DNA from: Candidatus Peregrinibacteria bacterium GW2011_GWF2_39_17
Lineage (GTDB): Bacteria > Patescibacteriota > Gracilibacteria > UBA1369 > UBA12473
Assembly (NCBI GenBank): GCA_000993615.1
Contig: LBWM01000012.1
Coordinates: 1-42,049 of the forward strand
DNA length: 42,049 nt
Direction: 5' to 3'
Shown: positions 1-42,049 of the stretch, piece by piece
How the letters are laid out: every line of letters starts with the position of its first letter
Position numbering within the stretch: the first letter of the stretch is position 1
Program-made: the position numbers and the translations under genes
Notes under the pieces: model-generated
The model's database searches: none
Told to the model about the DNA's origin: nothing
Seen by the model: the letters and a program-made list of their open reading frames with translations, nothing else

Positions 1-159
1 GCATGATCTCTAGAAAACTACTCCACCGTATCTACGCGGTCGTTTCCCAAAACCGCCTCTATCAGGTTAACCCTATTTCCTCTTGACCATAGTCGGTCTG
101 GGGGGCCACCACCACTCCCAGGATAGCACATTACCCATTAAAAAAATCTTTCCTATTTT
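1..159. other. Unassigned G+C-rich window-edge segment
   Basis: I recognise no gene here. On the + strand a frame open at the left edge runs to a TGA at 84-86 and could be the last 27 or so codons of a rightward gene. On the - strand a 37-codon frame runs from ATG at 131 to TAG at 18-20. The segment is visibly richer in G+C than its surroundings and holds short inverted repeats, for example GACC/GGTC. It may therefore be the end of a gene, a terminator region or a structured RNA; the sequence does not decide. Confidence 0.3.
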
Positions 160-531
160 TTAACTCCCATCCGCCGAAGCAAGACCAGTCAAATTTCCCA
201 AATAATAAACATTACTTGGTTCTTGCATGGAAAGTACGATATCACTTTTCGCAATACTCTCTAAAGACCGTGCCTGCAAAATCAGCATCGAATTAATTTC
301 GCTATCCTCAACTAAACCCTTATTTTTATCCTCCAATTCCTTAATTAAATATCCCTGCGTGGACATCGAATTAAGCTGAGTCAATGATAAAACTCCCATT
401 CCAGCCACCAAAGCCATTATTAAAACTAGAACCGTCACAGGTCCTAACTTCAATTTTACATTTGTCCCCTTACCTAACCTGGAAGATGAAAAATCAGAAT
501 GAAAAGTGGGACTAAAGGAAGAAGATGACAC
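160..531 (-). CDS. FtsL/DivIC-like small bitopic division protein
   Basis: A 123-residue protein with a Ser-rich cytoplasmic N-terminus, one hydrophobic segment at about residues 30-52 (VTVLVLIMALVAGMG within it) and a polar extracytoplasmic part that begins with a heptad-like stretch. That shape and its place 11 bases downstream of rsmH match FtsL, which in the division-cell wall cluster of many bacteria follows mraW and links FtsB and FtsQ in the divisome. FtsL sequences diverge strongly, so the call rests on topology and position. The start is GTG at 529-531; no Shine-Dalgarno motif is present. No penicillin-binding protein gene follows, unlike the usual cluster. Confidence 0.55.
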   Translation of the reverse strand: MSSSSFSPTFHSDFSSSRLGKGTNVKLKLGPVTVLVLIMALVAGMGVLSLTQLNSMSTQGYLIKELEDKNKGLVEDSEINSMLILQARSLESIAKSDIVLSMQEPSNVYYLGNLTGLASADGS

Positions 532-542
532 AAAGGGAGGGG

Positions 543-1439
543 TTAAGATTTAAAAATGGCACGCAATTTAGCACTTCGACTTCTGGGATTTTTTTGTAAT
601 TCAGCTTCAGAAGGAACAATTGGTTTTTTAGTTAAAATTTGATAATCACAGTCATTTAACGCAGCCTGTTTAAACCCCTGCTTCACAATTCGATCCTCCA
701 AAGAATGATAACTAATCACCACCATTCTTCCCCCGGACTTTAACAGAGACAAAAGCGACGGAATGGCCTCTCTTAAAACATTAAGCTCATCATTTACCTC
801 GATCCTTAAAGCCTGAAAAACTCTAGACGCCATTCGATTTTGATCCTTAGGTGATCGCATAATTTCTTGAATCAAGTTCATCAAGTCTTCTGTAATTCCC
901 AATGCCTTTTCCCTCCTTCTGGCAACAATCATTCTTGCCAACTTAGGTGCATATTTCTCTTCCCCATACCTGTAAAAAATTGTCTTTAAATCATACTCTG
1001 TATAATTATTCAAGACATGAGCCGCTGTTAAACCTTTAGAACGATCAAATCTCATATCCAAAGGTGCTTTTTTCTGAAAAGAAAACCCGCGTGAGGCGTC
1101 ATCCACATGAGGAGAAGAAAGCCCTAAGTCAAGAAGAATAGCATCTACTGCTGTTATTCCTAGTTCCTGAAGCCGATCATGACAATGAACAAAAGAATCC
1201 TGAAAAAATTGACACTCCGAAGAAAAAAGTTGAAGACGTTTTTTAGCAATTTTTAAATTATTTTCATCAAGATCAAATCCATAATATTTTCCTTTAACAC
1301 CAATCTCCTTTAGACAAGAAAGCGCATGCCCACCAAGCCCTAAAGTACCATCCACTACACTCCTTCCAGGCAAGAGAGCCAAATAATTCACAACTTCTTT
1401 TAAAAGAACGGGGACGTGAACAGGTTTATTTTGAGACAT
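543..1439 (-). CDS. rsmH: 16S rRNA (cytosine1402-N4)-methyltransferase RsmH
   Basis: A 298-residue SAM-dependent methyltransferase of the MraW family, which methylates N4 of C1402 in the P-site region of 16S rRNA. The SAM-binding loop VDGTLGLGGH is at residues 29-38. The family signatures LLDLGLSSPHVDDASRGFSF (about 102-121) and PLDMRFD follow, and the C-terminus carries VISYHSLEDRIVK. Length is normal for the family. It is the first gene of a leftward pair with the FtsL-like gene. A predicted promoter lies at 1510-1538, and three 11-base repeats lie between that promoter and the ATG. No mraZ is next to it. Confidence 0.96.
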   Translation of the reverse strand: MSQNKPVHVPVLLKEVVNYLALLPGRSVVDGTLGLGGHALSCLKEIGVKGKYYGFDLDENNLKIAKKRLQLFSSECQFFQDSFVHCHDRLQELGITAVDAILLDLGLSSPHVDDASRGFSFQKKAPLDMRFDRSKGLTAAHVLNNYTEYDLKTIFYRYGEEKYAPKLARMIVARRREKALGITEDLMNLIQEIMRSPKDQNRMASRVFQALRIEVNDELNVLREAIPSLLSLLKSGGRMVVISYHSLEDRIVKQGFKQAALNDCDYQILTKKPIVPSEAELQKNPRSRSAKLRAIFKS

Positions 1440-1452
1440 TTAATTGATGTTT

Positions 1453-1484
1453 TGTGCAAAACTTGTGTGCAACCTGTGTATAAC
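1453..1484. repeat. Three phased 11-base direct repeats upstream of rsmH
   Basis: TGTGCAAAAC starts at 1453, TGTGTGCAAC at 1464 and TGTGTATAAC at 1475, exactly 11 bases apart. They sit between the predicted rsmH promoter and its start codon, so they would be transcribed. The third contains TGTGTATAA, the reverse complement of a DnaA box (TTATACACA); the others are degenerate versions. Tandem phased boxes before mraW also recall MraZ operators, although the known MraZ boxes have a different sequence and about 10-base spacing. The binding protein is unknown. Confidence 0.5.
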
Positions 1485-1509
1485 TTTTTTGATCATTAAT
1501 ACAAATCAA

Positions 1510-1538
1510 CTTTTAGGCTGCTACATGCACATTGTCAA
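1510..1538 (-). promoter_or_regulatory. Predicted sigma70-type promoter for rsmH
   Basis: On the - strand TTGACA (1533-1538) is followed after 17 bases by TAAAAG (1510-1515). Transcription would start near 1503 and run left through the three 11-base repeats into rsmH. Confidence 0.45.
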
Positions 1539-1576
1539 TATGCATTTTTAAAATTTTTCCTAATTTTCATTTTTTA

Positions 1577-1593
1577 AGTACAATTTTTGTACT
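1577..1593. other. Short perfect hairpin in the rsmH divergent intergenic region
   Basis: AGTACAA (1577-1583) and TTGTACT (1587-1593) form a 7-bp perfect inverted repeat with a 3-base loop. It could be an operator or a small RNA hairpin. The rest of the 335-base gap 1440-1774 is A+T-rich and, in its right half, C-rich and G-poor on the + strand. I see no gene in it. Confidence 0.35.
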
Positions 1594-1774
1594 CACAAAT
1601 TAGCTAATCACCGCAACCTAAACCTGAAAACCGACCCTAATTCTATTTTAAATTAAAATATTGCAAAAATATGCTATTATTTCATACCCAAATTTTCACC
1701 CAGATCCATCCCAAACCACTACCCTTCAAAGAATCAAGTTGTATTTTTAAACTTACCTCTCTACAATCAAAATC

Positions 1775-2257
1775 ATGCAAGAAACTATCGTAAAAATGCT
1801 TATAACTTTTGGAATTGGCATGTCTCCAATTCTGGAACTAAGAGGAGCTATTCCTTTTGCTATTGGTGTTTTACATTTACCAACCTGGCAAGCTTTTCTT
1901 GCTGCCGTCCTTGGAAATATGTTAGCTGTAGTCATTATTTTAAAATATTTAAACCCCGTGAGTAACTTCCTAATGAAAAATTCTCCCTTTATCAACAAAT
2001 ATCTAACCGCCTTATTCCATAAAACTCGTCATAAACACAGTAAACGTTTTAATGAAATCGGGGCAATTTTCTTAATCAGCTTTGTAGCAGTCCCCTTACC
2101 TATTACCGGAGCCTGGACAGGAGCTTTAATCTCCTTTCTGTTTGGGGTTTCCCCAAAAAAAGCCTTTATTTTGATTTCCATTGGCATCCTTTGCGCCGGA
2201 GTCTTAGTTAGCCTCGGGTTTGAATCAATTAGCGCCTTGGTGCGAATTTTCTCCTAA
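1775..2257 (+). CDS. Small multidrug-export-type membrane protein (COG2426 family)
   Basis: A 160-residue polytopic membrane protein resembling the family annotated as putative small multi-drug export proteins (Pfam Sm_multidrug_ex). The N-terminal half has the characteristic stretch GIGMSPILELRGAIPFAIGV followed by a second hydrophobic segment. After a basic cytoplasmic loop rich in Lys, His and Arg (about 75-92), two more hydrophobic segments complete the protein; PITGAWTG lies in the third. Transport function for this family is poorly established, so substrate and direction are unknown. It is a single gene, convergent with tsaC, starting at ATG 1775 after a G-poor leader. Confidence 0.75.
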   Translation: MQETIVKMLITFGIGMSPILELRGAIPFAIGVLHLPTWQAFLAAVLGNMLAVVIILKYLNPVSNFLMKNSPFINKYLTALFHKTRHKHSKRFNEIGAIFLISFVAVPLPITGAWTGALISFLFGVSPKKAFILISIGILCAGVLVSLGFESISALVRIFS

Positions 2258-2313
2258 GCGCAACACCTCGACTTTTTTCCCGTAAACATGCCTTTACAAA
2301 AAACAAGCTTAAC

Positions 2314-2877
2314 CTATACCACGATATTTCCCTGCCGCAAAATTCTTTTCTGCGCCCCAATCACTTCCACAATAGTTGAAGGTTGATTTTTAGGATCCAA
2401 ATTTCCTCCATCAATCAAAAAATCTGGCTGCACCAAAATTTCAGCTACAGAATACGGCGAAGCCTGCCCATGTTTATTCGCACTGGTCGTACTCAGAGGA
2501 CTCCCAAAAGCCTCAAGTAAATTCTTCGTCCAATCTTCGACTATCACCCGAATCCCAATCGTATCCTGCTTAGAATTTAAAAATACAGGCGCTTTTTCGG
2601 TTCGCGGAACCACCAAAGTCAAACTCCCAGGCCAATAACGTGCCGCCAAATCCAAAGCAATTTTCGAAAATTCTCCATACTCCTTCGCCTCCTTTAAAGA
2701 TCGCACCAAAATACTCACTGGCTTCTCTTGCGACATTCCCTTTAACTCATATAACCGCTCCAAAGCCGCTTTATTAAAAATATCCACAGCCAATCCATAA
2801 CAAGTATCCGTGGGATGCGCCACCACCCCACCTTGTCGCAAGACCTTTACCGCGGATAAAATCATTTTTACATTCAT
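2314..2877 (-). CDS. tsaC: L-threonylcarbamoyladenylate synthase (Sua5/YrdC/TsaC)
   Basis: A 187-residue YrdC-fold protein that makes threonylcarbamoyl-AMP from Thr, bicarbonate and ATP, the first step of t6A37 modification of ANN-decoding tRNAs. Seen in the sequence: GGVVAHPTDTCYGLAVD near the N-terminus, EKPVSILV, TIGIRV and PLSTTSANKHGQASP, all typical of the family. The length fits the short TsaC form without the Sua5 C-terminal domain. I chose the ATG at 2877 rather than a TTG five codons upstream (2892), because family members begin close to the ILSAVKVL segment. It converges with the membrane protein gene on its left. Confidence 0.92.
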   Translation of the reverse strand: MNVKMILSAVKVLRQGGVVAHPTDTCYGLAVDIFNKAALERLYELKGMSQEKPVSILVRSLKEAKEYGEFSKIALDLAARYWPGSLTLVVPRTEKAPVFLNSKQDTIGIRVIVEDWTKNLLEAFGSPLSTTSANKHGQASPYSVAEILVQPDFLIDGGNLDPKNQPSTIVEVIGAQKRILRQGNIVV

Positions 2878-2922
2878 AACAATTCGCGACAAAAAACCAG
2901 CAAACCATTTTCAAAAATCCGC

Positions 2923-3144
2923 TTAGGATTCCCCCCACGAATCCCTAACAGATGGTTCCCTTCCTATACGATTCAAAACTCTCGAAATTGTTTTGGCAAC
3001 TCTACTGGTTGCATTACCTAGCCCATTTTCCAAAACATCTGGCAATTTATCAGTTACTCCATCAATACCATTTGGCAAAACAATCGGAATTTCCGGCACA
3101 GGTATACCTGGTATAATTTCGCTTATTCGTTTTTCCTCTGCCAT
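2923..3144 (-). CDS. Small hypothetical protein, 73 aa
   Basis: I do not recognise this 73-residue protein. It has no Cys and no membrane segment. The N-terminal half is rich in Ile, Pro and Val (IPGIPVPEIPIVLPNG); the C-terminal half is polar and basic with VAKTISRVLNRIG, which could form an amphipathic helix. The coding assignment rests on a clean ATG start, a normal A+T-rich leader and a predicted divergent promoter (3182-3210) abutting that of gap. It may be a small structural or regulatory protein, or a chance frame. Confidence 0.45.
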   Translation of the reverse strand: MAEEKRISEIIPGIPVPEIPIVLPNGIDGVTDKLPDVLENGLGNATSRVAKTISRVLNRIGREPSVRDSWGES

Positions 3145-3181
3145 TTAAGATAAATATAAAAAAAACTAAACACGAGCTTTC

Positions 3182-3210
3182 TTTTTACCATAACCCCAAA
3201 AACATTACAA
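3182..3210 (-). promoter_or_regulatory. Predicted leftward promoter for the 73-aa gene
   Basis: On the - strand TTGTAA (3205-3210) and TAAAAA (3182-3187) are 17 bases apart. The -35 box directly abuts the -35 box of the rightward gap promoter (3211). Confidence 0.35.
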
Positions 3211-3239
3211 TTGAATTTCGCCTAAGCCACCCGTATACT
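3211..3239 (+). promoter_or_regulatory. Predicted promoter for gap
   Basis: TTGAAT (3211-3216) and TATACT (3234-3239) are separated by 17 bases. This gives a leader of about 45 bases before the gap ATG at 3290, with no Shine-Dalgarno motif. Confidence 0.55.
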
Positions 3240-3289
3240 ATGCTTCGCTTATCTTGGCGCAACATCTCTAAAAATTAACCTTCTACCCT

Positions 3290-4294
<1,005 letters not shown>

Positions 4295-4304
4295 AATTAA
4301 CATC

Positions 4305-4646
4305 TTATTTCATATTTTCTAAAACTATAATTAATCTACTAAGCAGGCTATTAGCAGTATCTATTTCTGACATTGTAGGTGGAAGAGCACCTTCTTCACG
4401 CCTCCCCTTGGTAATCCGGGAAGAAAATGCCACCATATCTTGGTGTATTTGTGTTATTAGAGATTCCCCAGGAAATTGAAAAAATGCTACGTCCACGCTA
4501 TCTAAACAGGCAGTAAGCCAGTCATTACCTTTTACGCTGACCGGATCGGTGCTTACATCTCCAGAATAACCCCCACACAATGATTTAAGCTCCTGTATAA
4601 AATTGTCCAAATCAAAATCTGAATTTTCTGAATTTCCAATACCCAT
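4305..4646 (-). CDS. Hypothetical acidic protein, 113 aa
   Basis: I do not recognise this 113-residue soluble protein. Its N-terminal 25 residues are acidic and polar (DFDLDNFIQEL). The middle contains two Cys (residues about 24 and 48) and the C-terminus ends in a helix-like segment NSLLSRLIIVLENMK. The gene is convergent with gap and has a good predicted promoter (4688-4715) abutting the hrcA promoter, which supports it as real. I have no basis for a function. Confidence 0.5.
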   Translation of the reverse strand: MGIGNSENSDFDLDNFIQELKSLCGGYSGDVSTDPVSVKGNDWLTACLDSVDVAFFQFPGESLITQIHQDMVAFSSRITKGRREEGALPPTMSEIDTANSLLSRLIIVLENMK

Positions 4647-4687
4647 ATAGTTTAAATTTTAAATATTAAAACCCTGAAAGGCCTTTT

Positions 4688-4715
4688 ATATTACACAAAA
4701 CAAAAAACTTGTCAA
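4688..4715 (-). promoter_or_regulatory. Predicted leftward promoter for the 113-aa gene
   Basis: On the - strand TTGACA (4710-4715) and TAATAT (4688-4693) are 16 bases apart. The -35 box is one base from the rightward hrcA -35 box. Confidence 0.5.
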
Positions 4716-4716
4716 A

Positions 4717-4745
4717 TTGTAAAATTTTCTTCCTCATTCTATAAT
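4717..4745 (+). promoter_or_regulatory. Predicted promoter for hrcA-grpE
   Basis: TTGTAA (4717-4722) and TATAAT (4740-4745) are 17 bases apart, 33 bases before the hrcA ATG. I looked for a CIRCE element here and found none at a convincing match. Confidence 0.5.
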
Positions 4746-4777
4746 TCCAATTACGCACTATCCGCTAAAATTTCTTC

Positions 4778-5506
4778 ATGCTCCCCCTCGATCCCCGTAA
4801 AGGCAAAATTCTCGCCGCCATTATTCAAGATTTTATTAACACCGCTGAACCGGTAGGCTCAAAATCTATTCTTGTCAAATACCAACTTTCCGTTAGCCCG
4901 GCTACCATTCGCAACGATATGGCTTTTTTAGAAACCGAAGGATTTATCTATCAGCCATTTACCTCAGCCGGTCGCATTCCAACCCAAAAAGGTTATCGCC
5001 TCTACATCGACGAATTTGCGGATCACCAGAAAGCTAAAAAAATGGCCAAAGAAAACCTTAAAAAACTACGAAAACATCACGCCCAACAACACGCTCAACA
5101 ACAAGTCTACGAAGCAGTGGCACTTCTTGCTCAAGCCATCCCCAACATCAGTTTTGCCAGCCTGCCTAATAATGAACATGCCTTTTATCTGGGAGTTTCT
5201 AATCTACTTAAACAACCGGAATTTCTTAAAAGTCCGCTCCAGGCCAGTCATGTTGTCGAAGTTTTAGAAGAAGGCACTCATTTTCTCAAAACTCTTGACC
5301 AACTGGAAATCACCGAAAATCCTAAAATTTTTATTGGCAAAGAAAACATTTTGTCTCAAATTGAGAGCTGTAGCCTTATTGTTTGCTCCTACGAATTCGC
5401 CGAATTTAAAGGATATTTAGGCCTTCTAGGTCCAACCAGGATGCCATATGCCTACAATCTAGCCACTCTTAAAGAAGTATGCGAACTTCTTTGTCAAGAG
5501 TGCTAA
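4778..5506 (+). CDS. hrcA: Heat-inducible transcription repressor HrcA, short form
   Basis: HrcA binds CIRCE operators and represses chaperone genes until heat titrates it. The N-terminal winged helix is clear in residues about 5-75: [47 protein letters not shown]. The protein is only 242 residues, against about 340 for typical HrcA, so roughly 100 residues of the GAF-like and inserted dimerisation region are missing. The C-terminal part still contains a [17 protein letters not shown] segment like the normal HrcA end, so the shortening is internal, not a frameshift. It is followed by grpE after 27 bases. The matching CIRCE in this window is upstream of dnaK. Confidence 0.9.
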
Positions 5507-5533
5507 CTTCTAAATTTATTAATATCAATTCCG

Positions 5534-6166
5534 ATGTCCCTATTTTCGCAAGATAATTCCGCATCCAGTCAACAAAATGCCGCTCAAACTGATAATAGCA
5601 CTAGCCCTGCCGGCAACCAACAAGATGACTCTCACCCCAACAACACTCAAGGCCGCGTAAATCCACAAACTGAACCCTCACTGGAAGAACTAAAAATTGC
5701 CCTGACCACCGCTCAAAAAGATCTCGAAAACATGACAACCATTGCCCAAAGGACAATGGCAGATCTTCAAAATTTCAAACGCCATACTGACGAAGATCGC
5801 AACAATCTAACCCTTTTTGCCAATTTTCATTTCCTACAAGCCATATTTCCGGTTATTGATAATTTCCAACGTGCTTTTCAACACATTCCGGAAAATCTAA
5901 TTAACGAAGAATGGATCAAAGGAATTTTTGCCATGGAAAAACAGTTTATATCCACTCTAACCAATTTGGGACTTCAGGAAATCCCCTGCGAACCAGGTAG
6001 TAAATTTGACCCCAATTTACACGAAGCAATTAGCCAATGCCCAGGCGAAAAAGATCTGATTCTACAGTGCTTTGAAAAAGGCTATTTATTTAAAAATCAA
6101 GTCATTCGTCCTTCAAAAATAATGGTCGGAAGCGGGGAAGCGCCACCTCCACCAATGGCTAAATAA
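5534..6166 (+). CDS. grpE: Nucleotide exchange factor GrpE
   Basis: A 210-residue GrpE, which releases ADP from DnaK. The first 45 or so residues are Gln/Asn/Ser-rich and probably disordered. The long coiled-coil helix follows (about 48-105, including MADLQNFKRHTDEDR). The C-terminal beta domain contains LGLQEIPCEPGSKFDPNLHEA and the family ending NQVIRPSKIMVG. It forms an operon with hrcA. dnaK, which usually follows grpE directly, is about 4.7 kb downstream beyond the restriction island, and no dnaJ is in the window. Confidence 0.95.
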   Translation: MSLFSQDNSASSQQNAAQTDNSTSPAGNQQDDSHPNNTQGRVNPQTEPSLEELKIALTTAQKDLENMTTIAQRTMADLQNFKRHTDEDRNNLTLFANFHFLQAIFPVIDNFQRAFQHIPENLINEEWIKGIFAMEKQFISTLTNLGLQEIPCEPGSKFDPNLHEAISQCPGEKDLILQCFEKGYLFKNQVIRPSKIMVGSGEAPPPPMAK

Positions 6167-6228
6167 ACCCAAGAACTACACACCAACGCTGTTGCGGAAA
6201 AACCGCCTAAGCAAACGAGCAATTTGGG

Positions 6229-6486
6229 TTATGTCATGCAAGAGTCGAACCTGTTGTATCTTTCCTTTTTTGCTCTGTTTTTGTGAATTTGTTGATTCTT
6301 AGCTTCTGTTACTACTCTTGTATTTTTTGGAGTAGTTTTCCCGCCTTCTACTACTGGTTTTACATGGTATAATTTTTCCTTTTGACAATTTACCATGTCG
6401 TATCCTTTTTGCTTAAAAACTTTCTCAGCTTTTTTGGAATCACGCTCTTACTTTATTGCTGTTTTCGAAACTGTACTTTTTTTCAT
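6229..6486 (-). pseudogene. Small basic gene remnant with in-frame stop
   Basis: Reading left from ATG at 6484-6486, the frame gives about 12 residues (MKKSTVSKTAIK), then TAA at 6448-6450. It then stays open for 72 codons to the TAA at 6229-6231. The second part is Lys-rich and protein-like, with GYDMVNCQKEKLYHVKPV and an ending rich in Lys, Arg and Asn. Between the stop and the first later Met there is no good start codon, which suggests one gene of about 85 residues broken by a nonsense change. It lies between grpE and the restriction operon. I do not recognise the family. The rest of the 337-base gap holds only a short GCGG/CCGC hairpin near 6194. Confidence 0.35.
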
Positions 6487-6503
6487 AATAAAGTTTGATT
6501 AAA

Positions 6504-7499
6504 TTATAAACTCGAGGAATAAGACAATGATTTGATGTAATTTTCCATATACTCAAAATCGGGGTTTCCGTTTTTTACTGGCAATTTTAATTTTAAATGA
6601 CTTATTCTTTCTTTTGTAGCACCTCTTCCGTAATTAAATTTCTTTTCGATTTCTAAATTTAGTAAGGTGTTTATAAATAAGGCTATATATTTATTCAATT
6701 TGCCATGTCTAATTATGTTTATCTTATTTCCATTGATAAAATTTAAAGGCTGAAAAAACGCCTTAAATCCTTCCGCTCCAACAGAAATACAATTTTCAGG
6801 ATTAATTTTTTCTTCAATAGAAATATTGTTTTCTACAAATAACTCAACTCCATTATTTGTTGCTGTTCTTGTAACATATGGTATGTTTTTATTGCTTTTG
6901 TCGGCAATTATTTCCTCAATTTCAAGACCATGAATAGGAAAACCCAAGGTAACTTTAAATAATTTTCCAACAATAAATTCTTCCCATTTATCAAATTCTA
7001 ATTTTATTTTTTTATCGACCAAGGGTTTTTGAAAAATGCTTTTTTCTAATTCTTTATGATAAGCGATGAGCTTCTTTTTTAATTCTTCGGGGATCTGAGA
7101 AGGAATTAAAATATTTTTAAGTGTCTTGTTTGCCTGTCTTCCGTAATTATATTTATATTTGTTCGCACTAATACATTTTGCATAAAAAAGCATTTCAATA
7201 ATGCTCATTTTTATTTTAGGTTCAAGTACTAAAACATGAAACCCTGTGTAAAATGGTAAAGGTTGATAAAAAGTAGATAAAACAGATCCCCCCCCTGCAA
7301 CAGACAAGGTATGACCTGGATTCGGTTCAACATCTAATTCGGTTTCAACATAAGCGGAAATACCATTATTTTTTTCAGTACGAGAAACAAAAGGAACAGA
7401 TTTTTTATCTGTACTTTTACACTGAACTAAATTTATTAGTTCTAAACTATTACCATACTTAATGGTAAATAAATCCGATACTTTTACTAAATTATTCAT
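6504..7499 (-). CDS. Restriction-modification specificity subunit, two-TRD HsdS/BcgIB-like
   Basis: A 331-residue DNA specificity subunit made of two similar halves. Half 1 (about 1-165) contains SVPFVSRTEKNNGISAYVET and YGRQANKTLKNILIPSQIP. Half 2 (about 170-331) contains NIPYVTRTATNNGVELFVEN and YGRGATKERISHLKLKLPV. Each half is a target recognition domain followed by a helical spacer, as in type I HsdS and in BcgI subunit B (about 340 residues). Two TRDs imply a split recognition sequence. It is the last gene of a leftward operon and overlaps the 73-aa gene by 8 bases. It would bind the nuclease-methylase encoded upstream. Confidence 0.88.
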   Translation of the reverse strand: MNNLVKVSDLFTIKYGNSLELINLVQCKSTDKKSVPFVSRTEKNNGISAYVETELDVEPNPGHTLSVAGGGSVLSTFYQPLPFYTGFHVLVLEPKIKMSIIEMLFYAKCISANKYKYNYGRQANKTLKNILIPSQIPEELKKKLIAYHKELEKSIFQKPLVDKKIKLEFDKWEEFIVGKLFKVTLGFPIHGLEIEEIIADKSNKNIPYVTRTATNNGVELFVENNISIEEKINPENCISVGAEGFKAFFQPLNFINGNKINIIRHGKLNKYIALFINTLLNLEIEKKFNYGRGATKERISHLKLKLPVKNGNPDFEYMENYIKSLSYSSSL

Positions 7500-7713
7500 G
7501 GGTTTTTTCCGTAATTTCTAAAATTCTATGATCTGTTTTTGGCAAACTTCCGCAATGCCAAGCTGCAACACCATTTTCATCTCTGACAAAATAAATATCC
7601 TTTTCGTCCATTGTAATTTCTAAAGTTTTTATCACAAAATCATTGATTCCCGGTCCATAATCATCTCTTAATTTTGCCAAATAAATTTTTCCTTCTTCTT
7701 GTTTAGTTATCAT
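7492..7713 (-). CDS. Unknown 73-aa acidic protein inside the restriction operon
   Basis: I do not recognise this 73-residue protein. It is soluble and acidic, with alternating beta-like and charged stretches (GKIYLAKLRDDYGPG, TMDEKDIYFVRDENG, VAAWHCGSLP). It overlaps the end of the nuclease-methylase gene by 11 bases and the start of the specificity gene by 8 bases. It is therefore translated from the same mRNA and probably coupled to both. That packing argues strongly for a real gene and for a role in the restriction system, such as assembly, inhibition or modulation of cutting; this is inference from position only. Confidence 0.7.
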   Translation of the reverse strand: MITKQEEGKIYLAKLRDDYGPGINDFVIKTLEITMDEKDIYFVRDENGVAAWHCGSLPKTDHRILEITEKTHE

Positions 7714-9562
7714 AATTTTCTTTGTTAAAAAGTTTGTTGCTATGTAAAAAAGTTACATAGTTTAAAATAGTGTCCTCAAAATTTTCATCTTTCAAGTTTG
7801 AATAATCCGTTTCCATGTAAGCTTCCGTCGCCCATTCCATGTCTGCAGTGATTATTTGATTAACACTAAATCCAGCTTCTTCTTTTCTATTTTCAAAATA
7901 TGTAAGCCATTTTTTCTTTATTCCACCAATTAGATTTTTTTGATCATCTAGGATTTCCCACTTGTCATAAGCGTCAATTCTTCCTTTATTTTTTCTTTTC
8001 ACAAAACCGTCATCTTTGTAATAGCCGAAATATGTTTCTTTGTGATTTGGGTGTGGTCTGTGTGCTGTAAAAACCATAACACAAGAAACAACACCGACTT
8101 TTGAATTAAAAAACAATTCGTCTGGCATTGATAAAACCGCTTGTAATGTGTGTTTTTCAAGAAGTTTCTTTTTTAATTCCAAAACTTTACCACTTGTTGC
8201 TAAAGCACTTTGCATTGGCACAATAGCAACACAAGTTCCGCCGTCAACTAAACACTCTAAATTATTTAAAATAAATTCTAATTCGTCGGTATCAGTTTTT
8301 TTGTTTGATTTGTAAGGCGGATTCAAAAAACCAACTGTTGGCTTTTTTGCTTTCACTTCTTCAATAACTTCTTCATCAAAACAACTGCCGTTTATGATAT
8401 TTGTTTTTCCGTCTTGGTGGATATACATATTTGAAACCGCCAAAGCGAAAATATGTGATTGATATTCCGTTCCAATAAGTTGTTTTGATTTTATTTCTTT
8501 AATCTTTGTTTCATCACCTTTTGCGTCTGCGATCATTTTTTTCATTGCACTAATCAAAAATCCGCCTGTTCCAGTACAGTTATCGTAAGCAATAGAGTTT
8601 TTATTGACTTGTGCTAAGTCCGCAAAAAGCTCTGTGATATGTGGAGGTGTTAAAACAATTCCTAAACCTTTATCGCTGTTTGCGTATCTCAAAAATTCAA
8701 TATAAAGCTGACCTAAAACATCAAAGTATCTGTGAGTTTTAATAAAAACGTTTATGTTTTCGTCTATCTCGTCAATTATTTCCTTCAAAACATTTTCTTT
8801 TTTTGATAAAGAAGTGTCAGTTTTGATAAAACTAAATTGAGTGTTTAAATTTTCTAATTTTTTGCCTGTGATATTTGCTTTTTCTAGTTCATTTGAAACT
8901 GTTTGAATTAAAGAAGTTGCCAGGTCTTCCGGTCTACTCTGTGAAGCATAAGATCTTTTGAATGCTGGATTTTCTAAAGCAATCAAAATTGAACTAATCA
9001 ATAAACTTCTTTGACTCTCAAGGATTTTATAAGTATGTAATTTTTCGTTTAACTTTTTAGTAAAATCCAAAAGTGAGTTATAGTCTTGTCTAAATTTTTC
9101 CGGACTTTTTAAATATCCGTTAAGATAATCTTCAACGGGCAAGAATTTATCACCAAAAATCGGCGTTGCTTTTTTCTCATCCTTTAAATGCAAAAAGTGA
9201 GAAACTTTTAATGATTGTTTTGTTTCTCCGCTAACTGCGATTGCTAATACATCAAAGCCTTTGGATAGATAAGAAGCGTAAAGCAAAGCACCATCAACCG
9301 AAAAATCGGCATATTTATCGCGATCTTTGCTTTCATGTTTGGTTACATCTGCCTTACATTCAATAACAATCAATAAATCAGGATTAGTTTTGTAACTAAT
9401 AATAAATTCAGGATAACCTTTCCCTCCGCCTTTTTTTGAAGCGCTTTTTAATAACTTATCAATTTTTGGATTATCAGAGCGTTGTTCTTCAATATAAATA
9501 GAATCCGAAAAAATGGAAAAGTGATCTCTAGTGATTATTTCGGTTTTTCTTTCGTTCGCCAT
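7703..9562 (-). CDS. Nuclease-N6-adenine methyltransferase fusion, BcgI subunit A-like
   Basis: A 619-residue bifunctional restriction-modification protein. Residues about 45-75 carry a PD-(D/E)XK type nuclease core: PE at 51-52 and IECKAD with Glu68 and Lys70. A helical linker (about 150-290) leads to a gamma-type N6-adenine methylase with motif X-like GIVLTPPHI (301-309), SAM motif I DNCTGTGG (327-334) and catalytic motif IV NPPY (414-417). There is no helicase domain, which separates it from type I HsdR. Size, domain order and the partner specificity gene match BcgI (type IIB), which cuts on both sides of a bipartite site. It starts 6 bases after the regulator gene. Whether it cuts, and where, cannot be read from sequence. 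Confidence 0.87.
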   Translation of the reverse strand: MANERKTEIITRDHFSIFSDSIYIEEQRSDNPKIDKLLKSASKKGGGKGYPEFIISYKTNPDLLIVIECKADVTKHESKDRDKYADFSVDGALLYASYLSKGFDVLAIAVSGETKQSLKVSHFLHLKDEKKATPIFGDKFLPVEDYLNGYLKSPEKFRQDYNSLLDFTKKLNEKLHTYKILESQRSLLISSILIALENPAFKRSYASQSRPEDLATSLIQTVSNELEKANITGKKLENLNTQFSFIKTDTSLSKKENVLKEIIDEIDENINVFIKTHRYFDVLGQLYIEFLRYANSDKGLGIVLTPPHITELFADLAQVNKNSIAYDNCTGTGGFLISAMKKMIADAKGDETKIKEIKSKQLIGTEYQSHIFALAVSNMYIHQDGKTNIINGSCFDEEVIEEVKAKKPTVGFLNPPYKSNKKTDTDELEFILNNLECLVDGGTCVAIVPMQSALATSGKVLELKKKLLEKHTLQAVLSMPDELFFNSKVGVVSCVMVFTAHRPHPNHKETYFGYYKDDGFVKRKNKGRIDAYDKWEILDDQKNLIGGIKKKWLTYFENRKEEAGFSVNQIITADMEWATEAYMETDYSNLKDENFEDTILNYVTFLHSNKLFNKENYDN

Positions 9563-9568
9563 AATATT

Positions 9569-10201
9569 TTAATTAGAAATTTTTAAGACATCGATAATTT
9601 TTCCTGCAATATTCAGATTGTCGTTTTCGTGAAGCACGATAGGGAAATACTTATCGGTAGATTCTGAAATTAAAACAACCTGTTTATCATTTGGATTATA
9701 GCTAAATTTTTTGATATTTGCACATCCCTCTATTATGGAAACAACATAATCACCATTTTGCGGATTTTGATTTTTTGCATTTACAATAACAATATCTCCG
9801 TCTTCAATGTTTTTTTTGCCTTGTCCAACTTGTGCTTGATTCATGGAATTTCCTGAGGCTTGAATTAAGTAAAAATCCTTAACGTTCCCCTTTGGAAAAG
9901 CATTTTTTGATATTTTAATAAATCCCTCGATTCGATCTTCCGCAAAAGCTGTTGCGGGGCCACAATTTGCTATGCCATAAAAAGGAAAATTAAAAAAATC
10001 TTCACTAGTGAGATCTTTTTTATTTAAAACCAGCAAGCCGTTTTTCTCCTGGATCAACTGTTTGTTTTTTAAAATTTCAATGTGGTGTTTTACTGTTTGC
10101 GGATACTTTTCACCAATGCGACGACCGATTTCTCGGTACTTCAAAGGCACTGATCCTTGATCACGAAGTAATGCCAGAAGTTTATTTTGTATTGATGACA
10201 T
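9569..10201 (-). CDS. LexA/CI-like S24-family repressor of the restriction operon
   Basis: A 210-residue regulator with an N-terminal winged helix (about 1-50; REIGRRIGEKYPQTVKHHIEIL is the helix-turn-helix region) and a C-terminal S24 peptidase domain. Seen: a Cys80-Gly81 cleavage site in IANCGPATAFAED, the nucleophile Ser119 in ASGNSMNQAQ, and Lys164 in ANIKKF as the likely general base. LexA and UmuD use the same Ser/Lys pair to cleave themselves when RecA filaments form. It is the first gene of the leftward operon and is followed after 6 bases by the nuclease-methylase. It may be the cell's own LexA, but its position suggests control of restriction, with its operator probably the palindrome over the -10 box at 10222-10234. 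Confidence 0.85.
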   Translation of the reverse strand: MSSIQNKLLALLRDQGSVPLKYREIGRRIGEKYPQTVKHHIEILKNKQLIQEKNGLLVLNKKDLTSEDFFNFPFYGIANCGPATAFAEDRIEGFIKISKNAFPKGNVKDFYLIQASGNSMNQAQVGQGKKNIEDGDIVIVNAKNQNPQNGDYVVSIIEGCANIKKFSYNPNDKQVVLISESTDKYFPIVLHENDNLNIAGKIIDVLKISN

Positions 10202-10221
10202 AATAATTTTATTGAGGTGTT

Positions 10222-10253
10222 CTGATTGTATCAGGTTTGTCTTTTTTGGTCAA
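10222..10253 (-). promoter_or_regulatory. Promoter of the restriction operon with palindromic operator
   Basis: On the - strand TTGACC (10248-10253) and TACAAT (10225-10230) are 17 bases apart, 24 bases before the regulator ATG. The palindrome CTGAT-TGT-ATCAG (10222-10234 on the + strand) covers the -10 box, the expected place for an autorepressor operator. Confidence 0.55.
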
Positions 10254-10275
10254 ACTGTATTTAGTGTATTTTTTC

Positions 10276-10304
10276 TTGACAGGCAAAATGACGCTTATCA
10301 TAAT
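10276..10304 (+). promoter_or_regulatory. Predicted promoter for the GIY-YIG-like gene
   Basis: TTGACA (10276-10281) and CATAAT (10299-10304) are separated by 17 bases, 29 bases before the ATG at 10334. It diverges from the restriction operon promoter, so one regulator could control both. Confidence 0.5.
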
Positions 10305-10333
10305 AGGAGCTGTTATTTTTTAATTTTACTTTT

Positions 10334-10624
10334 ATGGATGTATTGAATCATCAGTTTCAGTGGCCATATGACTATAACTCTGGTTTCCAAAGGGATTTTG
10401 GATGTGTTTATATTTTAGTGAATACCAATGGGCAATTGGTCGATGTCGGGCAAACAGAAAGTGTCAACGATCGTTTGCCAAATCATGATCGGAAGCAATG
10501 CTGGATTAGAAATAGCTGTCCCGACAAGCAGTTGTATGTTCATTTAAATCAAAATGAACAGTACCGACTTCAGCTTGAAGGAGCAATTCGGAATAGTTAC
10601 GCTCCGTCTTGCGGAATTCGTTAA
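10334..10624 (+). CDS. Small GIY-YIG-fold nuclease-like protein
   Basis: A 96-residue protein with the core of a GIY-YIG domain. The first motif is CVYILVN (Tyr26). VDVGQT stands where YVGQT is usual, so the second Tyr is Asp37. Arg47 is in SVNDRLPNH, and Glu82 is in LQLEGAIRNSYAPS, the position of the metal-binding Glu. GIY-YIG enzymes cut DNA; the changed YIG motif makes activity uncertain. It is a single gene divergent from the restriction operon and probably part of the same island. It could be a nicking or repair partner, or unrelated cargo. Confidence 0.65.
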   Translation: MDVLNHQFQWPYDYNSGFQRDFGCVYILVNTNGQLVDVGQTESVNDRLPNHDRKQCWIRNSCPDKQLYVHLNQNEQYRLQLEGAIRNSYAPSCGIR

Positions 10625-10627
10625 ATA

Positions 10628-10710
10628 AAAGTGTTTTCGGAGCGACCGAAGGGGGCGGAGAAAACATCCGAACTGGCTGGCGATAACCAGACAGCCCCTC
10701 CCCTTTATAA
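10628..10710. other. G+C-rich multi-hairpin segment
   Basis: The stretch folds into nested stems. GTTTTC and GAAAAC enclose a TTCGG-AGCGA-CCGAA hairpin; CTG..TGG pairs with ACCA..CAG; a G-run near 10650 faces CCCCTCCCC near 10700. It is much richer in G+C than its neighbours. It begins 3 bases after the GIY-YIG stop, so it may be a terminator-like 3' structure, a small RNA or a dispersed palindromic repeat. 10711-10817 shows nothing else. Confidence 0.4.
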
Positions 10711-10817
10711 AAAAGAATCAATTCGCCCATTCCTTATTAAAAGTCCGAAAAGCGGAGTGGCAAAAAGGGAATAGGTAAAAATGTATTTCGCTTAACTCGG
10801 CTCTTACGGAAATTATC

Positions 10818-10858
10818 TTGACTCCCTAAAATTGGCACTCTATAATTGAGACTGCTAA
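10818..10858 (+). promoter_or_regulatory. dnaK promoter with CIRCE (HrcA) operator
   Basis: TTGACT (10818-10823) and TATAAT (10841-10846) are 17 bases apart, a near-consensus promoter. The CIRCE element TTGGCACTC (10832-10840), 9-base spacer, GACTGCTAA (10850-10858) differs from the consensus TTAGCACTC-N9-GAGTGCTAA at one base per half. The -10 box lies inside the spacer, so bound HrcA would block RNA polymerase. Confidence 0.9.
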
Positions 10859-10885
10859 TATTTACTCTTTTAAACCTCATAACTC

Positions 10886-12808
10886 ATGTCAAAAATTATT
10901 GGAATTGATCTTGGAACAACTAATTCTTGTGTAGCCGTTATGATGGGCGGGGATGCCGAAGTAATTCCCAATGCCGAGGGACAACGAACCACTCCATCCA
11001 TTGTAGCCTACAAAGACAAAGAAAGATTAGTCGGCATCCCCGCCAAACGACAAGCAGTCACCAATGCCGAAAACACTATTTTCTCCGCTAAACGTTTTAT
11101 TGGTCGTACCTATAAAGAAATCGAAGAAACTGCCAAACGCATGCCCTTCAAGGTTAGCAAAGGGTCCAAAGGAGAAGCGGAAATTACCCTTAATAATAAA
11201 ACACTCCGTCCAGCAGAAATTTCCGCCATGATTCTCCAAAAGCTTAAAGCTGATGCCGAAAAATACCTCGGTGAAAAGGTTACAGAAGCAGTAATTACGG
11301 TACCAGCCTACTTTAACGATTCTCAACGCCAAGCCACCAAAGACGCAGGTAAAATTGCCGGACTTGAAGTAAAACGTATCATTAATGAACCAACCGCCGC
11401 CGCTCTAGCCTATGGCATTGACAAAAAAGGTGGAGATAAAAAAATTGCGGTTTTTGATCTTGGAGGCGGGACATTCGATATTTCAATCCTTGAATTAGGT
11501 GATGGAGTCTTTGAAGTATTATCAACCAATGGTGACACCCAATTAGGCGGTGATGATTTTGACGAAATTATTTTAGAATGGCTTATTACCGAATTTAAAA
11601 AAGATCAAGGCATTGACCTCAAAAACGATAAAATGGCTTTACAACGCCTAAAAGAAGCTGCCGAAAAAGCAAAAATCGAACTTTCATCCACTCACGAAAC
11701 TGAAATCAACTTACCTTTTATTACCGCTGATGCCAGTGGCCCCAAACATTTTAATATAAAACTCAATCGCTCAAAATTAGAAGATTTAGTGATGGATCTC
11801 TTGAACCGCTGTGTTGACCCCTGCCGCAAAGCCATGGATGATGCTAAAACCTATGCCAGCGACCTTGACGAAGTAATTCTGGTTGGTGGTATGACCCGTA
11901 TGCCAGCAGTCCAGGAAAAAGTAAAAGAAATCTTTGGGAAAGAACCGCACCAAGGTATTAATCCGGATGAAGTCGTAGCCTTAGGAGCCGCTATTCAAGG
12001 TGGCGTTTTACAAGGTGATGTTAAAGACGTTCTTCTTTTGGATGTCACGCCTCTTACTTTGGGTATTGAAACTCTAGGCGGAGTAGCCACTCCTCTTATT
12101 GAGCGCAATACCACTATTCCTACTTCAAAATCACAAATATTTTCAACTGCGGCCGATACCCAAACCTCAGTCGAAGTACATATTGTACAAGGAGAAAGGC
12201 CATTGGCCGCTGACAACAAATCACTTGGTAAATTTATTCTTGATGGTATTCCTCCTTCCCCCCGTGGCGTCCCTCAAATTGAAGTAACTTTTGACATTGA
12301 TGCCAACGGTATCCTTAATGTTAAAGCCCTTGATAAAGCGACCAATAAATCGCAACACATCACCATTACCGGCTCAAGCGGCCTTTCCGAAACAGAAATC
12401 GAAACCATGAAAAAGGAAGCCGAACTGCACGCCGAAGAAGATAAGCGCAAAAAAGAACAAATTGAAATTAGGAATCATGCTGAGACCCTTGCCTCTCAAG
12501 CCGAACGCACCCTTAAAGATGCTGGCGAAAAAGTAGCGGATGATATTAAAAAACCAGTCGAAGAAAAAATTCAAGCCGTTAAGGATGTTCTTGCCAAAGA
12601 AGGTGCCACTACTGAAGAAATTAAAACTGCCAGCGATGCCCTAGGCGAAGAAATTCAAAAAATTGGAGCCGCCATGTACCAAAACACCAACCAATCCGAA
12701 CCGGAAAATGGAGTAAATGTAAAAGATATGAATGAAGACAAAGAAGGGAAAGACGACAATGTCGTGGATGCCGAGGTGGTGGATGAAGATAAGAAAAAAG
12801 AAGAATAA
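10886..12808 (+). CDS. dnaK: Chaperone protein DnaK (Hsp70)
   Basis: A 640-residue Hsp70, normal in length. The ATPase domain starts with [13 protein letters not shown], has [18 protein letters not shown] in the second phosphate-binding region and [11 protein letters not shown] near its end. The substrate-binding domain begins around residue 390 ([14 protein letters not shown]). The C-terminal tail is acidic and ends in DAEVVDED followed by Lys and Glu residues, as in other bacterial DnaK. It is transcribed alone from a CIRCE promoter. GrpE is encoded 4.7 kb upstream, across the restriction island. DnaJ is not in the window. Confidence 0.98.
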
Positions 12809-12888
12809 GCGATCTCGGGCTTACTGAAAATAACTTTTAATAACATCCGCCTCTTGCCCAATGAACGGCCTAAAGCTAAAGTAGGTTC

Positions 12889-14193
12889 ATGCTTGACCTA
12901 AACTTATTTCGTGAAAATCCCGATCGCATCCGTGCCGACTTAAAAAAACGCGGGATGGACTGCGCCAAAGTAGATCAACTCATCCAACTCGACAAAGAAA
13001 ATCGAGAACTTTTGCAGGAAATTGAAAACGAAAGAGCTATAAAAAATAATGCCAGTACCGGCATCGCAAAAATGGAAGGCGACGAAAAAAAACACAATAT
13101 TGAAGTGATGCAATTACATGCATCACAAGAAAAGGTAGCAAAAGGGAACCAACAACAAATTGAAAAAAAACTTCTGGACATCCTCCTCACCTTCCCCAAC
13201 ATCACCCACTCCTCTACCCCAGAAGGTCCGGACGAATCCGGAAATGTTGTTGAAAAAAAACACGGCGAACCCCGCCAATTTGACTTTAAACCTAAAGACC
13301 ACATCGAACTCGGCACCAGCCTCAACATCCTCAATCTCGAAGACGCCACTCGCATGTCCGGCACCCGCTTTGCTTATTTATTAAAGGAAGGAGCACTGCT
13401 CGAATTTGCCCTGCTTCAATTCGTCATGCAAAAACTCGTAAGCAAAGGATTCACCCCCGTTATCCCACCTGTCCTCGTCCGCGAACACGCCATGATCGCC
13501 ACCGGCTTTTTCCCTGCGGACCGCAACGAAATCTATCACGTCAATCCCAAACTCAACGAAGACGACAAGGAAAACGATGACCTTTATTTAGTCGGCACCT
13601 CCGAAGTGCCCCTTACTATGCTTCACGCGGATAAAATCCTCGACGAAGAAAAACTGCCCCTCCGCTACGTCGGCTTTTCAACTTGCTTCCGCCGCGAAGC
13701 CGGCTCTTACGGCAAAGATACGCAAGGCATTATCCGCGTCCACCAATTCGACAAAATAGAAATGTTCAGTTTTTGCCATCCTGAAAAATCGTGGCAAGAA
13801 CACGATTTCATCCGTTCGATTGAAGAAGAAATCATGCAAGATCTCGGTCTCGCTTATCAAGTACTCAATATCTGTTCCGGCGATCTCGGCTATCCGGCCT
13901 CCAAAAAATACGACATCGAAGCTTGGATCCCCACCCAACAAAAATATCGTGAACTCACGAGTTGTTCCAACTGCACGGATTATCAAGCCCGCCGCGCCAA
14001 AATCCGCTACAAATCCACAAAAACAGGTAAAAACGAATTCATCCACACTCTCAACGGAACCGCCTGCGCCATGGGCCGCACCATCGTGGCCATTTTAGAA
14101 AACTACCAACAGGCTAATGGCAGCATCGAAGTCCCAAAAGCGCTACGCCCATTCATGGACGGCCTCACAAAAATCACTACCTTGTCGACATGA
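12889..14193 (+). CDS. serS: Seryl-tRNA synthetase
   Basis: A 434-residue class II aminoacyl-tRNA synthetase that charges tRNA-Ser. The N-terminal part (about 25-105) is charged and helical, the tRNA-binding coiled coil. Motif 2 is FRREAGSYGKDTQGIIRVHQ and motif 3 includes MGRTIVAILENYQ. The usual NGSGLA before motif 3 is NGTACA here. Codons end in C far more than in neighbouring genes, and three 60-base lines I counted (13261, 13441, 13501) contain 32, 36 and 30 G+C. It ends in TGA, showing TGA is a stop in this organism. Its 3' end overlaps the convergent lipoprotein gene by 17 bases. Confidence 0.97.
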   Translation: MLDLNLFRENPDRIRADLKKRGMDCAKVDQLIQLDKENRELLQEIENERAIKNNASTGIAKMEGDEKKHNIEVMQLHASQEKVAKGNQQQIEKKLLDILLTFPNITHSSTPEGPDESGNVVEKKHGEPRQFDFKPKDHIELGTSLNILNLEDATRMSGTRFAYLLKEGALLEFALLQFVMQKLVSKGFTPVIPPVLVREHAMIATGFFPADRNEIYHVNPKLNEDDKENDDLYLVGTSEVPLTMLHADKILDEEKLPLRYVGFSTCFRREAGSYGKDTQGIIRVHQFDKIEMFSFCHPEKSWQEHDFIRSIEEEIMQDLGLAYQVLNICSGDLGYPASKKYDIEAWIPTQQKYRELTSCSNCTDYQARRAKIRYKSTKTGKNEFIHTLNGTACAMGRTIVAILENYQQANGSIEVPKALRPFMDGLTKITTLST

Positions 14194-14827
14194 AAAAATT
14201 CTTTTCAGTCACTCTATCTGGCTCTGATCTTTTTATCCACCGAATTTTATCTAAAACTTCACCAATTCGCTTTCGAATATAGTCCAGCGTCTTATTACAC
14301 AACAATTCATTTCTATCTACTTTATAAAAGAGAGGCCCTCGAACCCCAAATCCAGTTTCGTGACTGCTCTGGCATGTATCTTTCAAAAACATTACACTTC
14401 CATCTGCTAATTCGCGCCCGTGCTGAGTCACAGTAAAATATTTGTCATCTCTTGATCCATCTTTTTTTGAAAAATTATAAACTAAACTTTCAGAACCAGG
14501 AGATTCACTAATGGATATCGACCCATTATCCCCAGATAACCCACATCCTACCCAATGATTTATATAATAATCACACCTACAATCATAGCTCTCATCATGG
14601 CCACTATTTAAGAGCCACAGCTGTTGCGACCAATTTATGTTCTCTTCTAAAACAGGTGATAAAGGATCATTAATAACCCTGAGACATCTATCAACTATTC
14701 GATCCGTCTCATCTGTAATCGCGCCAAAATATCGTCGCTCTTGATATTCTACTCCTGTCTCAAAAGAACAACCTGATAAAAAAACCGGTGCCGCCAACAA
14801 TAGTGCCTCAAATGAAGTTGGTTTCAT
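14177..14827 (-). CDS. Cysteine-rich lipoprotein of unknown function
   Basis: A 216-residue predicted lipoprotein. The signal peptide ends in a good lipobox LSGC with Cys20 as the lipidated residue. The mature part has about seven further Cys (for example in DCRCDYY and GCGLSG), which suggests disulphides outside the membrane, and no recognisable domain. A predicted promoter at 14857-14885 supports expression. Its last codons and TAG stop lie in the 3' end of serS on the other strand. I cannot assign a function. Confidence 0.7.
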   Translation of the reverse strand: MKPTSFEALLLAAPVFLSGCSFETGVEYQERRYFGAITDETDRIVDRCLRVINDPLSPVLEENINWSQQLWLLNSGHDESYDCRCDYYINHWVGCGLSGDNGSISISESPGSESLVYNFSKKDGSRDDKYFTVTQHGRELADGSVMFLKDTCQSSHETGFGVRGPLFYKVDRNELLCNKTLDYIRKRIGEVLDKIRWIKRSEPDRVTEKNFFMSTR

Positions 14828-14856
14828 AAATATAGAATTACCCTTCCCTCAGCTAA

Positions 14857-14885
14857 AACATAAAACTATATTTAAAATCTGTCAA
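14857..14885 (-). promoter_or_regulatory. Predicted promoter of the lipoprotein gene
   Basis: On the - strand TTGACA (14880-14885) and TATGTT (14857-14862) are 17 bases apart, 29 bases upstream of the ATG. Confidence 0.5.
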
Positions 14886-14925
14886 ACATTAAATAACATT
14901 ACACAGAAAGCCATTCTGCCTGACC

Positions 14926-14955
14926 TTGCCCCCTTCCTGCAACAAGGGGTATAAT
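14926..14955 (+). promoter_or_regulatory. Promoter with inverted repeat before the TIM-barrel gene
   Basis: TTGCCC (14926-14931) and TATAAT (14950-14955) are 18 bases apart. The spacer holds CCCCTT (14930-14935) and AAGGGG (14944-14949), an inverted repeat ending at the -10 box that could be an operator. Confidence 0.5.
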
Positions 14956-14986
14956 ATTTAAGATAGAATTTAATAATCTCCTCCTC

Positions 14987-15730
14987 ATGCTTATTGCCCT
15001 CTCCACTGATTCGCTCAAAGGATATGGCCTAAATAGAATCTTTGGTTTTGCTAAAGAAACAGGGTTTGACGGCCTCGACTTAGCCATGGATCCGGAAGAA
15101 TACGACAGCATGGATACTGACTATATTAAAGAATTAAGCGATGAAACCGGCTTGCCTATAGTCGCCATCCAGGCTCCCAAAAACACTTCCAAAGGGAAAA
15201 TTGAAGATGCAGTTCGCATGGCTAAAAAACTCAACACCCGCGTTATCGTCATTCAACCGCCTAAAATTCTCGACCTTAAATTAGCCCGTTGGCTCAAATC
15301 AGAAATTCCCAAAATTCGCCAAAAAGAAGAAATTTCGATTGCTCTTGAAAACGCCCCTTCCAAAACCATGCTGGGTTTTATTCCCGAATTCAGCATGAAT
15401 AGCCTCAACGAGCTCAAAAAATTCAAACATGCTTGCCTTGATACCTCTCGTGTGGCTCAAAAAAAAGAAGATCTAATTCGCGTCTACACTATTCTTAAAA
15501 AATTTCTAGTACACGTTCATTTATCCAATGTTTATCACAATAAACCATACGCTCTCCCCGAAACTGGCATCCTACCTATTGAAAGTTTTCTTTCCAAATT
15601 AAAACAAGATGATTTTCAAGGCGCAATTTCCCTCAAAATTAAGCCCAAAAATCTTAATATCGAAAATCAAGAAAAACTCCTTCAAACTCTCAAGAGCAGC
15701 CTTTTTTATTGCAGAAAATATCTGCAATAA
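14987..15730 (+). CDS. Xylose isomerase-like TIM-barrel protein
   Basis: A 247-residue protein of the AP endonuclease 2 / sugar phosphate isomerase-epimerase superfamily. The pattern of beta strands and helices is visible: FAKETGFDGLDLAMDPEEY near the N-terminus, LPIVAIQAP, TRVIVIQPPK, EISIALENAP with a likely metal-binding Glu, and LVHVHLSNVYHNKP with His residues. Members are sugar isomerases, epimerases or endonuclease IV; the substrate cannot be told from sequence. It is a single gene with its own promoter between serS and rpoB. Confidence 0.7.
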   Translation: MLIALSTDSLKGYGLNRIFGFAKETGFDGLDLAMDPEEYDSMDTDYIKELSDETGLPIVAIQAPKNTSKGKIEDAVRMAKKLNTRVIVIQPPKILDLKLARWLKSEIPKIRQKEEISIALENAPSKTMLGFIPEFSMNSLNELKKFKHACLDTSRVAQKKEDLIRVYTILKKFLVHVHLSNVYHNKPYALPETGILPIESFLSKLKQDDFQGAISLKIKPKNLNIENQEKLLQTLKSSLFYCRKYLQ

Positions 15731-15734
15731 AAAA
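15702..15734. other. Perfect 14-bp inverted repeat at the end of the TIM-barrel gene
   Basis: TTTTTTATTGCAGA (15702-15715) and TCTGCAATAAAAAA (15721-15734) form a perfect stem with a 5-base loop. The stop codon of the gene lies in the right arm. The T-run precedes and the A-run follows the core on both strands, the opposite of a normal terminator. A role as mRNA 3' end protection or as a binding site is possible. Confidence 0.5.
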
Positions 15735-15996
15735 CGTCCAACAAAAACAAACGACTATTAGCTTATTTAACCCCTGCAAACATAGACCAACTAGGTGATT
15801 TTCCTTTTGCTGATACCTACCGAATATTACGAACTAGAACAGCCGCCTCATAATGGCTAAAAACCAACCCTGCAAGGCACCAAAAAACACGACCTACTTG
15901 GTTTCCAAACGAGAAATAGATCATATTTACCCAATAACACAATAAAATATATTATTTTTTAAGCAACACATTTTCCAGGCAAAGCCGACTTTATTT
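15735..15996. other. Intergenic region without a recognised gene
   Basis: No open frame of note on either strand. It contains several short stems, for example TAGGT/ACCTA near 15791-15820, AGCC/GGCT near 15841 and ACCAA/TTGGT near 15879-15903, so a structured transcript is conceivable. I found none of the conserved parts of tmRNA, RNase P, SRP or 6S RNA. Confidence 0.3.
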
Positions 15997-16024
15997 TTGA
16001 CACAACCTAATCCACCAGTAAAAT
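15997..16024 (+). promoter_or_regulatory. Predicted promoter for rpoB
   Basis: Consensus TTGACA (15997-16002) and TAAAAT (16019-16024) are 16 bases apart. The leader of about 100 bases contains a CGCA/TGCG hairpin and a possible 30-codon leader peptide. Confidence 0.55.
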
Positions 16025-16046
16025 AGTCGATGCGCTTTCTTCAAAA

Positions 16047-16139
16047 ATGAATGTGTTGAGGAGGAATAAACAAGAAACGCATTTACCTGCGAAGGAGCCC
16101 AATTCCTTAGCCTTCCTCTACCTTAATAATTGTACATGA
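16047..16139 (+). CDS. Possible 30-aa leader peptide overlapping the rpoB start
   Basis: From ATG at 16047 a frame of 30 codons ends with TGA at 16137-16139. That stop overlaps the rpoB ATG (16136-16138) in an ATGA arrangement typical of translational coupling. It begins MNVLRRNKQETHLP and has five Leu among its 30 residues. It lies wholly in the predicted rpoB leader. It may be a coupling or attenuation peptide for RNA polymerase, or a chance frame; conservation in relatives would decide. Confidence 0.35.
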   Translation: MNVLRRNKQETHLPAKEPNSLAFLYLNNCT

Positions 16140-19100
16140 GCCAAAAAAAATCCCCAAAAAAGGATACCAATACCAATAAAAAAACTAGCTCAACCTCCGT
16201 CAAAAATCCAGTCACAAAATCACGCCTTTTCCTAACTAAACAGGAAAATTTTGCCTTACCCAACTTAATTGAAGTACAAACCAACTCCTACAAATGGTTT
16301 CTCGATGAAGGCATTAGAGAATTACTGGAGGAGATATCTCCGCTAAGTGATTTCTCTGGCAAAAAACTGGAACTTCATTTTTTAGAACACTCGATTGAAG
16401 AAGCAAAATACGACCCTGAAACCGCTAAACAAAAAAATTTAACCTTCGAGGCTCCACTTAAAGTACACGTCCAACTTATCAATAAAGAAACCGGCGAAAT
16501 TAAAGAACAAGACGTTTTCCTAGGAGGAATCCCCTTAATGACCAAACAGGGAAGCTTTATTGTTAACGGGATTGAACGCGTAGTAGTTAGCCAAATAGTC
16601 CGATCACCTGGTGTTTTCTTTTCCCGTAACCAAGCTGCGCCAGCCTATTGCAATGCTAAAATTATCCCAAAAAGAGGCGCTTGGCTCGAAATTGAAACTG
16701 ATAAAAAGGGGATTATTTCCGTTAAAATAGATCGTAAACGCAAAATCCCAATTACAAGCCTACTCCGTGTTTTTGGCTACGAAAAAGATAAAGATATCTT
16801 AGCACTTTGCAAGGATGTTATTACAGACAAAACCAAAGATTACATCTTGCTCACCCTAGAAAAAGACCCGGCAAAAACCGTAGACGAAGCCTACAAATCC
16901 ATCTATCGCAAAATTAGACCCGGGGATCTAGCCACTCCTGAAAACGCAAAATCACTTATTGATTCCATGTTTTTTGATTACAAAAAATACGATATGGGCG
17001 CTGTTGCTCGCTATAAAATTAATCGCCGCTTTGGCCTTGATACCCCCAATAATAAAAAATACCATACCTTTCAAGTAGAAGATCTTATCCGTATCTTAAA
17101 ACACCTCATTAAACTTAACAACGAAGAGCTTGAACCAGACGATATTGACCATTTGAGTAATCGTCGTATTCGCCCAGTTGGCGAATTAGTCCAAAACAAA
17201 TTTAGAGTTGGTCTACTTCGAACTGAACGTATCGCCAAAGATCGCATGACTGTCATGGAACTAGAAACTATTACCCCTACGCAGTTAATTAATTCACGAC
17301 CAATTACCGCTGCCTTACGTGAATTTTTCGCTAGCTCGCAATTATCGCAATTTATGGATCAAACTAACCCCTTAGCTGAACTTGCGCATAAAAGACGCCT
17401 TTCCGCTATGGGTCCAGGTGGACTTTCCAGAGAACGAGCTTCCTTTGATGTTCGTGACGTGCACCCCTCTCATTATGGCCGTATTTGTCCAATTGCTACA
17501 CCAGAAGGACCAAATATTGGATTAGTTGTTCACTTAGCGACCTATGCTCGACTTAATAAATATGGATTCATTGAAACTCCCTTTCGGCGCCTAAGTCACA
17601 CTACTCTTTCCAATAAAGAAGAAATTGTTCATCACACCTTAGACCAAGACATTAAAAATACTAAAGGAGTAATCTTGGCAAAATTAGGAAATTCCATTGA
17701 CGAAAAACTAGCGGAAAAAATTGAAAAAGAGACTAAAGGAAAAGCCGAAATTAAGGTGCGAGCTTTTCTGACAGATGAAGTTAGCTATTTCGACGCCGAA
17801 GATGAGAAAGAACTGGTTATCGCTCAAGCTAATTCCCCCTTAAATGACTACCGGGAATTTACCAGCAATCGAGTTGCAGCCAGAGCCAAAATGGAACCTT
17901 CCATGGCGCATGTTCGCGACATTACTCATGTTGATATTTCGCCTCAACAAATTATTTCCGTCACCACTTCTCTAATCCCTTTCTTGGAACATGACGATAA
18001 CACTCGCGCCTCCATGGGGTCTAATATGCAACGCCAAGCTGTTCCGCTATTAAAACCAGACTGTCCCCTAGTTGGGACTGGTATGGAAAGAGTAGCGGCC
18101 GAAAATTCCGGACAAGTGATTTTAGCGGAAAACAATGGTGAAGTTTCTTATGTGTCAGCCGACGAAATCACTGTAATTTACGATAACGGCAGCAAGAAAA
18201 CTTATCGCCTCACAAATTATTATCGCTCCAATCAAGCTACTTGCTACCACCAACGAGCCAAAGCCGTCAAAGGTCAGCGAGTCAAAAAAGGAGATCTTTT
18301 GGCAGACGGCGCCTCAACCGATGAAGGCGAATTATCATTGGGTCAAAACCTCTTTGTCGCTTATATCAGTTGGAGGGGTTACAACTTCGAAGATGCCGTT
18401 ATTATTTCCGAAAGGTTAATTCAAAAAGATGCTTTTAGCTCAGTACATATCGAAACCTTTACCGTAGATGTCCGAGATACTAAATTGGGACCAGAAATTG
18501 TTACCCAAGATATTCCCAATGTAGGAGAATCTCGACTTAAAGATCTAGATGTCAACGGCATTGTGCGCATTGGAGCCACAGTTCGCGAAGGAGATATCCT
18601 AGTTGGGAAAATTACCCCAAAAGGGGAAACTGAATTAACCCCTGAAGAAAGATTACTTCGCGCTATTTTTGGCGACAAAGCTCGTGATGTTAAAGATACT
18701 TCCCTACGCTTACCAGGTGGCGAAGGAGGAAAAGTAGTTAAGGTAGAAATCTTTGAAAGAGATAAGGGTGACGAATTATCAACCGGCGTTATTCAGCAAA
18801 TCCGAGTCAGTGTTGCCCAAACCAGAAAAATAGAAAAAGGAGATAAGGTTGCAGGAAGACACGGAAACAAAGGTGTTATTTCCATTATTGTCCCCAAAGA
18901 AGATATGCCCTATCTACCAGATGGCACACCAGTAGATATTATCTTAAATCCTCTTGGTGTCACCAGTCGTATGAATATTGGTCAGATTCTAGAAACTCAT
19001 CTAGGCTGGGCCTGTCAAAAACTTAATATCAAGGTAGCCACCCCGGCTCTTAATGGAACAAATCATGAGCGAATTACTGAATTATTAACCGAAGCTAATC

Positions 19101-19699
19101 TCCCCCCAGATGGAAAAATCCAACTTTATGACGGCCTCACCGGAGAACCCTTTGATCATAAAACCACTGTGGGCATTGCCTACATCATGAAACTAAACCA
19201 CTTAATTGAAGACAAAATTCACGCCCGTTCCGTTGGCCCTTACTCCCTAGTTACCCAACAACCACTCGGCGGTAAAGCGCAACATGGCGGACAACGTTTC
19301 GGAGAAATGGAAGTATGGGCATTAGAAGCTTACGGAGCGGCTCACACTCTTCAAGAAATGCTTACCATTAAATCAGATGATGTTTACGGCCGCGCTAAAG
19401 CTTATGAATCAATTGTTAAAAGTGAACCAATCCGCAAACCACGCACCCCTGAATCATTTAATGTACTTATGAAGGAACTACAAAGCCTTTGTCTTAATGT
19501 TGACCTTATTGAAACAGAAAAAATCGAAGAAGATGAAGCCATGGAAAATGATGAATATATTGCACCAGAAGAAGATGAAGTTATTTTAGCCTCTGAAGAA
19601 ACAGAAACTCCAGCAATAGATGGTGCCGTGACCATAGAAGAAGACGCTTTCACAGAAGAAGAACCGCCCTTGGAAGAAATTGGAAAAATGGAAAAATAA
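16136..19699 (+). CDS. rpoB: DNA-directed RNA polymerase subunit beta
   Basis: The beta subunit, about 1187 residues, forms one pincer and much of the active centre of RNA polymerase. Seen: GSFIVNGIERVVVSQ in the protrusion/lobe region, the rifampicin pocket around residues 399-435 (SQLSQFMDQTNPLAE, RRLSAMGPGGLSRERA), and GNKGVIS and GGQRFGEMEVWALEAYGA toward the C-terminus. The tail is acidic, a lineage-specific extension. I start at ATG 16136; an in-frame TTG two codons earlier is less likely. It is followed by ssb, not directly by rpoC. No rplKAJL cluster precedes it. Confidence 0.98.
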   Translation: MSQKKSPKKDTNTNKKTSSTSVKNPVTKSRLFLTKQENFALPNLIEVQTNSYKWFLDEGIRELLEEISPLSDFSGKKLELHFLEHSIEEAKYDPETAKQKNLTFEAPLKVHVQLINKETGEIKEQDVFLGGIPLMTKQGSFIVNGIERVVVSQIVRSPGVFFSRNQAAPAYCNAKIIPKRGAWLEIETDKKGIISVKIDRKRKIPITSLLRVFGYEKDKDILALCKDVITDKTKDYILLTLEKDPAKTVDEAYKSIYRKIRPGDLATPENAKSLIDSMFFDYKKYDMGAVARYKINRRFGLDTPNNKKYHTFQVEDLIRILKHLIKLNNEELEPDDIDHLSNRRIRPVGELVQNKFRVGLLRTERIAKDRMTVMELETITPTQLINSRPITAALREFFASSQLSQFMDQTNPLAELAHKRRLSAMGPGGLSRERASFDVRDVHPSHYGRICPIATPEGPNIGLVVHLATYARLNKYGFIETPFRRLSHTTLSNKEEIVHHTLDQDIKNTKGVILAKLGNSIDEKLAEKIEKETKGKAEIKVRAFLTDEVSYFDAEDEKELVIAQANSPLNDYREFTSNRVAARAKMEPSMAHVRDITHVDISPQQIISVTTSLIPFLEHDDNTRASMGSNMQRQAVPLLKPDCPLVGTGMERVAAENSGQVILAENNGEVSYVSADEITVIYDNGSKKTYRLTNYYRSNQATCYHQRAKAVKGQRVKKGDLLADGASTDEGELSLGQNLFVAYISWRGYNFEDAVIISERLIQKDAFSSVHIETFTVDVRDTKLGPEIVTQDIPNVGESRLKDLDVNGIVRIGATVREGDILVGKITPKGETELTPEERLLRAIFGDKARDVKDTSLRLPGGEGGKVVKVEIFERDKGDELSTGVIQQIRVSVAQTRKIEKGDKVAGRHGNKGVISIIVPKEDMPYLPDGTPVDIILNPLGVTSRMNIGQILETHLGWACQKLNIKVATPALNGTNHERITELLTEANLPPDGKIQLYDGLTGEPFDHKTTVGIAYIMKLNHLIEDKIHARSVGPYSLVTQQPLGGKAQHGGQRFGEMEVWALEAYGAAHTLQEMLTIKSDDVYGRAKAYESIVKSEPIRKPRTPESFNVLMKELQSLCLNVDLIETEKIEEDEAMENDEYIAPEEDEVILASEETETPAIDGAVTIEEDAFTEEEPPLEEIGKMEK

Positions 19700-19768
19700 C
19701 ATTCTTTAAAAATCCTAAATTCTCCTTGATTTCAAATTCATAAATTATTAAATCCTAACCCAATACCC

Positions 19769-20284
19769 ATGCGCAGTGTCAATAAAGTTATTATCATCGG
19801 AAATGTAACCCGTGAACCACAAACACGCACTACTCAAAACGGCCAATTAGTTTGTACTTTCGGAGTAGCAACTAATCGTTCCTGGAAAACAGCCGGTGGC
19901 GCAGACCACGAATCCGCTGAATTTCATGAAGTCGTTGCTTGGGCTAAGCTCGCTGAAATTTGCGAAAAATATATCCACAAAGGAAAATTGGTTTACATTG
20001 AAGGTTATTTAAAAACAAGGAACTGGGATACAGCAGACGGCACTCGCCGTTTTAAGACAGAAGTGGTTATTCAGGATTTAATTCTTCTCGACAAACCAGA
20101 ACGCTCTGGAGAAGAAAGTTCCTTCGAACAAGAAGTAATGGATGCTCAACCACAAGCCGAAGATTTTTCCGAAGAAGAAGATCACCTAATGGACAATTCC
20201 GAACCAGTTGAACAAACAGACCAGTCACCAGCCAGAAATTCATCAAAAGAAGAAAATCTCATTGATAAAGATTTAGGTCTGTAA
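19769..20284 (+). CDS. ssb: Single-stranded DNA-binding protein, located between rpoB and rpoC
   Basis: A 171-residue SSB. The OB fold spans residues 1-112: VNKVIIIGNVTREPQTRTT, TFGVATNRSW, EFHEVVAWAKLAEICEKY, GKLVYIEGYLKTRNW. The rest is a disordered acidic tail. The tail ends IDKDLGL, whereas nearly all bacterial SSBs end in a DDDIPF-like tip that recruits partner proteins. Position is unusual: 69 bases after rpoB and 45 bases before rpoC, same strand, so probably cotranscribed with RNA polymerase. In most bacteria ssb sits with rpsF/rpsR or alone. Confidence 0.96.
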   Translation: MRSVNKVIIIGNVTREPQTRTTQNGQLVCTFGVATNRSWKTAGGADHESAEFHEVVAWAKLAEICEKYIHKGKLVYIEGYLKTRNWDTADGTRRFKTEVVIQDLILLDKPERSGEESSFEQEVMDAQPQAEDFSEEEDHLMDNSEPVEQTDQSPARNSSKEENLIDKDLGL

Positions 20285-20329
20285 AAACAAAATTCTATTT
20301 TTTAGGCTTTTAATTTCTACCCGTTTGTT

Positions 20330-23300
20330 ATGATGTCAAAAGATAATTTACCACTCACTTTTAAGGGAATAGCCCTGTCTGTTGCCTCTCCAGAAGAAAT
20401 CTTGTCCTGGTCGCATGGCGAAGTAAAAAAACCAGAAACCATCAACTACCGAACACAAAAGCCGGAAAGAGATGGCTTGTTTTGCGAAAAAATATTCGGT
20501 CCAACTAAAAACTGGGAATGTTACTGTGGAAAATACAAAAGGATTCGATACAAAGGAGTTATTTGCGAAAAATGCGGAGTAGAAGTCACCCGCTCTATTG
20601 TCCGACGCGAACGAATGGGGCATATCAAATTAGCCGTACCAGTGACACACATCTGGTTTCTACGTTCAACGCCAAGTCGAATCGGTTTATTGCTAAATTT
20701 ACCAGTTAAAACTCTTGAACAAGTAGTCTACTTTGCAGCTTACGTTATTACCGAAGTAGATGAAAAAGCCAAAGAAGAAACATTTGAACAACTCAAAGAG
20801 GAATTCAAAAATTACAGAATTAAAATTCAAAAGGAATTTAAAGAAAAAAATGACCAAGTGGAAAAATCACCTACCCCTGAAAAACTTGAGAAAGAAATGG
20901 CCGCAAAAATCGAAGAATTAACCATGCAACATAACACCGCCAGAGAAGAACTGCAAAATATCAAACCAGGGCATATTTTAACAGAATTATCTTATCGCGA
21001 TATGTCTATGAAATTCGGACATGTCTTTAAGGCTGGCACTGGCGCTGAATCCCTAAGAGAAGTAATAAAAAATACTGACCTAACCCAACTAAAGACCAAC
21101 CTTGAAGAACAACTCAAAAAAGCCAGTGGGCAAAAACATAAAAAGCTCACTAAACGCCTCAAATTAGTAGGTAGCTTCCTAAAGGCAACAATCAATCCTG
21201 AATGGATGATTATTACTATTTTACCAGTAATTCCGCCTGATTTAAGACCTATGGTTCAACTTGACGGCGGACGCTTTGCCGCCTCTGACTTAAACGATCT
21301 TTACCGCAGAGTCATTAATCGTAACAACCGTTTAAAACGCTTACTCTCCATTGGCGCCCCGGAAGTTATCTGTCGAAATGAAAAAAGAATGCTTCAAGAA
21401 GCAGTCGATGCTCTTTTGAATAATAGCGCCCGCCAAAGCCGCGCCGTTTTTAATACCGGCGACAAACGAAAACTACGCTCTCTATCTGATATGCTTAAGG
21501 GGAAACAAGGACGCTTTCGCCAAAATTTACTTGGGAAACGAGTTGATTATTCCGGACGTTCCGTTATCGTAGTTGGCCCCCATCTTAAATTACACCAATG
21601 TGGTTTACCAAAAACAATGGCCCTAGAGCTTTTCAAACCATTTGTTATTGGACAACTAATTGGCGAAGGATATGCTCACAACATCAAAAACGCCGAAAGA
21701 CTAATCCTAAGTAATAAACGAGAAGTCTGGGATATTTTAGAAAAAATCACTAAAGATCACTATGTCCTCCTTAATCGCGCTCCAACTTTGCATCGTCTTG
21801 GTATTCAATCCTTCCAAGCCATCCTAGTAGAAGGCAAAGCTATTATGATTCATCCTCTTGTTTGCGCCGCCTTTAACGCTGACTTCGACGGTGACCAAAT
21901 GGCTGTCCATGTCCCCCTATCCAGAAGAGCCCAAGAAGAAGCCAAAGGCCTAATGCTTTCCGCTAATAACCTTCTTAAGCCATCAGCCGGAGAACCAATT
22001 GTCAACCCAACTCAAGACATGGTACTTGGTTGCTACTTCCTAACTCAAACCCATGCTGGCAAAAAAGGAGAAGGCATGATCTTTGCTGATCCCAAAGAAG
22101 CCTTTATGGCCTACGAACTAGAACATCTTAATTTACAAGCCATTATCAAAGTAAGAATAAAAGGGGAAATCATTGAAACCTCTGTTGGCCGCTTGATCTT
22201 TAACGAAATTCTTCCTGATGGCATGGCCTATATTAATGAAGCCCTGACCAAAAAATCTCTTTTAAATATAATTGCCAGCTGTTACAACCAATTCAGCTAT
22301 GAAATAACAGCTCAAGTTTGCGATGCAATTAAAAAAATGGGGTTTGAATTTGCTACCAAGTCCGGTATTTCCATCAGCGCCGCTGATATGATTGTTCCAA
22401 AAAGCAAAGAAAAAACAATTGAAGCAGCTTCCGAAGTGGTCAAAAAAATAAATAATCAATACTGGAAAGGCCTTGTCACTGACCGGGAACGATACCACCA
22501 AACCATTAAAGTCTGGGCACAAGCTAAATCCGATATTACCAAATCTTTATTCGAAAGTTTCCCTGAAGAAAATGATATTTTATATAGCGTGGCCTCTGGA
22601 GCTAGAGGTAATTGGGGACAAATCACCCAATTATGCGGGATTAAAGGATTAGTTGCCAATCCGGCCGGAGAAACAATCGAGTTACCTATTCGCTCCAATC
22701 TAAAAGAAGGATTCACCATCTTGGAATACTTCATTGCCACACACGGAGGAAGAAAAGGAAAATCTGATACGGCTCTAAAAACCGCTGAAGCCGGCTACCT
22801 TACCCGTCGCCTTGTTGATGCGGTTCAAGATATAGTGGTCAAAGAAAAAGAATGCGGCTCAAAACGAGAACACGAAATTACCGTAGAACAAAGTGAAAAA
22901 ATAGGAGAAGATTTTGAAAAACGCATTTTTGGACGTGTCCTTGCTTCTGACCTCAAATCACCAGCCGGAAAAGTGCTAGCTAAACGTAATACCGAAATCG
23001 ATCATAAACTTATTGCCACCATTAAAGAAATGGGTATTACTACGGTTCAAGTTCGCAATGTTATTACCTGTCAAACCCAAAATGGCATTTGCCAAATGTG
23101 CTATGGCCGAGATCTAGGCACAAATCTTCCTGTAGATTTAGGTACAGCTGTCGGAATTATTGCGGCGCAAAGTATTGGGGAACCAGGAACTCAGCTTACC
23201 ATGAGAACCTTCCACATGGGAGGTGTAGCTGAAGGCAGCGATATTACCCAAGGTTTAACTCGGGTTGAAGAATTATTAGAAGCCAGACCTCCTAAAATTC

Positions 23301-24154
23301 CAGCTCTACTAGCCAAAACTAAAGGACATGTCAAAATTTCTCGCAAAGGTAAATATAGTGAAATAGTTATTTTAAGCGATGAAGTACAAGAAAAAAGCTA
23401 TCTTCTACCAGAAAAAGCCACAGTCAAAGTAAAAGTAAATCAAGCCTTTAAAGCTAAGGATACTTTAGCCGAAAATAAAGAAACTAAAATGACTGTCAAA
23501 GCAGAAGAAAGCGGAAGGGTTGTCAAAATTCAGAAAGATAGAATCATCATCATAAGCGATGAAGCGGTTGAAGAAATTTATAAAATCCCAGCTGAACGAT
23601 CAGTCCTTGTTAAAAATGGAGACTTGGTTAGCCCTGGGCAAGCTCTCAGTGGCGGACATAAAAATTTAAGAGAATTAATGGGTCTAGCCGATATCCATGC
23701 GGCCCAACATTATATTTTAAGTGAAGTACAAAGTATTTATGCCTCTCAAGGTCAAAAAATTAATGACAAACATATTGAAATTATTGTTCGCCAAATGTTC
23801 TCTAAAGTCAGAATTCAAGAAGCTGGCGACAGCAATTTCCTACCAGGAGAAATTGTCGATCTTATCATTTTTGAAAAAACCAATGGAACCCTCAAAAAAG
23901 CTCATAAAAAAGAATCAACCGGAGAACGTTTATTGCTAGGACTCACCAGGATATCCCTCCAAACCGATAGCTGGCTATCAGCCGCTTCCTTCCAAGAAAC
24001 CATTCGCGTTTTGGTTGAAGCTGCCACTACCAAAAAAATAGATTATCTTGAAGGTCTTAAGGAAAACGTAATTATCGGTAAATTAATCCCAGCCGGAGCC
24101 ACTTACCGCAAAACGCATGGTATCCACAAGGAAGAAAAAGAAAATGAGAATTAA
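20330..24154 (+). CDS. rpoC: DNA-directed RNA polymerase subunit beta'
   Basis: A 1274-residue beta' subunit. The N-terminal zinc site has Cys64, Cys66, Cys79 and Cys82 (CYCG...CEKC). The catalytic magnesium loop NADFDGDQMAVH lies near residue 515. The second zinc site uses a Cys near 842 and CQTQNGICQMC near 914-924. The bridge/trigger region GEPGTQLTMRTFHMGG follows. All catalytic elements are intact. The gene starts with ATG ATG; I take the first. It is separated from rpoB by ssb and followed by rpsL after 87 bases. Confidence 0.98.
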   Translation: MMSKDNLPLTFKGIALSVASPEEILSWSHGEVKKPETINYRTQKPERDGLFCEKIFGPTKNWECYCGKYKRIRYKGVICEKCGVEVTRSIVRRERMGHIKLAVPVTHIWFLRSTPSRIGLLLNLPVKTLEQVVYFAAYVITEVDEKAKEETFEQLKEEFKNYRIKIQKEFKEKNDQVEKSPTPEKLEKEMAAKIEELTMQHNTAREELQNIKPGHILTELSYRDMSMKFGHVFKAGTGAESLREVIKNTDLTQLKTNLEEQLKKASGQKHKKLTKRLKLVGSFLKATINPEWMIITILPVIPPDLRPMVQLDGGRFAASDLNDLYRRVINRNNRLKRLLSIGAPEVICRNEKRMLQEAVDALLNNSARQSRAVFNTGDKRKLRSLSDMLKGKQGRFRQNLLGKRVDYSGRSVIVVGPHLKLHQCGLPKTMALELFKPFVIGQLIGEGYAHNIKNAERLILSNKREVWDILEKITKDHYVLLNRAPTLHRLGIQSFQAILVEGKAIMIHPLVCAAFNADFDGDQMAVHVPLSRRAQEEAKGLMLSANNLLKPSAGEPIVNPTQDMVLGCYFLTQTHAGKKGEGMIFADPKEAFMAYELEHLNLQAIIKVRIKGEIIETSVGRLIFNEILPDGMAYINEALTKKSLLNIIASCYNQFSYEITAQVCDAIKKMGFEFATKSGISISAADMIVPKSKEKTIEAASEVVKKINNQYWKGLVTDRERYHQTIKVWAQAKSDITKSLFESFPEENDILYSVASGARGNWGQITQLCGIKGLVANPAGETIELPIRSNLKEGFTILEYFIATHGGRKGKSDTALKTAEAGYLTRRLVDAVQDIVVKEKECGSKREHEITVEQSEKIGEDFEKRIFGRVLASDLKSPAGKVLAKRNTEIDHKLIATIKEMGITTVQVRNVITCQTQNGICQMCYGRDLGTNLPVDLGTAVGIIAAQSIGEPGTQLTMRTFHMGGVAEGSDITQGLTRVEELLEARPPKIPALLAKTKGHVKISRKGKYSEIVILSDEVQEKSYLLPEKATVKVKVNQAFKAKDTLAENKETKMTVKAEESGRVVKIQKDRIIIISDEAVEEIYKIPAERSVLVKNGDLVSPGQALSGGHKNLRELMGLADIHAAQHYILSEVQSIYASQGQKINDKHIEIIVRQMFSKVRIQEAGDSNFLPGEIVDLIIFEKTNGTLKKAHKKESTGERLLLGLTRISLQTDSWLSAASFQETIRVLVEAATTKKIDYLEGLKENVIIGKLIPAGATYRKTHGIHKEEKENEN

Positions 24155-24241
24155 AAACTTGCGCAGGCCTTAAAAATCAATTAAAGTCCAATCTCGACTG
24201 TCTTAATTTCATTCTCATCACAACCTCAACTAAATCTCACA

Positions 24242-24658
24242 ATGCCAACCATCAACCAATTAATACGCGCCCCTCGCAAAAATAAAACCAAGAAAAGCAA
24301 ATCACCAGCCTTACAAAGAATTTTTAATACTCTTAAAAATCATTCCGTTAGCCTAGGTTGTCCCCAAAAAAGAGGTGTTTGCGTTAAAGTAACAACCATG
24401 ACGCCTAAAAAACCTAACTCGGCTTTACGTAAAATCGCTCGTGTTCGCTTAACAAATGGCATGGAAGTTAATGCTTATATCCCTGGTGAAGGCCATAATC
24501 TTCAAGAACACTCGGTTGTCATAATTCGTGGTGGTCGAGTCAAAGATCTCCCTGGCGTAAGATATCACATTATTCGTGGCAGCTTAGATACTCAAGGCGT
24601 TGCTAACCGCAAACAAGGTCGTTCATTATATGGAGCAAAGAAACCCAAAAAGGCCTAA
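24242..24658 (+). CDS. rpsL: Small ribosomal subunit protein uS12
   Basis: A 138-residue S12, which lines the decoding centre and contacts EF-Tu and EF-G. The sequence begins [16 protein letters not shown] and has [17 protein letters not shown], the loop in which streptomycin resistance arises, and [13 protein letters not shown]. It opens the str cluster. A weak promoter (TTGCGC at 24159-24164, TAAAGT at 24182-24187, 17-base spacing) may lie upstream, but read-through from rpoC is also possible. Confidence 0.98.
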
Positions 24659-24701
24659 TAAAGCCTACAACAATTTTTAATTTTTTCCTTTTTAGCTTTT
24701 T

Positions 24702-25160
24702 ATGCCCAAAAAACATATCACCAAATATATTCCCGAAGGCTCCAATCCCCTTCAGGAAAAATTCATTAATTACATCATGAAAAGTGGTAAAAAAAGTATT
24801 GCCCGCAAAATTTTCGGGGAGACCCTAGTCGAAATTCAAAAAAAGGGAAATAACAACCCTGAATTAATTTTCGAAAAAGCGATTGAAAACGTCCAACCAA
24901 ATATGGAAGTAAGACCAAAAAGAATTGGCGGTGCTGTTTACCAAATACCCATGGAAGTAAAACCAGGAAGACGTCTTATGCTTTCTTTTAGATGGATCCT
25001 AGAAGCCGCCAGAAAAAGTAAAGGTTCCCGCATGGCCATTCGCCTTAGTCGTGAATTAATGGAAGCCGCTGAAGGAACCGGCTATTCAATGAAGAAAAAA
25101 GAAGATACACACCGTATGGCAGAATCAAATAAGGCATTCGCGCACTATGCCCGCTACTAA
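24702..25160 (+). CDS. rpsG: Small ribosomal subunit protein uS7
   Basis: A 152-residue S7, the primary binder that organises the 16S 3' major domain (head). Recognisable parts are LQEKFINYIMKSGKKSIARK, the ENVQPNMEVRPKRIGGAVYQ beta-hairpin region and RRLMLSFRWILEAAR. It follows rpsL after 43 bases. Its last 14 bases overlap the start of the DUF1284-like gene in another frame, which suggests coupled translation. In most bacteria rpsG is followed by fusA; here two extra genes intervene. Confidence 0.98.
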   Translation: MPKKHITKYIPEGSNPLQEKFINYIMKSGKKSIARKIFGETLVEIQKKGNNNPELIFEKAIENVQPNMEVRPKRIGGAVYQIPMEVKPGRRLMLSFRWILEAARKSKGSRMAIRLSRELMEAAEGTGYSMKKKEDTHRMAESNKAFAHYARY

Positions 25161-25620
25161 AATAATTGAATTAAGAGCCCACCATTTATACACCTTGTTG
25201 AGTTATCAACGTCTGCCTAAATTTTTAAAACCGTTTGCTAAATTTAGCAAAAATTTAAAATTGACTCTTTGTGGTTATAAAAATGGGAATCAATTTTCAA
25301 CCCATTTAATCCAAACCATGGACGATCTTTTAACTGAAAAAATAAAAAATGTAAGAATCACTAGTACACGTGACTTTCTCTGTCAACAATGCCATCAAAA
25401 AAGAGAAAAATATTGCCAGGTGGCTGGCCTAAAATGGAGTCTCCTTTTTTTAAAAAAACTGGACCAAACTATTGCCCAAAACTCAAATGGTTTCTTGGAA
25501 ATAGGGAAAATATATCCAACCAAAAAAATCATTAAAAATTATTCACTTATCAAAAAGGCTATTTTAAAAACAATATGGCAACTCCCCTCCTTGATTATTA
25601 ATTTAAAAAGTAAAAATTAA
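25147..25620 (+). CDS. DUF1284-like Cys/His protein inside the str cluster
   Basis: A 157-residue basic protein. The N-terminal ELRAHHLYTLLSYQ (His12, His13) and the later DFLCQQCHQKREKYC (Cys79, Cys82, Cys90) recall the DUF1284 family pattern LRxHHLLC...DxICxxC...C, thought to bind a metal or iron-sulphur cluster. The Cys normally after HHLL is Tyr15 here, and the C-terminal half is Lys/Ile-rich and unlike the family. Biochemical function is unknown. The ATG lies inside rpsG (14-base overlap), so expression should follow ribosomal protein S7. The family call is mine by eye. Confidence 0.5.
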   Translation: MPATKIIELRAHHLYTLLSYQRLPKFLKPFAKFSKNLKLTLCGYKNGNQFSTHLIQTMDDLLTEKIKNVRITSTRDFLCQQCHQKREKYCQVAGLKWSLLFLKKLDQTIAQNSNGFLEIGKIYPTKKIIKNYSLIKKAILKTIWQLPSLIINLKSKN

Positions 25621-25621
25621 C

Positions 25622-25650
25622 TTTACCTTAAGATCATTTTTAGTTAAAAT
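25622..25650 (+). promoter_or_regulatory. Possible promoter for the lipoprotein gene
   Basis: TTTACC (25622-25627) and TAAAAT (25645-25650) are 17 bases apart, 34 bases before the ATG at 25685. Confidence 0.35.
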
Positions 25651-25684
25651 CGACCAGACAAAAGATCCACTAACTTCCCTCCCC

Positions 25685-26218
25685 ATGTTAAAACTTCGCT
25701 TTACTCTGCTAGTAACGCTTTTGATAAGTCTGTTAATCGTTATTTTAGGGTTCGCCGGATGCCTTAATAGCGGTAAATTATCAACCGTAGAATACAACAA
25801 TAAAATTGTTGAGACCCTTAATAAAACATCAGCAGCTATTGAAACCACCACCCAAATATATGATTCCACAGTTCCGAATGTTGTAACCGAAGAAGCAATC
25901 ATTGATAGTTTAGCTTTAACTGCTAGTTACGAAGCCGCCAAAAAAGAAATAATTGCAGCCGAAACAACACTTACCACCCTTAAAAGTAAAAACGTTGAAC
26001 AAATACAAAACGTTCAACCGGAATTTACAAATTACATCACCCTAGGCAAAAATTATTTAGCTACCTACGAAACCATGATGCAATATTATTCAGACAAATC
26101 ATTCGCAGAAAACCTAGACAAAGTCACGGAATACGATAATCAACTCCACCAACAATATAATGATTTTATTACCTCCAATAATAGATTAGTTGATATTCTA
26201 GCTCAGTATGTAAGCTAA
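25685..26218 (+). CDS. Lipoprotein or membrane-anchored protein of unknown function
   Basis: A 177-residue exported protein with a basic start, a long hydrophobic segment (about 6-25) and GFAGC, so Cys26 may be lipidated. Phe at -3 is not ideal for a lipobox, so a simple membrane anchor is an alternative. The rest is Thr/Asn-rich and helical (for example LTASYEAAKKEIIAAETTLTTL), with no recognised domain. It sits between rpsG and fusA, an unusual place for a surface protein, and may have its own promoter. Confidence 0.65.
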   Translation: MLKLRFTLLVTLLISLLIVILGFAGCLNSGKLSTVEYNNKIVETLNKTSAAIETTTQIYDSTVPNVVTEEAIIDSLALTASYEAAKKEIIAAETTLTTLKSKNVEQIQNVQPEFTNYITLGKNYLATYETMMQYYSDKSFAENLDKVTEYDNQLHQQYNDFITSNNRLVDILAQYVS

Positions 26219-26232
26219 CGAAAAAGCGTACC

Positions 26233-26260
26233 TTGACTTTAAGAAGCAAATCCCTATAAT
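26233..26260 (+). promoter_or_regulatory. Predicted promoter for fusA
   Basis: TTGACT (26233-26238) and TATAAT (26255-26260) are 16 bases apart. This gives fusA its own transcript, separate from rpsL-rpsG. Confidence 0.6.
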
Positions 26261-26283
26261 TTCTCCGCCAATAAACACCGCGA

Positions 26284-26320
26284 TTCGCTAGCTTTTTAAA
26301 GCTACCTAAGAAAAAGCGAA
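26284..26320 (+). promoter_or_regulatory. Nested hairpins in the fusA leader
   Basis: TTCGCT (26284-26289) pairs with AGCGAA (26315-26320) and encloses AGCTTT-TT-AAAGCT (26290-26303). It lies about 20 bases after the predicted start of transcription. It could be a leader control element, or the terminator-like end of an upstream transcript. Confidence 0.4.
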
Positions 26321-26362
26321 ATTGGTAATCTTCATTTTATTATTAATTACTAATAAAACTTT

Positions 26363-28468
26363 ATGTCGGACCCCATTACAGACTTATCTTTTCTTCGCAA
26401 TATTGGAATTTGCGCCCACATTGACGCCGGAAAAACAACCATGACGGAACGCGTCTTATTTTATACCGGCAAAAGCCATAAAATCGGCGAGGTACACGAA
26501 GGAGCAGCTACGATGGATTGGATGGAACAAGAACGAGAACGGGGAATTACCATCACTTCAGCATGTACAACCTGTTTTTGGAAACCAACTTATGAAGGCG
26601 GTAACATCCATCGTATTAACATTATTGATACTCCTGGCCACGTTGATTTTACCGTAGAAGTGGAAAGATCATTGCGCGTATTAGACGGCGCCGTAGTTGT
26701 CTTTGACGGCTCCCAGGGAGTCGAACCCCAATCAGAAACAGTCTGGAGACAAGCTGATAAATACAATGTTCCAAGAATCGCTTTTGCTAATAAGCTAGAC
26801 AAAACTGGCGGCGATTTTTATATGACCTTAAAATCTATTCACCAACGTCTGAATAAAAACGCCGTTGCCATTCAATTACCAATTGGTGAAGAAAATAATT
26901 TTCAGGGCATTATCGACCTATTAGCTAGAAAAGCCTATGGGTTTGAGGGAAAACACGGGGAACAAATTATTGAAATAGCAATACCAGAAGAAATGAAAGA
27001 AAAAGTGGAAAGCTACCGACATACTCTTGTAGAAAAAATTTCTGAAACAGACGATACCTTAATGGAAAAATATATCGGAGATGAAGAAATTAGTATTGAG
27101 GAATTAAAAAAAGCACTTCGCAAAGCTACAATTAAAGTCGAATTAATACCAGTACTGTGTGGCACTGCCCTCCAAAATAAAGGTGTCCAATTGGTTCTTA
27201 ATGCTGTTATTGATTATCTTCCCTCACCTTTAGATATCGCGGCAGTCAAAGGTATTAATCCCAAAACCGACCAAGAAGAAACCAGAGAAGCTAAAAACGA
27301 TGCACCTTTCTCTGCCTTGGCCTTTAAAATTGCCGCTGACCCATTTATCGGGAAATTATGCTTTTTCCGAGTTTATTCCGGCACATTAGAAGCCGGCAGT
27401 TATGTTTATAACGCCAGCAATGGGCAAAAAGAACGTATTGGACGACTAGTTCAAATGCACGCTAATTCAAGAGAAGAAATAAAAAAAGTTCACGCCGGAG
27501 ATATTGCCGCAGCCGTAGGCTTAAAAAGCACTTTCACTGGGCATACCCTTTGTGACGACAATAAACCAATTTTACTGGAATCAATCGATTTCCCTGAACC
27601 AGTCATCTCCATTGCTATTGAACCAAAGACCAAAGCAGATCAAGAAAAAATGGGAATTGCCCTTCAAAAATTAGCTGAGGAAGATCCTACCTTCCAAGTA
27701 AGAAGCGATGAAGAAACGGCTCAAACCATTATTTCCGGCATGGGCGAATTACATCTCGACATTATTGTGGATCGAATGAAACGCGAATTCAAAGTTGAAG
27801 CCAATGTTGGCCAACCGCAAGTCGCGTACCGGGAGACAATTCAAAAAGAAGTGGAAGAAGAGGAAAAATACGCCAAACAGACAGGTGGACGCGGACAATA
27901 TGGTCACGTCCTGATGCGCATTATGCCTAATGAAAGTGGAAAAGGATTTGAATTTATTAACTCAGTTGTTGGAGGAAAAATCCCCAGAGAATATATTCCT
28001 GCTGTTGAAAAAGGTGTAGTAGAAGCCATGACCAGAGGGGTAGTAGCTGGATATCCCATGGTTGATATTAAAGTCGAACTCTATGACGGCTCTTATCATG
28101 ATGTAGATTCTTCAGAAATGGCCTTTAAAATTGCTGGCTCGATTTGTTATCAAGCTGCTGCTAAAAAAGCAAACCCCGTTATCTTAGAGCCAATTATGAC
28201 CGTAGAATCAATCACACCTGAAAATTATATGGGTGATGTCATGGGCGACCTTAATTCAAAAAGAGGCCAAATTCAAGAAATGGGCGACCGAGGAACAGTA
28301 AAATTCGTCAAAGCTAAAGTCCCTCTCGCCGAAATGTTTGGCTATGCTACTGATCTACGTTCTATGACTCAAGGTAGAGCTAGCTACAGCATGGAATTTA
28401 GTCATTACGCCAAAGCTCCAAACAGTGTTATCGAAAGAATCAAAACCGAACGAGGCATGGGTAAATAA
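26363..28468 (+). CDS. fusA: Elongation factor G
   Basis: A 701-residue translational GTPase that drives translocation and, with RRF, ribosome recycling. G1 is AHIDAGKTT (18-26), G3 is DTPGHVDF (about 89-96) and G4 is NKLDKTGGD (about 143). Domain II and the C-terminal domains III-V follow, with [11 protein letters not shown] and the domain IV region [15 protein letters not shown]. Length and motifs are normal. It has its own predicted promoter and leader and is followed by a separate tuf transcription unit. Confidence 0.98.
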
Positions 28469-28496
28469 TACCAATTTTAAACTAGGACAACAGGTC

Positions 28497-28531
28497 TACT
28501 ACGGAGCTCCGCTTCGCGAAGCAAAGTAGTA
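28497..28531. other. Branched palindromic element between fusA and tuf
   Basis: TACTAC (28497-28502) pairs with GTAGTA (28526-28531). Inside lie two palindromes, GGAGCTCC (28503-28510) and GCTTCGCGAAGC (28511-28522). There is no T-run, so it is not a classic terminator. It ends 10 bases before the tuf -35 box and could be a dispersed palindromic repeat or the 3' end of fusA mRNA. Confidence 0.45.
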
Positions 28532-28540
28532 TAAAATCCC

Positions 28541-28569
28541 TTGCATAGCCCATTTAATTCCAGTATATT
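28541..28569 (+). promoter_or_regulatory. Predicted promoter for tuf
   Basis: TTGCAT (28541-28546) and TATATT (28564-28569) are 17 bases apart. The 60-base leader has no Shine-Dalgarno motif. Confidence 0.5.
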
Positions 28570-28628
28570 TTCCGAGCATCACATTCAGATGTCCCATTTC
28601 AATTTATTATAATCCTAACCTATCTAAA

Positions 28629-29822
28629 ATGGCAGACACCTTTCAACGCACAAAACCACACGTGAACGTCGGGACCATTGGACACGTTGACCATGGAAAA
28701 ACCACTCTAACCGCCGCAATCACTATCGGAGCTGCAAAATTCTATCCAGGCGGAGTTAACAAAATAGTAAGCTATGACCAAATAGATAATGCACCCGAAG
28801 AACGCGAACGTGGAATTACTATCGCTACTTCCCACCAAGAATACGAAACAGCCAAACGTCACTATGCTCACGTAGACTGTCCTGGACATGCTGACTATAT
28901 TAAAAATATGATTACCGGAGCAGCTCAAATGGATGGCGCTATTTTAGTGGTCTCAGCTGCAGATGGCCCCATGCCTCAAACCAGAGAACACATTCTTTTA
29001 GCTCATCAAGTGATGGTACCCTCAATTGTGGTGTTTATGAATAAAATGGACATGGCAGATCCTGAAATTGCCGAATTATCAGAGATGGAAATCAGAGAAC
29101 TACTTACTAAATATGGTTTCCCTGGAGACGAAGTACCAATCATTAAAGGATCAGCTCTTAAAGCTGTTGAAAATCCTGACAACGAAGAAGCTCTTAAGCC
29201 AATCAAAGAACTTCTTGATGCCTTAGATAGCTACATCCCTGACCCAATTCGTGAACTTGATAAGCCAATGCTTATGCCAGTTGAAGACGTTTTTTCTATC
29301 AAGGGAAGAGGGACAGTAGCCACCGGCCGTATTGAACAAGGAATTGTTAAAGTAAATGAAGAAGTAGAAATCGTCGGCATTCACGACACTAGAAAAGTCG
29401 TAGTTACTGGAGTTGAAATGTTCAAAAAGACCTTAGATCAAGGACAAGCCGGAGATAATGTAGGGCTCCTTCTACGAGGCATTGAAAGAGAAGAAATCGA
29501 AAGAGGACAAGTTATTGCTAAACCAGGAACCATTACTCCTCACACTGAATTTGATTCGGAAGTTTACGTTCTTACCAAAGAAGAAGGCGGCAGACACACT
29601 CCTTTCTTTAAAGGATATAAGCCTCAATTCTATATTCGAACTACTGACGTAACCGGCACAATTGAATTACCAGACGGAGTTGAAATGGTTATGCCTGGAG
29701 ATAGCATTAAAATGAAAGTAATGTTGGGTTCTAAAATCGCTCTTGACGAAGGTACCCGCTTTGCTATCCGCGAAGGTGGACGCACGGTTGGAGCTGGAGT
29801 GGTCACCAAAATTCTCAAATAA
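28629..29822 (+). CDS. tuf: Elongation factor Tu
   Basis: A 397-residue EF-Tu that carries aminoacyl-tRNA to the ribosome. G1 is GHVDHGKTT (18-26), the switch I region is [13 protein letters not shown]3 is DCPGHADY (about 83-90) and G4 is NKMDMAD (about 138). Domains II and III end in the canonical [14 protein letters not shown]. It is a single-gene transcription unit with a promoter upstream and a strong terminator downstream, separate from fusA and from the S10 cluster. Confidence 0.98.
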
Positions 29823-29854
29823 TAGTCACTTGACTATCTAAATTTTCCCCTCCT

Positions 29855-29890
29855 AAAACAGCCCCTATTCTCTTCTGGGGCTGTTTTTTT
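29855..29890 (+). terminator. Rho-independent terminator of tuf
   Basis: AAAACAGCCCC (29855-29865) and GGGGCTGTTTT (29877-29887) form an 11-bp stem with an 11-base loop, followed by a T-run to 29890. The A-run on the left arm could also let it work in reverse. Confidence 0.93.
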
Positions 29891-29992
29891 ACTTCAAAAA
29901 CTAAATCACAGACGCTAAATCATAAAATTTCGTAAAACCGCTATGTGAAACTTTAAAAAAAACTTAAATATAGATCTATCCTCAAAATAACA

Positions 29993-30020
29993 TTGACTTC
30001 CGATACCCTTTTCCTATAAA
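29993..30020 (+). promoter_or_regulatory. Predicted promoter for rpsJ and the S10 cluster
   Basis: TTGACT (29993-29998) and TATAAA (30015-30020) are 16 bases apart, giving a leader of about 150 bases before rpsJ. The gap 29891-29992 shows nothing. Confidence 0.6.
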
Positions 30021-30039
30021 AGACAATTACAACAAAATA

Positions 30040-30141
30040 AAAAACACTGCTTTTAGTGTTTTTCTCGCCCCTAAAATTGGGAGCGGGACATCCTCGATTA
30101 ATTCCATTTTCATTAATGGAACACTATCACCTAAATCGAGG
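30040..30141 (+). promoter_or_regulatory. Structured leader of the S10 cluster
   Basis: Three structures follow one another. A hairpin AAAAACACT-GCTTTT-AGTGTTTTT (30040-30063) ends in Ts like an attenuator. A C-run/G-run pairing lies at about 30066-30086. A long arm pairs CCTCGATT (30092-30099) with AATCGAGG (30134-30141) and encloses TTCCATT-TTCATT-AATGGAA (30102-30121). In other bacteria S10 leaders bind L4 for feedback control. The fold here is different and the ligand is unknown, so autoregulation is an inference. Confidence 0.55.
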
Positions 30142-30174
30142 TCAACTCGGTTGTTTTATTCTTAACCAAAAACC

Positions 30175-30516
30175 ATGGCCAAAAAATCCGAACCAAAAGC
30201 CGGAAAACAATTTATCCGCATTAAAATTAAATCCTTTGACCACAAAGTTATTGATAATGCCACCAAAACCATTATCGAAGCGGCCGAAAGAACCGGCGCC
30301 TTAATTGCTGGCCCAATTCCCTTACCAACTAAAATTGAAAAATTCACAGTAAATAAATCCACCTTTGTTCACAAAAAATCCAGAGAACAATTTGAAATCA
30401 GAACCCATAGCCGACTAATTGACATCACGGAAAGCTCTGCTAAAACAATCGAGGCTCTAACAAATCTAGGCCTACCAGCGGGTGTTGATATCGAAATTAA
30501 AATGATTACGGCCTAA
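30175..30516 (+). CDS. rpsJ: Small ribosomal subunit protein uS10
   Basis: A 113-residue S10 of the 30S head, also the NusE partner of NusB in antitermination. Typical parts are [33 protein letters not shown] and [18 protein letters not shown]. The N-terminus is about 10 residues longer and basic. A terminator with an embedded promoter follows it, so it may often be transcribed as a single gene, unlike the standard S10 operon where it runs straight into rplC. Confidence 0.97.
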
Positions 30517-30554
30517 AAAAAATCAAAATAATTACCATGACGGGAAAAAATTAC

Positions 30555-30583
30555 TTGACTACACCACCCAAGCCCGCTAATCT
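30555..30583 (+). promoter_or_regulatory. Promoter embedded in the rpsJ terminator
   Basis: TTGACT (30555-30560) and TAATCT (30578-30583) are 17 bases apart. The -10 box lies in the loop of the terminator hairpin at 30570-30593. It would drive rplC onward. Confidence 0.45.
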
Positions 30584-30603
30584 AAGCGGGCTTTGTTATT
30601 TTC
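30570..30603 (+). terminator. Rho-independent terminator between rpsJ and rplC
   Basis: AAGCCCGCT (30570-30578), a 6-base loop and AGCGGGCTT (30585-30593) form a 9-bp GC-rich stem, followed by the T-rich TGTTATTTT (30594-30602). It separates rpsJ from the other 20 genes of the cluster, at least partly. Confidence 0.85.
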
Positions 30604-30649
30604 CTGCCAGCCAGGAAAGAAAGTCGAGGCCAATTGGTCAACACTTTCC
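30600..30649 (+). promoter_or_regulatory. Alternative hairpins in the rplC leader
   Basis: TTTCCTG (30600-30606) pairs with CAGGAAA (30612-30618). Alternatively GGAAAG (30614-30619) can pair with CTTTCC (30644-30649), which excludes the first hairpin. A GGG/CCC pairing follows at 30651-30662, just before the rplC start. This is the look of a switchable leader, but no ligand is evident. Confidence 0.4.
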
Positions 30650-30681
30650 AGGGAATTATCCCTTTTAACCTCTACCTTATA

Positions 30682-31269
30682 ATGACAGGTATTCTAGGCA
30701 AAAAAATTGGCATGACCCGTCTCATTCAAGACGATGGCCGCGTGATCCCACTAACAGTAATTGAGTGCACTCCAAACATAGTCACTCAAATTAAAACTAC
30801 TGAAAAGGACGGATATCCGGCGTTAGTTCTGGGATTTGACTCGTTGCCAAAAAAGAAAAAAACCCAAAGTTTTCGCTATCTACGCGAGTTTAAGCTCATT
30901 GAAAATGAAAACAGCACCTTTAACCTCAACGATAAAATTAAAGTTGATATTTTTAAAAACGGAGATGTCGTAAAAGTTACTGGTCAGTCTAAAGGAAAAG
31001 GATTTGCTGGTGTTATTAAGCGTCATCACTTTAGTAGCGGCCCTGGCGCCCATGGTTCTCATCATCATCGTGAGCCAGGCTCAATTGGAATGTGCGCAAA
31101 ACCAGGTCGCGTGCTAAAAGGGAAAAGAATGCCAGGTCAAATGGGTAATGAAAGGGTCACTCTAACCAATACCCAAATCGCCTACGTTGATCCAATAAAG
31201 AATCTACTTGGAATTAAAGGTAGCGTTCCTGGCGCCAATGGTAGCCTTATTATTATCAAGAAAAAATAA
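30682..31269 (+). CDS. rplC: Large ribosomal subunit protein uL3
   Basis: A 195-residue L3, an early 50S assembly protein whose central loop reaches the peptidyl transferase centre. It begins TGILGKKIGMTRLIQDDGRV. The loop contains GSHHHREPGSIG and GRVLKGKRMPGQMGNERVT. I start at ATG 30682; an in-frame TTG 16 codons upstream would put translation into the leader hairpins and add residues absent from the family. Confidence 0.97.
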   Translation: MTGILGKKIGMTRLIQDDGRVIPLTVIECTPNIVTQIKTTEKDGYPALVLGFDSLPKKKKTQSFRYLREFKLIENENSTFNLNDKIKVDIFKNGDVVKVTGQSKGKGFAGVIKRHHFSSGPGAHGSHHHREPGSIGMCAKPGRVLKGKRMPGQMGNERVTLTNTQIAYVDPIKNLLGIKGSVPGANGSLIIIKKK

Positions 31270-31284
31270 TTGTTATCCTAAATT

Positions 31285-31929
31285 ATGAAAGCACCAGTTT
31301 ACAACCAGAAGGGAGAAAAAATAGAAGATTTTACTTTAAATCCTGCCTTATTTGAAAATGAAATTAACGAAGGTTTGATTCATGAATATTTAATTCTTCA
31401 ACAAAGCAATCTTCGCCAACCAATTGCGCACACCAAAAGAAGAGGAGAAATAAGAGGAGGAGGCCGTAAACCACATCGCCAAAAGGGAACCGGCCGAGCT
31501 CGCTTGGGTTCTATTAGGACTAATCAACAAAGAGGAGGAGGAAGCACTTTTGGTCCTCGTAATACCCGCAATTTCACGATATCTATGCCAAAACAACAAA
31601 GACGCAAAGCCTTATTTTCACTTTTATCCTCTAAGGCTAAAAACAATCAAGTTATAATTTTAGATTCATATCAGGCCGATAAAATTCAAACCAAGCTATT
31701 TGATCAAGTACTTAAGCAATTACCAATCAAGCGCAACACCCTTATTGTTATTTCTGAAAAAAATGACCTAATCCAAAAATCAACCAGAAATTTATCCGAA
31801 GCTAAAACCATTCTCGCCAATTATTTAAACCCAAAAGATCTTCTAAAATATCATTCTTTGCTCTTTTTCAAAGATGCGCTAAATAAAACCGAAGAAATCT
31901 TTTTAAAACCTAAAGCAGTCAAAGTTTAA
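31285..31929 (+). CDS. rplD: Large ribosomal subunit protein uL4
   Basis: A 214-residue L4. The extended loop that lines the exit tunnel is clear (GRKPHRQKGTGRARLGSIR, then GGGSTFGP). The globular part follows with RRKALFSLLSSKAKNNQVII. In E. coli L4 represses its own operon by binding the S10 leader. The two structured leaders upstream make that possible here, but the sequence does not show it. It follows rplC after 15 bases. Confidence 0.97.
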   Translation: MKAPVYNQKGEKIEDFTLNPALFENEINEGLIHEYLILQQSNLRQPIAHTKRRGEIRGGGRKPHRQKGTGRARLGSIRTNQQRGGGSTFGPRNTRNFTISMPKQQRRKALFSLLSSKAKNNQVIILDSYQADKIQTKLFDQVLKQLPIKRNTLIVISEKNDLIQKSTRNLSEAKTILANYLNPKDLLKYHSLLFFKDALNKTEEIFLKPKAVKV

Positions 31930-31958
31930 TCCTTTTAATTTAAATTATCACTCCAATC

Positions 31959-32252
31959 ATGGATTCATATTCCATTCTCATTAAACCGGTTATCACTGAA
32001 AAAGCAGTTAAAGGAGAAGCTGAAAGTAAATATTCTTTTATTGTTAGAAATAAGACTAATAAAGTGGTTATTAAAAAAATTATCGAAGATTTATACGGCA
32101 TCAAAATTCTTAAAGTAAACATTCATAGCCTTCCTAAAAAAACCAGAATTGTGGGTCGAGGTAGAAGTATTAGCAAAAGACCATTAACCAAAAGAGCAAC
32201 TATTACCCTTGAAAAGGGACAAAAGCTAGATATTCACAAATTTAAAAAATAA
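31959..32252 (+). CDS. rplW: Large ribosomal subunit protein uL23
   Basis: A 97-residue L23 at the tunnel exit, where trigger factor, SRP and the translocon dock. It begins SYSILIKPVITEKAV, continues with YSFIVRNKTNKVVIKKIIED and a KVNIHSLPKKTRI loop, and ends in EKGQKLDIHKF. Length is normal. It follows rplD after 29 bases with a G-free spacer. Confidence 0.96.
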   Translation: MDSYSILIKPVITEKAVKGEAESKYSFIVRNKTNKVVIKKIIEDLYGIKILKVNIHSLPKKTRIVGRGRSISKRPLTKRATITLEKGQKLDIHKFKK

Positions 32253-32275
32253 CGTACTTTCTCAATTAAATTAAA

Positions 32276-33130
32276 ATGCCTATTAAGATCGTAAAAAATA
32301 CAACTCCTGCAAGAAGACAAATGAGTGTCTCTACTTTTGAGGAAGTTACCACTAAAAAACCCCTAAAATCACTCGTTGTTTCGCAAAAAAGACGATCCGG
32401 CAGAAATAATACTGGTCGCATTACTATTCGTCACCGCGGAGGCGGAGTCAAAAGATCATACCGCCTGATAGATTTCAAACAAACAGACAATAAAGGAGTC
32501 GAAGGGGCAGTAGCTTCGGTTGAATACGACCCTAATCGCAATTCCTACATTATGCTGGTTGTTTACAAAAATGGGGACAAAAAATACCACCTTGCTCCGG
32601 AAAAAATAAAGGTTGGAGATAAAATTATGGCCAACGATAAAACCAAGATTCGTTCCGGAAATCGATGCCTTATAGGGAATATCCCTGTGGGCTTCACGAT
32701 CTATAACATAGAACTACAGCCAGGAAGAGGCGGTCAAATTGTAAGAAGTGCTGGAGCAAATGCCAAACTTATTTCAGTAGAAGGTGCTATGGCGCAAGTA
32801 CAATTACCATCTGGGGAAATTCGCTTTATACCGAAAACTAATTTTGCTTCGATTGGCGTAGTTAGTAACCTTGACCATTCTAATATTTCTTGGGGGAAAG
32901 CTGGACGCAATCGCTGGAAAGGAAAAAGGCCACAAGTTAGAGGGAAAGCTATGAACCCCTGCGATCATCCCCATGGCGGAGGTGAAGGAAATACTTCTAT
33001 CGGTCTAAAATTTCCTAAAACCCCGTGGGGTCTTCCAGCCCTTGGGGTAAAAACCAGAAAGAGGAAATCGAAGACTAATATTTATCGCATCCGTGATCGT
33101 CATGGAAAAAATTTCATCAAAACCACTTAA
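32276..33130 (+). CDS. rplB: Large ribosomal subunit protein uL2
   Basis: A 284-residue L2, needed for subunit association and peptidyl transferase centre assembly. Seen: RNNTGRITIRHRGGGVKRSY, the SH3-like barrel around GDKIMANDKTKIRSGN, and the highly conserved MNPCDHPHGGGEGNTSIG near the C-terminus with the essential His. It follows rplW after 23 bases. Confidence 0.98.
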   Translation: MPIKIVKNTTPARRQMSVSTFEEVTTKKPLKSLVVSQKRRSGRNNTGRITIRHRGGGVKRSYRLIDFKQTDNKGVEGAVASVEYDPNRNSYIMLVVYKNGDKKYHLAPEKIKVGDKIMANDKTKIRSGNRCLIGNIPVGFTIYNIELQPGRGGQIVRSAGANAKLISVEGAMAQVQLPSGEIRFIPKTNFASIGVVSNLDHSNISWGKAGRNRWKGKRPQVRGKAMNPCDHPHGGGEGNTSIGLKFPKTPWGLPALGVKTRKRKSKTNIYRIRDRHGKNFIKTT

Positions 33131-33165
33131 TTGCTATTTTAATTCACTTTCTACTAATCTAAATT

Positions 33166-33465
33166 ATGTCTAGAAGCTCAAAAAAAGGACCTTACATTGA
33201 CCCAAAACTTCTCAAAAAGGTTCAAAAACTAAATGCGATTAATCAAAAAAGAATTATCAAGACCTGGGCTCGTGATTGTGTGATTTCACCAGAATTTGTT
33301 GGACATACCTTTGGTGTCCATAATGGCAAAGATCATCTTCCGGTATTTGTCAGCGAAGAAATGGTTGGACATCGCCTTGGTGAATTCGCTCCCACTCGTA
33401 AATTCAAAGGACATGGCGGTAAACTAGCCAAAAGTTCCACTTCGGGCAGTGAAGAAAGAAAATAA
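33166..33465 (+). CDS. rpsS: Small ribosomal subunit protein uS19
   Basis: A 99-residue S19 of the 30S head, which contacts the A-site finger region of 23S rRNA. It begins [17 protein letters not shown] and contains [20 protein letters not shown] and [18 protein letters not shown], the standard signature. It follows rplB after 35 bases. Confidence 0.97.
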
Positions 33466-33486
33466 TTATTTCCCTATCTAATATTC

Positions 33487-33945
33487 ATGATAGCTCATCT
33501 AAGAAAAATTCGAATCTCTCCCAAAAAAGCAAATCTTGTTGCTGGCTTGGTCCGAAGAAAACCTGTAAATGAAGCCTTAACCGTCCTCCAAATAACTCCT
33601 AAAAAAGGAGCTAAAATACTGGAAAAGGTTATCCGTTCAGCTAGCGCTAATGCAACCAATAATTTCAAACAATCGACTGCATCCTTAATTATTAAGGAAA
33701 TAATTGTTACTGAAGGTCCAACCTATAAAAGATTCCAACCAGTTTCCAGGGGTAGGTCACACCCAATCCTAAAAAGAACTAGCCATATTACCGTTAAAGT
33801 TGAAACTGACCCTTCGCTTGTGAATCGTGCCGAAAAAAAATCTGCGCCCTCGCTAACAGAAACTACCAATAGTATCGAAGAAAAACCCAAGAAGGAAGCC
33901 AAAGAAAAAACCACTAAAAAGAAAACAAAAACCTCAGCAAAATAA
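33487..33945 (+). CDS. rplV: Large ribosomal subunit protein uL22 with basic C-terminal extension
   Basis: A 152-residue L22. The core (1-115) has IRISPKKANLVAGLVRRKPV, SASANATNNFKQ and the tunnel hairpin PTYKRFQPVSRGRSHPILKR. About 40 extra C-terminal residues are Lys/Glu/Thr-rich, probably disordered on the ribosome surface. It begins ATGATAGC without the usual N-terminal leader residues, so it is short at the N-terminus and long at the C-terminus. Confidence 0.96.
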   Translation: MIAHLRKIRISPKKANLVAGLVRRKPVNEALTVLQITPKKGAKILEKVIRSASANATNNFKQSTASLIIKEIIVTEGPTYKRFQPVSRGRSHPILKRTSHITVKVETDPSLVNRAEKKSAPSLTETTNSIEEKPKKEAKEKTTKKKTKTSAK

Positions 33946-33993
33946 TTATTTTCTACCTAATCTCACTCTCTACAAGTTACAACCTAAAAAATT

Positions 33994-34674
33994 ATGGGAC
34001 AAAAAGTTAATCCAAAAAGTCTAAGAATCGGCATTATCCGCAACTGGGATTCAAATTGGTTCGCAAACAAACACCAATATCGCACTCTGCTTTATCGTGA
34101 TATTGAAATTAGAGAATATATTAAAAAATACTTTCAAGAAGGTTTTATTTCTAAAGTAGAAATTTTAAGAGATGCCAATAAAACTAATCTTGTAATCCAT
34201 ACCTCCAGGCCAGGAGTAATTATCGGGCGACAAGGCGAGGGAATCGAAAAATTCCAAGAAGCCCTTGGAAAAAAATTCCATGGCCAAAAATTCGAAGTTA
34301 CTATTAAAGAAATTAAAAATCCAGATCTAGATGCCTATATTGTTGCCGAAAACATCGGTAAACAAATTTCCAGACGTGTTTCCTATCGTCGAGCAGTTAA
34401 AACCGCTATCCAACGAGCCATGGAAAATGGCGCCAAAGGAATTAAAATTATTGTAAAAGGAAGGTTAAACGGAGTAGAAATTGCTCGCTCTGAGACAGTA
34501 ACCGAAGGTAAAATACCCTTACATACTTTTAGGGCGGATATTGATTATGCCTATTACCCAGCTCAAACGACCTACGGTGTTATCGGTGTTAAAATTTGGA
34601 TTTTCAAAGGAGAAATATTTAATAAAATCACCGAAATGGTATCGGAAGAAACCAAATCTGGAACATCCCGTTAA
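33994..34674 (+). CDS. rpsC: Small ribosomal subunit protein uS3
   Basis: A 226-residue S3 at the mRNA entry channel. It begins GQKVNPKSLRIGIIRNWDS. The KH domain has HTSRPGVIIGRQGEGIEK with the GxxG loop (GRQG). The C-terminal domain has NGAKGIKIIVKGRLNGVEIA and TFRADIDYAYYPAQTTYGVI. Length and motifs are normal. It follows rplV after 48 bases that are C-rich with a single G. Confidence 0.98.
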   Translation: MGQKVNPKSLRIGIIRNWDSNWFANKHQYRTLLYRDIEIREYIKKYFQEGFISKVEILRDANKTNLVIHTSRPGVIIGRQGEGIEKFQEALGKKFHGQKFEVTIKEIKNPDLDAYIVAENIGKQISRRVSYRRAVKTAIQRAMENGAKGIKIIVKGRLNGVEIARSETVTEGKIPLHTFRADIDYAYYPAQTTYGVIGVKIWIFKGEIFNKITEMVSEETKSGTSR

Positions 34675-34717
34675 ATCAAAAACTATAATTGCTATTATTT
34701 AATTCATCTTTCTTAAA

Positions 34718-35137
34718 ATGTTACTGCCAAAAAAGCAAAAATATCGAAAAACATTTAGAGGCAGAAGTGCCCTAAAAGGCAAAGCCCAAAGAGGAAATAG
34801 TTTAAGCTTCGGCGCCTATGGCCTAAAAGCCATCAATGCTAATGAAATTACTTCTCGTCAAATTGAATCAGCCCGCCGCGCAATTACCCATCACGTCAAA
34901 AGAGGGGGTACAATTTGGATCAGAGTATTTCCGCACACACCACTCACTAAAAAACCAGCAGAAGTTAGAATGGGAAGCGGTAAAGGAGCTGTAGATCATT
35001 ATGTGTGCCGCGTACGCCCAGGAGCTATTCTGTTTGAAATGGACGGAGTAACTGAAGAAATTGCCCGCGAAGCAATGCGCCTAGCAGGACACAAACTTCC
35101 GTTAAAAACAAAATTTGTCACCAGCGCTATCCTTTAA
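34718..35137 (+). CDS. rplP: Large ribosomal subunit protein uL16
   Basis: A 139-residue L16, which shapes the A-site tRNA path on the 50S. It begins [16 protein letters not shown]. It contains [40 protein letters not shown] and [19 protein letters not shown], all family signatures. Followed by rpmC after 24 bases. Confidence 0.97.
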
Positions 35138-35161
35138 AATTAATTACGTTACCCAAAAATC

Positions 35162-35371
35162 ATGCTATCCCTTCAAGAATTAATAAATTTAGATCCAAAA
35201 AATCTCCGAGAGGAGCTTACAAAAGCCAAAAAAGAGAAAATTAAGATTGAAATGGCACTAAAAATGAAGCAAGATAAAAAAACCCATATCAATGATCAAT
35301 ACAAGCATTACATCGGCCAAATTATGACTCTGCTAACTCTGGCTAATAGGACAAAAGAAAGTACCTCATAA
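35162..35371 (+). CDS. rpmC: Large ribosomal subunit protein uL29
   Basis: A 69-residue L29, a small two-helix protein at the tunnel exit next to L23. LSLQELINLDPKNLREEL is the first helix region, and a Lys-rich segment leads to the second helix. The usual FRLR motif is replaced by IKIEMALKMKQ, a divergent form. Position between rplP and rpsQ secures the call. Confidence 0.9.
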   Translation: MLSLQELINLDPKNLREELTKAKKEKIKIEMALKMKQDKKTHINDQYKHYIGQIMTLLTLANRTKESTS

Positions 35372-35404
35372 TTAATTCTCCTCTAATTTCTAACTTCTAA
35401 TCTA

Positions 35405-35644
35405 ATGAGAAGTAAAACCGGAACAGTTGTTGCCTCTAAGAATGATAAGACTATTGTTGTCCAAGTTGACAGCTATAAAACGCATCCCAAGTATAAAAAA
35501 AGATATCGCGTTTCCAAAAAATTTCACGCCCATGATGCTCAAAATACCCATAATGTTGGCGATACAGTCACAATTTATGAATCCAGACCAATTAGTAAAC
35601 TAAAAAGATGGACCATCGAAAAACCTGCTACTAAAACTATTTAA
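35405..35644 (+). CDS. rpsQ: Small ribosomal subunit protein uS17
   Basis: A 79-residue S17, an OB-fold early assembly protein of the 30S body. It contains KTGTVVASKNDKTIVVQVDS, KRYRVSKKFHAHDAQNTHNV and GDTVTIYESRPISKLKRW. It starts right at the core with almost no N-terminal tail. It follows rpmC after 33 bases. Confidence 0.96.
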   Translation: MRSKTGTVVASKNDKTIVVQVDSYKTHPKYKKRYRVSKKFHAHDAQNTHNVGDTVTIYESRPISKLKRWTIEKPATKTI

Positions 35645-35671
35645 TCTTTTATTCACTAGAATCTAGCCAAA

Positions 35672-36040
35672 ATGATTCAGAATCAAACTCGCTTAAAAGT
35701 CGCTGACAATACAGGTGCCAAAGAAGTAATGTGCATCAAGGTATTAGGAGGATCAAAAAAACGCTACGCCAAAATAGGAGATATCATTGTGGTCTCAGTT
35801 AAAGAAGCTACCCCCAGGGGAATTGTTAAGAAAAAAAGTGTCCAACAGGCCGTAGTAGTCAGACAAAAAAAAGAATTAGGAAGAGCCGATGGAACTTATG
35901 TTCGCTTCGATGAAAATGCAGCAGTCATTATCAACAAAGATAAACTTCCTAAGGGAACACGCGTCTTTGGTCCGGTTGCCAGAGAACTCCGCGCTAAAGG
36001 TTTCGGTAAAATTATTTCATTAGCTCCAGATGTTATCTAA
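35672..36040 (+). CDS. rplN: Large ribosomal subunit protein uL14
   Basis: A 122-residue L14 at the subunit interface, contacting helix 44 and the silencing factor RsfS. It begins [20 protein letters not shown]. It contains [20 protein letters not shown], and ends with [19 protein letters not shown]. Exactly standard length. Confidence 0.98.
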
Positions 36041-36054
36041 TCTCATAATTAATC

Positions 36055-36384
36055 ATGAAAATTAAAACAGGCGACACAGTCCTTATTATCAGCGGCAAGA
36101 ATAAAAACGCTAAAAATAAAGTAATGCGTGTGCTTCAAAAGCAGCAACGAATTGTCGTTGAAAAAGTAAATATCCGCAAAAAACATATTAAGAAAACCAG
36201 TGCTAAAGCCGGAGAAATTATTAGCTACGAAGCTCCTATCCATGTTTCCAACGTTAAAGTCGTATGTCCCAATTGCAATAAACCCGCACGCGTTGGCTAT
36301 ACCTTCCTGGCTGATAAAAAAAAGCAACGCATTTGCAAAAAATGCCAACAATCCTTAGATCAAACTCCTTCTAAAAAGAAATAA
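36055..36384 (+). CDS. rplX: Large ribosomal subunit protein uL24 with zinc-finger-like tail
   Basis: A 109-residue L24, an assembly initiator near the tunnel exit. The KOW motif is KIKTGDTVLIISGKNKNAKN. The C-terminal part carries CPNC (in VVCPNCNKPARVGY) and CKKC (in RICKKCQQSLDQ), a four-Cys set that probably binds zinc, as in the C+ forms of L24. It follows rplN after 14 bases. Confidence 0.96.
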   Translation: MKIKTGDTVLIISGKNKNAKNKVMRVLQKQQRIVVEKVNIRKKHIKKTSAKAGEIISYEAPIHVSNVKVVCPNCNKPARVGYTFLADKKKQRICKKCQQSLDQTPSKKK

Positions 36385-36397
36385 TCATCCTGTTATC

Positions 36398-36931
36398 ATG
36401 AAAAGCTCAAAAAACAATCAAGGCAAAAGTTCCATGGCTAATCCCAAAATCTCCAAAGTGACAATTAATATTGGCATTGGCAGTTACGTTCAAACTGGTG
36501 ACAAAAATTTTGAACCCATCCTTTCTAACGTTGCGGCCTTAACTGGGCAAAAACCAGTCGTTGCCAAAGCCCGAAAAGCTATTTCCAATTTTAAACTTAG
36601 AATTGGAATGCCAGTTGGGGTAACCGTAACCCTAAGAGGTAAACGCCTGAAAGATTTTCTTAGTCGATTAATAAATATCGCTTTACCTCGAATCAGAGAC
36701 TTTAGAGGAATATCAGTAAGGGGTTTTGACGGGAAAGGAAACTATACTCTTGGAATCAAAGAAGTAACTGTTTTCCCCGAGGTAAATCCTGATAATATCA
36801 ATCGCAATCATGGCCTGCAAATTACTATTCAAACTACAGCAAAAACAAACCGTCAAGGATATGAACTTCTAAAGGGAATGGGTTTCCCTTTTCGAGACGA
36901 AGTTTCAGAACAACCTTCGAAAAAGGCCTAA
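36398..36931 (+). CDS. rplE: Large ribosomal subunit protein uL5
   Basis: A 177-residue L5 of the central protuberance, binding 5S rRNA and P-site tRNA. It contains NPKISKVTINIGIGSY, GQKPVVAKARKAISNFKLR, and RDFRGISVRGFDGKGNYTLG. The start at 36398 gives a short polar N-terminus; an internal ATG 12 codons later is possible but leaves too long a gap after rplX. Confidence 0.96.
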   Translation: MKSSKNNQGKSSMANPKISKVTINIGIGSYVQTGDKNFEPILSNVAALTGQKPVVAKARKAISNFKLRIGMPVGVTVTLRGKRLKDFLSRLINIALPRIRDFRGISVRGFDGKGNYTLGIKEVTVFPEVNPDNINRNHGLQITIQTTAKTNRQGYELLKGMGFPFRDEVSEQPSKKA

Positions 36932-36971
36932 TTATTAATTTCCCAAAGCTAACTTTAAAACAATTTATTCT

Positions 36972-37196
36972 ATGGCTCGTACTGCCCTTATCGTCAAAAC
37001 GGAAAGAAAGAAAAAAGAATTCATGAAATCTTTACAATCCGGAAAAGCGCCCCATCGCCCCACTCAAGTCTACAATCGTTGCCAGAGATGCGGTAAAGTT
37101 CGCAGCTACATGAGAAGATTTGGCCTCTGTCGAATATGCGTAAGAGAATTAGCGAGCCAAGGAATGATTATGGGTCTTAAAAAGTCTTCCTGGTAA
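36972..37196 (+). CDS. rpsN: Small ribosomal subunit protein uS14, zinc type
   Basis: A 74-residue S14 of the zinc-binding (type Z) form, with RCQRCGKVRSYMRRFGLC and RICVRELA forming the CxxC...CxxC ribbon. It is about 13 residues longer than the usual 61 because of a Lys-rich linker after the N-terminus. It sits in the head near the decoding site and follows rplE after 40 bases. Confidence 0.96.
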   Translation: MARTALIVKTERKKKEFMKSLQSGKAPHRPTQVYNRCQRCGKVRSYMRRFGLCRICVRELASQGMIMGLKKSSW

Positions 37197-37244
37197 AAAT
37201 TTAACACTTTAATCATTCACCTAACTTTCTGACTATTAAATCTT

Positions 37245-37625
37245 ATGAAAACTGATCCCATAGCAGACCTTCTCACCAGAATTAGAAATGCCGCTAAAGT
37301 CGGGCATCAAGAAACAAGAGTACCTTACTCCAAAATGAAATATGCCCTACTTCAAGTGATGGAAGCCAATAGATTTATCGAAAAACTCACTATTGAAAAA
37401 TCTGGAAAATTCAGTGAAATAAAAATCTCACTGCCAAAAGCTAAATCCCTGGCGCTAAAAAGAATCTCTAAACCAGGTCAACGCATTTACATAAAGGCAT
37501 CTCAAATCCCAGCTGTACTTAATGGTCTGGGAATCGCCATTCTTTCTACGCCTAAAGGGATTATGTCTGGACTTGAAGCCAAAAAACAAAAATTAGGAGG
37601 AGAAATTCTTTGCGAAATTTATTAA
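37245..37625 (+). CDS. rpsH: Small ribosomal subunit protein uS8
   Basis: A 126-residue S8, a primary binder of the 16S central domain. It begins MKTDPIADLLTRIRNA. It has RISKPGQRIYIK and ends with LGIAILSTPKGIMSGLEA and GGEILCEIY. In E. coli S8 represses the spc operon by binding mRNA near rplE; nothing visible here proves that. It follows rpsN after 48 bases. Confidence 0.97.
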   Translation: MKTDPIADLLTRIRNAAKVGHQETRVPYSKMKYALLQVMEANRFIEKLTIEKSGKFSEIKISLPKAKSLALKRISKPGQRIYIKASQIPAVLNGLGIAILSTPKGIMSGLEAKKQKLGGEILCEIY

Positions 37626-37648
37626 CAATCCAATATTAACCAACTATC

Positions 37649-38203
37649 ATGTCTCGAATAGGAAAACAACTCGTCATTATCCCTAGTGGAGTCATCGCAA
37701 CTCTAGAAAATAATTCAATAAGCATTAAAGGGCCTAAGGGTGAACTTAACTTCACTATATCTCCTGACATCAAAGTCACTATAAACGAAAAAGATATTGC
37801 TATAAGAAGAATTGGTAATGACCGTATTCAAAAAAGCCTTCATGGTATGACTCGCAGCCTAATACAGAATATGGTAATCGGCGTTTCCAAAGGATTTACC
37901 AAACGCCTAGAAGTTAATGGCGTGGGCTATCGTTTTCAGATTCAAGGCAAAAAACTTGTTTTAGCCTTAGGCTATTCTCATCCAATTGAATATAACCCAC
38001 CAGAAGAAATCGAAATTAAAGCAGATGAAGAAAAAAAGAACATCATTGTTATTACCGGCATAGATAAACAAAAAGTCGGACAAGTTGCCGCTGAAATTAG
38101 ATCATTCAGAAAGCCAGAACCGTACAAAGGGAAAGGGATTAAATACGAAGCAGAAACTCTCCGTCGCAAAGCTGGAAAAACAGCAGCCAAATCATCATCA
38201 TAA
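37649..38203 (+). CDS. rplF: Large ribosomal subunit protein uL6
   Basis: A 184-residue L6 near the sarcin-ricin loop and the factor-binding site. It begins MSRIGKQLVIIPSGV. The two repeated domains are visible, the second with LEVNGVGYRFQIQGKKLVL and GIDKQKVGQVAAEIRSFRK, ending GKGIKYEAETLRRKAGKT. It follows rpsH after 23 bases. Confidence 0.98.
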   Translation: MSRIGKQLVIIPSGVIATLENNSISIKGPKGELNFTISPDIKVTINEKDIAIRRIGNDRIQKSLHGMTRSLIQNMVIGVSKGFTKRLEVNGVGYRFQIQGKKLVLALGYSHPIEYNPPEEIEIKADEEKKNIIVITGIDKQKVGQVAAEIRSFRKPEPYKGKGIKYEAETLRRKAGKTAAKSSS

Positions 38204-38216
38204 TAACTAATTAATC

Positions 38217-38558
38217 ATGCAAAAAAAGGACATTCTAAGAAAACGTCGCCATCTCAAAATTAGAAAAAAAATGCAAGGAACAACGACCTGCCCAAGATTA
38301 GTTGTCTACCGCAGTCTCAAATGTACCTATGCCCAATTAGTTGATGATACCCAAGGTAAAACCTTACTAGCAAATTCTGACCTTAAAAATAAAAAAGGGA
38401 AAGCACTGGATCGCGCCCTTCAAACAGGAAAAGAATTAGCCGAAAAAGCTCTCGCTATGGATATTACGACTTGTGTCTTTGACCGTAATGGGTATAAATA
38501 CCATGGACGAGTTAAGGCCTTGGCTGAAGGAGCACGCCAAGGAGGACTAAAATTTTAA
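38217..38558 (+). CDS. rplR: Large ribosomal subunit protein uL18
   Basis: A 113-residue L18, which brings 5S rRNA into the central protuberance. It has the basic start with RKRRHLKIRKKMQGT, then PRLVVYRSLKCTYAQLVDD and the family ending FDRNGYKYHGRVKALAEGAR with GGLKF. It follows rplF after 13 bases. Confidence 0.97.
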   Translation: MQKKDILRKRRHLKIRKKMQGTTTCPRLVVYRSLKCTYAQLVDDTQGKTLLANSDLKNKKGKALDRALQTGKELAEKALAMDITTCVFDRNGYKYHGRVKALAEGARQGGLKF

Positions 38559-38600
38559 ACCCTTATCTTAATTATCACCTAAACTACAAACTAAATTCCT

Positions 38601-39155
38601 ATGGCCCCACCAAAGAATCAAAAAAGACCCCACAAAAATCAGGAACCAAAAGAATTTGACGAAGAAGTTATCCAGCTTGATCGAGTTACTCGTGTGGTTA
38701 AAGGGGGAAGAAGACTTCGCTTTAGGGCAACAGTTGCTATTGGAAACCGTAAAGGAAGAATAGGATTAGGTATCGGCAAATCAGCGGAAGTAGTAGGGGC
38801 GATTAAAAAAGCCGTCACCATGGCTAAAAAACATATTATCCAAGTACCGATTTATCGAACAACCATACCTCATCGAATCCAATGTAAATTTAAGGCTTCT
38901 AAAATCCTGTTAATTCCAGCCGGACCTGGTACCGGAATTATTGCTGGTGGAGCTACGCGCAAAATAATTGAACTTAGTGGCATAAAAAATATTTTAAGTA
39001 AAACCATTGGCGCTTCAAATCGAGTAAATAACGCCAAGGCTACCTTTAAGGCTCTCCAAAGTCTCCGTACTAGGATAGATCATGAAAAAGAAATTAGCGC
39101 CCCAACCCCAAAAGATAAAGATGAGGTAGCCAAAAAATCAACTCCAGTATCTTAA
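38601..39155 (+). CDS. rpsE: Small ribosomal subunit protein uS5
   Basis: A 184-residue S5 at the mRNA entry and fidelity centre. Its first domain has RVTRVVKGGRRLRFRATVAI and GNRKGRIGLGIGKSAEV. Its second has PAGPGTGIIAGGATRKIIEL and the ending region RVNNAKATFKALQSLR. Both ends carry basic or polar extensions. The next gene is rplO: rpmD (L30), normally here, is missing, a mark of Candidate Phyla Radiation genomes. Confidence 0.98.
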   Translation: MAPPKNQKRPHKNQEPKEFDEEVIQLDRVTRVVKGGRRLRFRATVAIGNRKGRIGLGIGKSAEVVGAIKKAVTMAKKHIIQVPIYRTTIPHRIQCKFKASKILLIPAGPGTGIIAGGATRKIIELSGIKNILSKTIGASNRVNNAKATFKALQSLRTRIDHEKEISAPTPKDKDEVAKKSTPVS

Positions 39156-39179
39156 TAATTTGTAATCATAAAAAGACAC

Positions 39180-39620
39180 ATGCAAATTCACACTATTACG
39201 CGTTCAAAAGGATTAAGTAAGCCCAAAAAAAGACTAGGTCGAGGTAATGGCTCTGGTAAAGGAACCTATGCCGGGAGAGGGAGAAAAGGACAAAGTGCCC
39301 GCACTGGCGGAAAAAGACGACCTGGATTCTCGGGAGGCCAAACCACCCTAATGATGCGCATGCCTAAATTGGGAGGTTTTAAAAATCACAATCGCGTTGA
39401 ATACACGGTTGTTAATGTCGATACTCTCGAGAAAAAATTTACAGCTAATGAAACCGTAGACAAAAATTCCCTACTTGCCAAAGGCTTAATAAATTCCACA
39501 AAATATCCTATTAAAATTTTAGGAAATGGAAATCTTAGTATCGCCCTTACTGTAAAAGTGGACAAAATTTCCAAAATAGCAGGTGAGAAAATAACACAAG
39601 CAAAAGGAAAAATTGAATAA
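39180..39620 (+). CDS. rplO: Large ribosomal subunit protein uL15
   Basis: A 146-residue L15, a late 50S assembly protein. The Gly-rich N-terminal arm (KKRLGRGNGSGKGTYAGRG, then GQSARTGGKRRPGFSGGQ) threads through 23S rRNA. The globular part ends with KILGNGNLSIALTVKVDKIS. It lies 24 bases after rpsE and 26 before secY, the usual rplO-secY pairing. Confidence 0.97.
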   Translation: MQIHTITRSKGLSKPKKRLGRGNGSGKGTYAGRGRKGQSARTGGKRRPGFSGGQTTLMMRMPKLGGFKNHNRVEYTVVNVDTLEKKFTANETVDKNSLLAKGLINSTKYPIKILGNGNLSIALTVKVDKISKIAGEKITQAKGKIE

Positions 39621-39646
39621 TATATAAGTACTTCCTACTCTGGAAT

Positions 39647-40945
39647 ATGATAAAATACATCCTCCAAATTTGGAACGCAAAAGATTTAAGGAAAAAAATT
39701 CTATTTACCTTTTTTATTTTAGTTCTTTTTAGGTTAATGACCCACATCACCATCCCTGGTGTTAATTTAGAAGCTCTCAAAGTCGTTTTTGAACAAAACA
39801 AATTGCTAGGCATTTTTAGCGCGATGACCGGCGGTAGTGCCAATAATTTCTCCATTATTTTAATGGGGCTTTCGCCTTACATTAATGCCTCGATCATCAT
39901 GCAATTACTCACCGTCATATCCACAAAACTGGAAACCATTAACAAGGAAGGAGAGCAAGGAAGAAGAACAATAAATCGCTATACCCGCTGGCTAACTTTC
40001 CCACTAGCCTTTTTGCAATCATACGGCATGATTAGTTTAGTGAATGCTTCTGCTCCGGTACCGATTATTGAAAACCTCTCTGATCCTTTTGTGGTGCTTC
40101 CAATCATGATTACTATTTCAGCTGGCACCATCATCCTTATGTGGCTCGGCGAACTAATTTCAGAACGAGGCATCGGAAACGGAATTTCTCTTCTAATTTT
40201 CGCCGGAATCATGGCAGGCATACCTTCCATGCTGGCTTCCATCTTTGCTTTAGCGCAACAAGAAACCAATAAACTAATTCCTTTTGTCGCCACAATTTTA
40301 ATTACTATTTTATTCACTATAATCGTTATCCTCATTACTGAAGGACAACGGCGTATCCCCATTACCTATGCAGGAAGACATCGCAACTCTAAAGGAGAAG
40401 AATCTTCTCTTCCCATTCGAGTTAATCAGGCCGGCATGATCCCTATCATTTTCGCCGTATCAGTGGTTACTTTTCCTTCTGTCTTAGGCCAATTTTTTGT
40501 TAATGCGAAATCAGCTTGGGTCCAATATTTAGGAAATTTTTTCATTAACAATTTTCAAAGTCAAAGCCCCCTTTATCTTATTATGTATTTTCTTTTAATT
40601 ATCGCCTTCACCTATTTCTATGTTAGCGTTACCTTTAATCCTAATAATGTAGCAGAAAATATTCAAAAAAGAGGTGGCTTTATTCCTGGCCTCCGCCCAG
40701 GCAAAGAAACAGCTGAATATTTAGGGAAAGTTTCCAATCACCTCAATCTATGGGGAGGATTATTTATTGGGATCATTGCCGTATCACCAATTCTCATTCA
40801 AGGAATTTTTTCCCAAGTTGGGACCGGCAGTATACCAGTTATCATTAGTGGCGCAGGATTAATTATCGTTGTCGGCGTAGTACTTGACCTAGTTCGCCAA
40901 GTTAACACGCAAATGCTTTCCCATCACTACGACAAATTTTATTAA
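39647..40945 (+). CDS. secY: Protein translocase subunit SecY
   Basis: A 432-residue SecY, the channel of the Sec translocon in the inner membrane. Ten hydrophobic segments are expected and visible. Signatures include HITIPGVNLEAL after the first segment, GLSPYINASIIMQLL in the second segment region and ERGIGNGISLLIFAGIM in the fifth. The cytoplasmic loops carry GQRRIPITYAGRH and RGGFIPGLRPGKETAEYL. It closes the cluster: instead of adk, map, infA or rpmJ, a terminator follows. Confidence 0.97.
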   Translation: MIKYILQIWNAKDLRKKILFTFFILVLFRLMTHITIPGVNLEALKVVFEQNKLLGIFSAMTGGSANNFSIILMGLSPYINASIIMQLLTVISTKLETINKEGEQGRRTINRYTRWLTFPLAFLQSYGMISLVNASAPVPIIENLSDPFVVLPIMITISAGTIILMWLGELISERGIGNGISLLIFAGIMAGIPSMLASIFALAQQETNKLIPFVATILITILFTIIVILITEGQRRIPITYAGRHRNSKGEESSLPIRVNQAGMIPIIFAVSVVTFPSVLGQFFVNAKSAWVQYLGNFFINNFQSQSPLYLIMYFLLIIAFTYFYVSVTFNPNNVAENIQKRGGFIPGLRPGKETAEYLGKVSNHLNLWGGLFIGIIAVSPILIQGIFSQVGTGSIPVIISGAGLIIVVGVVLDLVRQVNTQMLSHHYDKFY

Positions 40946-40967
40946 AATTTAGGACTTGGAGGCACAT

Positions 40968-40997
40968 TTATTAAAAAAGCCCCGCCTTTTTTAATAA
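40968..40997 (+). terminator. Hairpin terminator after secY
   Basis: TTATTAAAAAAG (40968-40979) and CTTTTTTAATAA (40986-40997) form a perfect 12-bp stem with loop CCCCGC. The T-run is part of the right arm, and the A-run on the left arm makes it potentially bidirectional, ending the leftward genes too. Confidence 0.75.
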
Positions 40998-41219
40998 TAT
41001 AAACTTAAAATTAAATACCCACCCCCCTAAAAAAGTTCTACTGGGTGGTGCATTTATTACTTAAATTTATCCTTTTTTTGAGTGACCACCATTAATTTTC
41101 TTTTAATCCTGAATAGCTAATCTTGTAATTAACTTATTGAATTAAGAATGGTGCTAGTAGAGAATTAAAATTCTCAATAATGTGCCCATTAGATTTAGCT
41201 TTTATTAAATCAATTTTTT

Positions 41220-41693
41220 CTAAATAGTATTCAATTTTTTTCCATCTCTCTCTTCTGAAATAAGGTGAAAATTATTAATATTATTTTTATCTACCTCGGC
41301 AAAAACATTAGAGGGAAATATTTCTTTGTCATTGTTAACGGGGTCGCCTTTCCCTACTTGAATATATGTTACCGATTGAATAACTTTTTCGTTCTCAATG
41401 ATTAAATAAGTCCCTGTCGTTCCCTCCCACCAATGAGTGCCGTATAAATGCTCAAATGAAAAAAGTTTTTCATATCCAAGACCTATAAATACATAAAGTT
41501 TATCTCCTTCGATTTGTTTTTCGACGTATGATTTAGGAATATAAAAAAAAATTTTCTTGTCGCCTTTATATAAAATAAATCGATTAACATATGCAAAATT
41601 GACCCAATAAATCAAAAATGAACTTATAAAAACAATCACTATCAAAAAAAGTAATTTTCCCATAATTTGAATTTTTAAATTACAATTTTCCAT
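41220..41693 (-). CDS. Hypothetical single-pass membrane protein
   Basis: A 157-residue protein I do not recognise. One strong hydrophobic segment (about residues 13-33, LLFLIVIVFISSFLIYW) is followed by a beta-rich extracytoplasmic part with YIPKSYVEKQI, LYVFIGLGYEKLF and THWWEGTTGTYLIIENEKV. It starts at ATG 41693, overlapping the upstream gene by 14 bases; an ATG at 41663 (residue 11) would remove the overlap and is possible. It is paired with the HExxH gene. 40998-41219 between it and secY is A+T-rich with a CACCC/GGGTG inverted repeat and no gene. Confidence 0.6.
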   Translation of the reverse strand: MENCNLKIQIMGKLLFLIVIVFISSFLIYWVNFAYVNRFILYKGDKKIFFYIPKSYVEKQIEGDKLYVFIGLGYEKLFSFEHLYGTHWWEGTTGTYLIIENEKVIQSVTYIQVGKGDPVNNDKEIFPSNVFAEVDKNNINNFHLISEERDGKKLNTI

Positions 41694-42049
41694 ATAAAAT
41701 TATTTGAGACATATAGCCATAATACCCATGTAATGCCATGAGTGGATTTTTGATAGAGTCATTATATATACTTACAATTTCTTTATATTCACTTAAATCT
41801 GGATTAGAATTCCCAAACCAAGATGAAACATCATTCGCCCAATGTTCTATTTCATGGATTAAGGTTTTATCCACAATATCTCTCGTAAAGGTAGCATTAT
41901 AAATATATATATTATACCAAAGAGTTTGGTTGGGGTCTTCGAAATTGCAATTTTCTCCAGCGCTACCGGTGCCTGGCATGGGGATAAAACACTGAATCAT
42001 GTTTTGGCCACAAATCGAGGGCGTGGTTGACTGCCAATCTAACGGTTTT
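41680..42049 (-). CDS. Partial protein with HExxH metallopeptidase-like motif
   Basis: The frame from ATG 42000 stays open upstream through 42001-42049 to the window edge with no stop, so this is the C-terminal part of a larger gene and the true start lies outside. Visible are TLIHEIEHWANDVSSWFG, an HExxH zinc-ligand pattern, several Cys, and an aromatic-rich end (LHGYYGYMSQIILYGKL). HExxH after a helix start suggests a zincin-type peptidase fold, but the third ligand is not identifiable and no family can be named. It overlaps the membrane protein gene by 14 bases, so the two probably act together at the cell surface. Confidence 0.55.
   Translation of the reverse strand, partial: KPLDWQSTTPSICGQNMIQCFIPMPGTGSAGENCNFEDPNQTLWYNIYIYNATFTRDIVDKTLIHEIEHWANDVSSWFGNSNPDLSEYKEIVSIYNDSIKNPLMALHGYYGYMSQIILYGKL

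Follow-up and report, generated by a model that had tools for sequence, protein, structure and literature searches.

Evidence for lateral acquisition of a BcgI-like restriction-modification operon with its own predicted self-cleaving LexA-like repressor in a Patescibacteria genome

The window (the whole stretch of 42,049 nucleotides from Candidatus Peregrinibacteria bacterium GW2011_GWF2_39_17 that was analyzed) contains an island bracketed by grpE (5534-6166, stop at 6166) and dnaK (10886-12808, promoter at 10818). A compact minus-strand operon leads from a gene for an S24/LexA-like repressor through a fused restriction-modification (RM) gene and a gene for a 73-aa protein (p73) to a specificity (S) subunit gene. 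The last three genes are joined by overlaps of 8-11 bases. Open reading frames (ORFs), Pfam, and PADLOC located every gene where an earlier note, made from the bare DNA letters, had placed it (Table 1).

Table 1. Features of the island between grpE and dnaK
Feature	Position	Strand	Evidence or remark
Small ORF, 55 aa	6229-6396	-	3' of operon
Specificity subunit, two TRDs, 331 aa	6504-7499	-	Methylase_S 2e-14, Specificity_II 1e-28
73-aa orphan (p73)	7492-7713	-	At RM/S junction, overlaps both neighbours
BcgI-like fused nuclease/N6-adenine methylase (RM), 619 aa	7703-9562	-	PADLOC PDLC03608, N6_Mtase
S24/LexA-like repressor, 210 aa	9569-10201	-	Pfam Peptidase_S24 + LexA_DNA_bind, AlphaFold model
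Control region, two back-to-back sigma70-like promoters and candidate operator TGTCAA...TTGACC	10202-10333		
Mini GIY-YIG protein, 96 aa	10334-10624	+	Divergent from repressor; Pfam 2e-4
G+C-rich noncoding tail of mobile module	10625-10796	+	
Module common to window and L061, ~85% DNA identity	6479-10796		Except 7500-7727 (73-aa gene)
dnaK promoter with CIRCE-like operator	10818-10861	+	TTGACT-17-TATAAT; inverted repeat read from sequence

The four operon genes have a G+C content of 28-33%. The composition check proposed in the earlier note separated the island from its surroundings, with GC3 values of 0.19-0.27 for the operon genes and 0.34-0.53 for the neighbouring genes and, on a summed scale, a codon-usage distance of 10.2 between island and flanks compared with 3.9 between the flanks. 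As that note had also stated, neither a transposase nor a direct-repeat border was seen: no recombinase was found among the island ORFs, which places the island outside the transposon and integrase-island classes, and no direct repeats of at least 9 bases were found at its ends. The G+C-rich segment had been described as structured, but 10625-10800 folded no better than its shuffles (z -1.25), and an Rfam search gave no match. The segment is conserved in L061, the nearest related locus (see below), and was therefore counted into the mobile module. The 55-aa ORF had been called a broken gene, for which an upstream in-frame stop is the one sign; its product matched no family and had no relative in the collected loci (L061 and L113 included) or elsewhere in the genome. 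It is possibly the remainder of a longer gene. At 41001-42000 of the window, the G+C content drops to 29%, as low as in the island, and this may be another acquired stretch.

The insertion site was compared in 22 relatives of the same order for which both chaperone genes lay within the stretch read. The gap between grpE and dnaK was at most about 220 bp in 11 of them, and 0.4-1.4 kb of other, unrelated sequence separated the genes in the other 11. In the sole genome of the same family, a 275-aa gene lies between them. The expectation that the two genes are usually adjacent was thus half true; in this order their splitting is nothing unusual, and the location is not special. The dnaK gene of the window retains its own promoter and CIRCE-like operator, intact next to the island, and therefore need not depend on upstream genes. 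For this reason, insertions may be tolerated here.

The RM protein matched the PADLOC model PDLC03608 (REase_MTase_IIG) with an E value of 8e-168 and N6_Mtase with 2.6e-28. Its motifs P51-E52...E68-x-K70 and NPPY (414-417) are essentially invariant in 84-91 aligned relatives. A PD-(D/E)xK nuclease fused to an N6-adenine methylase, together with a separate two-TRD S subunit, is the arrangement of BcgI-like Type IIB/IIG systems, and restriction activity is predicted. By its sequence, the protein is a new member of the known and widespread BcgI-like Type IIG/IIB family. The earlier idea of an undescribed system therefore finds no support for the enzyme; the undescribed part may be the regulator, which had been named merely an S24 repressor.

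A scan of genome contigs yielded 80 loci (loci are numbered with an L throughout) at which relatives of RM, about 55-93% identical, are encoded; they come from Patescibacteria, Bacteroidetes, Proteobacteria, and others. The nearest locus, L061 from a marine Patescibacterium, matched the window with 85% DNA identity over 6479-7499 and 7728-10796 (85.5% in the latter part), and the match takes in the repressor gene, the GIY-YIG gene, and the G+C-rich tail. At the protein level, identity to L061 was 92% for RM and 93% for the S24 repressor but only 61% for DnaK. Judged from these values, the module was acquired laterally, noncoding DNA included, and the transfer was recent. The earlier proposal that a defence module came in by lateral transfer and brought its own control is thereby strongly borne out for the transfer, and its control part also fares well (see below).

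The partners of the enzyme vary between loci. RM genes 86-92% identical to that of the window come with a close S24 gene in L061 and L062 (93% and 82% identical), with a distant one in L065 (39%), and with no adjacent regulator in L063 and L220. In L064 (RM 89% identical), an HTH_3 plus IrrE/M78-like pair precedes RM, and a divergent GIY-YIG gene is present. Among more distant RM relatives, LexA-type S24 proteins occur at L080, L097, L099, L109, and L110, and XRE proteins at L067, L086, and others. L061 and L113 have RM, the N-terminal TRD, and the next gene in common, and their C-terminal TRD is swapped (91% versus 43% identity to the window). Regulator, TRD, and accessory genes are, from these comparisons, exchanged around a nearly constant enzyme.

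Several observations concern the ends of such modules. Downstream of the L113 operon, short stretches that match the two island ends (10709-10790 and 6192-6229) are found close to each other (3785-3862 and 3967-4005), at a place where L061 and L113 carry a gene for a 457-aa predicted coiled-coil protein that the window lacks. An integron cassette was considered, as attC-like elements were seen by eye (L113 3940-4060, window 6165-6229). This was dropped: an integrase is absent here, the rest of the genome contains no strong repeats, and the elements have no significant fold. In a genome of the same order, L219 (1-1324) holds a 96% identical RM fragment at the contig end, divergent from the gene of a tyrosine recombinase (274 aa) that resembles XerA/integron integrases. 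This recombinase scores below both the integron-integrase and the XerA cut-offs and was not retained as a sign of window mobility. A phage or plasmid origin was also rejected, with weak plasmid DNA matches, phage S24 relatives below 35% identity, and the element pattern absent from viral contigs.

The repressor matched Pfam Peptidase_S24 (1.6e-14) and LexA_DNA_bind (0.0019). It combines a winged HTH with an S24 domain and carries a Cys80-Gly81 cleavage site and a Ser119/Lys164 dyad, the hallmarks of self-cleaving S24 repressors (HTH, S24 domain, scissile [Ala/Cys]-Gly, Ser-Lys dyad). In an alignment of 35 proteins, the genome's own LexA included, 34 retain the Ser, the Lys, and [Cys/Ala]-Gly. 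The AlphaFold model (pLDDT 86) matched full-length LexA with an E value of 2.7e-11 and, at 2.5 A, the catalytic domain of LexA. Against the LexA equivalog TIGR00498, the protein scored 70.4 bits (cut-off 110.95), and it was filed as a LexA-like S24 repressor. The genome encodes RecA and, beside a DinB-like gene, a separate canonical-type LexA. Because of the score below the cut-off and this other LexA-type protein, the window repressor is, by sequence, a second, dedicated repressor and not the LexA of the cell. Its self-cleavage, stimulated by RecA, is predicted. The palindrome GGTGAGTATTTACTCACC (L148 2399-2420) lies upstream of this separate LexA/DinB locus and is a possible operator for the canonical LexA.

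The control region contains a minus-strand promoter (TTGACC-17-TACAAT, 10253-10225) and a plus-strand promoter (TTGACA-17-CATAAT, 10276-10304), both sigma70-like. Members of the repressor subfamily (E 1e-20 or better) turned up in 28 of the 380 Patescibacteria genomes sampled, and the recognition-helix region PQxVKHHL recurs across them. Of the 30 regions upstream of subfamily genes, 12 contain the half-site TGTCAA on the sense strand. Shuffles gave an expectation of 1.1, and among the 89 control regions 2 contained it (p 6e-7 against these controls). TGTCAA followed within 45 bases by an inverted TTGAC over the -35 occurred in 7 of 30 regions versus 0 of 89 controls; the window version is TGTCAAGAAAAAATACACTAAATACAGTTTGACC. 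Because TTGACA is also the -35 consensus, promoter signal may account for part of the TGTCAA/TTGACA enrichment. It explains the TGTCAA excess less readily, except at loci with a divergent gene; divergent promoters may contribute some of the enrichment. The motif is a candidate operator that is likely common to the subfamily, to which the repressors are predicted to bind.

We read 29 neighbourhoods of subfamily members, of which 21 had a same-strand gene following the repressor gene. Directly downstream were a Type I REase (L195), a IIG R-M gene (L199), a caspase-like gene (L189), C5 methylases (L188, L203, and L206; one with Vsr), CBASS cyclase/effector genes (L187, L207, and L208), and PemK toxins (L185, L197, and L201). 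At a threshold of 1e-10, and with a generic FtsK-like match (L212) left out, a PADLOC match was present in 10/21 tandem neighbourhoods and, on the same contigs, in 2/20 control genes (p 0.009); with PemK included, the numbers were 13/21 and 2/20 (p 0.0006). The comparison is imperfect, since up to two genes counted for each neighbourhood and one for each control. With the first gene alone, PADLOC matched in 8/21, and 11/21 were reached with PemK. The linkage suggests that the immune systems behind these repressors are switched on by DNA damage. At L209 the repressor gene precedes recA and probably encodes that cell's real LexA; the subfamily therefore mixes SOS and dedicated regulators. At L185, L197, and L201, the S24/LexA-like gene overlaps the following PemK/MazF-type toxin gene and no ordinary antitoxin was seen; the repressor may act there as a transcriptional antitoxin.

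We favour, with a probability of about 0.68, the reading that the island is a mobile BcgI-like Type IIB/IIG R-M operon, recently transferred and controlled in response to damage by its own self-cleaving LexA-like repressor. In the undamaged cell, the repressor would sit on the TGTCAA-type operator in the region of its own promoter and repress itself, holding the R-M operon low and probably the divergent GIY-YIG gene as well. Phage attack or damage would lead to accumulation of single-stranded DNA and to RecA filaments, upon which the Ser119/Lys164 dyad of the repressor would cleave its own Cys80-Gly81 bond. Transcription of RM and S, and perhaps of the GIY-YIG gene, would then rise. Since nuclease and methylase are one polypeptide, induction would raise both together, which would limit self-damage. 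Against this reading we count that the regulator is dispensable for the core: among the RM copies that are 86-92% identical, some lack an adjacent regulator (L063, L220) or have the HTH_3 and IrrE-like pair instead (L064).

The repressor could alternatively work as an establishment timer in the manner of C proteins, delaying or limiting the enzyme on entry into a new host and then settling at an autorepressed steady level, with self-cleavage as a relic and no damage response. The operon is clearly mobile, both promoters face one control region, and the XRE/HTH proteins of related cores (L067, L086, and others) are small and sit at the same place, like C proteins. However, a pure timer would not need the dyad and the scissile bond, which nearly all aligned proteins keep, and the HTH+IrrE pair of L064 is also a proteolytic switch type. 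We consider a timer unlikely. Less probable still is a passenger repressor (of phage or SOS-duplication origin, for instance) that controls other genes while R-M is expressed constitutively from the same promoter. S24 relatives do occur in phages, and RM cores without an adjacent S24 gene exist; yet two S24 types (82-93% identical in L061 and L062; 39-43% in L036, L065, and L078) precede closely related Patescibacteria RM genes on the same strand and within about 80 bp, an arrangement that argues against a passenger.

The small genes vary more. A second copy of p73 was found in L063 only, 74% identical and at the same RM/S junction. Apart from it, p73 had no relatives in the 380 Patescibacteria genomes or IMG/VR and was absent from L061. 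Its fold model (pLDDT 45) was unusable. The Pfam match of the GIY-YIG-like gene (2e-4) lay a little under the cut-off. Divergent relatives stand beside the regulator in L061 (73%), L064 (35%), and L184 (34%), and the gene is missing from L062, L065, L078, and most other loci. A new composite defence system with p73 and the GIY-YIG protein as working parts rather than accessories, as the strong conservation of p73 in L063 and the recurrent divergent GIY-YIG gene might suggest, is the least probable reading, since p73 is missing from nearly all copies, GIY-YIG from most, and L184 combines S24 and GIY-YIG without R-M. Among relatives of the repressor that lie away from RM genes, the one at L184 (7998-9248) is the closest (57%); it adjoins groEL/groES, again a chaperone locus. 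At L186, L190, L204, L196, and L198, other small genes are divergent from an S24 repressor gene, HNH at three loci and DUF3892 at two, in parallel to GIY-YIG in the window.

These results bear on the open question of how dangerous bacterial immune systems are kept silent until needed. A 2026 paper names CapW/BrxR, CapH+CapP, and CapK+CapS as damage-activated regulators of immune operons (PMC13373217); it contains none of the terms LexA, S24, or SOS. In the open-access literature, we found no LexA-like family described as a damage-activated immune regulator. There is an even chance, in our judgement, that the members of a radiated single-protein LexA-like family in Patescibacteria act as switches, triggered by damage, of many immune systems that are unrelated to each other (R-M, CBASS, toxins, caspase-like), with a TGTCAA-type operator in common, as a fourth independent solution beside those three. 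If so, the classical SOS switch would be tied to immunity in mostly uncultured bacteria with tiny genomes, and a search downstream of these repressors would be a simple guide to new defence genes. The restriction operon illustrates the trading of regulator, TRD, and accessory genes around its near-constant enzyme.

Like BcgI and BsaXI (Type IIB/IIG; PMC1892151, PMC11997821), the operon encodes nuclease and N6-adenine methylase in one polypeptide with a separate two-TRD S subunit, and PD-(D/E)xK-like and NPPY motifs are conserved in both. Unlike them, it has the extra 73-aa gene between RM and S and the S24 repressor gene in front; BcgI and BsaXI cut on both sides, and the likeness of the predicted enzyme to them is one of genes. 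No small XRE activator/repressor of the C-protein type was found upstream of R-M in the island. RptR of Type I R-M islands (PMC12255303) is likewise a small dedicated repressor genetically linked to R-M; unlike for the window repressor, its abstract mentions neither a protease domain nor a damage signal. With LexA/S24 SOS repressors, including the noncanonical LexA of Bacteroidetes (PMC8565304), the window repressor shares HTH and S24 domain, [Cys/Ala]-Gly, and the Ser-Lys dyad, and it has the winged HTH and, in the predicted model, the full-length fold of LexA. In contrast to LexA, it falls below the equivalog cut-off, is a second copy, and precedes immune instead of SOS repair genes. As with CapW/BrxR, CapH+CapP, and CapK+CapS (PMC13373217, PMC9122601), such repressor genes precede diverse immune operons, and release by DNA damage is proposed. 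The island has no M78 gene that could supply the separate IrrE/M78-type protease of a CapH+CapP pair. Whereas those regulators use WYL-ssDNA sensing or a separate protease or kinase, one self-cleaving protein would here be sensor, protease, and repressor.
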